Source: Bacillota bacterium (GTDB lineage: Bacteria > Bacillota > Dethiobacteria > DTU022). Taken from it: a stretch of 48,822 nucleotides of DNA. Below, piece by piece: positions 1 through 48,822 of this stretch (within the stretch, counting starts at the first letter, position 1; each line of letters begins with the position of its first letter). A program made the position numbers and the translations under genes. The notes under the pieces were generated by a model that saw only the letters and a program-made list of their open reading frames with translations, made no database searches and was not told where the DNA came from. The stretch covers positions 1 through 48,822 of the forward strand of contig JAHYJM010000009.1 in the NCBI GenBank assembly GCA_019428945.1, read 5' to 3'.

Positions 1-28
1 GTTCTGTATTCACATATTCATGTGCCAT
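1..28 (-). CDS. 5' end of an unidentified gene cut by the window edge
   Basis: An ATG at 28-26 on the minus strand is preceded by a strong GAGGAGG ribosome binding site 7 nt upstream, and the frame stays open to the window edge (MAHEYVNTE). It starts 4 nt after the stop of the membrane-protein gene at 33-449, so the two are very probably co-transcribed. Nine residues are too few to assign a family. Confidence 0.55.
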
Positions 29-32
29 TGTA

Positions 33-449
33 CTACCTCCTCAATAAGTTTGCCGGAAAGGCATTTTGTTTATATAGAATTATCCAAGCCAGTACAGCGC
101 CAACCAGCCCGATCAGAAAAAATATTACATGAAGCAGGGCAACTGCATTGATCATAATACACTGTACTACAATCCAGATCATCAGCCCCCACGAAAATAC
201 TGAGCTGATGTAACCCTGGTATTCAAATTTCCGGATTGCTGTGACAGCACTGAAGATATGGCCCAGGCCTATAACTGTAAAGAGGATTAAACCCGGTATG
301 AAATAATTGGTAAAGGGGGATCCTTCAAGCATTTCTACAGGCACACCGGCAGGTTCCCATGGATCAAGCATTGCAGCCATACCGCCGAATAAAGCCCCAA
401 CTCCTACAAATAAGTGCATGACAGTCAGTACGAGATATATCTTTTTCAT
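33..449 (-). CDS. Small four-helix membrane protein, function unknown
   Basis: This 138-residue protein is almost entirely hydrophobic, with about four predicted membrane segments. The first is near the N-terminus (after MKKIYLV) and the last ends just before the basic C-terminus. The ATG at 449 is chosen because GGAGG lies 5 nt upstream; a start 8 codons earlier has no such site. The next gene begins 4 nt downstream, which indicates an operon. No catalytic motif is visible and I do not recognise the family. Confidence 0.7.
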   Translation of the reverse strand: MKKIYLVLTVMHLFVGVGALFGGMAAMLDPWEPAGVPVEMLEGSPFTNYFIPGLILFTVIGLGHIFSAVTAIRKFEYQGYISSVFSWGLMIWIVVQCIMINAVALLHVIFFLIGLVGAVLAWIILYKQNAFPANLLRR

Positions 450-623
450 ATCAGCCTCCGGCTCAAACAGCATAAATATTACGTTTTACATTATACCCTA
501 TTTAAATTAGAACATGCATAACAAATACAGCTGAATGCTAAACCAGGAAAAATCTTTTCAAACTGACCAAAATCGCATAAAATAAGATATAGTATGAATT
601 AGCTGATACTTTTGGAGGCTAAT

Positions 624-1187
624 ATGAAAAAAAATCTTTTGCACTTACTTGAAAACGACCCTGTTATACCTGCGGTCAAAGATGAAGCAGGTCTGCAGGC
701 AGTTTTAAACACAGATTGTGAAATAGTTTTTATACTTTACGGAGATGTTTTAAATATAGTAGACATAACTAATAAGATACAAGAAAGCGGTAAAATTGTT
801 TTCATCAACATTGACCTCCTCGATGGATTTGCCAATAAAGAAATTGTGCTTAAATACCTGCAAAAGAATACGAGAGCAGAGGGGATACTCAGTTCAAAAG
901 CTTCTATGATCAAAGCAGCCAGAGATCTTGGTTTCTACACAATTCACCGGCTCTTTATTATCGATTCCTTCTCTTTTAAGAGCATTGACCGGCAGATTGA
1001 GATATCAAAGCCGGATTACCTGGAAATTCTACCGGGATGGCCAAGGTTAATCACCTGGGTTATGGAAAAAACTGATATACCGATTATCTCCGGGGGCTTA
1101 ATCTGCTGCAAAGAAGATGTCGTCGCAGCGCTCAAGGCAGGCGCTACGGCAATCTGTTCCACAAACCCTGAGGTCTGGACTCTTTAG
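624..1187 (+). CDS. GlpP-family (YgcP-like) antiterminator regulator
   Basis: This 187-residue protein matches the glycerol-3-phosphate-responsive antiterminator family. Family-typical stretches include ARDLGFYTIHRLFIIDS in the middle and PIISGGLICCKEDVVAALKA followed by GATAICSTN near the C-terminus. B. subtilis GlpP binds nascent leader RNA and prevents termination when it senses glycerol-3-phosphate. The ATG at 624 has GGAGG 5 nt upstream. Downstream are a promoter and a terminator-containing leader (1209-1302) and then a ygc-type catabolic operon. E. coli YgcP is the homologue in the matching ygc cluster. I infer that this protein reads the 1247-1302 leader and its twin at 13971-14028. 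Its ligand need not be glycerol-3-phosphate here. Confidence 0.88.
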   Translation: MKKNLLHLLENDPVIPAVKDEAGLQAVLNTDCEIVFILYGDVLNIVDITNKIQESGKIVFINIDLLDGFANKEIVLKYLQKNTRAEGILSSKASMIKAARDLGFYTIHRLFIIDSFSFKSIDRQIEISKPDYLEILPGWPRLITWVMEKTDIPIISGGLICCKEDVVAALKAGATAICSTNPEVWTL

Positions 1188-1208
1188 CCTTTATTTAAGC
1201 CAAACTTA

Positions 1209-1237
1209 TTGACAGCGATCAAGAATAACCATATACT
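1209..1237 (+). promoter_or_regulatory. Sigma-A-type promoter of the ygc-like operon
   Basis: TTGACA (1209-1214) and TATACT (1232-1237) are separated by exactly 17 bp, and transcription should start near 1244. The same -35, spacer length and -10 occur in the promoter at 14038-14066. Confidence 0.8.
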
Positions 1238-1246
1238 TAATATGAT

Positions 1247-1302
1247 AATTACTAGCGATGAGAGAAAAGTAATTTCCGGGAGGGAATAGCTTTTCTTTTT
1301 TT
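1247..1302 (+). promoter_or_regulatory. Antitermination leader: antiterminator and terminator hairpins
   Basis: The terminator pairs AGAAAAG (1263-1269) with CTTTTCT (1290-1296), plus an inner six-pair stem 1272-1277/1282-1287 closed by a GGGA loop, followed by a seven-T run at 1296-1302. AATTACT at 1247-1253 is the exact complement of AGTAATT at 1268-1274. That second arm lies inside the terminator's 5' side, so the two folds are mutually exclusive. This is the architecture of a protein-controlled antitermination leader, and a GlpP-family gene lies immediately upstream. The SDR gene starts 74 nt after the T run. Confidence 0.75.
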
Positions 1303-1375
1303 ATTGTTTTAAGTAATTCTGAATTAAGATACATTAGTACAGTATAAATATTTCTTCGACAAACGGAGGTTAATC

Positions 1376-2155
1376 ATGGGGATTAAAGATTTTGCCATTA
1401 ACTTTTTCTGCCTTGAGGGAAAAAACGCTATTGTTACGGGAGGTAATACAGGCCTGGGACGAACTTTTGCTCTTGCCCTCGCTGCTGCAGGCGCAAACTT
1501 ATTCATTCCGAGCATCAGGGAAGATGACGGTACAACCAGGACTCTGATAGAAAATGAAGGCGTTAAAATGGAATTTATGCATCAGGATATTACCGAGCCG
1601 GGAGCAGCCAGGCGAATAGTTGAAGGCTGTGTTGATACCTTTGGCTCTTTAGACATCCTGATTAATAGCGCCGGTATCAGTAAGAATGTTCGCGACGTCC
1701 TTGCATTCGGAAGAACAGAATGGGATGCGATGCTGAATGTAAATCTTACAGCACCTTTTGAATTAAGCTATGAAGCTGCAAAAGTAATGATTCCACAGTG
1801 CAGGGGCAAGATTATAAATATCTGTTCCATGTATTCATTTCTTGGAGGGCAATGGTCTCCTGCTTATGCTTCTACTAAACATGGTTTAGTCGGTTTTACC
1901 AAGGCTTATTGCGATGAACTGGCACAATACAATATTCAGGTTAACGGAATTGCTCCCGGATACTTTGCCACAGATCTTACTCTTGATACAAGAAATGATC
2001 CTGAAAGCAATAAAAGAGTTATAGACCATATCCCTGCAGGACGCTGGGGTGAACCTCTTGATCTGATGGGAGCCACTGTATTTCTTGCCAGCAAAGCCTC
2101 AGATTATGTCAATGGACAGATTCTTATAGTAGACGGAGGTTATCTTGTTCGATAA
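1376..2155 (+). CDS. SDR dehydrogenase, KduD/YgcW-like
   Basis: This 259-residue classical short-chain dehydrogenase should oxidise or reduce a hydroxyl on a sugar acid or polyol using NAD(P). Visible features are the TGGNTGLG dinucleotide-binding loop, NSAG, catalytic Ser151, and the YASTK active site with Tyr164 and Lys168. The C-terminal stretch IPAGRWGEPLDLMGATVFLA resembles 2-dehydro-3-deoxygluconate 5-dehydrogenase (KduD) and gluconate 5-dehydrogenase. The start has GGAGG at suitable spacing. It is the first gene after the antitermination leader and is followed by a sugar kinase, which suggests oxidation to a keto compound and then phosphorylation. The substrate cannot be read from sequence. 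Confidence 0.9.
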   Translation: MGIKDFAINFFCLEGKNAIVTGGNTGLGRTFALALAAAGANLFIPSIREDDGTTRTLIENEGVKMEFMHQDITEPGAARRIVEGCVDTFGSLDILINSAGISKNVRDVLAFGRTEWDAMLNVNLTAPFELSYEAAKVMIPQCRGKIINICSMYSFLGGQWSPAYASTKHGLVGFTKAYCDELAQYNIQVNGIAPGYFATDLTLDTRNDPESNKRVIDHIPAGRWGEPLDLMGATVFLASKASDYVNGQILIVDGGYLVR

Positions 2156-2186
2156 GCTCTGTTAGCAGGAAAGGAAGTGACAACAA

Positions 2187-3623
2187 ATTAAAAATAAAAA
2201 ATACCTGATCGGTGTCGATGGCGGAACTCAAAGCACCAAAGTTTTAATATTTGATCTCAGGGGAAACATAATCTGTGAGGGCAAAAAAGACTTACAGCCA
2301 ATGAGCCTGCCCGAACCCGGCGTCGTTGAACATCCTGATGACGATCTATGGGATTCCCTGATCATTGCAGCAAAAAAAGCTATGGATGCTTTCCCCGGTC
2401 AAAAAGACGAAATAATCGGCCTTGGACTGTGTACGATTCGCTGCTGCCGCGTATTACTTAAAGCTGATGGTACGCTTGCGTCTCCCGTAATCAGCTGGAT
2501 GGACGCCCGGCTGGCCAGGCCATATGAACATGATAATCCGGATGTCAGTTTTGTAACTACAACCACAGGATATATCACCCATCGCCTTACCGGTGAATTT
2601 AACGATACCGTTGCAAATTACGAAGGTCAATGGCCGATTGACAAGGATACATGGCAGTGGAGCGAGAACCCCGAGGTTTTCAGGCAGTTTAATATATCCC
2701 GGGATATGCTTTTTAACCTGCAGCTACCAGGTACTATAGCCGGATATATTACAAGAGAAGCAGCTGATGCCACCGGAATGCCCGAAGGGCTGCCAGTAGT
2801 TAATACTGCTAACGACAAATCTGTTGAAGCACTTGGCGCCGGACTTTTGCCTGGCCGCACAGCACTTGTCTCTCTTGGAACCTACATCGCTTCAATGGTC
2901 CACGGAAATAAAAATATTAAAGATGCAACCGATTTCTTCACAAACCTTGCCTCTGTTCCTTACCAATACCTGTATGAAAGCGGTGGTATCCGCAGAGGCA
3001 TGTGGACTGTCAGTTGGGTTAAAGAACTGCTTGGGGACGATGCTGCATTAAAAGCAAAAGCTCAAGGGATTTCCACAGAAACTTACCTGAACAATGAGGG
3101 AGAGAAAATTCCCGCTGGTTCTGATGGGCTGATGACAGTGCACGACTGGCTGGCCCGACCGGATATTGCTTACAGGAAAGGTATTTTAATCGGTTTCGAT
3201 GGTCGCCATGGCGGCGCTCATATCTACCGTTCAATCTTAGAAGGTATAGCGCTGACTATGAAAAACCATACTGATGCTATGTGCAGGGAGCTAAATCTCG
3301 ATCTCGATAATATAATTATTTCCGGAGGTGGCTCCAACAGTGATTTGTTTATGAAAATATTTGCTGATGTCTATAACCTTCCGGCGTGTCGGAACGCAGT
3401 CAATGGCGCTGCCGGCCTCGGTTCAGCTATTTGCGCCGCTCTTGCTACCGGTGTTTACCCCGACTACATCAGTGCTATAGAAAATATGGTCAGAATCAGG
3501 GACACTTTTAAACCGAACCACGACAATGCTGCTCTTTACCAGAGAATGAACGAAGAAGTATACAAAGATATTACAAAATATACCGACCAAATATTAAAGA
3601 AGTCATTCCCAATCTTCAAATAG
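2187..3623 (+). CDS. FGGY-family carbohydrate kinase (YgcE-like), likely ATT start
   Basis: The family's N-terminal phosphate loop (YLIGVDGGTQSTKVLIF) is encoded at about 2202-2252, upstream of the first in-frame ATG at 2301. The reading frame is closed by TGA at 2178-2180, and no ATG, GTG or TTG lies between. ATT at 2187 gives the expected MKNKKYLIGVDGG start. It sits 9 nt after AAGGAAGTGA, a near-complete anti-16S match. The resulting 478 residues fit the family (about 490). The kinase-domain Asp lies in ANDKSVEALG, and a C-terminal GGGSNSD loop is present. It phosphorylates a sugar or polyol, probably the product of the preceding dehydrogenase. A sequencing error at the start codon is the alternative. 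Confidence 0.82.
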   Translation: MKNKKYLIGVDGGTQSTKVLIFDLRGNIICEGKKDLQPMSLPEPGVVEHPDDDLWDSLIIAAKKAMDAFPGQKDEIIGLGLCTIRCCRVLLKADGTLASPVISWMDARLARPYEHDNPDVSFVTTTTGYITHRLTGEFNDTVANYEGQWPIDKDTWQWSENPEVFRQFNISRDMLFNLQLPGTIAGYITREAADATGMPEGLPVVNTANDKSVEALGAGLLPGRTALVSLGTYIASMVHGNKNIKDATDFFTNLASVPYQYLYESGGIRRGMWTVSWVKELLGDDAALKAKAQGISTETYLNNEGEKIPAGSDGLMTVHDWLARPDIAYRKGILIGFDGRHGGAHIYRSILEGIALTMKNHTDAMCRELNLDLDNIIISGGGSNSDLFMKIFADVYNLPACRNAVNGAAGLGSAICAALATGVYPDYISAIENMVRIRDTFKPNHDNAALYQRMNEEVYKDITKYTDQILKKSFPIFK

Positions 3624-3640
3624 AAAAAGGAGGGTTATAA

Positions 3641-5080
3641 ATGGCTCTGACAAGAGAAAATATTGTAGAGGGTTTAGAAGAAATAGTTGGACAAGAGCAG
3701 GTTATAACTGACGAGGCAGTTCTCAGGGAGAGCAGTGTTGATCGGTTCAGACGTTTTGAAGAACTGCATGGTGTATTTACACAACCAATTCCTGCCGCGG
3801 TTGTATATGTTCACACTACTGAAGAAACCGCAGCAGTGCTTAAATTTGCAAATGACAACATGATAAACATTGTCCCCCGCACTGGACATACCGCAACTGA
3901 AGGCGGGCTGGAAACCATAGCTGAAAACTCTGTTGTTGTCGATGGTTCTGCAATGAATAAAATAATAAAGATTGACACATATAACATGCAGGCTACCTGC
4001 CAGTGTGGAACTCCTCTGCAGGTCCTGGAAGATCAGCTCCGGGAAAAGGGCTTTACCACCGGCCATTCTCCCCAGTCAAAACCGCTCGCCCAGATGGGAG
4101 GTCTGGTGGCAACCCGCAGTATCGGACAATTCTCAACCCTTTATGGCGGAATTGAAGATATGGTAGTCGGACTCGAGGCAGTTTTCCCCAATGGCAAAAT
4201 CACCAAAATCAAAAATGTCCCCCGCAGGGCAGCCGGCCCTGATATAAGACACGTGGTAATCGGTAACGAGGGTGCGCTCTGCTTTATCACAGAAGTAACA
4301 GTTAAAATTTACAAGTATATGCCTGAAAACAATATCCTTTTAGGTTACACTCTCGATAACATGAAGACAGGTTTTGAAATTCTCAGAGAAGTTATGGTAA
4401 ATGGATACAAACCCTCGGTTGCCCGTCTCTACGACCCAGAAGATGGCGCCTATCATTTTTCACATTTCGCAGATGGAAAATGTGTAATCATATTTATGGC
4501 AGAAGGCCCTGAAAAAATTTCAGCTGCTACTGCAGAGGCAATTGAAGCTATTGTGGCAAAATATGACGAATGCCAAAAAGTTGACACCAGGTATATCCAA
4601 ACCTGGTTTGATCATCTCAACTGGGACGCTTCGAATGTTGCCGAGGAAAGAGCTGAGATAGTTGAAACGAAAAATATTGGCAACACCACCGAAATCTCAG
4701 CTAACTGGGACATAATAAACAGTATTTATGAAACCTGTGTAGAACGAATCCGCAACGAAATACCTGATATGACCCTGGTTGGCGGGCACTCTTCTCACAG
4801 TTACATAAACGGTACAAATTTGTATTTTGTCCATTACTATAATGTTGTTGATTGTAAACCTGAAGAGGAGATTACCAAGTATCATCGGCCGATTAAAAAA
4901 ATTATCGTTGAAGAAACAATTAAGGCCGGAGGTTCAATGTGCCACCACCATGGTGTAGGCAAACACAGAACAGACTGGATCAGAGATGAGTACGATACAT
5001 CATATTATATTCTTGAAACCCTGAAGAAATCATTTGATCCCAAAGGAATCATGAATAGGGGAACTATATTCCCTGCCTAA
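3641..5080 (+). CDS. FAD-linked oxidase, AGPS/YgcU-like
   Basis: This 479-residue protein has an N-terminal FAD_binding_4 domain (PRTGHTATEGG near residue 85) and a C-terminal FAD-oxidase domain. The latter carries the HHHGVGKHR signature at about 435-443 and the ending FDPKGIMNRGTIFPA, as in alkyl-DHAP synthase and glycolate/lactate dehydrogenases. GGAGGG lies 6 nt upstream of the ATG. EtfB and EtfA genes follow directly, so electrons from substrate oxidation probably pass to an electron-transfer flavoprotein. This parallels lactate dehydrogenase/ETF complexes of anaerobes and E. coli YgcU-QR. I infer a phosphorylated hydroxy compound as substrate. Confidence 0.88.
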   Translation: MALTRENIVEGLEEIVGQEQVITDEAVLRESSVDRFRRFEELHGVFTQPIPAAVVYVHTTEETAAVLKFANDNMINIVPRTGHTATEGGLETIAENSVVVDGSAMNKIIKIDTYNMQATCQCGTPLQVLEDQLREKGFTTGHSPQSKPLAQMGGLVATRSIGQFSTLYGGIEDMVVGLEAVFPNGKITKIKNVPRRAAGPDIRHVVIGNEGALCFITEVTVKIYKYMPENNILLGYTLDNMKTGFEILREVMVNGYKPSVARLYDPEDGAYHFSHFADGKCVIIFMAEGPEKISAATAEAIEAIVAKYDECQKVDTRYIQTWFDHLNWDASNVAEERAEIVETKNIGNTTEISANWDIINSIYETCVERIRNEIPDMTLVGGHSSHSYINGTNLYFVHYYNVVDCKPEEEITKYHRPIKKIIVEETIKAGGSMCHHHGVGKHRTDWIRDEYDTSYYILETLKKSFDPKGIMNRGTIFPA

Positions 5081-5095
5081 TAAGGTGATCGTTTT

Positions 5096-5923
5096 ATGTA
5101 TATATTAACCTGTTTTAAAGTTGTTCCTGATCTTGATAAACTCTCCGGCAGCAGCTGGACAATTGATGATCAATTAAACATTGAGACTGCTTTTGTCAGT
5201 AAAATGATCAATCCTTATGATGAAAGCGCTTTAGAGATCGCTTTACAACTATCTGACCAGATCACTACTTCAGGAACTACTGCTGAACTTAGCGCCATTA
5301 CAATTGGCAATTCACAGGCAGATCTCTATCTGAAATCCCTGAGAGCCCTGGGTTACAAAAAAGCATGCAGGATTAACTGCAGCATCGATCTGAGATTTAA
5401 CCCTGAATATATCGCCGCCCTGATTGGCGCTTATATAAAGCAAAACAATCCTTGTGATTTAATTTTAATGGGCCGTCAAAGCGGTGAAGGAGATAACGCA
5501 AAGACACCATTTATAACAGCCGAAATAATTGGTTGGCCCTGCATAGCAGATGTATTAAAGGTTGATTATATCAGCCCGAAATTAATCAGCGTTACAAATT
5601 TAACAGATAACGGCATCCTCAGGCAGACTGTGAAACTTCCCTGCCTTCTTGCCGTAGGTAATGCGCCGAACTCACACTTAAGGGTGCCAACTTTAAAAAC
5701 AATTAAAACTGTCGGGAATGAACCAGCCAGAGTTATTGAAGATAAAAACCTCATCAAATTTGTTAAACCGGGACAAAAAATAAACGGGGCGAAGCTGCTT
5801 GGGTTGGAATTAATCGATCACACCCGGCAGGGCATAATTATTGAGGGCAACTCGGCAGAAGAGAAGGCACTTTTACTATACAATAATTACCTCAAAGGGT
5901 GGCTTGCAGACAATGGACTTTAA
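5096..5923 (+). CDS. Electron transfer flavoprotein beta subunit
   Basis: This 275-residue ETF beta-type protein has the N-terminal nucleotide-binding fold beginning MYILTCFKVVPD. The family's loop appears as GRQSGEGDNAKTPFITAEII at about residues 126-145. AGGTGATC lies 5 nt before the ATG. It pairs with the overlapping alpha subunit and presumably accepts electrons from the flavin oxidase encoded 15 bp upstream. Whether it bifurcates electrons cannot be told from sequence alone. E. coli YgcR is the equivalent gene in the matching cluster. Confidence 0.9.
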   Translation: MYILTCFKVVPDLDKLSGSSWTIDDQLNIETAFVSKMINPYDESALEIALQLSDQITTSGTTAELSAITIGNSQADLYLKSLRALGYKKACRINCSIDLRFNPEYIAALIGAYIKQNNPCDLILMGRQSGEGDNAKTPFITAEIIGWPCIADVLKVDYISPKLISVTNLTDNGILRQTVKLPCLLAVGNAPNSHLRVPTLKTIKTVGNEPARVIEDKNLIKFVKPGQKINGAKLLGLELIDHTRQGIIIEGNSAEEKALLLYNNYLKGWLADNGL

Positions 5924-6929
5924 ATATATCTTAAATGCCTGCTCTGCAGATTATCCCGCCCGGTTATCTGAAGCCTGCGCATTTATAAATGCACATCTGA
6001 AGATTTTATCTGACATCGGGAAAGGGACTGCCGGAGAAGCAATTATTTTTTACTGCCACTCAGCAGATCGCGAACCTGACTTCACCGGGTTACCTTTACA
6101 GAGGATAAAGCTAGTTAAATTAAATAATTACCAGCCGGAATTAGCGCTGTCAGCGCTTTTTAGTATAGAAAAAGATAAACCGGCGGAACTCTATATTTTT
6201 TCAGGAAATCAAACCGGAACCGAATTAGCGGTAAGATTTTCCTGTCGTATCGGTGGAAGCTCTCTGGTTGATATTGATAAGTTCGAGCTGCATGATTCGC
6301 ATCTGGAGTGTTACAAAAGTGTTTACAGTGGATACTTGAAAGGCCGTTTAATACTTGACCAAAAGCCCTATTGCCTTACTCCGGCCAGGGGTATTTATAC
6401 TGCAGGAGATAAAAGTGATGATATTATATACAGAATAACAAAGCTTGATTTTGAGGATCTAACGAACATTAACTTCATAAAGAAAAGCGAATACATTTCG
6501 AAACAGGAAAATAATCAACTGGAACAGGCCGGTTTTATTGTAGCAGCAGGCAGAGGAGTAAAAGGAAGGGCAGAAATCGGCAGGTTAGAAAATATTGCCA
6601 CAGAACTGGGCGCTCAACTTGGTGTCAGCCGTCCGGTGGCTATGAATGCCTGGGCGCCTCTAGATCGACTGCTGGGCTCTTCCGGAACCATAAGCCGGCC
6701 GGAAATATGCCTGGCCCTGGCAGTTTCGGGCTCTGCAGCATTCTATGCCGGGATAGAAAAGAGCAAGTATATTATTGCTGTAAACACAGACGATCATGCA
6801 CCAATTATTAAAGCAGCTGATATAGTCATTATTGATGATTACAAAAAAATACTTGACGAACTGGTTCTAATAATTAAAAGAGACAAGGAGCTAAAAGGCA
6901 ATGCCGGAAAGGCATTGCCAGAGGTGTAA
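5913..6929 (+). CDS. Electron transfer flavoprotein alpha subunit
   Basis: This 338-residue protein has a weakly conserved N-terminal half and a clear C-terminal FAD domain. The domain shows AGRGVKGRAEIGRLENIA, SRPVAMNAWAP, ISGxx-type LAVSGSAAFYAGI and IIAVNTDDHAPI, all typical of ETF alpha. There is no N-terminal ferredoxin domain, unlike LctC of Acetobacterium. The ATG at 5913 overlaps the end of the beta gene by 11 nt, which implies translational coupling. It is the last gene of the operon. Its final codons contain a perfect 9-bp inverted repeat (6897-6919) that reads as a terminator for the opposite strand. Confidence 0.88.
   Translation: MDFKYILNACSADYPARLSEACAFINAHLKILSDIGKGTAGEAIIFYCHSADREPDFTGLPLQRIKLVKLNNYQPELALSALFSIEKDKPAELYIFSGNQTGTELAVRFSCRIGGSSLVDIDKFELHDSHLECYKSVYSGYLKGRLILDQKPYCLTPARGIYTAGDKSDDIIYRITKLDFEDLTNINFIKKSEYISKQENNQLEQAGFIVAAGRGVKGRAEIGRLENIATELGAQLGVSRPVAMNAWAPLDRLLGSSGTISRPEICLALAVSGSAAFYAGIEKSKYIIAVNTDDHAPIIKAADIVIIDDYKKILDELVLIIKRDKELKGNAGKALPEV
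6897..6919 (-). terminator. Hairpin terminator for the minus-strand operon, inside the etfA-like gene
   Basis: GGCAATGCC (6897-6905) and GGCATTGCC (6911-6919) form a perfect 9-bp stem with a 5-nt loop. Read on the minus strand the stem is followed by TTTT, as expected for intrinsic termination about 78 nt past the proline racemase stop. On the plus strand no T run follows, but the stem may also slow the etfA transcript. Confidence 0.55.
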
Positions 6930-6996
6930 CCAGGCGGGATTTATATTACACTGTCTCATTCTCAGACTGTTAGCTTTCAGATTCTCTGCTTTTATA

Positions 6997-7995
6997 TTAA
7001 CGAAGTGAAAACCCGTACTTGAGAGGGTCAGCGCTGTTTATTAAAAGCGTGCCCATGCCTGTTAAATAAGCTTTTCCTTTTACCCGGGGTAAAACTGCAG
7101 GCAAATCGGCTACCTTGGTTAAAGAATTAATGCGGCCTTCAAAGAGAGCCCCCGTTATACTTTCATGGTAAAAAGGTGTATCTTCTTTCAACTTTCCCTG
7201 TGCATGCAGCATTGCCATCCGTGCGCATGTTCCGGTACCACAGGGTGATCGATCAACCATTGCATGGCCGAGCACTACAAGACTTTTATTTGTGTCACCG
7301 GGGAATTCCGGTTCTTTGACGAACAATATGTCCTCAACACTGTTAATGTGTGGTTTTTCCGGGTGAGCTATCGAAATTTTACTGTTAATTTCTTCCCTGA
7401 TAGCCAAACCATAACGAATAAAATCGCTTAAATATTCTTTTGAATGTTTAAGATTAAGTTGATCCATACCTACTATCACAAAAAAATTGCCCCCAAAACC
7501 TATATCAACTTTTACTTTTACATCTACCAATCCTATTTCAAGGTTTTCTTTGTATAAAAAAGAAGGTACTCCCTGAAGGGTTGCATCTCCTGTTTTACCG
7601 TTTTCAACTTCAACCTTAACCGTAACCAGGCCGGCCCCTGTTTCCAAAACCACTTCAGTAACCGGTTCTTTTGCCGGTACTAACCCCAGTTCAATCGCGA
7701 TAGTAGCAATTGCCATTGAACCATGACCACACATATTATTATAAAATGCACTGTCAATAAATATCACTCCCAGATCTGCATCCGGATGGCATGGATCTAC
7801 TAAGACAGCGCCATACATGTCGTCGTGTCCGCGAGGTTCCAGAACAACCGCAGTGCGAATATGATCATAATTTTTCATCATGAATTCGCGTTTTTCCATT
7901 AAAGTGCTGCCTTTTAGCTGCGGACCTTTCAGGATAAGGCGCAGTGATTCCCCTCCGACATGTGCATCAACATATTTAATCATGTACTCACTCAC
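6997..7995 (-). CDS. Proline racemase / hydroxyproline 2-epimerase family enzyme
   Basis: This 332-residue member of the proline racemase family keeps both catalytic cysteines: Cys89 in MCGHG and Cys252 in DRSPCGTGTC. That argues for a racemase or epimerase and against the dehydratase branch, which replaces one cysteine. The start is GTG at 7995 with GGGGG 6 nt upstream; ATG at 7983 is an alternative. It is the last gene of the OpuC/PanB/MttB operon. The substrate is therefore more likely proline, hydroxyproline or a proline derivative released from a betaine or opine than free dietary proline. That link is inference from position only. Confidence 0.88.
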   Translation of the reverse strand: MSEYMIKYVDAHVGGESLRLILKGPQLKGSTLMEKREFMMKNYDHIRTAVVLEPRGHDDMYGAVLVDPCHPDADLGVIFIDSAFYNNMCGHGSMAIATIAIELGLVPAKEPVTEVVLETGAGLVTVKVEVENGKTGDATLQGVPSFLYKENLEIGLVDVKVKVDIGFGGNFFVIVGMDQLNLKHSKEYLSDFIRYGLAIREEINSKISIAHPEKPHINSVEDILFVKEPEFPGDTNKSLVVLGHAMVDRSPCGTGTCARMAMLHAQGKLKEDTPFYHESITGALFEGRINSLTKVADLPAVLPRVKGKAYLTGMGTLLINSADPLKYGFSLR

Positions 7996-8023
7996 AAGAA
8001 GCCCCCATTACCAGGTTCAAATT

Positions 8024-8674
8024 TTAATCACCCAGGCTAAAACGTTTCTGGATCCGGTTGTCGACAAAACCAACCAAACGCTCGAGGAAAACAGTTGTTA
8101 TAACAACCATCAGAATGCCAGCCAGAAGCATGCCCGTATTGTAAGTGCGGATACCCTGCATAATAATTCTACCCATCCCCCCGGCACCAATGAAAACAGC
8201 ATAAGTTGCTAAAGAAAAATTCATTACCAGGGCGGTGCGGATACCGGCAAATATAACCGGAAAGGCTAAAGGTATTTCCACCCTGAATAACAACTGCAAA
8301 TTGTTGGCGCCCATACCGCGGGCAGCTTCCTTCAGCATAGGATGAACCTGTATTATACCGACACAAGAATTCCTGATAACCGGCAGCAATCCATAAACAA
8401 CCAGGGCAATAAGCGCCGGTTTACTGCCGATACCCATGATCGGAATTAAAAAACCGAAAAGAGCGAGGATCGGTATTGTGTATAGAATAGAAACAGAGCC
8501 TAAAACAATGTCACGCAGCCTCTCAGTTCTTGAAATAGCAATACCCAGAGGGACGCCGATAATAATCGTAAAAAAAGTTGCCCACAGCACCAGATTAACA
8601 TGCTCTTTTAAAACTTCAAACATAAGATCCTGTCGGTTCAGAAAATAGTTCCAGGCACTGGTTAGAAGATCCAT
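8024..8674 (-). CDS. OpuC/ProW-type ABC transporter permease (second)
   Basis: This 216-residue inner-membrane permease has five to six membrane segments. Its cytoplasmic EAA-type loop reads LKEAARGMGANNLQLLFRVEIP, typical of betaine/carnitine/choline importers. The ATG at 8674 follows GGAGG by 7 nt and lies 4 nt after the ATPase stop. It should form a heteromeric channel with the permease at 10825-11472, as OpuCB and OpuCD do. Confidence 0.88.
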   Translation of the reverse strand: MDLLTSAWNYFLNRQDLMFEVLKEHVNLVLWATFFTIIIGVPLGIAISRTERLRDIVLGSVSILYTIPILALFGFLIPIMGIGSKPALIALVVYGLLPVIRNSCVGIIQVHPMLKEAARGMGANNLQLLFRVEIPLAFPVIFAGIRTALVMNFSLATYAVFIGAGGMGRIIMQGIRTYNTGMLLAGILMVVITTVFLERLVGFVDNRIQKRFSLGD

Positions 8675-8678
8675 TTTA

Positions 8679-9782
8679 CTACCTCCTATCCTCAGCCAGC
8701 AGATCGGCACAGGAACTGAAAAGCACTATCCCCTTAAAGCCTTCATCTTCGGAAATGACCGGCAACCAGGTCTTCCCTTTCCAGAGCATCTCCTCTACTG
8801 CCTGCTTGACACTTACCTCCGGTGAACAACCGGCAGGTAAAGGCTCTATCTGGCCTGCCGAAAATGTGCCGTCCTGGTTAAGGCTATCCAATGAAATATA
8901 ACCTAAACACTGCCCGTGATCGTTGGTCACAAATATATTTTCCCAACCTTTAAGTTTTTCATCTGAAAGATCAACTTTTCCCTTTTCCGAAACAATAGGA
9001 ATATCTTTTTCAATAGCTCTTAAAACAGGGATTGTATCAAGAACCTCAAAAAGGGCTCCCTGCCCGATAAAGTTCTTAACAAATTCATCCTCAGATCTGA
9101 CAATTTCCATCGGAGTCCCGAGGCAAACAAGTTTACCCTGGCGAAGAATTCCAATGCGGCTTCCTACCTTAAATGCTTCCTGCATGTCGTGAGTTACAAA
9201 AACGATAGTTTTTCGAATAGATTCCTGCAGCCTGAGCAGCTCATTCTGCAGCTGTTCCCGTGTTAACGGATCGACAGCACCAAAAGGTTCGTCCATTAGT
9301 AGAATATCTGGATTAGCTGCAAGTGCCCTGGCAACACCGACCCGCTGCTGCTGTCCACCACTTAATTCACGTGGATAACGTTTAAGGTAATTAGCCTGTA
9401 ATCCTACTGTTTCAACCAACTCGAGAGCTCTTTCATTTTGTTCTTTTTTTGATTTTTTTGTAAGCTTTAAAACAAAAGCAATATTTTCCTGAATTGTAAG
9501 ATGAGGTAAAAGCCCAATATACTGGATTACATAACCAATGGAGCGGCGAAGCTCGACAGCGTCGAGCTTCGTCACATCCACCCCGTTAACCAGTATATTT
9601 CCGGATGTATGAGGAATCAACTGATTGATCATTTTCAGAGTGGTAGTTTTGCCGCAGCCGGAAGGACCGATCAGGACAAAAATCTCACCCTTCTCAACCG
9701 AAAAGCTGACCTCATCTACTACTTTTTCCGTTCCGTAATATTTACTGACATTCTGCAGTTCTACACTGATTTCACGGGTCAT
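8679..9782 (-). CDS. OpuC/ProV-type ABC transporter ATP-binding subunit with CBS domains
   Basis: This 367-residue ATPase has Walker A GPSGCGKTTT, Q-loop YVIQYIGLLPH, signature LSGGQQQRVGVARAL, Walker B ILLMDEPFGA and switch His in VTHD. The last roughly 120 residues form a CBS pair, which in this family gates transport by sensing ionic strength or nucleotides. The ATG at 9782 has GAGGTG 9 nt upstream; a GTG four codons earlier is possible. It energises import of a quaternary amine together with the two permeases and the receptor. Confidence 0.92.
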   Translation of the reverse strand: MTREISVELQNVSKYYGTEKVVDEVSFSVEKGEIFVLIGPSGCGKTTTLKMINQLIPHTSGNILVNGVDVTKLDAVELRRSIGYVIQYIGLLPHLTIQENIAFVLKLTKKSKKEQNERALELVETVGLQANYLKRYPRELSGGQQQRVGVARALAANPDILLMDEPFGAVDPLTREQLQNELLRLQESIRKTIVFVTHDMQEAFKVGSRIGILRQGKLVCLGTPMEIVRSEDEFVKNFIGQGALFEVLDTIPVLRAIEKDIPIVSEKGKVDLSDEKLKGWENIFVTNDHGQCLGYISLDSLNQDGTFSAGQIEPLPAGCSPEVSVKQAVEEMLWKGKTWLPVISEDEGFKGIVLFSSCADLLAEDRR

Positions 9783-9804
9783 CCTCTTAAGCACCTCGCC
9801 TATT

Positions 9805-10776
9805 TTAGAGAAGTCCTACTGATTCCAGGTATTCGCGAGCTACATCTTCCGGATCTTGCGTTTCGACTTCAACAAGGTAATTTAAGCCGGTCATAGTCTC
9901 TTCATCGATACTGCCGAGCAGAGGTTTAAGCGCTTCATAGATGGAAGGATACTTTTCAAGAATCTCGCCGCGAACTACATAAATAGCGTCATAGGGCGGG
10001 AAAAAGCTCTTATCGTCTTCAAGCACGATAAAACCATACTCTTTCAAGCGTCCGTCTGTTGAGAATAGAGTGGTAACATCACCCTGACCCTGGGCCAATG
10101 CTTCATAGAAAAATGAGGTGTCTACGATAACCCTGTTGACACTGTCCATGTCAATACCGTAAGTTTCCGCCAGACCCAGATAGAGGTCAGGACGGGTGAA
10201 AGTGGTGTTGTCACCTATGAAAGTAAGATTGGGAATTTCGGCAAGCTCAGATAAAGTTGTAACTCCAAGCTCTTCCGCTCTTTCGGGATCCATTGCGATC
10301 GCGAAAGTATTTTGGAAGCCAACCGGTTCGAGCATAACAATCCCAAACTGCTCCAGGTAGGCATCGCGGGACTGTTCATAAATTTCCTGACGATCGGAAA
10401 TTACTTCTTCATTACCCAAAACTACCATCCAGGCTGTGCCGGTATACTCAGGATAGATATCAATCTGACCTTCAACCAAGGCCGGATGGAGCATTTCGGT
10501 CGGGCCCATGTTAATTTTGCTGGTGTCAACGGAGTGCACAGTATGTGCTTCGATGAGCAGGGCGGCCATATAACCAAGAGTCATGTTCTCAGACCAGCCT
10601 TTAGCGGCAAGAATTACCGTATAAGGTTCCTCTTCTACCGCGGCATCGTCACCGTTCGTTTCTTCATCTACCGGGTCATCAACAGGTGGCGTGGTTCCTC
10701 CACCACAGCCGGCTACCAAAAAAATAGCCATCATGAATACAACTAAAAGTAATGCTGCAAACTTTAATCTTTTCAT
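9805..10776 (-). CDS. Substrate-binding lipoprotein of OpuC/QAT-type transporter
   Basis: This 323-residue receptor has a signal peptide and an LVAGC lipobox, so it is anchored by a lipidated Cys. An acidic, proline-rich linker (DDPVDEETNGDD) follows, then an OpuAC-fold binding domain. Stretches such as WSENMTLGYMAALLIE, IYPEYTGTAW and FSTDGRLKEYGF are characteristic of glycine betaine/carnitine/choline receptors. GAGGAGG precedes the ATG. The ligand is likely a betaine-type compound because a methyltransferase of the MttB family is encoded in the same operon. Confidence 0.9.
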   Translation of the reverse strand: MKRLKFAALLLVVFMMAIFLVAGCGGGTTPPVDDPVDEETNGDDAAVEEEPYTVILAAKGWSENMTLGYMAALLIEAHTVHSVDTSKINMGPTEMLHPALVEGQIDIYPEYTGTAWMVVLGNEEVISDRQEIYEQSRDAYLEQFGIVMLEPVGFQNTFAIAMDPERAEELGVTTLSELAEIPNLTFIGDNTTFTRPDLYLGLAETYGIDMDSVNRVIVDTSFFYEALAQGQGDVTTLFSTDGRLKEYGFIVLEDDKSFFPPYDAIYVVRGEILEKYPSIYEALKPLLGSIDEETMTGLNYLVEVETQDPEDVAREYLESVGLL

Positions 10777-10824
10777 TACTAAATCCTCCTCTTTTTAAAA
10801 CTGGATTATGTTAAACCGGCAGCA

Positions 10825-11472
10825 TCAGGCGCTGCTGGTTACAACCTTAAGTTTCCGTTCCAATAAACCAAGCAGCTGGTCAAACGAAAGCGCCATTATT
10901 GAAACAGGAATGGTTCCGGCTAAAATCGTCCGATTATCCATCATTGATATGCCCTGAAAAATTAACTCGCCAAGCCCTCTCGCCCCGACCAGGGCACCCA
11001 TTACAGTGATGCCCACAGTAAGAACGGCAACTGTTCTTATCGCAGCCATAATTACCGGCAGAGCCAAAGGAAGCTCGACATTCATCAGCAGCTGGTAAGG
11101 TGTGGCTCCCATACCCTTGGCTGCTTCTTTTGCTGCCGGGTCTACCCCTAAAATACCCGTTACGGTATTACGAAGAACTGGTAACCAGGAATAAATAACC
11201 AGGGCAGTAATCGTAGGCAGCCAGCCAAGACCCAAAAAGGGCAGTAAAAAGCCGAGCAGCGCCAATGAGGGTATGGTATAAAGCATCCCGGCAAAATCGA
11301 TTACATATACTCCAACCTTTGGTTTTCTGGAAATTAGAATTCCCATCGGCACAGCCGTTAATGTGCCCAGGACTACTCCTGCCAGGGCCATCCAGGCATG
11401 CCTGACAGTGAGAACGGCAACCATCTCCCTTATATCCCAAAAATATTGAAAAAACCCGATAACACCTTCCAC
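10825..11472 (-). CDS. OpuC/ProW-type ABC transporter permease (first)
   Basis: This 215-residue permease is similar in design to the one at 8024-8674. Its coupling loop is AKEAAKGMGATPYQLLMNVELP, and several hydrophobic segments follow a short N-terminus. The start is taken as GTG at 11472; a GGGGGTG site lies somewhat far upstream (about 12 nt), so the exact start is less certain. The two permeases flank the receptor and ATPase genes, as in opuC operons. Confidence 0.87.
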   Translation of the reverse strand: MEGVIGFFQYFWDIREMVAVLTVRHAWMALAGVVLGTLTAVPMGILISRKPKVGVYVIDFAGMLYTIPSLALLGFLLPFLGLGWLPTITALVIYSWLPVLRNTVTGILGVDPAAKEAAKGMGATPYQLLMNVELPLALPVIMAAIRTVAVLTVGITVMGALVGARGLGELIFQGISMMDNRTILAGTIPVSIMALSFDQLLGLLERKLKVVTSSA

Positions 11473-11551
11473 TGCGCTAGATACACCCCCTTGCCTGCTT
11501 ATTTAATGGTGAAGTTTCCTGTCCAGTTTTACACCTCCCGCCGGCTAATTA

Positions 11552-12400
11552 CTACTTAAACTCATCAAAGAGCGCTTCAAATTTTTCTTTCGGCTCAGTT
11601 ATGTGATAAACATGTTCGTCTGTAGGGAAAGCGCCACTCTTGACATCTTTAATGTATGTTTTAAAAGCATCAACTGTCACGGCTGCCAAATCGGCATACT
11701 GCCTGACAAATTTCGGTGTAAATATCTTAAATTGGCCAAGCATATCACCACAAATCAGCAGCTGCCCATCACAGGGTCCCGCCCCGATGGAGTAAACAGG
11801 AATATTTAGCTTCTCAGTAATAAACGCAGTAACTTCGGGGGGGACTGCTTCAATCAACAATGAAAATGCACCGGCTTCCTGTACAGCCAGTGCATCTTTT
11901 ATTACTTCACGGGCATTTTTAACATCGCGACCCTGTGCTTTGAAACCTCCTAACTGACCTGAGCTTTGAGGGGTCAAACCGATATGTCCCATAACCAGGA
12001 TGCCGGCATCAGTAATCGCCCTGATGCGGCTGGCAACCCTTTGGCCACCTTCAAGCTTGATACAGTCCACACCAGCTTCTTTAATGAACCGAACAGCATT
12101 ATTGACAGCATCACTGTCAGTAGTCTGATAAGAGCCAAATGGCATATCTCCGATCACCCAGGTGTTGGGAGCTCCCCGGCGAACCGACTGACAGTGAGCC
12201 AGACAATCTTCCATCGTCACCGGAATAGTACTGTCATAGCCCATCACAAGCATTCCGAGCGAATCACCGACAAGAAGCATGTCCATTCCTGCCTGCTCAC
12301 CAAAGAGCGCAGTAGGGTAATCATATGCGGTAATCCAGGCTGTTTGTTCGCCTTTTTCTTTCATTTGCATGAAATCGATAACCGTTTTCTTCTTTTTCAT
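11552..12400 (-). CDS. PanB-like ketopantoate hydroxymethyltransferase
   Basis: This 282-residue protein has the full PanB fold signature: Mg-binding LVGDSLGM and IGDMPFGSY, IKLEGG, GHIGLTPQ, and the catalytic Glu in LLIEAVPPEV. PanB transfers a hydroxymethyl group from methylene-tetrahydrofolate to 3-methyl-2-oxobutanoate. The usual GAGxxCDGQ loop is one residue shorter here (GAGPCDGQ). No panC, panD or panE gene is nearby. It sits 24 nt after an MttB-family methyltransferase and before an ABC importer. It may therefore be a paralogue acting on a 2-oxo acid in a catabolic route, or a displaced biosynthetic gene; I cannot decide from sequence. Confidence 0.85.
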   Translation of the reverse strand: MKKKKTVIDFMQMKEKGEQTAWITAYDYPTALFGEQAGMDMLLVGDSLGMLVMGYDSTIPVTMEDCLAHCQSVRRGAPNTWVIGDMPFGSYQTTDSDAVNNAVRFIKEAGVDCIKLEGGQRVASRIRAITDAGILVMGHIGLTPQSSGQLGGFKAQGRDVKNAREVIKDALAVQEAGAFSLLIEAVPPEVTAFITEKLNIPVYSIGAGPCDGQLLICGDMLGQFKIFTPKFVRQYADLAAVTVDAFKTYIKDVKSGAFPTDEHVYHITEPKEKFEALFDEFK

Positions 12401-12424
12401 GATCCACCCTCATTTCTACTTAAT

Positions 12425-13897
12425 TTAGGCAACCCTACCGCCTTCAGCCATATCTATAATTTTCTGAAATTCACTTACGATACTATGATCAAGTGATTCT
12501 GGCTGATGTTCTGCCAAAAGCTGCCTCGTTTTTTCTGTCAGCCGCTGATCATAGGTCAGCCTGCCTCCAGCCTCCCAGGCAGGATACTGCTCACGGTTCA
12601 TCAACCGGGGCAACCAGAAAGCGGTTTTAAAATTTCTATAAGTATGATCTTCCTGCAAAAAGTGTCCACCGGGTCCTACCGCATCGATCACATCGACTGC
12701 CAGAGTTTCATCATCAACCCTGATTCCGGCAATCATTTTACGAACATAGCTGATAATTTCATCACCCATAACTAATCCCTGTAATGAAGCTGACATGCCC
12801 GATTCTAAAAATCCTACATCGTGAACCAGGTTTGCCCCGCTTAAAGCTGCAGTGTAAATTGAAAGGGAATATTCAATTGCTGTCTGCATATCAAGCGCTT
12901 TGGAATCACTGGCTCCGGCAGTGCTGAACATAGGTAAACCGAGATATTGAACCAGCTCTGAATAACCGGCATGCATCAGGCAAAAATCAGGCGATGATGC
13001 ATAACAGTGTATCATTGTCCGCATATCCATATTTGTAGTTACGCCGCCGGCTATAAACGGTGCGCCCGGATTTTTAAGCTGATGAATTACCAAACCGGCC
13101 AGGCAATCAGATGCAGCCATAACAATTACACCGGCCAGGGAAGAGGGTGCCGTAGCATTTCCCTGAACACCGGGGGTATAGATAACCGGAAGTTCTTTTT
13201 CTGCCATAAATAACAGTTTATCCAGCGATTCTTTCGGGTGTTTTAAGGGCGTAGCCGGTTCAGTGTATAGGACAAAAAACGGGTTATCTCTTAATAAGGC
13301 TGCGCCTCCGGCTGCCGCTTCACAGAGGGCAACTATTGATGCATTGTTATTAAGATTAAAAGCCCAGGAAACAATAGGCTTAGATGTATTCTCAAGCATT
13401 GCCTGCACTTCATGTACATCGGCTAAAACAGGTGTAACATCTGAAATACATGCAAGCGACATACAAAAATCAAGGCTTGGCAGAGCATCAACCAACCTGG
13501 CCACATTACGGACATCCTGTTTAGTTACTTTGCGTCTTTCTCCGCTATCAAGATCTATAAAGTTCGGGTTGGTGGGTCCAGGGCCAAAGTAAGTATTACG
13601 CCCCTCTAAAAATAGTCTTCTTTTTCCGTTCCGATCTGCCAGGGCAAGACGTGAGGGAGCACTCTCAATCGCTTTTTCTACCAGGCGTGACGGTATCCAA
13701 ACTCTTTCTCCGTCTATCCGGCAACCTGCATTGCGAAGTAATTCCAATGCTTCTTCATTATATATTCTCGCACCGGTTCTCTCGAGCACTTCCAGTATCG
13801 CCCTGAAAACTCTTGCACACTGGTCTTGTGAGAAGACAGAAAAACGAACCGACCCGTTATCAAACTGATTGCTGCTACTGCATTTTTCCCAATACAA
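12425..13897 (-). CDS. MttB-family corrinoid methyltransferase without pyrrolysine
   Basis: This 490-residue protein belongs to the trimethylamine methyltransferase family, with FGPGPTNPNFIDLDSGERR, the glycine-rich FIAGGVTTNMDM stretch and ISYVRKMIAGIRVDDETLA. It is open throughout with no in-frame TAG. It thus belongs to the non-pyrrolysine branch, whose known members demethylate glycine betaine, proline betaine or carnitine onto a corrinoid protein. TTG at 13897 is chosen because AAGGAG lies about 8 nt upstream; an upstream TTG at 13948 has no ribosome site. No cognate corrinoid protein or reactivase is encoded here. It is first behind the promoter at 14038-14066. The substrate is inferred, probably a quaternary amine brought in by the adjacent transporter. 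Confidence 0.88.
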   Translation of the reverse strand: MYWEKCSSSNQFDNGSVRFSVFSQDQCARVFRAILEVLERTGARIYNEEALELLRNAGCRIDGERVWIPSRLVEKAIESAPSRLALADRNGKRRLFLEGRNTYFGPGPTNPNFIDLDSGERRKVTKQDVRNVARLVDALPSLDFCMSLACISDVTPVLADVHEVQAMLENTSKPIVSWAFNLNNNASIVALCEAAAGGAALLRDNPFFVLYTEPATPLKHPKESLDKLLFMAEKELPVIYTPGVQGNATAPSSLAGVIVMAASDCLAGLVIHQLKNPGAPFIAGGVTTNMDMRTMIHCYASSPDFCLMHAGYSELVQYLGLPMFSTAGASDSKALDMQTAIEYSLSIYTAALSGANLVHDVGFLESGMSASLQGLVMGDEIISYVRKMIAGIRVDDETLAVDVIDAVGPGGHFLQEDHTYRNFKTAFWLPRLMNREQYPAWEAGGRLTYDQRLTEKTRQLLAEHQPESLDHSIVSEFQKIIDMAEGGRVA

Positions 13898-13970
13898 CTG
13901 ACTCTCTCCTTCAGCTGCCAGGTTATTGACAAAATTATTTTGCGTCAAGAAACAGTTGTTTTATAAATAT

Positions 13971-14028
13971 AAAAAAGAGAAAAGCATACTTCCACCCGGA
14001 AATTACTTTTCTCTTCTCACTAGTAATT
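13971..14028 (-). promoter_or_regulatory. Antitermination leader of the methyltransferase operon (twin of 1247-1302)
   Basis: Read on the minus strand, AAGAGAAAAG (14015-14006) pairs perfectly with CTTTTCTCTT (13984-13975), with a TTCC/GGAA inner stem and a six-T run at 13976-13971. AATTACT (14028-14022) can instead pair with AGTAATT (14007-14001), disrupting the terminator. Over 34 nt (14028-13995) it matches the 1247-1280 leader at 31 positions, including every base of the competing stems there. The methyltransferase start is about 75 nt beyond the T run. Confidence 0.75.
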
Positions 14029-14037
14029 GTTACCTCC

Positions 14038-14066
14038 AGTATAATGTGTATCATCCCAACTGTCAA
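14038..14066 (-). promoter_or_regulatory. Sigma-A-type promoter of the MttB/PanB/OpuC operon
   Basis: On the minus strand TTGACA (14066-14061) is followed after exactly 17 bp by TATACT (14043-14038). Both hexamers, the spacer length and the 9-nt distance to the leader's AATTACT are the same as in the promoter at 1209-1237. The promoter lies just past the stop of the opine dehydrogenase-like gene. Confidence 0.8.
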
Positions 14067-14105
14067 ATAATTTTAACCTGGCTATTTTTAAAATTTGTCT
14101 GCCTT

Positions 14106-15317
14106 TTATGATCCCATACGTAAATAACTGTTTAACTCTTCCTTGTTTTTATCAGCCAGTCCCAGGTATTCAAGCGTATACCCTTTCTTATAGTAATCGG
14201 TCTCCATCATGGCATTTGCCAGGTTAATCATGGAATCAATTACCGGTGTCTGTATACCGTATATACGGCCTAATTGATGGTAAATATGACAGCCGACAGG
14301 GATATCTTCGGTGATGTATCTGTTATTAATATCATGTGGACCGGTGCCATACTGAATGTAGTCCTGCTGGTCAAACGGGATCTCGTAATCAGGACCCATA
14401 TACTCAGCGCCGAGGATGCTTTCCCTGTGGAAAAACTGTTTTTTATCAAACTGTTGGATACCAACACCTAATGCATCGGCAATAGCACACTGTTCCAGGT
14501 AAAATGAGTATTGCACTTTAGCAATGGAGGGACAGTATGCATGAGAATATATTGAATACTCGTATTTATCCGTACCATATATTACTCCCCAGTTTTCCAT
14601 AACCCCCACACCAAGAATTGTGCCCGGGCAATGTAATACAGGGTTTACATTGCTGAAACCAATATCAAGAGCCGTGTCCCCCGAATCAACTCCGTTGTTT
14701 TTTGTGATGCAATCCATTGAACCAAGATACCTGGCACTTTCCAGGAAAGCTTCCTGATCAATCATTGGCATAGCAGCGCCTCTTAGGGTTATCGCCCGGT
14801 AATATGCGCGAATACGGGGGAGAACTACCCCTCCCTTGATGTCAACTCTGCTTCCATAAGGCGAGCTTGACCACCCGCCAATTATTACCTTTTTACTGCA
14901 CCCTGCATCCCGCATCATCCTGCGCAGAAGCAGTGAACCGAAGTTGTCGGGAAAGATATGAATGACCATTCCGTCTTCGAGGCAGGGAATCAGTTTTTCA
15001 AAAAATACCTGGTGGCCAAATGCCGGTGTAGTAACAACGACAAGTCCGGCCCCTTTAACTGCTTCGGCAACATCTTCAGTTACCATTTCCATTCGGGCAA
15101 CACCAGAACGCTCAAATCCGTGCAGGTTCAGTTGTGTTCCGTAAAAGGTAATGCCACTTTCTTTAACCCCAAAAAGAGTTTTTTCCGAAAAGGGTGGCAG
15201 ATCACAAAAATGCACTTTTGCTCCGGCCAGGGCACAATCTGCTGCCTGCGCTTTTCCAACTGCGCCGGCGCCTAAAATCGCCACCGGTTTTTCCTGAAGA
15301 TATTTCATATCGGCCAT
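14106..15317 (-). CDS. NAD/NADP octopine/nopaline dehydrogenase family protein
   Basis: This 403-residue oxidoreductase has an N-terminal Rossmann loop (VAILGAGAVGKAQAADCALAG) and a C-terminal opine-dehydrogenase-type domain. Matching features include VVVTTPAFGHQVFFEKLIP and FSNVNPVLHCPG, the latter resembling the N-x-N-P-x-x-H segment of octopine dehydrogenases. These enzymes reversibly join or split an amino acid and a 2-oxo acid. The ATG at 15317 has GGAGG 9 nt upstream, behind a sigma-54 promoter at 15359-15375. In this setting it could cleave an N-carboxyalkyl amino acid, releasing an amino acid and an oxo acid for the neighbouring racemase and PanB-like enzymes. That role is speculative. 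Confidence 0.82.
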   Translation of the reverse strand: MADMKYLQEKPVAILGAGAVGKAQAADCALAGAKVHFCDLPPFSEKTLFGVKESGITFYGTQLNLHGFERSGVARMEMVTEDVAEAVKGAGLVVVTTPAFGHQVFFEKLIPCLEDGMVIHIFPDNFGSLLLRRMMRDAGCSKKVIIGGWSSSPYGSRVDIKGGVVLPRIRAYYRAITLRGAAMPMIDQEAFLESARYLGSMDCITKNNGVDSGDTALDIGFSNVNPVLHCPGTILGVGVMENWGVIYGTDKYEYSIYSHAYCPSIAKVQYSFYLEQCAIADALGVGIQQFDKKQFFHRESILGAEYMGPDYEIPFDQQDYIQYGTGPHDINNRYITEDIPVGCHIYHQLGRIYGIQTPVIDSMINLANAMMETDYYKKGYTLEYLGLADKNKEELNSYLRMGS

Positions 15318-15358
15318 GCTTTATTTCCTCCCTTTAAATAGCACTCACTATAAATTGT

Positions 15359-15375
15359 TGCAAAAATGGTGCCAA
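15359..15375 (-). promoter_or_regulatory. Sigma-54 (-24/-12) promoter of the opine dehydrogenase-like gene
   Basis: The minus-strand sequence TTGGCACCATTTTTGCA fits the consensus TTGGCACG-N4-TTGCA with a single difference at a weakly conserved base. The invariant GG and GC are 10 nt apart. It lies about 30 nt upstream of the ribosome site at 15317. The divergent gene encodes a GAFTGA-bearing sigma-54 activator, which supports the assignment. Confidence 0.85.
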
Positions 15376-15465
15376 TATTTTATACCATTTATGGTATCAT
15401 ATTACTTTTATTGAACCCCTTTTAAGCTTTTTGGTTCATTTGGGTTGGCCTTTTTCCTTTAAAAG

Positions 15466-15488
15466 GCAATTATAAATTGCATGCAATT
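15466..15488. promoter_or_regulatory. Candidate activator-binding (enhancer) site
   Basis: GCAATT-ATA-AATTGC (15466-15480) overlaps the perfect palindrome AATTGCATGCAATT (15475-15488). The site is about 90-110 bp upstream of the -24 element, the usual distance for a sigma-54 enhancer, and lies next to the regulator gene. A further 7+2+7 inverted repeat, ATACCAT-TT-ATGGTAT, lies at 15382-15397. Binding is inferred. Confidence 0.45.
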
Positions 15489-15577
15489 ATTTTTGCGTTA
15501 ACGGTTCAGGCAGGAAATCAGGGTGCCTAACCGAAATATACAATAAACGCAAGTAAATATTGCACCTGGGAGTAGGG

Positions 15578-17026
15578 ATGCAAATGGATGAGGACTTTAC
15601 GCTGGAGAAAAATAATTTTCCCTCAAACGAAAACCCACTGACTGTAATTTTATGCAAAGCCATGGATATAATTGAAGACGGAATTCATATCGTTGATAAA
15701 AAAGGGGTTACCGTTTTCTACTCTGCTGCTCTTGAAAAGATTGAAAACAACCGGTCTTCAAATGTTGTGGGAAAACATATCCGGGAGGTTTACAAACTTG
15801 ATGAAGACAGCAGTATCCTCTTGAAAGTGCTCAGGTCAGGCGTAGCGGTTAAAAACCACCATACAACTTACCTCACCCAGAAGGGAACTGAAATAAATAT
15901 TATCACGAATACATATCCTATTTATAATGATTCGGAGATTATCGGAGCTGTATCAATAAACAGTAACATAACCAGTAACAAGCAGCTGGTTGATACGGTT
16001 ATTGATTTGCAGCGGCAGCTGTATTCAAACGTAACGAAAAATGGTACCCGCTATACTTTTAAGGATATCATCGGTGAAAGCATTGCAATCAATAATGCAG
16101 TAAAACTTGCCCAGCGAATAGCTTTGAATATGTCACCTGTGCTGATATACGGTGAAACCGGTACAGGGAAAGAACTCTTCGCTCAAAGTATTCACAATCA
16201 TAGTTTGAGAGCTAATGGACCTTTTTTAGCTGTTAATTGCGCGGCAATTCCGGAAACTCTGCTCGAAAGTGTTCTTTTTGGCACATCAAAAGGGGCTTTT
16301 ACCGGGGCAGAGGATAAAACAGGACTTTTTGAAGAAGCCGATCAGGGCACACTATTTCTGGATGAAATAAGCTCAATGAATATTACATTACAGAGCAAAC
16401 TGCTCAGAGTAATTGAATCGAAGATGGTTCGCCGTCTTGGCGGCAAAACAGACATTAAAGTTAATCCGCGAATTATCAGTGCTATTAACAGTGATCCGCA
16501 TTTAGCAATTAAGAAAAACCGTCTTCGACAGGACCTTTATTACCGCCTTGCTGTTGTAACCCTTTCTGTCCCTCCCCTGCGTGACCGCATGTCTGATATA
16601 CCGCTGCTTATGCATTATTTTGTTAAAACCATTAACAGAATCATGAATAAAAAAGTTAGGGAGCTGTCGCCAGATATAGTTGCCGTTTTTCAGCAGCACA
16701 ATTGGCCGGGAAATGTACGTGAACTGCAGCATGCCGTTGAACATGCCATGAACTACGCTGAAGATGAAACTGAAACTCTTGAATTAAGACACATACCACC
16801 TCATTTTCTAAAGAAATACAGCACAACCGGAAGCGATCTGAAAGATACAATTGATCTGGATGGAAAAGAAAACAGTCTGAAAGAGATTTTGCAACAGATT
16901 GAAATTGAAATAATTAAAAAAACCATGGATAAGAATGACCACAATATCACAAGAACTGCTCAATCACTGGGCATGTCCAGGCAGAACCTGCAGCAGCGTT
17001 TAAGAAGGCTTGAAATAAGAGATTAG
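15578..17026 (+). CDS. PAS-domain sigma-54-dependent transcriptional activator
   Basis: This 482-residue activator has an N-terminal PAS-type sensor (about residues 20-140) and a central AAA+ domain. The latter carries Walker A GETGTGKE near 192, the sigma-54-contacting GAFTGA at about 239-244 and Walker B TLFLDE near 262. A C-terminal Fis-type helix-turn-helix reads NITRTAQSLGMSRQNLQQRL. The layout resembles RocR-type regulators of amino acid catabolism. ATG at 15578 has GGGAG 5 nt upstream; ATG two codons later is possible. It is transcribed divergently from the opine dehydrogenase gene and very likely activates the promoter at 15359-15375 when its PAS domain binds a metabolite. Confidence 0.92.
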   Translation: MQMDEDFTLEKNNFPSNENPLTVILCKAMDIIEDGIHIVDKKGVTVFYSAALEKIENNRSSNVVGKHIREVYKLDEDSSILLKVLRSGVAVKNHHTTYLTQKGTEINIITNTYPIYNDSEIIGAVSINSNITSNKQLVDTVIDLQRQLYSNVTKNGTRYTFKDIIGESIAINNAVKLAQRIALNMSPVLIYGETGTGKELFAQSIHNHSLRANGPFLAVNCAAIPETLLESVLFGTSKGAFTGAEDKTGLFEEADQGTLFLDEISSMNITLQSKLLRVIESKMVRRLGGKTDIKVNPRIISAINSDPHLAIKKNRLRQDLYYRLAVVTLSVPPLRDRMSDIPLLMHYFVKTINRIMNKKVRELSPDIVAVFQQHNWPGNVRELQHAVEHAMNYAEDETETLELRHIPPHFLKKYSTTGSDLKDTIDLDGKENSLKEILQQIEIEIIKKTMDKNDHNITRTAQSLGMSRQNLQQRLRRLEIRD

Positions 17027-17068
17027 CTCTGCCGTTTTCACATCAAAAAATAAAGGATGTTGTTATTT

Positions 17069-17737
17069 ATGACCGGACCAAATATTGCTCTCGCAAAAAT
17101 CCATTCAGTTGCTATCAGGATTTCACAGTATCTGTTGATCACCTTTATCATCCTGGGGATAATTATATTTCTGATCGCCCGCAGCCGTATCGATCACCAA
17201 ACCACCAGAATGGCTGATAATATTGAGTCAATCTACCATAATCATTTAAATATTAATGTCGTTCTTGATGAGGTTATACCGATAGAACTTGAAATACCGG
17301 TAGGAGATCTGGTAGACATTAATCTACTGCTTCCACTCGAAGTACCGATAAACACCACAGTGCCGATAAATACGACTGTTCGCATAAACCAGGTGATAAA
17401 CGTGCCGGTAAGCCTGCCAATTATCGGTACTGTAGCAGTCGATGTTCCGATTGACGCGATTATACCGATAGTAGAAAATATACCTGTAGTGACAACAATT
17501 GATATTGACCCTTCAGCGTTTGCCAATCCCGATAACATTATTTATATCAATAAAGATATTCCGGTTAATATCCCCCTAAGCCTGAGATTACTGCCTGCCG
17601 AGCTTGGCCTTGCTGAAGAGATGGAGAGCTTAACGGATCTGATAAACACCCTGCGTTTTATTTTTCTGCTTGGTAGAATTGAAATTAACTGGGCCAGTAG
17701 TCCTGAGAGATCAGAGGTAATCTTAAACAGGCTATAA
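17069..17737 (+). CDS. Single-pass membrane protein with Val-Pro-Ile-rich repeats, unknown
   Basis: This roughly 222-residue protein has one strong hydrophobic helix near residues 18-42 followed by an extracytoplasmic region. That region is rich in alternating V, I, P and N, including VPINTTVPINTTVRI and repeated VPI/IPV units about every 8-20 residues. The pattern suggests a long beta-strand array. AAGGA about 11 nt upstream favours the ATG at 17069 over the one at 17057. It follows the activator gene by about 40 nt and may be co-transcribed. I do not recognise the family. Confidence 0.6.
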   Translation: MTGPNIALAKIHSVAIRISQYLLITFIILGIIIFLIARSRIDHQTTRMADNIESIYHNHLNINVVLDEVIPIELEIPVGDLVDINLLLPLEVPINTTVPINTTVRINQVINVPVSLPIIGTVAVDVPIDAIIPIVENIPVVTTIDIDPSAFANPDNIIYINKDIPVNIPLSLRLLPAELGLAEEMESLTDLINTLRFIFLLGRIEINWASSPERSEVILNRL

Positions 17738-17788
17738 ACTTTAATCTAAACCGATCAGAGGTGCAAAATGCATCCGGCCATATAAGTA

Positions 17789-17828
17789 AAAAGGGAGCAG
17801 ATCCGTTGATGGGGACTGACTCCCTTTT
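17789..17828. terminator. Bidirectional intrinsic terminator
   Basis: AAAAGGGAG (17789-17797) pairs perfectly with CTCCCTTTT (17820-17828), with a further CAG/CTG pairing inside. T-rich ends occur on both strands. It lies between convergent genes ending at 17737 and 17852. Confidence 0.75.
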
Positions 17829-17851
17829 CAAGTTCATTTTACTCACAGATA

Positions 17852-18829
17852 TCACTGTTTACCAAGCTGCAGCACTTCTTTTCTCACTCCGGATAACTGA
17901 TTTTTTTTGATTCTTCTTTTTTCCCATGCAAAGAATAGCAGTGAGAAAAGAAAAGTCTGAGCTGTAATTTCCGGTATGCCGACGATGTAATCAGCCCACA
18001 TAATCGGGAAAGTGGGTACGACAATAATTGCTCCAAGTACTTTCAAACCGAAAAGCAAACCGAAAAGCAATAGCCAGCCATACCGTTTATTCATAAATTC
18101 AATGTAAAATGGCGCTACAAACATAGCAATTATAGCCCCCCTGGCTATCTGGCCCAGGAATACAGCGGCAACCATACCGAAACTTTCCAGGTCTCTCCAC
18201 AGGGAAAATTCATCCATAGTGGCGAGCGCTTCTTCGTACCCGGCAATTTGGTAAAAAAGGCTTCCCACAAGGATATATATGATTACATGTAAAAGTGTGA
18301 AACGGAGAAAGTAACCTTTTCCTTTAAAAAACATGACCCGTACCTCTGTTTCTTCATCATTGCCACCTATTCTACTATTGTAATCACTCCCTCTTTCCCA
18401 TTTTAGAAAGAGCCAGGAAAACACCGATACCTGAACTGCAACCGCAAAAAGTACAATCAGATGCTCCATTAAAGTAGTTTCTGTGTAGATCATCCCTTCA
18501 ATCGTTCCCGGCTTAGGCTCCATGGATGCAAACAGCACCAGACCCCATATTGCAGCAAATAACAACCACTTACCGTGCCGGCTTCTTACTATAAGATTAT
18601 AGAATGGGAACAGCACAAGAGCTATCACTATTCCGCGCAAAGCTTCTATCACAGCTCCACTCAGACCAAGCTTATAGGGCTCGAAAAAATCAAGTGCTAT
18701 CCTTCCATCAGGCGGAATCAGACCCTGTATGCCGTTAAATATAACCGCCATCAACGAAATAGTAACAACGTGTGTAAGTGTAAACTTACCCAGATAACTC
18801 CAGATATTCTTAGCTGCTGTCGCTGTCAT
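17852..18829 (-). CDS. Internally duplicated membrane protein, unknown function
   Basis: This 325-residue protein has about eight membrane helices arranged as two similar halves. RGIVIALVLFPFYNLIVRSR in the first half aligns with RGAIIAMFVAPFYIEFMNKR in the second. GKFTLTHVVTIS aligns with LRFTLLHVIIYI, and each half ends in a W-E-R/K motif. A charged cytoplasmic linker (RGSDYNSRIGGNDEETEVR) joins them. The second ATG at 18829 has GGAGG at 8 nt; an ATG two codons earlier is too close to it. It lies downstream of a perfect-consensus promoter (19018-19046). No known transporter motif is visible. Confidence 0.7.
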   Translation of the reverse strand: MTATAAKNIWSYLGKFTLTHVVTISLMAVIFNGIQGLIPPDGRIALDFFEPYKLGLSGAVIEALRGIVIALVLFPFYNLIVRSRHGKWLLFAAIWGLVLFASMEPKPGTIEGMIYTETTLMEHLIVLFAVAVQVSVFSWLFLKWERGSDYNSRIGGNDEETEVRVMFFKGKGYFLRFTLLHVIIYILVGSLFYQIAGYEEALATMDEFSLWRDLESFGMVAAVFLGQIARGAIIAMFVAPFYIEFMNKRYGWLLLFGLLFGLKVLGAIIVVPTFPIMWADYIVGIPEITAQTFLFSLLFFAWEKRRIKKNQLSGVRKEVLQLGKQ

Positions 18830-18870
18830 TTTCATCTCCTCCTTTGCTTAATCCCCAAACATAAAATGCT

Positions 18871-18972
18871 TTACCGGCATTCATCAGGTAAATCGCGCCA
18901 ACTTTTTTCCCGAAACAGCTTAAAAGCCTTTTCAATAATTTGCTCTCCTGAATAAACAGAATGCTGAACCAT
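18871..18972 (-). CDS. Small ORF, 33 codons, possible TetR-like remnant or leader peptide
   Basis: An ATG at 18972 follows GGGAGGTG by 5 nt, one of the best ribosome sites in the window, and the frame runs 33 codons to TAA. The segment SGEQIIEKAFKLFREKSW resembles the first helix of TetR-family repressors, but the DNA-binding helices are absent. It lies between a consensus promoter with an embedded palindrome and the duplicated membrane protein. It could be a truncated repressor, a leader peptide or a small protein. Confidence 0.4.
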   Translation of the reverse strand: MVQHSVYSGEQIIEKAFKLFREKSWRDLPDECR

Positions 18973-19017
18973 CTATGCACCTCCCTAGAACATTTGTTAT
19001 ATTGTATAACTATTGTT

Positions 19018-19046
19018 ATTATATATAACATATGTTATTTTGTCAA
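19018..19046 (-). promoter_or_regulatory. Perfect-consensus promoter with operator-like palindrome
   Basis: On the minus strand TTGACA (19046-19041), a 17-bp spacer and TATAAT (19023-19018) match the sigma-A consensus at all 12 positions. The spacer holds the perfect palindrome ATAACATATGTTAT (19025-19038). A related near-palindrome, GAACATTTGTTATA, lies about 30-45 bp downstream. Such a strong promoter usually needs a repressor, and the palindrome is a likely binding site. Confidence 0.75.
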
Positions 19047-19057
19047 CAAAAAATTTT

Positions 19058-20404
19058 CTAGTCATTTAAATTAAGTTTTCCATATAGATCATCTATAAAC
19101 TGTCGGGCTGTTCTGCCTGATCGGGCATTATGCCACAGGACCCACCGCAGAGCAAGTTCATGCAGCTCAGATTTTTCTATTTTAATATCGCTTTTCGCCG
19201 CCAACTCTTCAACAGTACGTAGATAATCCTGCTTGTTCGGCGCTGAATATACAATTTTAATTCCAAACCTGTCGGCCAGAGAAAGCTTTTCCTGGTATGT
19301 GTCCTGTTTACCCACTTCATCTGTTTCACGATCGCTGAAAAACTCCCTGACTATGTTCCGGCGGTTTGATGTGGCATAAATCAATAAATTGGCCGGTGGT
19401 TTTGCAATACTGCCTTCAAGCAGAGCTTTTAAATCTTTATACTCCGTTTCATCTTCTTCAAAAGAGAGATCATCAATAAATATTATAAATTTTTGCGCAC
19501 GACCTTCAATTTCTGATACCAAATTATGCAGGCTTAGCAGGTCATGCTTCGAAACTTCGATTATCCGCAAACCTTCAGCCCCAAAAATGTGAATCAGGCT
19601 TTTAATAGTGGATGATTTTCCGGTGCCGCGATCTCCATAAAGGAGTATGTTGTTTGCGCTTAAACCTTTCACAAACTGCTTTGTATTGCGAAGAATTTCC
19701 TGCTTTTGATCCTCGTAGCCGACGAGATCGCCGATGCAAATCGGATCAGGGTTAATAACACCCTTCAAGCCTTTGACAGAGTTTCCGCCGTTCCATTTAA
19801 AAGCCCAGAAGCGCCCAAAGATGCCACTGCCTGTTTTTTGATAAAATCGATGAAAATCTTTGATATTAATTCTCCAGTCGGCAGATAGGATCAGCGTTTT
19901 TTTCAAGGAGGCCTTTTTATCGAAGTAGTACTTCGGATATCTTTCTTCCCTGCTCTCACCAACAATAAGACCGCCTAAGTCAGGGGCCAGATCACGAACA
20001 ACCTGGTTTTCAGTCAGATAATTTTCCAGGCCGATCAATTCAAAATCATATATTATTTTTAAGAGACGAAGATCGTTTTCTACAGCCCTAATCAATAACT
20101 GATCTATATCTTCAAATGGATATTTGCCGCAGCGAAAACTGTAAGGGTTCTCAATACTCGTTATTATATTTAACAAATAGTCCCTGAAAAGATCCAATCC
20201 GGCAAGATTTTGTTCGTCTTTTTCCTTAATCAATCTGCTAAGCAAATTATAATAACTATTAACAGCTGCACGATCTTTAGCAACGACCAGATTTAATGCT
20301 TCCCTGAAGTTTATGAGCACCGGATCTTCAAAAACAGCTCTGTATACAGTCAGACAGCTTATTGCTGTCAGTACTTTTTCAATATTGTTTATAAAATCAA
20401 CCAT
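19058..20404 (-). CDS. DUF815-family AAA+ ATPase
   Basis: This 448-residue protein has a helical N-terminal half and a C-terminal AAA+ domain. The ATPase part shows Walker A GDRGTGKSS, Walker B FIIFIDDLSFEE, an arginine-rich sensor region and YATSNRRNIV, as in the DUF815 family of ATP-binding proteins. Cellular function of the family is not established to my knowledge. The ATG at 20404 has AAGGTG 6 nt upstream; a longer form starting at TTG 20503 has no ribosome site. Confidence 0.85.
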   Translation of the reverse strand: MVDFINNIEKVLTAISCLTVYRAVFEDPVLINFREALNLVVAKDRAAVNSYYNLLSRLIKEKDEQNLAGLDLFRDYLLNIITSIENPYSFRCGKYPFEDIDQLLIRAVENDLRLLKIIYDFELIGLENYLTENQVVRDLAPDLGGLIVGESREERYPKYYFDKKASLKKTLILSADWRINIKDFHRFYQKTGSGIFGRFWAFKWNGGNSVKGLKGVINPDPICIGDLVGYEDQKQEILRNTKQFVKGLSANNILLYGDRGTGKSSTIKSLIHIFGAEGLRIIEVSKHDLLSLHNLVSEIEGRAQKFIIFIDDLSFEEDETEYKDLKALLEGSIAKPPANLLIYATSNRRNIVREFFSDRETDEVGKQDTYQEKLSLADRFGIKIVYSAPNKQDYLRTVEELAAKSDIKIEKSELHELALRWVLWHNARSGRTARQFIDDLYGKLNLND

Positions 20405-20642
20405 TTTCTTCACCTTTTTGTCATCAAGCTCATTTAAATTTGAGCTTATCTTATATAAAAAAGAAAGCGCAAAGCAACAGATTAGGAACCGTTCAGGGTT
20501 CAAATACTATTCAGTTAAGAGTATAAACCGTAACAAGAAAAATAAATATTATTAATTCACCCGGAAGGATTATGAATAACAATTGAAGGACATATGTAAT
20601 GAATCTTGCCTGAAACTGGTTAAAGGATCCGGTGTTCCTTTC

Positions 20643-22118
20643 TTACAAGTATTCAATTTTTCGATAGAGTTCCTCAAGCGATACTGAGGCAAAGGTGGAT
20701 GCGTAGTCTGCCATCGCATAGGGGATTATCAACTCACCGTTATGAATGATTGCCCCGCAGGAGTAAACAACATTTGGCACATAACCTTCCCGTTCTTCAT
20801 CATTAGGAGCTAAGAGCGGTTCCCTGGTTTGCCCGATAACTTTAGTAGGATCATCTTTATCCAATAATGTCACTCCAAGACAGTAACGTCTCATTGGACC
20901 TACACCGTGCGTTAAAAGTAACCATCCCTTTTCTGTTTCAATCGGTGAACCACAGTTGCCAATCTGGATAAACTGCCATGGAAACTGCGGTTCCTGAATT
21001 TTTATGGCTGACCGCCAGAAATGGATATCTTCCGAAAACATTATATAATTATTGACACCATCTACCCTGGAAACCATGCAATATTTATTGTTAATTTTTC
21101 TGGGAAAGAGAGCCATACCTTTATTCTGGGCATATTCACCGTTAATAGGTAAAACTTTAAAAGTATAGAAATCTGTTGTCTCAATCAGCTTGGGCAGAAT
21201 AGTAAATCCACTGTATGCTGTATATGTGGCATAATACATCACTGAACCGTCATTTTCGGTAAATCTTACAAACCGGGCATCTTCAATACCGTTTCTTTCT
21301 GTGTCTGAAATAGGGAATATTACCCTCTCAGATAATGCTGTATCAAGAGAAAAACTAATCTCGTAGTGTGAATTGGCGAGCCAGTTAATATCTTTTATAA
21401 CTTTTCTCTGAACTGAATCAAGGTTATTATCATCAATAGCCTTGGCAATACTTGCCTGTAGATCGCCATAGGTAAACTGATCATTTAAATATTCCATAAC
21501 CATTCCAACCAGGCTTTCCTGGATATGCATCTCGGAGAGCTTTTCAACAAAAGCTTTTTTATCATATACATGTCTCTTTATGGCCTCGGGGATATCTACC
21601 AATTCTCCGGGGTCTTTAAATACCAGATCATTGTTAATATCAATGATCCCGCTTCTAAATACTATCGAAGATATATGCCCTTCACCTGTAGCACGGAAAC
21701 TTACGATGACCCTTTTTTCTCCTTCACAGAGAGAAGTTTGGTCAGGATCTTCCATGATTGAAGGATTAAAAAATGCTGCTGATTCAATAGAATACTCCAT
21801 TGTGAAGTATGAACCGATCAGCATCTTGGTTGATTTCGAAAGTAATTCAGGTTCAACATCCAGTTTACTAATGATATTTTTAACTTTATTGAAATTTTTT
21901 CGGTAGACCTTGGATATATTACGGTGTCGCTGGGAAAAATTTGTTAATACCTGGTTTAATGTAAATCTAACATCCTCTTCGGACATGGCCAGAATCTTAC
22001 TTATGATACTAACTGCCCTCTCATCTCCACCAGGCAGAAAGAAACGGGCGATAACTCTTTTTGAATCGGGATAGAACTTTATATTTTTGCGTTTTACTTG
22101 AATAGCCAAACGGAACAT
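20643..22118 (-). CDS. GH130-family glycoside phosphorylase
   Basis: This 491-residue protein has a helical N-terminal extension of about 200 residues and then a five-bladed propeller domain typical of GH130. Recognisable segments are GIEDARFVRFT, GNCGSPIETEKGWLLLTHGV, and GYVPNVVYSCGAIIHNGELI with PYAMAD. GH130 enzymes phosphorolyse beta-mannosides to mannose 1-phosphate, though some act as hydrolases. There is no signal peptide, so it acts in the cytoplasm on an imported saccharide. GAGG lies 5 nt before the ATG at 22118. No sugar transporter is adjacent. Confidence 0.88.
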   Translation of the reverse strand: MFRLAIQVKRKNIKFYPDSKRVIARFFLPGGDERAVSIISKILAMSEEDVRFTLNQVLTNFSQRHRNISKVYRKNFNKVKNIISKLDVEPELLSKSTKMLIGSYFTMEYSIESAAFFNPSIMEDPDQTSLCEGEKRVIVSFRATGEGHISSIVFRSGIIDINNDLVFKDPGELVDIPEAIKRHVYDKKAFVEKLSEMHIQESLVGMVMEYLNDQFTYGDLQASIAKAIDDNNLDSVQRKVIKDINWLANSHYEISFSLDTALSERVIFPISDTERNGIEDARFVRFTENDGSVMYYATYTAYSGFTILPKLIETTDFYTFKVLPINGEYAQNKGMALFPRKINNKYCMVSRVDGVNNYIMFSEDIHFWRSAIKIQEPQFPWQFIQIGNCGSPIETEKGWLLLTHGVGPMRRYCLGVTLLDKDDPTKVIGQTREPLLAPNDEEREGYVPNVVYSCGAIIHNGELIIPYAMADYASTFASVSLEELYRKIEYL

Positions 22119-22205
22119 CGCTCCCTCTGTTAATACTACTAACACTATATTATAAACATTAATTGATGTCCATCCACAGAGATTATTTAATTCTTTACTT
22201 TAAAA

Positions 22206-23807
22206 TTAATTCTCTAAAACCATGTAGGCTATTTTAGTTGCATGGTCTGCAACTCTCTCGAGATTACTTAAAAGATCCAGATAGATTACACCTGCAGCAG
22301 GATAACACTTTTTCGTATTGATACGATCAATATGCTCGTGACGCAATACTTTTTCCTGATCATCAACCCAGTCATCATCTTTAATAACCTGGGCAGCAAG
22401 GTCCCTGTCATTGTTCTCAAAAGCAGTCGTTGCTCTTTCGAGCATTGAATCAACCTTTCTGTAATAATCAGTCAATTCCTCAATAGCAGCATTCGAAACC
22501 GGTAATCGCTCGTCAACTGCTTCCTCGGAAAGCCTTAAAATATTTTCGGCATGATCGCCAATCCGTTCTAAATCATTCGCAGCTGACATGAGACTTCCGA
22601 TCATAGTTGACTGTTCCCGTGTCATGGAATGCTGTGATACATCAGCCAGGTAGATATTGATCTCTTTTTCAAGGTCATTGATCAGCTCTTCCATCTGTTC
22701 AATATGCTGAACCTTTTTCAGGTCACTCTTTATAAATACCTGCATTGCTTCATCGAGCATTTCCCGGGCAATAACTGCCATTCGCAATAGTTCTTTTTTT
22801 ACTCCCCCAATTGCTGCCGCCGGAGTTATCAAAATGCGCGGATCAAGAAACTTAGGCCCAAATTCCATCTTTGAATCATCACCCGGAATAATTTTGCAAA
22901 CCAGGGCTGAAAACTGCCTGATGAAAACTATAAAAACCAATGTGCCAAATAGGTTGAATGCAGTATGCGTATTAGCCACCTGACGCGGAACTGTGCCGGC
23001 CGTTAGCACCATGAGATCAGTAAAAGGGCCGAGGAATATTAAAACCAGCACAACACCACAAACATTAAAAAGCACATGGGCAGCAGCAGCTCTTTTTGCG
23101 GCGACATTTGCTCCAATTCCTGCAAGTATTGCTGTTATACTTGTCCCGATATTAGTACCGAGAACCAGTGGAACCGCTGAATTAAAAGGAATTAAATCCT
23201 GCATTGTGAGGGCGATAATAACACCGGTTGCAGCGCTGCTGCTCTGAATTAACGCGGTGAAAATAGCTCCGCAGAGGATACCAAATAGTGGATAAGCGCT
23301 AAATTGAGCCAGCAGATTGTGGAAAGCCTCTAAATCCCTGAGGGGGCTCATACCCTCAGACATGGTGGTCATTCCAAGAAATAAGAGTCCAAAACCTAAA
23401 AGAGTCTGCCCCAGGTAACGATGGATCCGGCGGCGACCAAAAAAGTTGAGGAGCGAACCAACCCCAATTGCAGGGAAAATAATTATCCCGATTTTAAACG
23501 ATACTATCTGGGCTGTTATGGTGGTTCCTATGTTTGCCCCGATAATAATACTTATAGCCTGCGATAAATTCATTAACCCGGCATTGGCAAAACCAACGAC
23601 CATCACGGTTACTGTACTGCTGCTTTGCACCAGCAGCGTAACAACTACACCAGTGAGCGCACCCAGCAATGGCTTGTTGGTAAGGACCTCAAGTATCCGC
23701 CTGAAGCGATCTCCAGCTGCCTTCTGCATGCCGGAAGCCATAATTTGTATTCCAAAAAGGAAAAGGCCCAAACCGCCAAGTGTACTGAAAATTATTTCCC
23801 AGAACAA
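22206..23807 (-). CDS. Na/Pi cotransporter II-related protein with PhoU-like tail
   Basis: This protein of about 533 residues has two related membrane repeats carrying the QSS motifs of Na+/phosphate cotransporters (LLVQSSSTVTVMVVG and ALIQSSSAATGVIIAL). A cytoplasmic C-terminal PhoU-like helical domain follows (NDLERIGDHAENI). TTG at 23807 is chosen because AGGAGGTG lies 5 nt upstream. A -10 box (23836-23841) lies between it and the earlier TTG at 23855, which rules the latter out. It exchanges phosphate or another anion with sodium; the direction is not evident. Confidence 0.9.
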   Translation of the reverse strand: MFWEIIFSTLGGLGLFLFGIQIMASGMQKAAGDRFRRILEVLTNKPLLGALTGVVVTLLVQSSSTVTVMVVGFANAGLMNLSQAISIIIGANIGTTITAQIVSFKIGIIIFPAIGVGSLLNFFGRRRIHRYLGQTLLGFGLLFLGMTTMSEGMSPLRDLEAFHNLLAQFSAYPLFGILCGAIFTALIQSSSAATGVIIALTMQDLIPFNSAVPLVLGTNIGTSITAILAGIGANVAAKRAAAAHVLFNVCGVVLVLIFLGPFTDLMVLTAGTVPRQVANTHTAFNLFGTLVFIVFIRQFSALVCKIIPGDDSKMEFGPKFLDPRILITPAAAIGGVKKELLRMAVIAREMLDEAMQVFIKSDLKKVQHIEQMEELINDLEKEINIYLADVSQHSMTREQSTMIGSLMSAANDLERIGDHAENILRLSEEAVDERLPVSNAAIEELTDYYRKVDSMLERATTAFENNDRDLAAQVIKDDDWVDDQEKVLRHEHIDRINTKKCYPAAGVIYLDLLSNLERVADHATKIAYMVLEN

Positions 23808-23835
23808 ACCGACACCTCCTGAACCCACAACTTCT

Positions 23836-23841
23836 ATTATA
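23836..23841 (-). promoter_or_regulatory. -10 box for the Na/Pi cotransporter gene
   Basis: TATAAT on the minus strand, about 29 bp before the TTG start, should give a 20-odd nt leader carrying the AGGAGGTG site. The -35 region is weak. Confidence 0.5.
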
Positions 23842-23928
23842 ACCGAAGGTGTCAAAAATGAAACTCAGCTACGAAGAGATTAACCATAATTTATCTATTC
23901 CCGGTGAAAGCGGTAAGAGAGTTCAGGT

Positions 23929-25158
23929 TTACAGTTCTAATTTTCTCCTGATAATCGCTTCAGGGCTGATAGGATAACCTTTAATCCGAACAGCAGTGAT
24001 TTCGACGATATAACCATTGTGGGCAGCTTTAATATACGCCCCGGTTTTGCAGTCTTTGATCATATCTACCCTGAGTCTAATAATTTGATCATATTGTGGA
24101 TCAAGAAACTCAAGCTCATCACCGACAACAAACCTGTTACGAGCTTTTATTTTCAGGAAGCCATGTTCAGGATCATCGCTCTCAACAGTTCCGACAAAAT
24201 CGTAACCCCTGATGTATGAAGAATCTTTAGTATACTCAGTACCAACATCGGGATCGGAAAGATAAAACCCTGTTGTATAGGGACGATGCGATACCCTGGT
24301 CAGCTCTGCCAACCATTCAGGATTAAACCGGTAAGAACTGCCCAGGGTTTCAAAACTGTTAAGGGCAGCACGATAGACCCTTGTTGTCGCCGCCACATAA
24401 TAGGTAGTTTTCATACGCCCTTCAATCTTGATGCTGTCAACACCCGCAGCGGCAAGAAGAGGAATATGCTCAATCATGCATAAATCCCTTGAATTTAAGA
24501 TGTAACTGCCATGCTCATCTTCGCTAACTGTAAAATTTTCACTCCGGGAAGTCTCACGCATCTGGTATTCCCAGCGGCAGGGCTGAGTGCATAAACCCTG
24601 GTTGGCGGATCGATTGCTCATTACCCTGGATAACAGGCAGCGCCCGGAATAGGCCACACACATGGCGCCGTGAACAAATACTTCAAGTTCTATATCAGGA
24701 ACATTTTTTCTAATTAAAGCAACATGATCGAGGCTTAATTCACGGGCCAGGACAATTCTGTCAACTCCTTGATTGCGCCAAAACCTCGTACTTTCACTAT
24801 TTGTGGTATTTGCCTGTGTGCTGAGGTGGATTTTAATCCCTGCATCACAAGACTGAACCAATGAAACAACTCCGGGATCCGATACTATAACGGCATCAAT
24901 TCCAAGCTTTGCAGCCTCTTTGAAATATTCCTTCATTGCATCCAGATCTTCATCAAAGGGAAAGACATTCAGTGCCAGGTAAACCTTGCAACCGTGAAGA
25001 TGAGCAAAATTAATTCCCTCGGCAAGATCATCAAGAGAAAAAGCAGTCTCCGGTGCTCGCAGGGAAAAAGAACCGGCGCCGCAGTAGACTGCGTCTGCTC
25101 CGAAGCGAACCGAAGTTTTAAGCTTTTCCAGATTTCCGGCAGGTGATAAAAGTTCCAT
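23929..25158 (-). CDS. U32 family peptidase-like protein (TrhP/RlhA type)
   Basis: This 409-residue protein has the U32 signature ELEVFVHGAMCVAYSGRCLL followed by NQGLCTQPCRW. These four cysteines are thought to bind an iron-sulfur cluster in tRNA and rRNA hydroxylation enzymes. MELLSPAGN at the N-terminus and a C-terminal beta domain are also typical. The most likely role is prephenate-dependent hydroxylation of tRNA uridine-34, as for TrhP, rather than proteolysis. TATAAT (25165-25170) lies only 6 nt before the ATG, so the transcript may be leaderless. Confidence 0.88.
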   Translation of the reverse strand: MELLSPAGNLEKLKTSVRFGADAVYCGAGSFSLRAPETAFSLDDLAEGINFAHLHGCKVYLALNVFPFDEDLDAMKEYFKEAAKLGIDAVIVSDPGVVSLVQSCDAGIKIHLSTQANTTNSESTRFWRNQGVDRIVLARELSLDHVALIRKNVPDIELEVFVHGAMCVAYSGRCLLSRVMSNRSANQGLCTQPCRWEYQMRETSRSENFTVSEDEHGSYILNSRDLCMIEHIPLLAAAGVDSIKIEGRMKTTYYVAATTRVYRAALNSFETLGSSYRFNPEWLAELTRVSHRPYTTGFYLSDPDVGTEYTKDSSYIRGYDFVGTVESDDPEHGFLKIKARNRFVVGDELEFLDPQYDQIIRLRVDMIKDCKTGAYIKAAHNGYIVEITAVRIKGYPISPEAIIRRKLEL

Positions 25159-25312
25159 AGTCTAATTATACCTTATAGGCCGGTTCCGGGGAATCAGCAC
25201 TGTTTCCTGAAGATAGCCGGTTATTAAGAATCAGCGATTTTACCCTGAACTTATATTATGATAACATTTCTACAATATGACATCATTCGATTTAATATGG
25301 AGGGATCTCAAA

Positions 25313-26194
25313 ATGAAAGATATTGCTGTAGTATGTGACAGTTCTGCCAGTATTCCGGAAAATATTGTTGAAGAGCTGAAGATACATATTGTTCCTATTT
25401 ATATTCACCACGGAGATAAAGTCTGGCGTGATCTCATAGATATTAAGCAAGATGAATTCTACCGCTGGCTGCCAACAGTTGAGAAACTCCCGACAACAGC
25501 ATATCCGGGACCTGATGATTTTTTGCAGGTCTTTGAAAAATTAGCCAGTGAGGGATATAAAAATATATACAGCATACATATAACCTCAAAAAGTAGCGGC
25601 ACTTTCCAGGCTGCAAAAATGGCAGGGGAAATGGCCGAAGAAAAGATAGCCGGTTTACGCGTGCAGGCTTTTGACACACTTAATGTAGCGATGTGCCATG
25701 GTTGGATGGTAATTGAAGCAGCCCGTGCCGCTGAGGAGGGCGCAGGCATGGATGATATAACAGCCCTGCTTGAAAGCATCTTGCCAAAAGCAGAAATGAT
25801 CCAGACAGCCGACACTCTTAAATATTTGCATATGGGCGGTCGTATCGGCAACGCAGCACACCTGATGGGAAGCATACTAAATATAAAGCCACTGATTGGA
25901 ATGCATGACGGTGTCATAGTCCCACTGGGTCGAGAACGCAGTCGTAAAAAAGCTTATGAGGCAATGGTTAACATGGTTGAAAAATCGGTGGGTGCCGGCA
26001 GAAAAATAAAGGTCGCTTATCTTCACGCGGCAGCGCTGGATCAGGTTGAGATAATACGCTCCATTCTGGAAAAACGCGTTGAATGTGCAGAATCAGTTGT
26101 AGCGGAACTGTCCCCCGCCCTAGGTGTTCATTCAGGTCCCGGGACAACAGGTATTTGTTATTTCCCGCTCAGCGCGCTCGAGAACCCCGTGTGA
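25313..26194 (+). CDS. DegV family fatty-acid-binding protein
   Basis: This 293-residue DegV-fold protein has DSSASIPENIV at the N-terminus, HITSKSSGTFQAA and the C-terminal LGVHSGPGTTGICYF. DegV proteins bind a fatty acid; related FakB proteins present it to the kinase FakA. No FakA gene is nearby. ATG at 25313 is preceded by GGAGG at 9 nt; an in-frame ATG 12 codons upstream lacks one. Confidence 0.9.
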   Translation: MKDIAVVCDSSASIPENIVEELKIHIVPIYIHHGDKVWRDLIDIKQDEFYRWLPTVEKLPTTAYPGPDDFLQVFEKLASEGYKNIYSIHITSKSSGTFQAAKMAGEMAEEKIAGLRVQAFDTLNVAMCHGWMVIEAARAAEEGAGMDDITALLESILPKAEMIQTADTLKYLHMGGRIGNAAHLMGSILNIKPLIGMHDGVIVPLGRERSRKKAYEAMVNMVEKSVGAGRKIKVAYLHAAALDQVEIIRSILEKRVECAESVVAELSPALGVHSGPGTTGICYFPLSALENPV

Positions 26195-26331
26195 AATCAC
26201 AGTTCTTTATGACAAGATGAGTTTCCGCATAGACTCAGTTGAATTAATTAAGCTTTAATCCTCCGTAATTATATGTATATCGGAGATGTTAAAAGAATAT
26301 GGCTCAAGATAAAAGACAGGAGGTTTTATAT

Positions 26332-26730
26332 TTGGCTCTCTTAAAAACGGTATCTGAGCAGGAAGCAACCGGTAAAGTGAAAGAAGTCTTCGATGATATC
26401 AAGGCAACAAAAGAAATTGATTTCATACCGAACTTCTGGCAGGCCCTCGCTATTAATCCCGACCACCTGGAAGCAACCTGGAATAAGCTAAAAGTTGTCA
26501 TGCAGCCGGGGAAGCTCGATAAACGTACAAAGGAAATTATTGCCCTAGCCGTTTCAATCACCAATAATTGTGTTTACTGAATTCATTCACACAGCGCCGC
26601 CGTGAAGCGGCTGGGTCTGGATAATGAGGCTCTCTCGGAAATTGTGGCAGTGGTAGATGTTTTCTGCGGCACAAACCGCCTTGCCGACGCTTACCAGGTT
26701 GAACCGGATGTTTCACCTGACAAGGATTGA
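26332..26730 (+). CDS. AhpD-like (carboxymuconolactone decarboxylase family) selenoprotein
   Basis: This 132-residue protein reads through an in-frame TGA at 26578-26580. Before it the frame ends NNCVY; after it the frame continues IHSHSAAVKRLGLDNEAL, the exact continuation of the AhpD signature NNCxYCxxSH. The TGA therefore replaces the second redox cysteine and gives a C-x-x-U motif (Cys80, Sec83). A GC-rich stem-loop follows about 15 nt after the TGA. AhpD-like CxxU selenoproteins are a known class acting as thiol-dependent peroxidase partners. The start is TTG at 26332 with AGGAGG 8 nt upstream. It is a single gene ended by a strong terminator. Confidence 0.9.
26596..26611 (+). promoter_or_regulatory. 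Candidate bacterial SECIS hairpin
   Basis: GCCGC (26596-26600) and GCGGC (26607-26611) flank the loop CGTGAA, about 20 nt after the UGA. An alternative register extends the stem with CAGC/GCTG and a two-base bulge. A short stem with a G near the start of the loop at this distance is what SelB recognises in bacteria. Confidence 0.6.
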
Positions 26731-26755
26731 TCCGGAGCAAACAAAAAGTAATACA

Positions 26756-26797
26756 GCCCTGAACAGATCTTTGTGACGATCTGTTCAGGGCCCTTTT
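26756..26797. terminator. Strong bidirectional intrinsic terminator
   Basis: A perfect 14-bp stem (26756-26769 with 26778-26791) and 8-nt loop are followed by CCTTTTATT on the plus strand. A T run also occurs a few bases beyond the stem on the minus strand. It separates the selenoprotein gene from the convergent aspartase fusion. Confidence 0.85.
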
Positions 26798-26829
26798 ATT
26801 AACAAATGAGCGATAAAAGTAAGAATAGA

Positions 26830-28704
26830 TCAGCTGTTTTTTATATTTCTCGGCCCAATCATTTTTTCAGGCGCCAGGATTTCATCAAGTTCCTCTCTGG
26901 AAAGCAGCTTTTTCTCAAGGACCAAGTCATAAACTCCCCGCCCTGTTTCAAGAGCTTCTTTCGCCAGCCGGGTTGAATCTTCATAACCAAGAACAGGGTT
27001 AAGCGCTGTCACCAAACCGATGCTGTTGTATACCATATTGCGGCAGTGTTCAACGTTGGCCGTAATCCCATCAATACATTTATACTTTAAGGTTGTCATA
27101 CCGTTCTTCAGCATTTCAATCGACTCAAAAATACTTTGTACTATTATAGGCTCCATCACGTTCAGTTCCAGCTGTCCCGCTTCGCCACCCAGGGTTACTG
27201 TTAAGTCATTTCCAATAACTTTAAAAGCAATCTGATTTACCACCTCAGGGATAACGGGATTAACCTTTCCCGGCATAATCGAAGATCCTGGCTGCATTGG
27301 CGGAAGGTTAATCTCATTTAGACCTGTTCTCGGCCCTGAAGAGATAAGCCTCAGGTCGTTCGAAATCTTTGAGAGCTTAACGGCAAGCCTTTTTACTGCC
27401 GATGAATACATCACAAATGAGCCTGTATCCTGTGTGGCTTCGATCAGGTTGTCGGCAAGCTTGATCTCAAGCCCCGTTATTTCCCTCAGATGGTGGATAC
27501 ATTTTTCACTATACCCGGGATCTGCATTTATACCGGTTCCGATTGCTGTTGCCCCCATGTTTACGATGAGGAAAAGTCTGGCATTCTGCAACAACCTGTC
27601 AATCTCTTCGCCAAGCGTAACCGCATAAGCTTCAAAGGCCTGGCCCAATGTCATCGGTACAGCATCCTGAAGTTGTGTCCTGCCCATTTTTAATACATCG
27701 GCAAATTCTACTCCCTTTGCCCTGAAAGAATCGATCAGGGAGCGCAAAACTTCAACCAGCCTGTAATTTGCATTAATTAGCGCTATTTTTATTGCAGTCG
27801 GATACGCATCATTAGTTGATTGAGAAAGATTGACATGGTTGTTAGGGTGACAGTGCTCATACTCTCCCCTGTCGTAACCCATTATTTCCAGGGCTCTGTT
27901 CGCTATAACTTCATTTGCATTCATATTGGTAGAGGTTCCGGCTCCGCCTTGTATCATGTCAACAACAAAGTGAGAATGCAGTTTACCGTTTATAATTTCT
28001 GAACAGGCCTGAACTATAGCATCGTGAACAGGTTTCGGAAGAAGCCCGAGTTCAAAGTTGGCCTTGGCTGCAGCCATTTTAACGGCAGCCAGGGCTTCGA
28101 TGATTACAGGTGAAAAATTCAGCGGGATACCACTTATGTGGAAATTCTCCAGGGCTCTTAATGTCTGAATACCATAATAGTATTCATAGGGCACTTCACG
28201 ATCACCCAATAGATCGTGCTCTACGCGTGTTCGACCTGATTGATACTGTGAAGATATATTTATTCCCCTGGTATTTTCCTGCCTCATACGCCTGGCAATA
28301 ACACGGGCCGCTTTCATCAATACTTTACCGGCAAGCTCAGGCCTTATTTCACTGAGATCATTCAACTTTTCCCTGGTCAGAACAAGAAAACTTGAATTTA
28401 CCAGCGCCCTTGCTGAAGTTGACTGGGGGGAATCATCCATTAATGCTCCCTCATTTAAAAAGTCATACTTGCTGAAAATCGTTATCCGTTTTTTCCCTTC
28501 AAAAGGAGTCGTTTTATTAAGTTCCACTTCCCCTTCATATATAATAAACAGCTTGTTTCTTGGCCCAAACTCCCTGAAGATATATTCATCGGCTTTGTAG
28601 TGCCTCTCTTCTACATACCCGGCAATTACCATTAATTCTTTCTCTGAGAGTGTTTTGAACAGCTCAATTTTTTCAAGGAAAGTACATATTAGTTGATTAT
28701 CCAT
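26830..28704 (-). CDS. Cyclic-nucleotide-binding domain fused to aspartate ammonia-lyase
   Basis: Residues 1 to about 125 of this 624-residue protein form a CNB/Crp-type sensor domain (LFKTLSEKELMVIAGYVEE, then DEYIFREFGPRNKLFIIYEG). From about 155 it is a full fumarase/aspartase enzyme. The aspartase-type residues include QGGAGTSTNMNANEVIANRA and the signature GSSIMPGKVNPVIPEVVNQ. Aspartase deaminates aspartate to fumarate and ammonia. Normal aspartases are about 470 residues and lack the sensor, so a small effector may gate this enzyme. There is no helix-turn-helix. ATG at 28704 follows GGAGG by 5 nt. Confidence 0.9.
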   Translation of the reverse strand: MDNQLICTFLEKIELFKTLSEKELMVIAGYVEERHYKADEYIFREFGPRNKLFIIYEGEVELNKTTPFEGKKRITIFSKYDFLNEGALMDDSPQSTSARALVNSSFLVLTREKLNDLSEIRPELAGKVLMKAARVIARRMRQENTRGINISSQYQSGRTRVEHDLLGDREVPYEYYYGIQTLRALENFHISGIPLNFSPVIIEALAAVKMAAAKANFELGLLPKPVHDAIVQACSEIINGKLHSHFVVDMIQGGAGTSTNMNANEVIANRALEIMGYDRGEYEHCHPNNHVNLSQSTNDAYPTAIKIALINANYRLVEVLRSLIDSFRAKGVEFADVLKMGRTQLQDAVPMTLGQAFEAYAVTLGEEIDRLLQNARLFLIVNMGATAIGTGINADPGYSEKCIHHLREITGLEIKLADNLIEATQDTGSFVMYSSAVKRLAVKLSKISNDLRLISSGPRTGLNEINLPPMQPGSSIMPGKVNPVIPEVVNQIAFKVIGNDLTVTLGGEAGQLELNVMEPIIVQSIFESIEMLKNGMTTLKYKCIDGITANVEHCRNMVYNSIGLVTALNPVLGYEDSTRLAKEALETGRGVYDLVLEKKLLSREELDEILAPEKMIGPRNIKNS

Positions 28705-28795
28705 TACATCCTCCGCTGGTTCATAGTTGTTATTGGTTAATATTGAGAACATATCGATCATATCAAATTAAAAATATTAAGCAAGTCAGGAAATA

Positions 28796-28830
28796 GGCCG
28801 GAATCTTTTTTAGCATGTAAGATCCCGGCC
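28796..28830 (-). terminator. Hairpin after the heliorhodopsin gene
   Basis: GGCCGGAATCTT (28796-28807) pairs with AAGATCCCGGCC (28819-28830) with one mismatch. It lies between the heliorhodopsin stop and the aspartase fusion. No T run follows, so it may be a processing or stabilising stem rather than a true terminator. Confidence 0.4.
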
Positions 28831-28864
28831 CGGGTAAGCCATAAAATCGGTGATGATGATCATA

Positions 28865-30040
28865 TCAGGTAGGCTGCATGACACCAAAGAAAACCAGCCA
28901 GGCTAAGACACTTTTGGCTATCAAGCTTAAAACGATATAACCTCTCTCACCGTATAGATAATCAGCCCATCTGCCAACTTTTCTGTACTGCAAAATCATA
29001 TTAATCGGAAACAGGTTGAAGAAAACAAAATATGAGCCGATTATGGCATAAACAAACCAGGGTACCTCAGCAGGATCGGCATTACCGAGAGCATGCATAA
29101 TAATGATAATCCAGGGGCCTATCCCAGCGATAGAGCCAAAAACAAATGGCGCCCAAACAGTTTTATCTGTGTACTGGTTTAATTTTTCCATCAGCAGGCC
29201 GAACCAGTTCATTGATGCATTCAGGATAAAGATCGCAATTAAAGCGCCAATATCATAAACGCCAAAGAGCATTGCTATAAGAATAATCATCAGGGATGAA
29301 CTTAAAGAATACTCATACCAGCGGAAAACATTAATACCTTTTTTTAGATCACGGTTATAGATTTCATTGGTCTTGGGCATTACAATGATAAAATGTGCCA
29401 GCGCTGAAAGCAGAAGGAAAAATGACACAAAAAGGCCAAAGGGCACTTCTGCAATCTGCTCCGGCCTGGTAACCAGGCGCATAATGTCAGTATTAAACTC
29501 AAGGAAATATGACCAAACCGGGGTTTTGAATGCTTTTACCTGATCAACAGAAAGGGCAATAACCAGCATTGCCATCCCCTGCAAAAAGTGTAATATCCCC
29601 ATGGTCAGGTTAAATCTTTTTAAATAGGCGAAGCTTATCTGCCGAAGTTTTTTCTGCTTTTTACTTCCCTCCAACTCAGCTAGCTTTTGTTTCAGCTCAT
29701 GATGTGATCTCTCCAGTTCCCTGCATCTTTTTGCTTTATCCGGCGTAAGGGGTTTTTCGTCAACCAGGGAACCTTCTATCCATTCACCACTTAACTTTGT
29801 CCCATCCGGCCTGGTGTAAATACCCTGGCCATGACGTTTGCCGGACTCCCACTCTCCGGTATAAATAGAGCCGTCCGGTTTCACCAGAGTTCCCATTCCA
29901 TCCGGTTTGTCATTATGCCACTCACCGGCATACCTGGTTCCGTCAGGTCTTGTCCAGATTCCCTGGCCATGACGCATATTATTCTGCCATTCTCCACTGT
30001 AAACTGCTCCATCAGGATACGTATAATTTTTTTTATTCAT
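28865..30040 (-). CDS. MORN-repeat domain fused to heliorhodopsin
   Basis: This 391-residue protein begins with four MORN repeats (about residues 5-95; units such as YSGEWQNNMRHGQGIW and YTGEWESGKRHGQGIY). A charged, probably coiled-coil linker follows (about 98-132), then seven membrane helices. The membrane part matches heliorhodopsins: RWYEYSLSSSLMIILIAMLF in helix 3 carries the presumed Glu counterion. YIVLSLIAKSVLAWLVF in helix 7 carries the retinal-binding Lys376. Heliorhodopsins have a cytoplasmic N-terminus, so the MORN module would sit inside, perhaps at the membrane. GGAGG precedes the ATG at 30040 by 6 nt. No retinal synthesis gene is in the window. Signalling rather than pumping is the expected role. 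Confidence 0.9.
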   Translation of the reverse strand: MNKKNYTYPDGAVYSGEWQNNMRHGQGIWTRPDGTRYAGEWHNDKPDGMGTLVKPDGSIYTGEWESGKRHGQGIYTRPDGTKLSGEWIEGSLVDEKPLTPDKAKRCRELERSHHELKQKLAELEGSKKQKKLRQISFAYLKRFNLTMGILHFLQGMAMLVIALSVDQVKAFKTPVWSYFLEFNTDIMRLVTRPEQIAEVPFGLFVSFFLLLSALAHFIIVMPKTNEIYNRDLKKGINVFRWYEYSLSSSLMIILIAMLFGVYDIGALIAIFILNASMNWFGLLMEKLNQYTDKTVWAPFVFGSIAGIGPWIIIIMHALGNADPAEVPWFVYAIIGSYFVFFNLFPINMILQYRKVGRWADYLYGERGYIVLSLIAKSVLAWLVFFGVMQPT

Positions 30041-30114
30041 CATAAACCTCCCTGTCGAATATACTTTAATATGAATTCCCGGTTGCTGCCCATTAATTTG
30101 GCGGCCTCATTTCC

Positions 30115-30152
30115 TACCGGTATTGACTGCCGATTACCGGTAATTATATACT
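30115..30152 (+). promoter_or_regulatory. Promoter with two TACCGGTA operator-like palindromes
   Basis: TTGACT (30123-30128), an 18-bp spacer and TATACT (30147-30152) form a plausible plus-strand promoter for the rhodanese operon. The palindrome TACCGGTA occurs at 30115-30122 and 30135-30142, exactly 20 bp apart (two helical turns), flanking the -35 and filling the spacer. The gap is shared with the divergent heliorhodopsin gene, so one regulator could control both. Confidence 0.5.
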
Positions 30153-30299
30153 ACCATTAACCTTATTAAGTTCAAGTCTTATTTGTCTTAATTTACTGAT
30201 AAGAATGTAACGCCTCAACTCTTGATCTGCTGAGGATGATCCTAAATTTTTAGCGATGATCTTAAACGATGTTAATTTATGACACAGAAGGTGAGACAA

Positions 30300-30731
30300 A
30301 TGAAACCTTATAGATTTAAGATTCTGCTAATCATATCGCTATTTATAATTACTTCCTGTACTCCTGCAGCGATAGTTGAAGAAAATAATGAACAGGGTGA
30401 TACCGGGAGTGAAAAAGCTGAATACATCAAAATCAGCGCTGAAGATGCAAAAGCCATGATGGAAAATGAGGGAGTTATCCTGGTAGATGTTCGAACCACT
30501 GAGGAATTCGAAGAGATACGTATTGAAGGCGCAATGCTGATCCCGGATTATGACATAGAAGATCTTGCCGGGGAAATGCTGCCTGATAAAGAGGCAACTA
30601 TCCTTGTATACTGCCGAACCGGCAGACGCAGCGAAATAGCTTCAAAAAAACTGATTGATATGGGCTATACCAGCATTTATGATTTTGGGGGCATAGTCGA
30701 CTGGCCTTTTGATACAGTAAGCGGAAAATAA
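30300..30731 (+). CDS. Rhodanese-like lipoprotein
   Basis: This 143-residue secreted protein has a signal peptide ending in an IITSC lipobox, an acidic linker, and a single rhodanese domain (ILVDVRTTEEFEE). The active-site loop YCRTGRRS carries the catalytic Cys. It should handle sulfane sulfur or bind oxyanions outside the membrane. AAGGTGAG precedes the ATG at 30300. It is first in an apparent three-gene operon with two small membrane proteins. Confidence 0.88.
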   Translation: MKPYRFKILLIISLFIITSCTPAAIVEENNEQGDTGSEKAEYIKISAEDAKAMMENEGVILVDVRTTEEFEEIRIEGAMLIPDYDIEDLAGEMLPDKEATILVYCRTGRRSEIASKKLIDMGYTSIYDFGGIVDWPFDTVSGK

Positions 30732-30756
30732 AATTGTTTGCAAAGGGGAAGGTTTA

Positions 30757-31095
30757 ATGAAAGCAGCAAAAATAATTGCCTGGTCAGGTTTGATTGCTAT
30801 GACCGTTGTTCTGATTAATGGTTTTGTCAATGGAGACTTCAGCATTGACGGGGCAGCGCTTCTCGCAAACCCCTGGGGAATTGTTTCCCTGGTTGATCTT
30901 TATGTCGGATTCGCCCTTTTTTCTGTCTGGATTGTATTTCGCGAAAAAAGCACCCTGTCGGCCGTAATATGGGTTATATTGATGATGTTACTCGGTTTTT
31001 TCGCCGGAAGCCTCTATACTTTGATAGCTCTTTACCGCAGCGGCGATAATTGGGCAGCCTTTTTTATGGGCGCCCGCTACAACTTAAACAGGTGA
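30757..31095 (+). CDS. DUF1475-like small membrane protein
   Basis: This 112-residue protein has three membrane helices. The stretch NPWGIVSLVDLYVGFALFS is characteristic, as I recall, of the DUF1475 family, whose function is unknown. It starts 25 nt after the rhodanese gene behind an AAGGGGAAGG site and is followed closely by another membrane protein. Confidence 0.72.
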   Translation: MKAAKIIAWSGLIAMTVVLINGFVNGDFSIDGAALLANPWGIVSLVDLYVGFALFSVWIVFREKSTLSAVIWVILMMLLGFFAGSLYTLIALYRSGDNWAAFFMGARYNLNR

Positions 31096-31125
31096 TCCAG
31101 GTTGATACCCGAAAGGACTATTTTC

Positions 31126-31794
31126 ATGCCCAGTATAAATGAAATAGGTGAAGAATTAAAATCTGTTGTTTCAGGAAAAACCTTTGATGCCTTGTTACCA
31201 CCTCTGGTATTTGTTATTACCAATGGTTTTCTGGGGCTTGATACTGCCGCGGTAGTTGCCCTGAGCCTGGCTGTTGGTCTTGGTATTATACGCCTCATAC
31301 GCGGACAAAACTGGTTTTATGCACTGGGGGGACTTCTTGGTGTAGCACTGGCTTCAGGTTTGGCTGTATTGACCCGCAGCGCAGCAAGTTATTTCATCCC
31401 GGCCATTTTAAGCAGCGCCCTTCTTTTGCTGTTAGCCCTGGCAAGCCTTGTCGCCGGGAAACCTTTGGCTGCCTGGGCAAGTCACATCACCCGCGGATGG
31501 CCTCTCGAATGGTTTTGGCGCAGCGATATAAAACCTGCATACCGCGAAGTAACCTTGTTCTGGTCTGCGTTTTTCGCCATGCGTCTCATGGTCCAGTACC
31601 TGTTATATCGGACAGGAGATGCAGCAACACTGGCCTGGGCAAATACACTGCTTGGTTGGCCTGTAATAATTATTGTCTTGATTATTACCTACATATATGG
31701 CATCTGGAGACTTCGCAGCCTTCAGGGTCCTGGTGTTGAGGAATTTAAAGACGGTAAAGAACCACCCTGGCAGGGCCAAACCCGGGGCTTCTAA
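31126..31794 (+). CDS. Multi-pass membrane protein, DUF3159-like
   Basis: This protein of about 222 residues has five to six hydrophobic segments. It has a pattern (LLPPLVFVITNGFLGLDTAAVVALSLA, ending in a Trp-rich region GWPLEWFWRSD) similar to the DUF3159 family known mostly from Actinobacteria. The assignment is from memory and moderate. ATG at 31126 has AAAGGA 8 nt upstream; a TTG at 31102 is also possible. It ends 4 nt before a long inverted repeat. Confidence 0.6.
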   Translation: MPSINEIGEELKSVVSGKTFDALLPPLVFVITNGFLGLDTAAVVALSLAVGLGIIRLIRGQNWFYALGGLLGVALASGLAVLTRSAASYFIPAILSSALLLLLALASLVAGKPLAAWASHITRGWPLEWFWRSDIKPAYREVTLFWSAFFAMRLMVQYLLYRTGDAATLAWANTLLGWPVIIIVLIITYIYGIWRLRSLQGPGVEEFKDGKEPPWQGQTRGF

Positions 31795-31798
31795 TCAA

Positions 31799-31916
31799 TG
31801 GGACAACGGGGACAGGTCCCTTTGTCCCACTTTCAGGGATCAGATCAAGCCGAATAACCTAGATAGCCGCAGTGGAAAATATTGGTGGGACAAAAGGACC
31901 TGTCCCCGTTGTCCCA
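31799..31916. repeat. 32-nt inverted repeat element (REP/MITE-like)
   Basis: The left arm 31799-31830 and right arm 31885-31916 are inverted copies matching at 31 of 32 positions, separated by 54 nt. Each arm also contains GGGACA and TGTCCC half-sites, so it folds on its own. It fills the gap between two convergent genes and would terminate both. The GGGACAGGTCC core resembles repeats spread through some clostridial genomes, possibly mobilised in trans. Confidence 0.85.
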
Positions 31917-32987
31917 CTACAGTGAAGTGGTGAAGCCTAAAATATAGCGCATGATTAATGTTACATCCAAAACATCGATTACACCATCACGATTAACATC
32001 TGCAGGCACCAATTGACCATAATCAAGTTCCCTAACTTTCAGGACATGCTGCATGACCAGTGTAACATCCCTTACATCTACAATTCCATTACCGATGACA
32101 TCACCATATTTAATATCTGGCAATTGAATCTGCTCCGGCAGATAATCCGGATCAGATTCAACCGGTGGTTCATTTTCAGCAGAAGTTTCAGGAAGAGGTG
32201 GCGGTGAAGGATCGATCAAACCGGTAGTTTCCAGGTAAGTTTCAGCCAACCAGCCGAATTTAACCTCCCCTTCAAGCTCAATCGCCGCGTACCACCAGTA
32301 ATGATACGATGACAGGCTGCCCGGCTGGGAAGCATAGATTCCGTTGCTTATATGCTCCCGGATCTGAACAACTGTGTCTCTTGGAAGCGCAACGGGAAGC
32401 TGGTTTGCGCCTTCAAGGCGAAAATTCAAGTTGTTGACAGTTGTCCTGACATGCTCGCCATGAAAATATAGTCCTGACTTTTCCCGGCTCAGAGGAACTG
32501 ATATAAAAGCAGTCGGCCAGATACTGCTTCCCGGACTAATTTGCTTTACATTATATGCACTGCTGCTGCTGCTTGAATCGGAAACAAGAATAGCGCCATC
32601 TTCCCTGACAGCTTCGACTACCCCGACATGCCCCAACCTGCTGCCATAATAAACACCACTATCCCAGAAAGCAATCGTCCCCGGCGCTGCAGTTTCAGAT
32701 ACGGTCGCCCCTCTGGAGGCATTATATGCCCAGGTATTCGCATTAAAGCGCATGCTGTCCAATGCATATTTACAATAACCAAGCTGCATCATTCGTCCAT
32801 GTGTATACCAGGTACAATTATTGCCTTTACTTGGGAAAAAATTGAAAACCGTATATTCCGGAAGCCAGGGCCAGCGATCAAATTCTTCCCTGGTAAGAGG
32901 AGTATAACCCTCAAATGAGGATGCTGAAGAGGTCAGCAAAAGCAGTATAAATGTAAGGATTATCGCAACCCTGCAAGTTTTCTTCAT
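31917..32987 (-). CDS. Secreted CHAP-domain amidase/peptidase with C-terminal dockerin
   Basis: This protein of about 356 residues has a signal peptide and a CHAP domain with the catalytic Cys in NNCTWYTHGR and His in LGHVGVVEAV. An SH3-like region around HYWWYAAIELEGEVKFGWLA follows, then a proline-rich linker (DPSPPPLPETS) and two dockerin type I repeats at the C-terminus. The second repeat (DVNRDGVIDVLDVTLIM) has a full calcium loop; the first (DVIGNGIVDVRDVTLVM) has lost key Asp residues. It probably cleaves peptidoglycan peptides and docks to a cohesin-bearing scaffold. The start among three near codons is uncertain because none has a good ribosome site. Confidence 0.85.
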   Translation of the reverse strand: MKKTCRVAIILTFILLLLTSSASSFEGYTPLTREEFDRWPWLPEYTVFNFFPSKGNNCTWYTHGRMMQLGYCKYALDSMRFNANTWAYNASRGATVSETAAPGTIAFWDSGVYYGSRLGHVGVVEAVREDGAILVSDSSSSSSAYNVKQISPGSSIWPTAFISVPLSREKSGLYFHGEHVRTTVNNLNFRLEGANQLPVALPRDTVVQIREHISNGIYASQPGSLSSYHYWWYAAIELEGEVKFGWLAETYLETTGLIDPSPPPLPETSAENEPPVESDPDYLPEQIQLPDIKYGDVIGNGIVDVRDVTLVMQHVLKVRELDYGQLVPADVNRDGVIDVLDVTLIMRYILGFTTSL

Positions 32988-33133
32988 TGGCATCAATTTA
33001 ATTAACCCGGATTGCCGGTAGCCCGGACTAATTTTCTCCCCGTACTATTATCTGTATATATTTATACCATTATACATAATTTCATAAAAATTGCAACATC
33101 TGCAGTTCATTTCCAGCTTGATATTTCAATCCT

Positions 33134-34444
33134 TTATACAGCTTCTTCTTTAACTTCGCGGGCAATTTCCTCAGGATCTCTGCCAAGTCTTTTCTGACCG
33201 GCACGCAGAAGTAAAAATCCAAGGGCATAAACTGCAGCCCCTGCCACAAACATACCATGATTGCCCATTAAATCCATCGAGAGACCGAGCACACTTGGTC
33301 CAATCATCTGGCCGGTCATGGTGAAAACATAATAGAGTCCTATGTAAAAACCGATCCTGTCGCGACCGCCCAGGTCGGCAATCAAAGGCATGGCCTGGAC
33401 ATTTACCAGGGCCCAGGCAAAACCGGCAAATACAAATATCACAGCAATAACATTAGGGTTTCGCACCGGAATAGCCAGCAAAAACATAGCGGGCACTATA
33501 GCCAAACCGATAAGCATGGCCGGAATCTTACCGATACGTGTCCCGATTAGGCCTGCCAGCAAGGCAAAAACAAGAAATGAACCGGCAAAAGTCGTTAATA
33601 TAAAAGCAGCCCGTCCTTCGGTAAGCCCCAGAGTTTCAACCCCGTAAATGGGAAACATAGCGTCAAGCCCGGCAAAACCGATAAAATATGTAAGCATTGC
33701 AGCCAATATTAAAAACTGGCCAAAATTCTCAGGTTTCAATAAAACTTTGATACCGTCAATTGCTTCCCTGATCGGGTTTCTGGAGGCAACCAGTGTATTG
33801 TCAACATAAGGAGGATGCCTGTCTGCTTTTTTCCAGACGATGAAAAGGGTTAATATAAGCACAAAAGCGCCAATACCAAATGTAAGGCGCGGATCGATAT
33901 CGTATAAAAGTGAAAGTCCTCCGAAGGCAATCAGAGTTCCCAGCCCACCCATCAGGTTGATGATCCCGTTGGCAGCAGATCGCTTTTCAGGCGGGGTATG
34001 ATCTGGCATGAGGGTAATAACCGGTCCCCGGTAAGAGTGCATAGCCGCAGTAAACAATATTTCCGTTATGATAAGAGTCCAAAGTACTACTGATGCAAAG
34101 GGTATGGCAAAAAAAGTGAGCGCGGCTACGGGTACCGCAACAACCATAAATGGCAGCCTGCGTCCCAACGGTGTATTAACCCGGTCTGACCAGGCTCCGA
34201 TGATTGGAATAAGCAGCAGTCCGATTAAATTGTCTGTTCCCATCAGGAGGCCGATTATTGCCCTTGATTCAAAAAACTCACGGTACATCAGGGGCAGGAA
34301 TGCATTGTAGGTTGTAAAAACCAACTGAACCCCCAGGAAACCAAAGCCAATCCACCATATCTTTGCGTAAGAAAAGGATTTTTCTTCTGAAGAAAGCTCA
34401 CGGACAACGTTTCCAGCTTTACTCATCCCTGGTTTTTCTTTCAT
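33134..34444 (-). CDS. MFS transporter, SLC45-like
   Basis: This 436-residue protein has twelve predicted membrane helices. The MFS loop between helices 2 and 3 reads GAWSDRVNTPLGRRLPFM, and RGPVITLMPDHTPPEKRSAANG follows helix 4. Both are typical of the SLC45/GPH-like sugar transporter branch. AAGGGTG lies 7 nt before the ATG. The substrate is unknown; a sugar is likeliest. Confidence 0.82.
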   Translation of the reverse strand: MKEKPGMSKAGNVVRELSSEEKSFSYAKIWWIGFGFLGVQLVFTTYNAFLPLMYREFFESRAIIGLLMGTDNLIGLLLIPIIGAWSDRVNTPLGRRLPFMVVAVPVAALTFFAIPFASVVLWTLIITEILFTAAMHSYRGPVITLMPDHTPPEKRSAANGIINLMGGLGTLIAFGGLSLLYDIDPRLTFGIGAFVLILTLFIVWKKADRHPPYVDNTLVASRNPIREAIDGIKVLLKPENFGQFLILAAMLTYFIGFAGLDAMFPIYGVETLGLTEGRAAFILTTFAGSFLVFALLAGLIGTRIGKIPAMLIGLAIVPAMFLLAIPVRNPNVIAVIFVFAGFAWALVNVQAMPLIADLGGRDRIGFYIGLYYVFTMTGQMIGPSVLGLSMDLMGNHGMFVAGAAVYALGFLLLRAGQKRLGRDPEEIAREVKEEAV

Positions 34445-34546
34445 TTTACTACACCCTTAATTTGTTTCCGTTTCATCATAAGTATCATCTCCCCTGTAAT
34501 GATTATGATTGAGTATCTTTCAACAGAGACAATTTGGATCCTGCAA

Positions 34547-36889
34547 TTAGAAGGGAAATACCACCGGTAAAAGTAAAACACTGACAATAAGAACTATAAG
34601 GGTTAATGGCAGCCCGTTTTTTACGTAATCGCTGAACCGGTAACCACCGGGGCTCATTACAAGTATATTGATCGGATGTGAAACAGGGGTCATGAAACTG
34701 GATGCGACCGCATAGGCAATACCCATCACAAAAGGATAGGGAGATAAACCAAGACTTGCTGCCGTGGCGATGGCAATTGGAGTCATAACAACCGCATTTA
34801 CCGGGCTTGGAATAAACTGATTTAGCAGCAGAGTCAGAGCCATCATACCGGCCAGAATCGCCGTCGGTCCATACACCCCGGCAATTTCCAACACGAACCC
34901 GGCAACCAGGGCGGCAGCGCCTGTCTGTTGTATAGCCATGCCCAGGGGGAGCATTGCTGCAATCAAAAAAACTGATTTCCATTCAATTGCCCTGTATGCC
35001 TCTTCAACAGTGATGCACTTTGTAATAATCATAAGAAGAGCTCCGGCAATAGCCGCAACATAAATCGGCAACCAGTTCAAAAGCGCTGCTGCCAATACTC
35101 CGGCCATAATCAACCCGGCCAATGGCGCTTTGTTTAAAAGTAATTTTTCCCTGTAATCGAGTGTAAGGATAACAAAATCGTCGTCTTTTGCCAACATTTC
35201 GAATCTCTCCCTCGTACCATAGCACAGCAGGGCATCCCCAAACTGCAGGGGCATATCATTAAGATTTGTCCTGAAAGCACGGTCTCCCCGCCAGACAGCT
35301 AAAACTGAAACACCGAACTTCTCACGAAAATTCAACTGACGCAGTGTTTTCCCAGTCAGCGAAGTATGTGGTGATAGCATAACTTCAACAACTCTCAGCG
35401 AATCAGTTTCCAGGTCTTTTAAATCAACCTCGGGGTTACGTTCAATCTCAAGAGTTTGATGGCCTCTCAGGACCTCTATATCGGCAGAACGCCCTTCAAC
35501 TACCAGTAAATCATTTTCCTCAAGGCGCATCTCAGGTTCCGGCATCAAAAATTCCTGTTCACCGCGGATAATATTTAATATTGAGATACCATATGCCGGG
35601 GCAAGATTCGTATCTTTAAGAGTACTGCCGCTCATAGGCGATCCTTCAGGGATGCGTAGATATAATAGACGTTCATGCAGGCTGTATTTTTCAGGTTTGC
35701 AGTCATTTATATTCTTAAAACCGTTGTAACCCTGTAAAGATTGCAACTGATCAAACAGGCCTCTGAAGAGGAGTTGATCCCCTGCCTGGAACCTGATGTC
35801 CCGCATATTTGTCCGGCGAATCATATCCCCCCGACGAAATGCCAGCAGGTTGATTCCCATTTTCTGCCGTGCATCGAGTTCAAGCAATGTTTTACCATTG
35901 AAGACAGAGTCTTCGCTGACTTCAAGCTCAATCATACCGATGTGATCAGAATAAAGACAGGATGTCTCCGGTACTTCCGCTTCAATCAAAATCACCGGTT
36001 TACCGGAAAGCTTTTCAATAACATCAAGACGGCCTAAAACCAATAAGCGGTCTCTGGCTTCCAATTTTAAATCCGGTTCGGGAATGTGATAATCTCCTTC
36101 ACTACGCATTACACTCAAAACATTTAATCCAAGAGCCCTGCCGAAACGGCTCTCCGCCAGGGTTTTCCCGGAAATAGGGCTGTCTGCCGGTATCGTAATC
36201 AGAGCCAGGCGTTCCTCAATATCGTAATATAATCTGAAATCACGACCAGGCTGGATATTGTCGACAGAAGGGGTTTTACGCTCAGGAAGGATCCTCCGTC
36301 CAAGCAAAACCATATATAATATTGACACAATCAAAATAACGATACCGACCGGTGCAAAATCAAACAAACCGGGGGGACGAACGCCGGATTCCCTTAAAAA
36401 ATCAACTACTACCAAGTTTGATGAAGTTCCGATCAATACGATCATACCGCCTATGGTTGTCCCATAGATCATCGGTAAGAGCAGCCGGGAGGCCGAGCGC
36501 CCTGTTCTGCGAACTATATCAAGAGTAACCGGTAAAAACATAGCAGCCACCCCAACATTAATTACAAATGCCGACACTACAGCTGTGCTGCTCATTAATA
36601 CAGTTAGCAGCCTGCTCTCGCTTTTTCCGCCCAGGCGCAGCAGGTGATCTGCAAGTCTGGATGCTACCCCGGTCCTTGCCAGGCCGGCAGAAAGTATAAA
36701 TACAGCCCAGATTGTCACTACAGCAGGGTTGGAAAAGCCGGATATGCTATCTTCAGGAGAAATAAGGCCGACCAGGACAAGCAGTACAAGAACGAGCAGG
36801 GCAACGAGGTCAGCCCGAAGGATTTCTGTTACAAAAAGAATAATCGCAAATAATAGTATTGCGAAGGTCAGAACAATTTCCAGGGTCAT
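34547..36889 (-). CDS. SLC13/DASS-family permease with four RCK_C (TrkA-C) domains
   Basis: In this 780-residue membrane protein an N-terminal helical block (GTTIGGMIVLIGTSSNLVV, the family's SNT-type motif) and a C-terminal block are separated by a cytoplasmic insert of about 330 residues. The insert contains four related RCK_C units, each with a G-K-T/S-L strand and a D-x-L-L-x-x-G ending. Most family members have two. The likely substrate is a divalent anion such as sulfate or a dicarboxylate, driven by sodium. AGGGAG precedes the ATG. Confidence 0.88.
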   Translation of the reverse strand: MTLEIVLTFAILLFAIILFVTEILRADLVALLVLVLLVLVGLISPEDSISGFSNPAVVTIWAVFILSAGLARTGVASRLADHLLRLGGKSESRLLTVLMSSTAVVSAFVINVGVAAMFLPVTLDIVRRTGRSASRLLLPMIYGTTIGGMIVLIGTSSNLVVVDFLRESGVRPPGLFDFAPVGIVILIVSILYMVLLGRRILPERKTPSVDNIQPGRDFRLYYDIEERLALITIPADSPISGKTLAESRFGRALGLNVLSVMRSEGDYHIPEPDLKLEARDRLLVLGRLDVIEKLSGKPVILIEAEVPETSCLYSDHIGMIELEVSEDSVFNGKTLLELDARQKMGINLLAFRRGDMIRRTNMRDIRFQAGDQLLFRGLFDQLQSLQGYNGFKNINDCKPEKYSLHERLLYLRIPEGSPMSGSTLKDTNLAPAYGISILNIIRGEQEFLMPEPEMRLEENDLLVVEGRSADIEVLRGHQTLEIERNPEVDLKDLETDSLRVVEVMLSPHTSLTGKTLRQLNFREKFGVSVLAVWRGDRAFRTNLNDMPLQFGDALLCYGTRERFEMLAKDDDFVILTLDYREKLLLNKAPLAGLIMAGVLAAALLNWLPIYVAAIAGALLMIITKCITVEEAYRAIEWKSVFLIAAMLPLGMAIQQTGAAALVAGFVLEIAGVYGPTAILAGMMALTLLLNQFIPSPVNAVVMTPIAIATAASLGLSPYPFVMGIAYAVASSFMTPVSHPINILVMSPGGYRFSDYVKNGLPLTLIVLIVSVLLLPVVFPF

Positions 36890-37184
36890 AATCTATATCT
36901 CCCTCTAAATTTGTCTGAACATAACACAAAGCTTACAGTACTGCAGAGGTTGAACTCACAAAGAAGTGATATAAAGAGCAGTGAGATATCTTTAAACATT
37001 ATAGCATATGCTCAATTTAATTTTTACACTTCTGATTTCACCTGCTAATACACCTCATTCTGCTGCAAAATCCACCTGGATTTATATTGCGCTTTATTTT
37101 TATAATGCCTATAAAGGTAAAACCAGAGCAGGCGACGAAATATTTATATCTCTAAATTCTTATATTCGCCGGGAGTTGAGCTTA

Positions 37185-38531
37185 GTGAAAGTAATAATTA
37201 TTGGCGCCAATGCTGCCGGGATGAGCGCAGCCAGCCAGATAAAGAGGCAGGAACCGGAATGGGATGTTATGGTTCTTGAAAAAGGCTCATATATATCATA
37301 TGCGGGTTGTGGAATTCCTTATTTCGTTCAGGGGCTGGTTACTGATCTAGATAAACTGATTACTGTCACACCGGACGATGCCCTGCATAAACGCGGACTA
37401 AATCTTAAGCTGCATCATGAAGTGACAGCAATTGATCCGGTTATTAATACAGTTTCTGTTGAAACTCCTGACGGCTTGATAACAGAAAATTTTGATCGCC
37501 TGATCATCGCTACCGGCGCGAATCCACATCAAACAAGTATAGAGTATAAGGCGTCTAAACGGATCTTGAATGCGCACAGGTTGGATGACGCCAAAAATAT
37601 TCGCAGCCTGATTGAATCAAAACAGGCAGACAAATGTGCGGTAATAGGTGGCGGATATATAGCTATTGAAATGTTGGAAGCTTTAAAAAAACAGGGACTC
37701 AACACCCACATGTTTCACCGGCGTAATGATCTTTCCCGGAATTTTGAAAAAGAAATTTCAGACATCGTGCTGGCAGAAATGGATAACGAAGGTATTGAGT
37801 TACATCTTAACCAGGCGGTAACCCGGATCACCGGGCATAATAGTGAGGTAGAACTTCAGACGGAAAAAGAGAAATTTATATTTGACATGGCAATTGTCGC
37901 AACCGGGGTGGAGCCAAATAGCTGCCTGGCGCAGGATAGTGGAATTGAAATCGGCGTTAAAGGAGCAATCAGGGTAAACCGTTTTATGCAAACGAATTAT
38001 GATCATATTTATGCTGCCGGTGACTGTGCAGAAACAACTAATATTATAACCGGTGAACCTCAATACCTGGCCCTGGCTCTGAAAGCTAATAAAGAAGGCA
38101 TTGTCGCCGGATTAAATGCCTGCGGAGGAAATGAAGAGTTCCCGGGGGTTTTAGGCAGTGCTATCACCAAATTTTTCGACCTGGGTATCGCTCGCACCGG
38201 TCTTACTCTTGCCGAAGCAGAGAATTGCGGCTTTGAGGCAATCAAATTCAGCATTACTGCGAACAGCCGGGCTCATTACTACCCGGGCAGAAGTGATGTT
38301 AAAATCGTATTAATAGCAGAGAAAAAAGAAGGCCGCCTACTGGGCGCCCAGATGGCGGGCCCTGTTGACGGTGTCAAAAGAATTGATGTATACGCTACTG
38401 CTATTACAGCAGAGATGAATATTGACCAGATTTTCGAACTGGATCTTGCTTACGCCCCGCCGTTCTCGCCGGTTTACGATCCGGTAGTACTATCCGGAAG
38501 GGTAGGACGTAAAAAAATAGGTTCGCCTTAA
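37185..38531 (+). CDS. CoA-disulfide reductase / NADH oxidase-like FAD enzyme
   Basis: This 448-residue flavin oxidoreductase has an FAD loop IIIGANAAGMSAASQI and a single redox cysteine in SYAGCGIPYF. An NAD loop (VIGGGYIAIEMLEAL) and YAAGDCAE before the dimerisation domain complete the pattern. One active cysteine rather than a CxxxxC pair places it with CoA-disulfide reductases, NADH oxidases or peroxidases. GTG at 37185 follows GGGAG by 9 nt and matches the family start (VKVIIIGANAAG); an open frame extends upstream to 37008 but is AT-rich and unconserved-looking. It likely protects against oxidants or maintains CoA thiol. Confidence 0.9.
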   Translation: MKVIIIGANAAGMSAASQIKRQEPEWDVMVLEKGSYISYAGCGIPYFVQGLVTDLDKLITVTPDDALHKRGLNLKLHHEVTAIDPVINTVSVETPDGLITENFDRLIIATGANPHQTSIEYKASKRILNAHRLDDAKNIRSLIESKQADKCAVIGGGYIAIEMLEALKKQGLNTHMFHRRNDLSRNFEKEISDIVLAEMDNEGIELHLNQAVTRITGHNSEVELQTEKEKFIFDMAIVATGVEPNSCLAQDSGIEIGVKGAIRVNRFMQTNYDHIYAAGDCAETTNIITGEPQYLALALKANKEGIVAGLNACGGNEEFPGVLGSAITKFFDLGIARTGLTLAEAENCGFEAIKFSITANSRAHYYPGRSDVKIVLIAEKKEGRLLGAQMAGPVDGVKRIDVYATAITAEMNIDQIFELDLAYAPPFSPVYDPVVLSGRVGRKKIGSP

Positions 38532-38574
38532 TCATGCCTGCTGCTATCAGTAAGATTGAGTGATATAAGAAACT

Positions 38575-38922
38575 CTAACGCAGCGGTCTGTCAAATTCAT
38601 AAATAATATAGCGCGAAGTAAACATGCGGGTATTTACATTGAGCTGCTCGCTACCTCTTTTATAAACAATGCTTAATCCGAGGCGATCTTTGAATAGCCA
38701 GCCGCGTTCTGCAAGATAATCATTTAGATGCTCTTCATCCGCCGCTTTTTGGATCATTTTAAGGTCCGGGAAAGGCACTAGATCCTGACCGGTTAATTCA
38801 ATAGCCATGATTCCAAAAAAGACAGGCAGAGGATTACCCTCCTGAAATATTACAGGGTATCTGTTAACCACAAGTGCAATCAGCAACAGTAATACAACAA
38901 GAATAATGTACCCTTTTTTCAT
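38575..38922 (-). CDS. Small membrane-anchored protein, unknown
   Basis: This 115-residue protein has an N-terminal signal anchor (residues 4-20) and a mixed alpha/beta exterior domain. GGAGGGG lies 5 nt before the ATG. It is convergent with the flavin enzyme gene 43 bp away. There are no cysteines or catalytic motifs, and I do not recognise it. Confidence 0.65.
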   Translation of the reverse strand: MKKGYIILVVLLLLIALVVNRYPVIFQEGNPLPVFFGIMAIELTGQDLVPFPDLKMIQKAADEEHLNDYLAERGWLFKDRLGLSIVYKRGSEQLNVNTRMFTSRYIIYEFDRPLR

Positions 38923-39191
38923 TATAACCCCTCCTGCATTTTATCGAGCCAGTGGATATGCAGTCAGGCATCCTGCTGATTATTAACACATTTCTACCTA
39001 TTTTCTTAAAATCCTTTTCTGGGGATTAAAAGTAGCTTTTAATGCACATCTAATCAGTCCGGGTACTCTCACTTTTACTAAAGCATGTTATAATAATCCA
39101 GACCAAATGAGGGAGTTTCCATTAAATAAGCATATTTTTTGTAAGCTAAGAGTTCTTTCAGATTCCGAACATAAATCCCGAGAGGTGTTAA

Positions 39192-39926
39192 ATGTTAGGC
39201 AACTATGTTAATACAATAACCATCATTATAGGCAGTTTACTGGGCCTGCTGGTTCATAAAGGCCTGAAAGAAGAATACAAGATCATTGTTATGCAGGCTA
39301 TAGGACTATCCGTCTTATTTATCGGCGCCACAACGGCGATCGGCGGTCTTTTGGATCCCGACAGTGAGCCGATTTTATTTATAATCAGCCTTGTAATCGG
39401 AGGGGTTGTTGGCGAGCTGGTCGGACTGGAAAAAGGGTTGGAAAAGGTCGGCATGTCCCTTCAGCGCATGGTCACTTCGGACGTTCAAAAGAGTGAACAC
39501 AGTGAACACAATGTGGCAAGAGGATTTGTAACAGCAAGCCTGATCTTCTGCGTTGGCACCATGGCCATCATCGGCTCTCTTGAAAGCGGCCTCAGAGGCA
39601 ATTATGATATGCTTTTTGCCAAATCTGTCCTTGATGGAGTCACATCGATGATCCTGGCTTCCACGCTCGGTATCGGCGTGATCTTTTCAGCAGGGATGGT
39701 CTTTCTATATCAGGGCGCGATCATCCTCTTCGCCGGTTCTCTGGAACCTTTCTTAACTGTCAATGTCATCCGTGAAATATCGATCATCGGGGGCATATTA
39801 ATTCTGGGTATAGGCCTGAGCATGATGGAGATTAAAAAAATCAAAACGGTTAACCTTTTACCGGCTATATTTGTACCGGTAATCTATTATTTTGTGGTCA
39901 TCCCCATGATCAGGCTCTTCAGTTAG
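39192..39926 (+). CDS. DUF554 family membrane protein
   Basis: This 244-residue protein has about seven hydrophobic segments and family-typical stretches: NTITIIIGSLLGLLVHKGL at the N-terminus, FCVGTMAIIGSLESGLRG and AKSVLDGVTSMILAS. It matches the DUF554 (YdfK-like) family of putative transport proteins of unknown function. AGAGGTG precedes the ATG. Confidence 0.88.
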   Translation: MLGNYVNTITIIIGSLLGLLVHKGLKEEYKIIVMQAIGLSVLFIGATTAIGGLLDPDSEPILFIISLVIGGVVGELVGLEKGLEKVGMSLQRMVTSDVQKSEHSEHNVARGFVTASLIFCVGTMAIIGSLESGLRGNYDMLFAKSVLDGVTSMILASTLGIGVIFSAGMVFLYQGAIILFAGSLEPFLTVNVIREISIIGGILILGIGLSMMEIKKIKTVNLLPAIFVPVIYYFVVIPMIRLFS

Positions 39927-39954
39927 CGGCAATCAAGCCCTGCATAATAAAGAT

Positions 39955-40818
39955 TTATTTGGCGCCGCTGTAATCGTAAAAACCACGACCTGTTTTGCGA
40001 CCAAGCCAACCTGCCGCAACATATTTTCTAAGCAAAGGGCAGGGGCGATATTTGGAATCACCCAGACCATCATGTAAAACTTCCATAATGGATAAACATG
40101 TGTCAAGGCCAATCAGATCAGCCAGCGCCAGCGGACCCATAGGATGGTTCATCCCAAGCCTCATTACGCTGTCTATCGCTTCCGCTTCGGCAACGCCTTC
40201 CATCAGGCAGTAAACTGCTTCATTGATCATCGGCAGCAGAACCCTGTTTGATACAAATCCGGGGAAATCATTAACCTCAACGGGAGTTTTATTCAGCTTT
40301 TTCGTTAAATCTTCAACCACACTGAAGGTTTCATCTGAAGTAGCCAGCCCCCTGATCACCTCAACCAGCTGCATTACCGGCACAGGATTCATAAAGTGCA
40401 TTCCGATCACTTTCGATGGACGTGAGGTAACTGCTGCGATACTGGTGATAGGAAGTGATGATGTATTGCTGGCCAGGATTGTATGTGCGGGACAGAGCTG
40501 ATCAAGAGTCTGAAACAGCTCTTCCTTTACCTCCATTTTTTCTACAACGGCTTCAATGACGATATCTGCGCCGGCGCCGTCATTCAAATCAACTGTTCCT
40601 TTAATTCGTGAAAGGACGACTCTTTTATCCTCCTCAGAAATCCTCTCTTTATCAACACTTTTCTGCAGGTTTTTCTCGATTACCCCGATCCCTTTATCGA
40701 CAAATGTTTGATCAATATCCCTGAGTACCACAGTAAACCCGGCCTGAGCACAAACCTGGGCTATACCTCCACCCATCTGACCCGCTCCAATAACCATAAT
40801 CTTCTTAATTTCCACCAT
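39955..40818 (-). CDS. 3-hydroxyacyl-CoA (3-hydroxybutyryl-CoA) dehydrogenase
   Basis: This 287-residue protein has an NAD loop ([20 protein letters not shown]), [10 protein letters not shown], the catalytic HFMNPVPVM segment, and [15 protein letters not shown] in the C-terminal domain. It interconverts 3-hydroxybutyryl-CoA and acetoacetyl-CoA with NAD(P). The gene begins 13 nt after the stop of the pyrrolysine-containing methyltransferase gene, so the two are probably co-transcribed. No thiolase, crotonase or acyl-CoA dehydrogenase is adjacent, which is unusual. Confidence 0.9.
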
Positions 40819-40831
40819 GAAACCCCCTTTT

Positions 40832-42205
40832 TCAGTTTACTTTTTCCATAAACCTGCGAACCGAGTTAAGTTCAAGATTAAGAAGCTTACCAATATTCAT
40901 CTTAGCCTGGATCCCTCTCGCTTTGCCATGGTGAGATACAACACGGCCGATATTTAAATCATCCCTGACTTCGTTCATGATTACTTCATCGGCTAAATCC
41001 CTTGTTGATACCTTAAGCTTACCTGCAACATATTTTTTTGCTTCCCCTACTCGCATTCCGGTCATTTGCATGCGCGCTACCAGATCTCCGGCGGTGCGCA
41101 AACCACCCATGCCCGATGCCAGTGTGTGTGTAGCAATCATTCCGCAAAAATCGCCTGTGCCTACCTATAATCCATCAGCTTTACCCACCTCAGCCATGGC
41201 CACTGATACCCTGCTGACCACATCAACAGGAAGAACTTCAACCGTAGTCACTCCGCCGACACCTAACCCGACATTGGGATGGACAGGAATATTGGCCGCT
41301 TCCACACAGGCTCTGCAGTAGGTCACGGCTCGGGCAAGGTTAAAAGCAAATGATTTTTTGCTGTTGTTGTTTATAACCGGTCCAAAAATGGTTACCCCTG
41401 CTTTCTCAGCCAGTTTTACCTGCTCATGGGGGTAAAGTCCGGCCAGCCGCACTCCATCATATGTTAGCCTGCCGTGCATTCCCAGTACAAATTCCCCAGC
41501 CATGCCCATCTCTATACAAATGTCCGGATATTTTTCTTTAAGTATTTCAGCTGCTTTAAGAGCAGCATAGAAGTCTGCATCACCAGCCGCTCCGGTAGTA
41601 TCGAAATCAATACCCTCCGCCCCGCCTTCATACATTTCACTCGCTACATAAACGAGGTCTTTGATACAATATTCAGCTGCTTCCTCCTGGGCGTCTCTCG
41701 ACTCGCCGATCTTACCCTGTGGCAGCAATTCCGCCCAATTATGTACCGGTCCGTCAGGGCGGCTGTAACGGCCAAGATCGGGCATGGCGCCGTAAAAAAG
41801 AGGTATCGTAAGCAAATGTGATGCCTGCTCCACCCAGGATCGCTCTTCAGTTGCTACAGTTTTAACCGCCTTATAACTGTAATCTATAAAACCTGATTCA
41901 GCCGTATCCATCCCACAAACCCTTTCATAAGTCTGAAGCATTTGCAGGCGGTTAACCGAAAACCCCCGGGGAACCGAACCGATTGAAGGAGAATCACCGG
42001 TCATAATGATCTCATTGCCCTTTTCTACTCCTACCATTTTACCCGGCCTTGTGCAAATCTCATACAACCTGTCAAGATCTTCTGATCTCAGCGGAGCTAT
42101 TTTCCCTCTGTCAGAGGCATCTTCCATGCCGGCCTGTAAATCTTCTTTAATTTTTGATCCATCAACTTCTATCAACTCTCCATCGCCAAACCTTGTTAAT
42201 ACCAT
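40832..42205 (-). CDS. mtbB: Dimethylamine corrinoid methyltransferase MtbB with in-frame UAG (pyrrolysine)
   Basis: Two open segments (42205-41168 and 41164-40832) in the same frame are separated by one TAG at 41167-41165. Together they give a 457-residue MtbB-family protein. The sequence reads [14 protein letters not shown], then the amber codon, then [20 protein letters not shown] and [11 protein letters not shown], as in archaeal MtbB. There, pyrrolysine occupies the equivalent site (residue 356 in Methanosarcina; 347 here). MtbB transfers a methyl group from dimethylamine to a corrinoid protein. ATG at 42205 has AGGTGA 6 nt upstream. No corrinoid protein, reactivase or pyl genes are in the window. 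Termination at the UAG would leave a truncated 346-residue product. Confidence 0.9.
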
Positions 42206-42525
42206 AACCACTCACCTTTCATTTAAATTTCTTAATTTTCATAAAGCAGAAATTAATTGCCCGCCTTAAAAGTTACTTAATATTGATCTGTTGAATAGAT
42301 ACGCGGCCTAAAAAGATCTTGTTGAAAACCCTGGATACAAGAGCAATACCATTATACACAATATATATTATCCTGGTTAAGACAATACCGGAAATGTTAT
42401 GACTTTATCCGTTTGCATAAAATGAAGGTGTTTTCAACTTTTGGCAGAATTTACTTACGATCGGATTAAGTTTACTGTTTGGAAAGCTAAGCAGAATATG
42501 TTAGTTAATAAGGCTGCGAGGAGAC
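42206..42525. other. Divergent intergenic region with no firm features
   Basis: This 320-bp AT-rich gap lies between the mtbB-like and MORN-ABC genes, transcribed apart. It must hold promoters for both, but I found no pair of hexamers with acceptable match and spacing. No sigma-54 site, no copy of the 34-nt antitermination leader and no small ORF with a ribosome site were seen. Confidence 0.5.
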
Positions 42526-43776
42526 ATGTTCCCCATGGATAAGAAAGAGAGAACCGGAGAAAAACAGGTTATACCCTGGGCAGGCGGCAAATACGGCGGA
42601 CAATTAAAAAACAATGTTCCCCATGGTCTTGGCAAATTACTGATGCCGGATGGTACAAAATATGACGGTGAATGGATAGAAGGTAAACCACAGGGAAGAG
42701 GGATTCTCATCTATGCAAAAGGAGCAGTTTACCGGGGAGAATTTTCTGAAGGTAAAAAACATGGGTATGGCCAATATGTCCAGCCCGATGGGACCATCAT
42801 CAAAGGTAGATGGAATAAGGGAAAATTTTTGGATACACTTGAATCCCTGCAAAAAGGATCTGCTATTTTAAGGAATACATCGGGCAGAGATGTAATCAGG
42901 ATCAAATCTTTATACTTTACCTACAAAAGCGGTAAAGGAATATTCGATATAAATTTTAACGTTAAAAACGGAGAGGTATTTGGCTTTCTCGGACCCAATG
43001 GCGCTGGAAAAACAACAACAATCCGTAACCTGCTCGGATTTACCAAGCCGGACAGTGGAATCTGCACAATTAACGGACTGAATTGTTGGAAAAACGCAGC
43101 GGAAATACAGGGCGAACTTGGGTATCTGCCCGGTGAAATGGCATTTTTTGATGAGATGAGCGGCATACAATTTTTTAACCTGATCGGCGACTTAAGAGGA
43201 AAACGGGGTAATTCCCGCCGTGATGCCCTGATCGATAGATTCGAGCTTGACCCGTCAGGCAGAATTCGTCGCATGTCCAAGGGTATGAAGCAGAAACTGG
43301 GTATTGTAACTGCATTTATGCACGACCCTGCAGTATATATATTGGATGAGCCGACCAGCGGACTTGACCCTTTGATGCAGAATATCTTTGTGGAGCTGAT
43401 CCTTGAAGAAAAAGAACGGGGCAAAACAATCCTCATGTCATCTCACAACTTTGAAGAAACCTACCGCACCTGTGACCGAGCCGGGATTATCCGGGAAGGC
43501 CGCCTGGTTGCTCTTGAGGACGTGCATTCACTGAAATCATCTCAGCGCAAGGCGTACCTGGTTACGCTGGGCAGAAAAGAAGACCTTGAACACTTGCGCT
43601 CAGCCGGTCTTGAGATCGGCCGGATCAGTAAAAATACGGTTGAAGTATATGTATCAGGTAATTATGATCAGTTTATTTCCGCCCTGGCCGGGTGCAAAGT
43701 ACTCGGGATTGAAGTTGCCACACAGAGCCTTGAACAGGTATTCCTAAAATATTACGGCCAGGAGGCTTCTTTCTAA
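42526..43776 (+). CDS. MORN-repeat domain fused to ABC transporter ATPase
   Basis: The first roughly 100 of 416 residues hold three to four MORN repeats (YGGQLKNNVPHGLGKL, YDGEWIEGKPQGRGIL, YRGEFSEGKKHGYGQY). A complete ABC-2-type ATPase follows: Walker A GPNGAGKTTT, signature RMSKGMKQKLGIV, Walker B AVYILDEPTSGLDP and switch His in SSHNFEE. The C-terminal tail resembles CcmA-like exporters. The ATG at 42526 has GAGG 4 nt upstream; ATG at 42535 is possible. Its permease partner overlaps by 1 nt. The MORN units resemble those on the heliorhodopsin at 28865-30040, suggesting a shared way of tethering to lipid or protein. Confidence 0.9.
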   Translation: MFPMDKKERTGEKQVIPWAGGKYGGQLKNNVPHGLGKLLMPDGTKYDGEWIEGKPQGRGILIYAKGAVYRGEFSEGKKHGYGQYVQPDGTIIKGRWNKGKFLDTLESLQKGSAILRNTSGRDVIRIKSLYFTYKSGKGIFDINFNVKNGEVFGFLGPNGAGKTTTIRNLLGFTKPDSGICTINGLNCWKNAAEIQGELGYLPGEMAFFDEMSGIQFFNLIGDLRGKRGNSRRDALIDRFELDPSGRIRRMSKGMKQKLGIVTAFMHDPAVYILDEPTSGLDPLMQNIFVELILEEKERGKTILMSSHNFEETYRTCDRAGIIREGRLVALEDVHSLKSSQRKAYLVTLGRKEDLEHLRSAGLEIGRISKNTVEVYVSGNYDQFISALAGCKVLGIEVATQSLEQVFLKYYGQEASF

Positions 43777-44576
43777 TGAGTTTTTCTCTATTCAAAGCCA
43801 CCGCTAAATCAAACTGGCTTATTTTCCTGATTTTCTTCGCTATCCTGCTAATGTACATGACCGTTATGGTTGGCATGTATGATCCGGACAGTATCGAAGC
43901 AATGAATCAATTTATTGAGGCGATGCCGCAGGGAATGATGGAAGCCTTCGGTTACGGTGATACAGCGACCAGCCTGGCAACTTTCATGGCTCTTTACTAT
44001 TATGGATTTATCATAATTATTTTTCCTCTTATTTATTGTATTATCCTGGCGAACCGGTTGGTGGCTGCGCTGGTTGATCGCGGTTCCATGGCTTACCTGC
44101 TGGCCACACCCAATACACGGGTAAAAATTATTACTACCCTGGCCGTTTATATGGCCGCAAGTATTACATTACTATTACTCATTAATACAGGAATCGGACT
44201 GGCGTTAAGTGAATCCATGTTCCCCGGAGAAATGGACATACCTGCCTTTTTAAAGCTCAATCTGGCTGCTATCTTATTAACCCTGGCGATCAGTTCAATC
44301 TGCTTCTTTTTTTCCTGCATTTTCCATGAAACTAAGTACTCACTGGCTTTTGGCGGCGGCATACCCATTCTCTTCTTTATAATTAATATGCTGAGAAATA
44401 TCGGGGGCAGTAATCAGTGGCTCAAATATTTGACACTTTATTCCCTCTTTGACGCAAATGCAATTGTTACCGGAGAACAATCCATTATAACTTTATGCCT
44501 CGTTTCAGCTGCCATATTCCTTGCTCTTTATGGGGTAGGTATTATTATTTTCAGCCGCCGTAATTTATATTTATAA
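43776..44576 (+). CDS. ABC-2 type transporter permease
   Basis: This 266-residue protein has six membrane helices, with the large extracytoplasmic segment after helix 1 (DPDSIEAMNQFIEAMPQGMM) usual for ABC-2 permeases. The start codon overlaps the ATPase stop in a TAATG arrangement, so the two are translationally coupled and form one exporter. The substrate is unknown. Confidence 0.88.
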   Translation: MSFSLFKATAKSNWLIFLIFFAILLMYMTVMVGMYDPDSIEAMNQFIEAMPQGMMEAFGYGDTATSLATFMALYYYGFIIIIFPLIYCIILANRLVAALVDRGSMAYLLATPNTRVKIITTLAVYMAASITLLLLINTGIGLALSESMFPGEMDIPAFLKLNLAAILLTLAISSICFFFSCIFHETKYSLAFGGGIPILFFIINMLRNIGGSNQWLKYLTLYSLFDANAIVTGEQSIITLCLVSAAIFLALYGVGIIIFSRRNLYL

Positions 44577-44645
44577 GAAAGAAAAAGTATAAACTCTAAA
44601 CACGGGCTGTTTTTTATTAACTATAATTTTATAGATATTAATAAC

Positions 44646-44675
44646 TGGACTCATTATTATTTATAGTGGTATAAT
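44646..44675 (+). promoter_or_regulatory. Extended -10 promoter for the desulforedoxin-like gene
   Basis: TATAAT at 44670-44675 is preceded by TGG (an extended -10). TGGACT lies 18 bp upstream as a weak -35. Confidence 0.45.
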
Positions 44676-44762
44676 ATTTTTACCGCAGGTTCAAATACTC
44701 TCTCCATAAATTAAGCCCTTGTTCCTTCGGCAATATTTATATTAAGAAAGGGATGAGTTAAA

Positions 44763-45092
44763 ATTAAGATTGATATCAAAAAAAGTCAGGTGGTATTATC
44801 TCCCGAAACGGATGAAGAAAAAGCGAAATTAACAGCTCTCTGGAAAATTTTAATCGACTGCGTCCGGGACACAAGAAAGCTCGTTCCTGTCGGGGAATAT
44901 GTTCCGGCTAAAAATGACAAAGGAGCTTCTTTCTATATTGAAGGGCTCGAATCTGAAGACTCAACTTTTACAGAGGTAAGGGTTGAACACGACACCCAGG
45001 TATACTGTAAAACCTGCAATAAACTTCTCTACTTAAAAGCAGGAGAAGTCATCCCCCTTTGCTGTGGTAAAATGATGGATATTGTAGATTAA
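44763..45092 (+). CDS. Small protein with desulforedoxin-like C-terminal metal site
   Basis: The C-terminus of this roughly 109-residue protein holds YCKTCNKLLYLKAGEVIPLC plus a second Cys (CxxC-x14-CC), as in the iron- or zinc-binding desulforedoxin domain. The N-terminal 70 residues are unfamiliar. The first conventional start, GTG at 44790, has no ribosome site. ATT at 44763 gives MKIDIKKSQVVLSPE, lies 10 nt after AAGGG, and follows an in-frame TGA at 44754. This would be the second ATT start in the window. A redox or metal-binding role is likely; no active iron site of superoxide reductase is present. Confidence 0.65.
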   Translation: MKIDIKKSQVVLSPETDEEKAKLTALWKILIDCVRDTRKLVPVGEYVPAKNDKGASFYIEGLESEDSTFTEVRVEHDTQVYCKTCNKLLYLKAGEVIPLCCGKMMDIVD

Positions 45093-45215
45093 GATCATTT
45101 AAATTATCAGTCCTTGAAAGTTAATCAAACATTGTTAACCAACGATTTGCCCAGTGCCGCCTTCTTAGAAAATGGTAAAACAATAGCAATTAGTGAAGTA
45201 AATTAATCCTGCGTT

Positions 45216-45255
45216 AAAAAAGGGGACAAGCCTGCATAAGGCTGTCCCCTTTTTT
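45216..45255. terminator. Strong bidirectional intrinsic terminator
   Basis: The stem pairs AAAAAAGGGGAC and AGCC with GGCT and GTCCCCTTTTTT around a 7-nt loop, with one bulged A. T runs occur on both strands. It lies between convergent genes ending at 45092 and 45273. Confidence 0.88.
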
Positions 45256-45272
45256 ATTTATTATAGAGGCTC

Positions 45273-46700
45273 CTATTCCGGATTATACTGCGGCAGGAGA
45301 TATTCTTTCCTTATTTCTTTGAAGCTTTTAATATCCGGGGTAAACAGCGCTTCTATTTCCTGCGGACTAAGGCCTTCTTCCAGATATTCTCCCATCTTTG
45401 CAGTGCCCATGATCAGATCGAACATAACATTTGTTTCATTACTTTTGGGGATATTAAAATCAGCCAGGGAAAATGCATAGGTGAGGGCATAAATACCGGT
45501 ACGGGCTGGACTAAAAAGGTGGTAGTCGGTTATCTTCAACCTGACACCGCCAGCCTCCCCTCTTCTTTCAGGAATAAACTCGATTCCGGTTAAACCGGCA
45601 TCATTAAGTATTGAGGCATATTCATTTTCATCAAGCCCTCTGCCGCCAATCCACTTAAACTGATCTGCCTGGAACACCCCTGTATTCTCACCCAGACCTG
45701 TTGTCATATATCCAAAAACAGAATCTATGTCAGGAATATTCGGCGAGGTTTGAACCCAGGAAAGTCCCGTGTCCTGGAAAATCATCGAGCGATCATATCC
45801 TTCCATGGGAACTACAGTTAAATCAGCATTTATATTACGGTTGAAGTATTGGCCCAGTTCGCCTGCAGTCATGCCGTGGGCCATAGGCAGTATATCAACC
45901 CCTACAAATGATTTAAAGCGTTCCTCCATCATCGGACCATCAACAATAAGCCCGCCCAGTGGATTGGGACGATCAAGAATAACTACAGGAATATTGTATT
46001 TTTCAGCGGCAACCATGCAATAGTTGAGGGTGGATATATAGGTATAAGAACGTGCTCCGATATCCTGAATATCATAAATTAGCAGATCAATGCCGCTGAG
46101 CATCTCCCCGGTAGGCATCCTTGTTTTACCATACAGGCTGTAAACAGGAATGCCCAGTTCCGGATGAGTGTAAGATTCCACATATTCACCGGCGGCAGCC
46201 TTCCCGTCTATTCCGTGCTCGGGGCCATAGAGAGCAACCAATTCCACATATGATGATTTATGCAGCAAATCGATGGTGCTTTCTCCCCTGCTGTTTACAC
46301 CACTTTGATTTGTAACAAGGCCAACTTTTTTACCCTGAACCAGGTAACGCATTTTTTCAAACAGCACTTCGCTACCCAGTTTAAACTCTTGATCAGTTTG
46401 ATCAATCAATTCGAGCGATACCTGCATCAACCTGGTTACATCTCTCACATCAACAATACCATCACCATTTAAATCAGCAGCTTTCAGCTGATCATCAGTC
46501 AGATTACGCAGATTCAAAACATATTTCATTACCGCTACAACATCCCTTACATCAACTTTGCCGTCTTCATTAACGTCGCCGGGGTTGATCACTGGGGCAC
46601 ATGCAGCAGGAAATGAGAGCAAAAATATAGTTACTATACTTATCGCTATTATAACTATTGCCAGGCCTGTTTTACTCCTTGTTCTGTTTAAATATGGCAT
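45273..46700 (-). CDS. Secreted dockerin-NamZ protein (DUF1343, exo-beta-N-acetylmuramidase type)
   Basis: This 475-residue protein has an N-terminal signal sequence and then two dockerin type I repeats (GDVNEDGKVDVRDVVAVM and ADLNGDGIVDVRDVTRLM, both with intact calcium loops). A DUF1343/NamZ catalytic domain begins near residue 105. Hallmarks are KVGLVTNQSGVN, ALYGPEHGI, IYDIQDIGARSYTY and ILDRPNPLGG. NamZ (GH171) releases N-acetylmuramic acid from peptidoglycan fragments. GAGG lies 8 nt before the ATG. An N-terminal dockerin on this enzyme is unusual and parallels the CHAP-dockerin protein at 31917-32987. Confidence 0.88.
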   Translation of the reverse strand: MPYLNRTRSKTGLAIVIIAISIVTIFLLSFPAACAPVINPGDVNEDGKVDVRDVVAVMKYVLNLRNLTDDQLKAADLNGDGIVDVRDVTRLMQVSLELIDQTDQEFKLGSEVLFEKMRYLVQGKKVGLVTNQSGVNSRGESTIDLLHKSSYVELVALYGPEHGIDGKAAAGEYVESYTHPELGIPVYSLYGKTRMPTGEMLSGIDLLIYDIQDIGARSYTYISTLNYCMVAAEKYNIPVVILDRPNPLGGLIVDGPMMEERFKSFVGVDILPMAHGMTAGELGQYFNRNINADLTVVPMEGYDRSMIFQDTGLSWVQTSPNIPDIDSVFGYMTTGLGENTGVFQADQFKWIGGRGLDENEYASILNDAGLTGIEFIPERRGEAGGVRLKITDYHLFSPARTGIYALTYAFSLADFNIPKSNETNVMFDLIMGTAKMGEYLEEGLSPQEIEALFTPDIKSFKEIRKEYLLPQYNPE

Positions 46701-46834
46701 TCAATAAACCTCATTTTCTTCTCTGTTTTGGCTCATTTTTTTATGATCTAGCGCTGCCGAAAGAACAAACATTTTAACCCGACTGTCAGGATCTAATTTC
46801 TCGCCGATTAATAATTAACGCTGATACAGTAATT

Positions 46835-47719
46835 TTAGCCTCTGATCCCCAAAAGGGCGCCTAACTTTGTCAGGCCTTCATCATTTACCTCAAAGAGCCA
46901 TTCTTCAACCAGAATACGGCGCAACTCTTCCTTCGCCCCCGGCTGACCCTCAAGAGCAAGAGCAAAACGTTTATAAAGATCGGGGGTGCAATCATAAACC
47001 CTGATCAGTTGATCCAGGTTATACTTGATTTTATTTATATCAGTAGGCACAGCCATACATTTCTGGGCCATAAGCGGACAGGTTATAGAATCCTTCTGTG
47101 TTGAAAACTCGAAAAATTTACTGCACATAGGGCAGTAATACCTGCCTGTATCCATATCACCGAGAATATCCAGGCTGTCAAGGCTGATTGATTCTTTAAA
47201 ATCCAATTTCTCTTTTAACATTCCCAGGGCAGGCTTCAATATACTAAAGAACTTTTTACCATCCCACACCTTCTCTAGGTCGGTCAGAATGAAAGTAATC
47301 TCATTGCTGTGGAGCCGCTGCCCGGTTTCGCTTCCGGATATGCTGATGATAAAACTCTTTAGAGCCTGAAGCGGCTCATGTTTATAATCAAAATTCCAGT
47401 CATCAAGAAATGCAAGGTAAGTTTCAACCCACTTTTCAGCAATATCTTCAGGGTCTCCCTGAGCTATAAATGCGAGCATTTTTTGGGGTATTTTGGGGTA
47501 AAAAAGCCCGATTTTCTCCAGACATATAGTCGATTCCGGTCCAACAAGCTCCACCGGTATAGGGCTGTTGATGCAGACTTTGGGCATATAAGGGCAGACT
47601 GTATCTTCCATTGAGAACATCATTTTGCAGGTAAGACACCAGTAACGATTTGATCGTGATTTTTCTCCGGGCGGCATCTCGGCTACTCTGGCCATAATCA
47701 TTTCGCGGTTTTTAAACAT
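46835..47719 (-). CDS. Cysteine-rich protein with two metal-binding-like motifs, unknown
   Basis: This 294-residue cytoplasmic protein has two related cysteine clusters. WCLTCKMMFSMEDTVCPYMP followed by KVC lies near residues 27-50, and YYCPMCSKFFEF...ITCPLMAQKC near 193-220. Each has the order CxxC-x11-13-C-P-x-M-x3-C, which suggests two zinc- or iron-binding knuckles from an internal duplication. GGAGGTG lies 6 nt before the ATG. Helical regions fill the space between. I do not recognise the family. Confidence 0.7.
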   Translation of the reverse strand: MFKNREMIMARVAEMPPGEKSRSNRYWCLTCKMMFSMEDTVCPYMPKVCINSPIPVELVGPESTICLEKIGLFYPKIPQKMLAFIAQGDPEDIAEKWVETYLAFLDDWNFDYKHEPLQALKSFIISISGSETGQRLHSNEITFILTDLEKVWDGKKFFSILKPALGMLKEKLDFKESISLDSLDILGDMDTGRYYCPMCSKFFEFSTQKDSITCPLMAQKCMAVPTDINKIKYNLDQLIRVYDCTPDLYKRFALALEGQPGAKEELRRILVEEWLFEVNDEGLTKLGALLGIRG

Positions 47720-47780
47720 TTACCACACCTCCGGGTTTTTATTACCGATAAACTATATATTGCTTCAATATCATCATGCG

Positions 47781-47867
47781 AACTCCTGCCTGTCAAGGGG
47801 GGCTGCAGCCTTATTTTCCAAGGCTGTTTTTGAACTCTTTTAATATATGATTAACCAGGCAGGAGTT
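47781..47867. repeat. Inverted repeat enclosing a terminator-like hairpin
   Basis: AACTCCTGCCTG (47781-47792) and CAGGCAGGAGTT (47856-47867) are perfect inverted copies 63 bp apart. Inside, AGCCTT and AAGGCT form a small stem followed by GTTTTTG. It lies between divergent genes, upstream of the RecC-like gene, so it could be an attenuator or a small palindromic element. Confidence 0.55.
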
Positions 47868-47935
47868 TGCCGCTTCGAAGGAAATAATATAGATCAGGTA
47901 AAGCGCCTCTATTTTTATGTCAGGAGAAACCAACC

Positions 47936-48822
47936 GTGATTGAGCTGGTTTATTCAAACCGAACTGAAAACCTGCTGGAAAAACTGGCGGTAGATCTTAA
48001 AAAAAGACGAGCTGAAGGAGCACACCCTCTCGAATCGGTTGAGATGGTAACCCCCAATCGAAACATGGAAACCTGGGTGCGTTTTAACCTTGCCCAGATT
48101 AATGGGGTAGCAGCCAACTTTCGCTTCCGAAGAATTGAACGCTTTATCGGTGAAATCATTTCTGAAGCCTGCCCGGGTGATATTAAGCTTGTCGATCTTG
48201 ATACTGTCGAGGCTGCTGTGCTGTCAGCGCTTCTTGATGAAAACCTTCTTGATAACCCTGATCTGAAGCCTGTTCACAGATACCTGCAAATCACCGGCCA
48301 TGGCACAAAGCTTGATGATAACCGTCTCACTTCAGACGGTATCGATCTGCGCCGGGTTCAGCTTGCCTCAAGAATGGCCTATCTATTTCAGGAATACACC
48401 TTTTCCAGGCCTGAAATGATTGCATCCTGGCGTGAAAAAAGTGAATATCCCCCCTTAAAAACAGCAGGGCAATATAGTCCCGGCAGATCCCTTTTCAGCG
48501 ACCCAGCCGAAGCTGATCCCGCCTTTGCCTCAACAGCCTCATGGCAACGCGTTCTCTGGCAATCAGTCTTTGGCAGCGGCGGAATCCTTGAAAAATTTCC
48601 GCCAGCTGAGGGCGGCCACTGGACTACACTTGACCTTATTACATTTGATGATAATCTGTTTGATATGATCAGTAAGCTAAAACTGCCTCCGGTGCACATT
48701 TTCGGCATATCATATATGGCCCGGCTCTTCCAGATTATTTTTGCCCGGCTTGGGGAAAGAGGCACGCTGAAAATCTATACATTAAATCCCTGTGCCGAAT
48801 TCTGGGAAGATGTCGAAACTCA
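47936..48822 (+). CDS. recC: RecC-like exodeoxyribonuclease V gamma subunit, 5' part
   Basis: The frame is open from GTG 47936 to the window edge (about 295 codons). AGGAGA lies 8 nt upstream. MIELVYSNRTENLLEKLA, VTPNRNMETWVRFNLAQING, then VAANFRF, and later PPVHIFGISYMARLF with YTLNPCAEFW, follow the RecC pattern. RecC is the non-catalytic partner that recognises Chi sites in RecBCD. Most Bacillota use AddAB instead, so this is taxonomically notable. The C-terminal part and the recB and recD genes would lie beyond the window. Confidence 0.82.
   Translation, partial: MIELVYSNRTENLLEKLAVDLKKRRAEGAHPLESVEMVTPNRNMETWVRFNLAQINGVAANFRFRRIERFIGEIISEACPGDIKLVDLDTVEAAVLSALLDENLLDNPDLKPVHRYLQITGHGTKLDDNRLTSDGIDLRRVQLASRMAYLFQEYTFSRPEMIASWREKSEYPPLKTAGQYSPGRSLFSDPAEADPAFASTASWQRVLWQSVFGSGGILEKFPPAEGGHWTTLDLITFDDNLFDMISKLKLPPVHIFGISYMARLFQIIFARLGERGTLKIYTLNPCAEFWEDVET

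Follow-up and report, generated by a model that had tools for sequence, protein, structure and literature searches.

Matching leaders of two catabolic operons in a Dethiobacteria genome as likely targets of a neighboring YgcP-type antiterminator

Introduction

In Bacillus subtilis, GlpP acts with glycerol-3-phosphate by antitermination (PMC9604022; PMC7430163). A single protein serves the operons glpD, glpFK, and glpTQ, in which the promoter is followed by a close conditional terminator. The compound that GlpP senses is made by GlpK, an FGGY kinase. Antitermination by BglG, LicT, and SacY at RAT elements likewise involves a protein-stabilized antiterminator hairpin overlapping a terminator, but these proteins are unrelated to the PF04309 protein studied here and recognize a different RNA element. 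YgcP of Escherichia coli K-12 is uncharacterized, as are the ygc operons. The ygc region was found in 5,038 of 5,426 E. coli genomes, and a CRP site has been predicted at ygcW/yqcE (PMC1794230). Neither the openly available literature on YgcP, the ygc cluster, and PF04309 nor Rfam yielded a description of a YgcP target.

Here we analyze a 48,822-nt stretch of a Dethiobacteria genome (Bacillota; the window), for which an earlier note made from the sequence had proposed a two-operon regulon with twin antitermination leaders on opposite strands.

Results

The gene preceding the first leader was identified as that of an antiterminator, followed by an operon resembling the ygc genes of E. coli:

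624..1187, + strand: GlpP/YgcP-family antiterminator gene, 187 aa (PF04309; ATG at 624 after GGAGG)
1376..2155, + strand: SDR oxidoreductase, YgcW-like (PF13561/PF00106; 67% identity to YgcW)
2187..3623, + strand: FGGY-family kinase, YgcE-like (Pfam FGGY_N/C; 56% identity to YgcE)
3641..5080, + strand: FAD-linked dehydrogenase, YgcU-like (Pfam FAD_binding_4 and FAD-oxidase_C; 66.5% identity to YgcU)
5096..5923, + strand: ETF beta-like, YgcR-like (Pfam ETF; tblastn match to ygcR)
5913..6929, + strand: ETF alpha-like, YgcQ-like (Pfam ETF_alpha; tblastn match to ygcQ)

The kinase gene has no ATG, GTG, or TTG at the homologous start position, and comparison of starts pointed to ATT as the probable start codon. 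Operon 2 lies on the opposite strand:

12425..13897, - strand: MttB-superfamily methyltransferase (PF06253, 332 bits; no in-frame TAG; probable TTG start at 13897)
11552..12400, - strand: PanB, ketopantoate hydroxymethyltransferase family (the genome's only PanB)
8024..11472, - strand: OpuC/Osm-type osmoprotectant ABC transporter (ORFs for permease, binding protein, ATPase, and permease)
6997..7995, - strand: proline racemase/hydroxyproline epimerase family, last gene of the operon (PF05544, 354 bits)

The binding protein is OsmF-like but scores under the cut-off of that model, and no PanC was found in the genome carrying this lone PanB.

Each operon is preceded by a promoter and a leader with two alternative folds:

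1209..1237, + strand: promoter of operon 1, TTGACA (1209-1214), 17 bp, TATACT (1232-1237); 11 of 12 consensus bases
1247..1274, + strand: antiterminator hairpin copy 1, AATTACT, loop AGCGATGAGAGAAA, AGTAATT (folding; compensatory stem changes in homologues)
1260..1302, + strand: intrinsic terminator copy 1, with AGTAATT inside its 5′ arm (MFE -17.9 kcal/mol, z -4.0; 0/200 shuffles as good)
14038..14066, - strand: promoter of operon 2, TTGACA (14066-14061), 17 bp, TATACT (14043-14038); 11 of 12 consensus bases
14001..14028, - strand: antiterminator hairpin copy 2, AATTACT (at 14028), loop AGTGAGAAGAGAAA, AGTAATT (sequence and folding)
13971..14018, - strand: intrinsic terminator copy 2 (MFE -23.0 kcal/mol, z -5.7; 0/200 shuffles as good)

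The common promoter, the match of the two leaders at 31 of 34 nt, and the pairing of AATTACT with AGTAATT, all put forward in the earlier note, were borne out when the sequence was read and measured directly. The 9-nt gap from TATACT to AATTACT, which had been called identical, is so in length and not in sequence, as only 3 of 9 positions match; this is chance level, as are the 6 of 17 matches in the promoter spacer. In both leaders AGTAATT is part of the predicted 5′ arm of the terminator, and the two computed folds are thus mutually exclusive. The antiterminator hairpin is weak by itself (-1.6 and -1.8 kcal/mol for the window copies, and -1.4 to -6.1 kcal/mol overall), as expected if a protein must stabilize it. 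A simple terminator scan reported nothing at either leader because the stems are bulged; both terminators were found by folding. When the 2.36-Mb genome was searched for the 31-nt core with up to three mismatches allowed, exactly two sites were obtained, and a reversed control pattern gave none. The only Rfam 15 match in the window is PYLIS_2, away from the leaders.

The protein encoded at 624-1187 matches PF04309 over profile positions 1-173 of 173 with 196 bits (Pfam cut-off, 27), and this was the only family matched, the CAT RNA-binding and PRD domains of the BglG/LicT type being absent. It is 51.6% identical to E. coli YgcP. The earlier note had recognized a GlpP-family antiterminator just upstream of copy 1, which is correct for the family, but in the tree the branch is that of YgcP and not that of the glycerol regulators: YgcP-type proteins, including E. 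coli YgcP, form one clade apart from canonical GlpP (support, 78/84). This grouping (15 rows) requires one change on the tree and was recovered in 80% of the bootstrap trees, i.e., with moderate support.

It could be argued that the protein is an ordinary GlpP with plain glycerol-3-phosphate as effector and that the two operons form a displaced glycerol regulon. Membership of the same Pfam family, a sequence match to the solved GlpP proteins 3kts and 1vkf, and a loop type common to canonical GlpP leaders agree with this explanation. However, glpF, glpK, and glpD are absent at both loci, and the operon 1 kinase reaches only 98 bits with the GlpK model, far under its cut-off of 498. Furthermore, two relatives with true glp neighbors possess other leaders, and their antiterminators group in a different clade. 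Compared with the GlpP system, the window thus differs in clade, stem sequence, and gene content, its putative targets being the SDR/FGGY/FAD/ETF enzymes and the MttB/PanB/OpuC operon with its transporter rather than glpF, glpK, glpD, or glpTQ. We therefore consider an ordinary GlpP unlikely.

Leaders of the same class were also found outside the family of the window. In E. coli K-12, two divergent copies lie between ygcW and yqcE-ygcE, near ygcP, with a stem that is mutated and still pairs; leaders elsewhere in E. coli were checked for by BLAST of one leader. The twin arrangement is consequently not local to the lineage of the window. The ygc cluster (ygcP, ygcQRSUW, and yqcE-ygcE) shares with the window homologous enzymes, the antiterminator, and twin divergent leaders, whereas it has MFS transporters in place of the OpuC ABC transporter and contains neither MttB nor PanB. 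In Streptomyces clavuligerus, AGTTACT..AGTAACT precedes SDR-FAD-FGGY genes. A megaplasmid cluster of Enterococcus gilvus/E. raffinosus, like the window, combines an antiterminator, an SDR, an OpuC-type osmoprotectant transporter, a FAD enzyme, and ETF; here the leader, with the stem variant GTGTTACT/AGTAACGC, precedes a divergent MFS gene, and no kinase was seen within the stretch read. In the second Enterococcus leader, which precedes the SDR-OpuC operon, the stem is weak and only 4-5 bp long.

Within the family of the window the antiterminator stem is invariant, and support for the pairing therefore comes from few distant sequences: compensatory changes appeared once the E. coli, Streptomyces, and Enterococcus copies were added. 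Three of the seven pairs are changed on both sides, with 98.9% of cells paired. None of 500 shuffles reached the covariation score, and slid versions of the stem were 1.5-58% paired. The purine-rich loop is conserved (AG.GA..NAGAGA), and the leaders examined beside Bacillota GlpP genes show a hairpin loop of the AGAGANNNAGAGA type on unrelated stems. In 1.42 M strand-bases, a blind descriptor gave 62 matches, many of them at duplicate loci; every match fell at a locus of a GlpP/YgcP regulon, compared to 1 match in 4.25 M of shuffled control.

Since sequence cannot reveal the direction of control, the protein might bind the leaders and yet repress, either by stabilizing the terminator or by blocking translation. 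This is very improbable, as the terminator is already stable by itself, the hairpin that competes with it is the one bearing the conserved loop, and characterized GlpP activates (PMC9604022).

The search of the genome and its relatives called for in the earlier note showed that leader and antiterminator gene occur together. Of 60 relatives, 12 have a PF04309 antiterminator, and the leader was present in 8 of these 12 and in none of the 48 others (Fisher, 2e-7); all eight family genomes in which the antiterminator gene adjoins the SDR gene carry it. The strict pattern missed two of these leaders (G011 and G022) because of a 2-nt loop insertion, and they were recognized when the intergenic sequence was inspected. 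Weak model matches in two other relatives (G019 and G026) consisted of short hairpins; neither genome has a PF04309 match above the cut-off, and we attributed these matches to chance. In a phylum sample of 399 genomes, 134 have some antiterminator homologue at E ≤ 1e-20; the leader occurred in three only, exactly those with a close homologue (≥62% identity). It is hence neither spread over many unrelated genes, with two copies per genome, nor missing from relatives that keep the YgcP-type gene beside the SDR gene.

The 13 copies in the eight family genomes precede the SDR gene in every genome and a second operon in five. One relative keeps the MttB operon without a leader, and in another the second leader is followed by a peptide-type ABC transporter. 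The proposed two-operon regulon is supported overall, the second operon being less tightly tied to the leader.

These data also bear on whether the leader might be a protein-independent riboswitch or attenuator sensing a small molecule. Although the compact leader with its exclusive folds and strong base conservation in the family would suit such an element, a transcript of ~55 nt whose hairpin has a folding energy of -1.6 kcal/mol offers no fold for a ligand pocket, no Rfam 15 covariance model matched either leader at the gathering score, and the leader tracks the antiterminator gene across phyla, which makes this explanation highly improbable. That the copies, 31/34 nt identical inside one genome, stem from a recent duplication or mobile repeat without regulatory meaning is barely credible, as their flanks match at chance level (26/99 for the 100 nt upstream and 31/100 downstream), a repeat element being rejected also by the presence of exactly two sites in the genome, five genomes retain two copies while the adjacent non-coding sequence diverges, and the leader recurs in E. 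coli and S. clavuligerus.

Discussion

The leaders of the two catabolic operons almost certainly answer to the neighboring GlpP/YgcP-family antiterminator, judging from sequence comparison. We estimate a probability of about 0.87 that both are conditional terminators under the YgcP-type protein encoded at 624-1187, the likeliest effector being the phosphorylated compound made by the FGGY kinase of operon 1. By analogy to GlpP, which senses the product of GlpK, the antiterminator probably senses the product of this kinase.

Transcripts of each operon would start at or near the AATTACT arm. Without inducer, the strong terminator would form and RNA polymerase would halt ~55 nt into the transcript. 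We infer that the effector-bound protein would recognize the conserved purine-rich loop and stabilize the weak AATTACT-loop-AGTAATT hairpin, which would take up part of the terminator 5′ arm, so that a shared metabolite would cause read-through into both operons together. Operon 1 would then supply the oxidation pathway of SDR, FGGY kinase, FAD dehydrogenase, and ETF, and operon 2 an uptake system with demethylating and C1-transferring enzymes. On the best reading, the two operons form an antitermination regulon of the YgcP branch of the GlpP family that couples transport to the SDR/FAD-oxidase/ETF/FGGY-kinase pathway.

A wider proposal is improbable as a whole: YgcP-type proteins might govern a regulon that is conserved across at least three phyla, including E. 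coli K-12, by sensing a phosphorylated intermediate, and the lineage of the window might degrade a quaternary amine linked to glycerol, for example glyceryl-trimethylhomoserine, a betaine-lipid head group. This substrate is a speculation built on gene content. OpuC might import the amine and MttB remove methyl groups; the lone PanB might run backwards on 4-hydroxy-2-oxobutanoate, on which we assume it to act, and supply tetrahydrofolate with C1 units; and the glycerol part might be handled by the SDR/FAD/ETF/FGGY enzymes, its phosphate being what the antiterminator would sense. A search for support of this PanB activity found nothing, and no bacterial pathway was found in the literature on trimethylhomoserine catabolism. 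The transporter behind the second leader varies by lineage (OpuC, peptide-type ABC, or MFS), and this hints at the substrate of the pathway.

Because the same switch, mutated but pairing, precedes the ygc operons of E. coli K-12, the orphan regulator YgcP gains a predicted, testable RNA target and a predicted mechanism. These operons are predicted to be terminated in their leaders until the inducing metabolite is present, and the inducer could be screened for with simple reporters. The leaders also suggest a single rule of recognition throughout the GlpP family, in which the purine-rich loop stays constant and the stem, which also serves as part of the terminator arm, can be exchanged.

Twin leaders in the window

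Two promoter-leader units and one regulatory gene of the window form the basis of this analysis:
1209-1302, + strand: leader copy 1 (operon 1), TTGACA-17-TATACT, nine bases, then AATTACTAG.GA..AGAGAAAAGTAATTTCCGGG
14066-13971, - strand: leader copy 2 (operon 2), TTGACA-17-TATACT, nine bases, then AATTACTAG.GA..AGAGAAAAGTAATTTCCGGG
624-1187, + strand: full-length PF04309 antiterminator gene (196 bits; cut-off 27)

Direct comparison of the two leaders showed 31 of 34 identical positions, and the shared promoter layout was seen as the earlier note had described it. The 9-nt gap, which had been called identical, has nine bases in both copies but matches at only 3/9 positions and is therefore alike in length only. 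The match is at chance level in this gap, in the promoter spacer (6/17) and in the upstream (26/99) and downstream (31/100) flanks, so that the likeness, confined to the hexamers and the leader, does not stem from a longer segment that was duplicated recently. A pattern search with the 31-nt leader core (up to 3 mismatches) found exactly two sites in the 2.36-Mb assembly and none with the reversed control pattern; the leader is thus not spread over many unrelated genes.

The full leader alone folds into a terminator of -17.9 (copy 1) or -23.0 kcal/mol (copy 2), with z values of -4.0 and -5.7 and no shuffle equally good. The competing hairpin, AATTACT and AGTAATT around a 14-nt loop, reaches only -1.6 and -1.8 kcal/mol. 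Since AGTAATT lies inside the 5' arm of the terminator, the two structures exclude each other, as had been proposed. Given the 9-nt spacing from the -10 element, we infer that the predicted RNA start coincides with the 5' arm of the weak hairpin or is at most a few bases away from it. According to these calculated folds, termination should be the default of such a leader, and read-through should require help.

Regulator and co-occurrence

The antiterminator, the only PF04309 protein of the genome above the cut-off, has a sequence match to the GlpP proteins of solved structure, 3kts and 1vkf, and shares 51.6% identity with E. coli YgcP. A tree of 51 PF04309 proteins placed the 15 that were classed as YgcP-type (from ygc-like loci, with the addition of a spirochaete protein whose contig ends within the gene) in one group (one change; support 78/84; 80% of bootstrap trees), separate from the proteins encoded beside glpK, glpD or glpFK. 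Another non-glycerol setting of the family was seen in Klebsiella pneumoniae (CP125156.1, L108:6007-9902), where a distant PF04309 protein with 26% identity to YgcP is encoded together with an FGGY kinase, an SDR and a 2-hydroxyacid dehydrogenase.

The suggested co-occurrence of leader and regulator was borne out in two samples. PF04309 proteins above the cut-off are present in 12 of 60 relatives, and the leader was found in 8 of these 12 (six by pattern, the other two, G011 and G022, having loops longer by 2 nt) versus 0 of the 48 others (Fisher 2e-7). As for the remaining four, the gene lies beside glycerol genes with different leaders of their own in G010 and G014, encodes a distant protein in G040 and is truncated at a contig end in G013. 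Among 399 evenly drawn genomes of the phylum, a homologue at E <= 1e-20 is encoded in 134, but one at >=62% identity in only three, and a covariance model detected the leader in exactly these three. In an additional genome, JA4.bin15 (L070; protein 63% identical), the leader precedes SDR-FAD-FGGY-antiterminator genes.

Leaders of this class in E. coli and other lineages

The divergent ygcW-yqcE region, present in 5,038 of 5,426 E. coli genomes, carries two leader copies in opposite directions in strain K-12:
L072:16260-16580 (NC_000913.3, about 2900259-2900579): twin divergent leaders

The copy ahead of yqcE-ygcE reads AATTACT AGAGACCTGAGAAA AGTAAT(C), and that ahead of ygcW-ygcU-ygcS-ygcR-ygcQ reads AGTTACC AGAGATAATGAGAAA GGTAACT, each followed by a terminator. 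The palindrome TGTGATTACGATCACA, which fits a CRP site, adjoins these leaders; PhyloScan lists ygcW/yqcE among its top CRP predictions (PMC1794230). On a megaplasmid of S. clavuligerus, AGTTACT AGAGACCAGAGAAC AGTAACT and then SDR-FAD-FGGY genes lie behind the antiterminator gene. Enterococcus gilvus and E. raffinosus carry a copy (GTGTTACT..AGTAACGC) ahead of an MFS gene that diverges from the antiterminator gene. Behind the antiterminator gene, an SDR gene and an OpuC-type transporter form a single run.

Across 13 hairpins of this class, 3 of 7 stem pairs were changed on both sides and 98.9% of cells were paired; no shuffle reached the covariation score, and slid partners paired in 1.5-58% of cells. 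Within the window's own family no stem variation was seen. The compensatory changes, which come from few distant sequences, are the main evidence that the weak hairpin is real.

Rfam gave no family at gathering score on either leader, and no description of a YgcP target was found in the literature searched. Within these sources the clade, leader, regulon and E. coli counterpart appear to be undescribed.

The operons behind the leaders

Operon 1, with its SDR, FGGY kinase, FAD dehydrogenase and two ETF genes, matches the ygc set of E. coli, the first three proteins sharing 67%, 56% and 66.5% identity with their counterparts. At the homologous start of the kinase (window 2181-2301), the window's genome (G000) and its nearest relative (G001) have an in-frame ATT and no ATG, GTG or TTG, one of which is present in the other relatives. 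The ETF genes (window 5096-6929) share about 44-53% identity with their positional equivalents in relatives, and the neighboring SDR, kinase and FAD enzyme about 69-92%.

Operon 2 encodes an MttB without in-frame stop, PanB, an OpuC-type transporter and a proline-racemase family protein:
11552-12400, - strand: PanB, the only one of the genome
12425-13897: MttB

As no PanC was found in the genome (assembly 98% complete, so its absence is not certain), this single PanB probably does not serve pantothenate synthesis and may act in catabolism. The 2.36-Mb genome has 24 MttB-superfamily matches, several with one in-frame TAG (pyrrolysine type), and apparently belongs to a methylated-amine specialist. 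Elsewhere in the window (41068-41167, - strand), Rfam identified the pyrrolysine insertion element PYLIS_2 (RF02509, 61 bits), which probably lies within a gene for a dimethylamine methyltransferase.

In G001 (L034:9781-16616), a peptide-type ABC transporter takes the place of MttB/PanB/OpuC behind the second leader, and G027 has its MttB operon directly behind an octopine-dehydrogenase-like gene, with no leader; the second leader tolerates a change of cargo. An octopine-dehydrogenase-like gene, split into several frames, is also located upstream in G001. Transporters recur behind or near YgcP-type leaders in most lineages, which fits joint control of uptake and an oxidation/kinase pathway.

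Relation to GlpP and proposed mechanism

Leaders beside canonical GlpP genes, drawn from the phylum sample, share their type of loop with YgcP-type leaders but have unrelated stems, e.g., TTGGTTC AGAGACGAAGAGA GGACCAA, TATGGC GGAGAAATGGAGA GCCATG and, ahead of glpFK in Cytobacillus, GTGA..AGAGATTAAGAGA..TCAC:
L087:1900, L088:2091, L089:2085, L041:9026, L109:6600: leaders at canonical GlpP loci, AGAGANNNAGAGA-type loop

A blind descriptor (loop type, stem of at least 6 bp, terminator) gave 62 matches in 1.42 million strand-bases, many of them duplicates of one locus and all at GlpP/YgcP regulon loci, versus 1 match in 4.25 million bases of shuffled sequence; as the loci were picked for these genes, this is a measure of specificity, not of genome-wide frequency.

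GlpP senses the product of GlpK, an FGGY kinase, and by analogy the YgcP-type protein probably senses the product of its own FGGY kinase. The effector-bound protein would most likely recognize the purine-rich loop and hold the weak hairpin, allowing transcription of both operons. Its mode of action would then equal that of GlpP, which in the glycerol-3-phosphate-bound form binds the antiterminator and disrupts the terminator of three similar promoters (PMC9604022; PMC7430163). The occurrence of the AGAGANNNAGAGA-type loop on unrelated stems may reflect one recognition rule common to the entire GlpP family.

Follow-up and report, generated by a model that had tools for sequence, protein, structure and literature searches.

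A MORN-heliorhodopsin from a Dethiobacteria genome and the parallel fusion of MORN repeats to a second heliorhodopsin

The function of heliorhodopsins (HeRs) is largely open, and a HeR gene fused to MORN repeats raises the question of what the additional module does for a putative light sensor. We have addressed this question in a stretch of 48,822 nucleotides of the Bacillota contig JAHYJM010000009.1, hereafter called the window. The preliminary description of this DNA had suspected that such fusions were already published, and this is the case. The main text of Bulzu et al. (2021; PMC8612252) describes 36 MORN-HeRs, typically with three repeats and restricted to haloalkaliphilic Dethiobacteria, and proposes for the MORN part either dimer stabilisation (or lipid anchoring) or interaction with other MORN proteins. 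The window protein belongs to this class: it has at least three N-terminal MORN repeats in one ORF, and its host falls within the Dethiobacteria/"Syntrophomonadaceae" clade of soda-lake MAGs. The fusion class is not new. The window protein shares with the published MORN-HeRs the N-terminal position of the repeats, the haloalkaliphilic Firmicutes MAG clade and a host genome that encodes further MORN proteins, but has four repeats instead of the typical three. The same paper reports Znf-HeRs, which likewise carry a cytoplasmic N-terminal module; there, however, the module is a zinc ribbon and the hosts are Thermoplasmatales archaea. The main text, taken apart from the supplements, mentions no second independent fusion, ABC donor, zipper heptads or missing retinal pathway. 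What the present analysis adds as a new and testable point is the parallel fusion, for which a donor could be identified.

Architecture and conservation of the window fusion

The coordinates of the fusion and of the genes discussed with it are given in Table 1. The ORF opens with two adjacent ATG codons, the second of which is at position 30040. Its N-terminal part matched the Pfam MORN family (PF02493) with E=6.6e-23, three stretches passing individually. The copies can be recognised in the sequence as Y15SGEW, Y38AGEW, Y61TGEW and a fourth, L84SGEW, which forms paired strands in the AlphaFold2 (AF2) model. The membrane part had been predicted to be a full HeR, and the profiles agreed: PF18761 aligned to residues 141-389 over its whole length (profile positions 1-242 of 242, E=6.6e-100) with 333.9 bits, for a cut-off of 26.7 bits, and the NCBIfam HeR equivalog NF038020 scored 316 bits, for a cut-off of 100 bits. 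The expected helix-7 lysine and helix-3 glutamate were found as K377 and E244, the latter corresponding to E107 of 48C12. When compared by phmmer with solved proteins, the membrane part retrieved 48C12 and other HeRs, and the N-terminus retrieved MORN1 and radial-spoke proteins.

Table 1. Features of the window that bear on the MORN-HeR
Feature	Coordinates	Strand	Basis
MORN-HeR ORF, 392 aa (span includes the stop)	28865..30043	-	Pfam and NCBIfam matches, orthologues
Four MORN repeats, residues 14-93	29765..30004	-	Pfam MORN, AF2 beta hairpins, Foldseek to MORN1 structures
Linker helix, residues 101-132	29648..29743	-	AF2, one helix, pLDDT about 60-74, uncertain
Leucine-zipper-like heptads C107-L110-H114-L117-L121-L124	29672..29725	-	a/d statistics over 13 orthologues
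HeR 7-TM domain, residues 136-392	28868..29638	-	Pfam, alignment, Foldseek 6is6 TMt 0.93
Lys377, predicted retinal-binding lysine of helix 7	28913..28915	-	Aligned to 48C12
Glu244, predicted helix-3 Schiff-base counterion	29312..29314	-	Aligned to 48C12
CHAP amidase-dockerin, recurrent MORN-HeR neighbour	31917..32996	-	7/11 sister loci
MORN-tagged ABC exporter ATPase, 416 aa, candidate partner	42526..43776	+	MORN module homologous to second-fusion donor
ABC-2 permease directly after the ATPase	43776..44576	+	Gene order

The AF2 model of the protein (mean pLDDT 88.7) comprises a MORN beta-sheet, a helix at residues 101-132 (modest confidence) and a seven-helix domain with the HeR fold, including the beta strands of the A-B loop. 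Foldseek searches with this model returned MORN1 crystal structures and TaHeR (6is6; TM 0.93 by target, E=1.3e-18, 41% identity). The MORN domains of TbMORN1 and junctophilin (PDB 6t4r and 7rw4) have the same beta-sheet fold; unlike the window module, they are eukaryotic, form longer arrays and are not fused to a rhodopsin. A Lys/Arg-rich stretch, KKQKKLR, precedes helix 1 and, according to the positive-inside rule, would place the N-terminus in the cytoplasm, in line with the inverted topology of HeRs. These results confirmed that the window protein is an intact MORN-HeR fusion encoded by one ORF.

An assembly join within the linker had been named as an observation that would speak against the fusion. 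Such a join is ruled out by orthologues of full length, found in 12 further genomes of the host's order and 68-92% identical along almost the entire protein; among their named records, which include soda-lake MAGs, 9 of 11 are Syntrophomonadaceae MAGs, and a genome search gave family-level kinship to the host. Since dS is saturated in more distant pairs, dN/dS is given solely for the closest one, the window protein and L029 (dS about 0.5), with values of 0.12 (MORN part), 0.09 (linker) and 0.04 (HeR). By this codon-based estimate, purifying selection acts on the MORN part, and conservation is strong for the HeR core with its Lys and Glu (dN/dS about 0.04).

In the aligned orthologues, the linker follows the consensus C-x2-L-x3-N/H-x2-L-x3-L/I/V-x2-L. 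Counting A and C as hydrophobic, 77% of the residues at a/d positions are hydrophobic vs 13% elsewhere (13 orthologues; column permutation P=0.0005), and the core has an Asn at one position in 8/13 and a Cys at another in 10/13. Such a pattern would mark the linker as a short dimeric zipper of the parallel type. The zipper is missing in L011, degenerate in L019 and absent from the second fusion described below.

Outside this clade, one apparent MORN-HeR (L090, matched by query residues 37-391) was discarded as a spurious match: its HeR ORF begins just before helix 1, and translation of the DNA upstream of it gives a methylated-DNA cysteine methyltransferase-like ORF. In 399 genomes drawn evenly from the phylum, nine other HeRs exceeded the cut-off, and their frames of 257-288 aa are too short for fusions. 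The viral contigs searched contained no MORN-HeR. A type-1 MORN-HeR very close to that of G033 lies on a 3.3-kb contig of G063, a genome of a different family (L017/L155), reflecting either transfer or bin contamination. Two Thermotogota HeRs without MORN (L040 and L041) adjoin or fall inside the type-1 MORN-HeR group in the tree, a placement that would be compatible with inter-phylum transfer, with or without MORN loss (p-AU 0.28 for the MORN-loss question). HeR remnants were found in G004 and G010 (L157:4147-4370 and L156:4098-4160), so the HeR is being lost in some relatives.

Independent capture of a MORN module by a second heliorhodopsin

Another genome of the same family, G007, encodes a divergent HeR with N-terminal MORN repeats (L024/L152, 377 aa; 44% identity in the HeR), for which AF2 predicted a MORN sheet and a HeR (mean pLDDT 87.1). 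Its near-twin in G011 (L023/L153), 91% identical over the HeR domain, has no MORN. A single origin of both fusions was rejected by AU tests on either part of the protein: placing the 13 type-1 fusions and the G007 protein in one clade of the HeR tree lowered the log-likelihood by 284 (p-AU 0.0002), and a single clade of HeR-borne modules was rejected in the MORN tree (p-AU 1.2e-5). The G007 module shares 80% identity with the N-terminal part of a MORN-ABC ATPase of G005 and about 49% with the module of the window HeR.

The origin of the G007 gene could be followed at the DNA level along its contig (C1). Positions 2109-2922 correspond to the plain G011 gene, HeR2 (86%), positions 2954-3302 to the beginning of the MORN-ABC gene of G005 together with about 38 bp preceding its start (82%), and positions 3390-3595 to the first part of an SDR gene, the neighbour of HeR2 in G011 (71.6%), this SDR start being degraded in G007. 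According to these matches, the MORN segment lies within the HeR-SDR locus, and its junction with the HeR corresponds to about residue 4 of the plain HeR2. Because the segment lies between HeR2 and the degraded SDR start, and the longest run common to both parents near the junction is 8 bp, an assembly chimera seems unlikely; a misassembly would need two joins. Taken together, the trees and the DNA matches show, at the sequence level, that a second HeR captured MORN independently, with a MORN-ABC ATPase gene as donor. Small MORN membrane proteins are the nearest relatives of the module in the window HeR, whose donor was thus a different one. Parallel MORN capture by two unrelated HeRs is independent evidence that the module serves the light sensor.

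MORN-tagged proteins as candidate partners

MORN proteins are abundant in 33 of the 43 family genomes; the genome of the window alone gave 49 repeat matches. They comprise kinase-like, small membrane, lipoprotein-like and MORN-only proteins. The Ser/Thr-kinase-like proteins with MORN repeats at L136 and L144 (genomes G002 and G034) are another MORN-tagged signalling protein. The window itself encodes a MORN-ABC ATPase, for which drrA is the best NCBIfam match, below the cut-off of that family. This operon is 12 kb from the HeR, and in the sister genome G014 the two are on one contig, about 11 kb apart. The linkage was seen only in the genus of the window; elsewhere the genes are not consistently adjacent. 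No strong MORN-ABC match was found in the HeR1 genomes G001, G003 and G034 (73-86% complete), many MORN-ABC genomes have no HeR, and G011 and G012 are MORN-rich, yet have plain HeRs.

The preliminary description held that MORN modules bind lipids or proteins. The protein side of this claim stands, as the solved MORN1 proteins are protein-protein modules; the lipid side is doubtful as a general rule, TbMORN1 having bound neither membranes nor vesicles (PMC7725318). An association between a HeR and an exporter has a precedent in OcHeR-OmrDE, in which an ABC multidrug transporter is bound by an actinobacterial HeR and becomes more active in the light (PMC11109279). The two cases are alike in a HeR bound to, and modulating by light, an ABC exporter, which was shown there and is proposed here from the genes. 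They differ in that OcHeR-OmrDE involves no fusion and no MORN, and that its transporter is a heterodimeric multidrug transporter of an ABC type different from MORN-ABC.

Our best reading, which we hold tentatively, is that the window protein is a HeR light sensor whose MORN and zipper docking module brings it into complexes with MORN-tagged membrane proteins, likeliest the MORN-ABC exporters, and that light changes the activity of the partner. The cytoplasmic N-terminus would be a protein-docking module in which a short zipper-like helix follows four MORN repeats. Through MORN and zipper, the rhodopsin would be kept dimeric and bound to further MORN-tagged proteins of its host cell, the candidate MORN-ABC exporter being the most plausible of them. 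On isomerisation of a retinal acquired from outside the cell, the linker would move together with helix 1, and this movement would alter partner activity. An exporter leads the list of candidates, since the tag of one HeR stems from such a protein, and it is a concrete partner to consider. That light alters a membrane-associated complex, as had been suggested at the outset, is plausible. A more far-reaching version is unlikely: MORN would be an address tag shared in the family, HeRs would have been recruited to it twice (once via the tag of an ABC exporter ATPase), and sensing by scavenged retinal would directly gate MORN-tagged ABC exporters in an anaerobe unable to make retinal.

The proposal of Bulzu et al. 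offers the strongest alternative, namely that MORN and zipper only stabilise the HeR dimer or anchor it to lipids under haloalkaline conditions, with no dedicated signalling partner. HeRs are dimers (PMC8612252), and the linker heptads are of the dimer type, with the core Asn in 8/13 orthologues. However, MORN is absent from other haloalkaline HeRs (from Alkalibacterium and from same-lake Thermotogota; L040, L054 and others), the second fusion lacks a zipper, and the behaviour of TbMORN1 with vesicles argues against an anchor; we consider this alternative somewhat unlikely.

Neighbouring genes and retinal supply

The MORN-HeR could instead signal to the product of a neighbouring gene, a CHAP peptidoglycan amidase or a DUF3159 membrane protein, and thus couple light to cell-wall turnover. 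The CHAP gene is beside the HeR in 7/11 sister loci (6-33 bp downstream in L033, L037 and L039), and the DUF3159 gene is beside the type-1 MORN-HeR in most of them. Nevertheless, the CHAP protein seems to be secreted, given its signal-peptide-like N-terminus, while the MORN module is expected in the cytoplasm; the gene order differs in the window; in G010 the CHAP gene persists beside a HeR remnant; and shared ancestry alone can explain the synteny. We consider signalling to these neighbours very unlikely.

The chromophore source in a probable anaerobe is a question raised by the missing retinal pathway. The preliminary description had proposed a search of the genome for carotenoid cleavage genes. 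Carotenoid and retinal synthesis genes were sought in the genome and its family, and none was found: the 43 family genomes, HeR-bearing ones included, contain neither phytoene synthase (PF00494; control positive in 7/14) nor carotenoid oxygenase (PF03055; control positive in 2/14). BCD (PF15461) was likewise not detected, but the control was silent too, and this result is uninformative alone. Thus, either retinal is scavenged from outside or the protein works without it. A retinal-free scaffold working in the dark, the rhodopsin being a relic, would fit these absences and the HeR remnants in G004 and G010. However, a relic would not be expected to keep its Lys, Glu and HeR core so strongly conserved. 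A conserved retinal site would favour a scavenged chromophore, and we regard the relic as highly improbable. Equally hard to credit is the idea that MORN acts as transducer in a sensory rhodopsin coupled to a histidine kinase: kinase genes are reported near some MORN-HeRs (PMC8612252), but the scanned window proteins gave no HisKA match and included no adjacent kinase or transducer, the nearest regulator being a PAS/sigma-54 activator about 12 kb off.

Three further features of the window were recorded. The next gene after the HeR (26830-28761, minus strand) encodes an aspartase/fumarase-type lyase with an N-terminal cyclic-nucleotide-binding domain, and this unusual cNMP-lyase fusion is also beside the HeR in L037 and L039. 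The CHAP amidase and a NamZ muramidase (45273-46700) carry dockerin type I domains, cellulosome-like docking parts on wall hydrolases. Finally, a dimethylamine methyltransferase gene (Dimeth_PyL; 40832-42211, minus strand) has an in-frame TAG at codon 349; read through as pyrrolysine, it gives one protein of 459 aa, and the host therefore probably decodes pyrrolysine.
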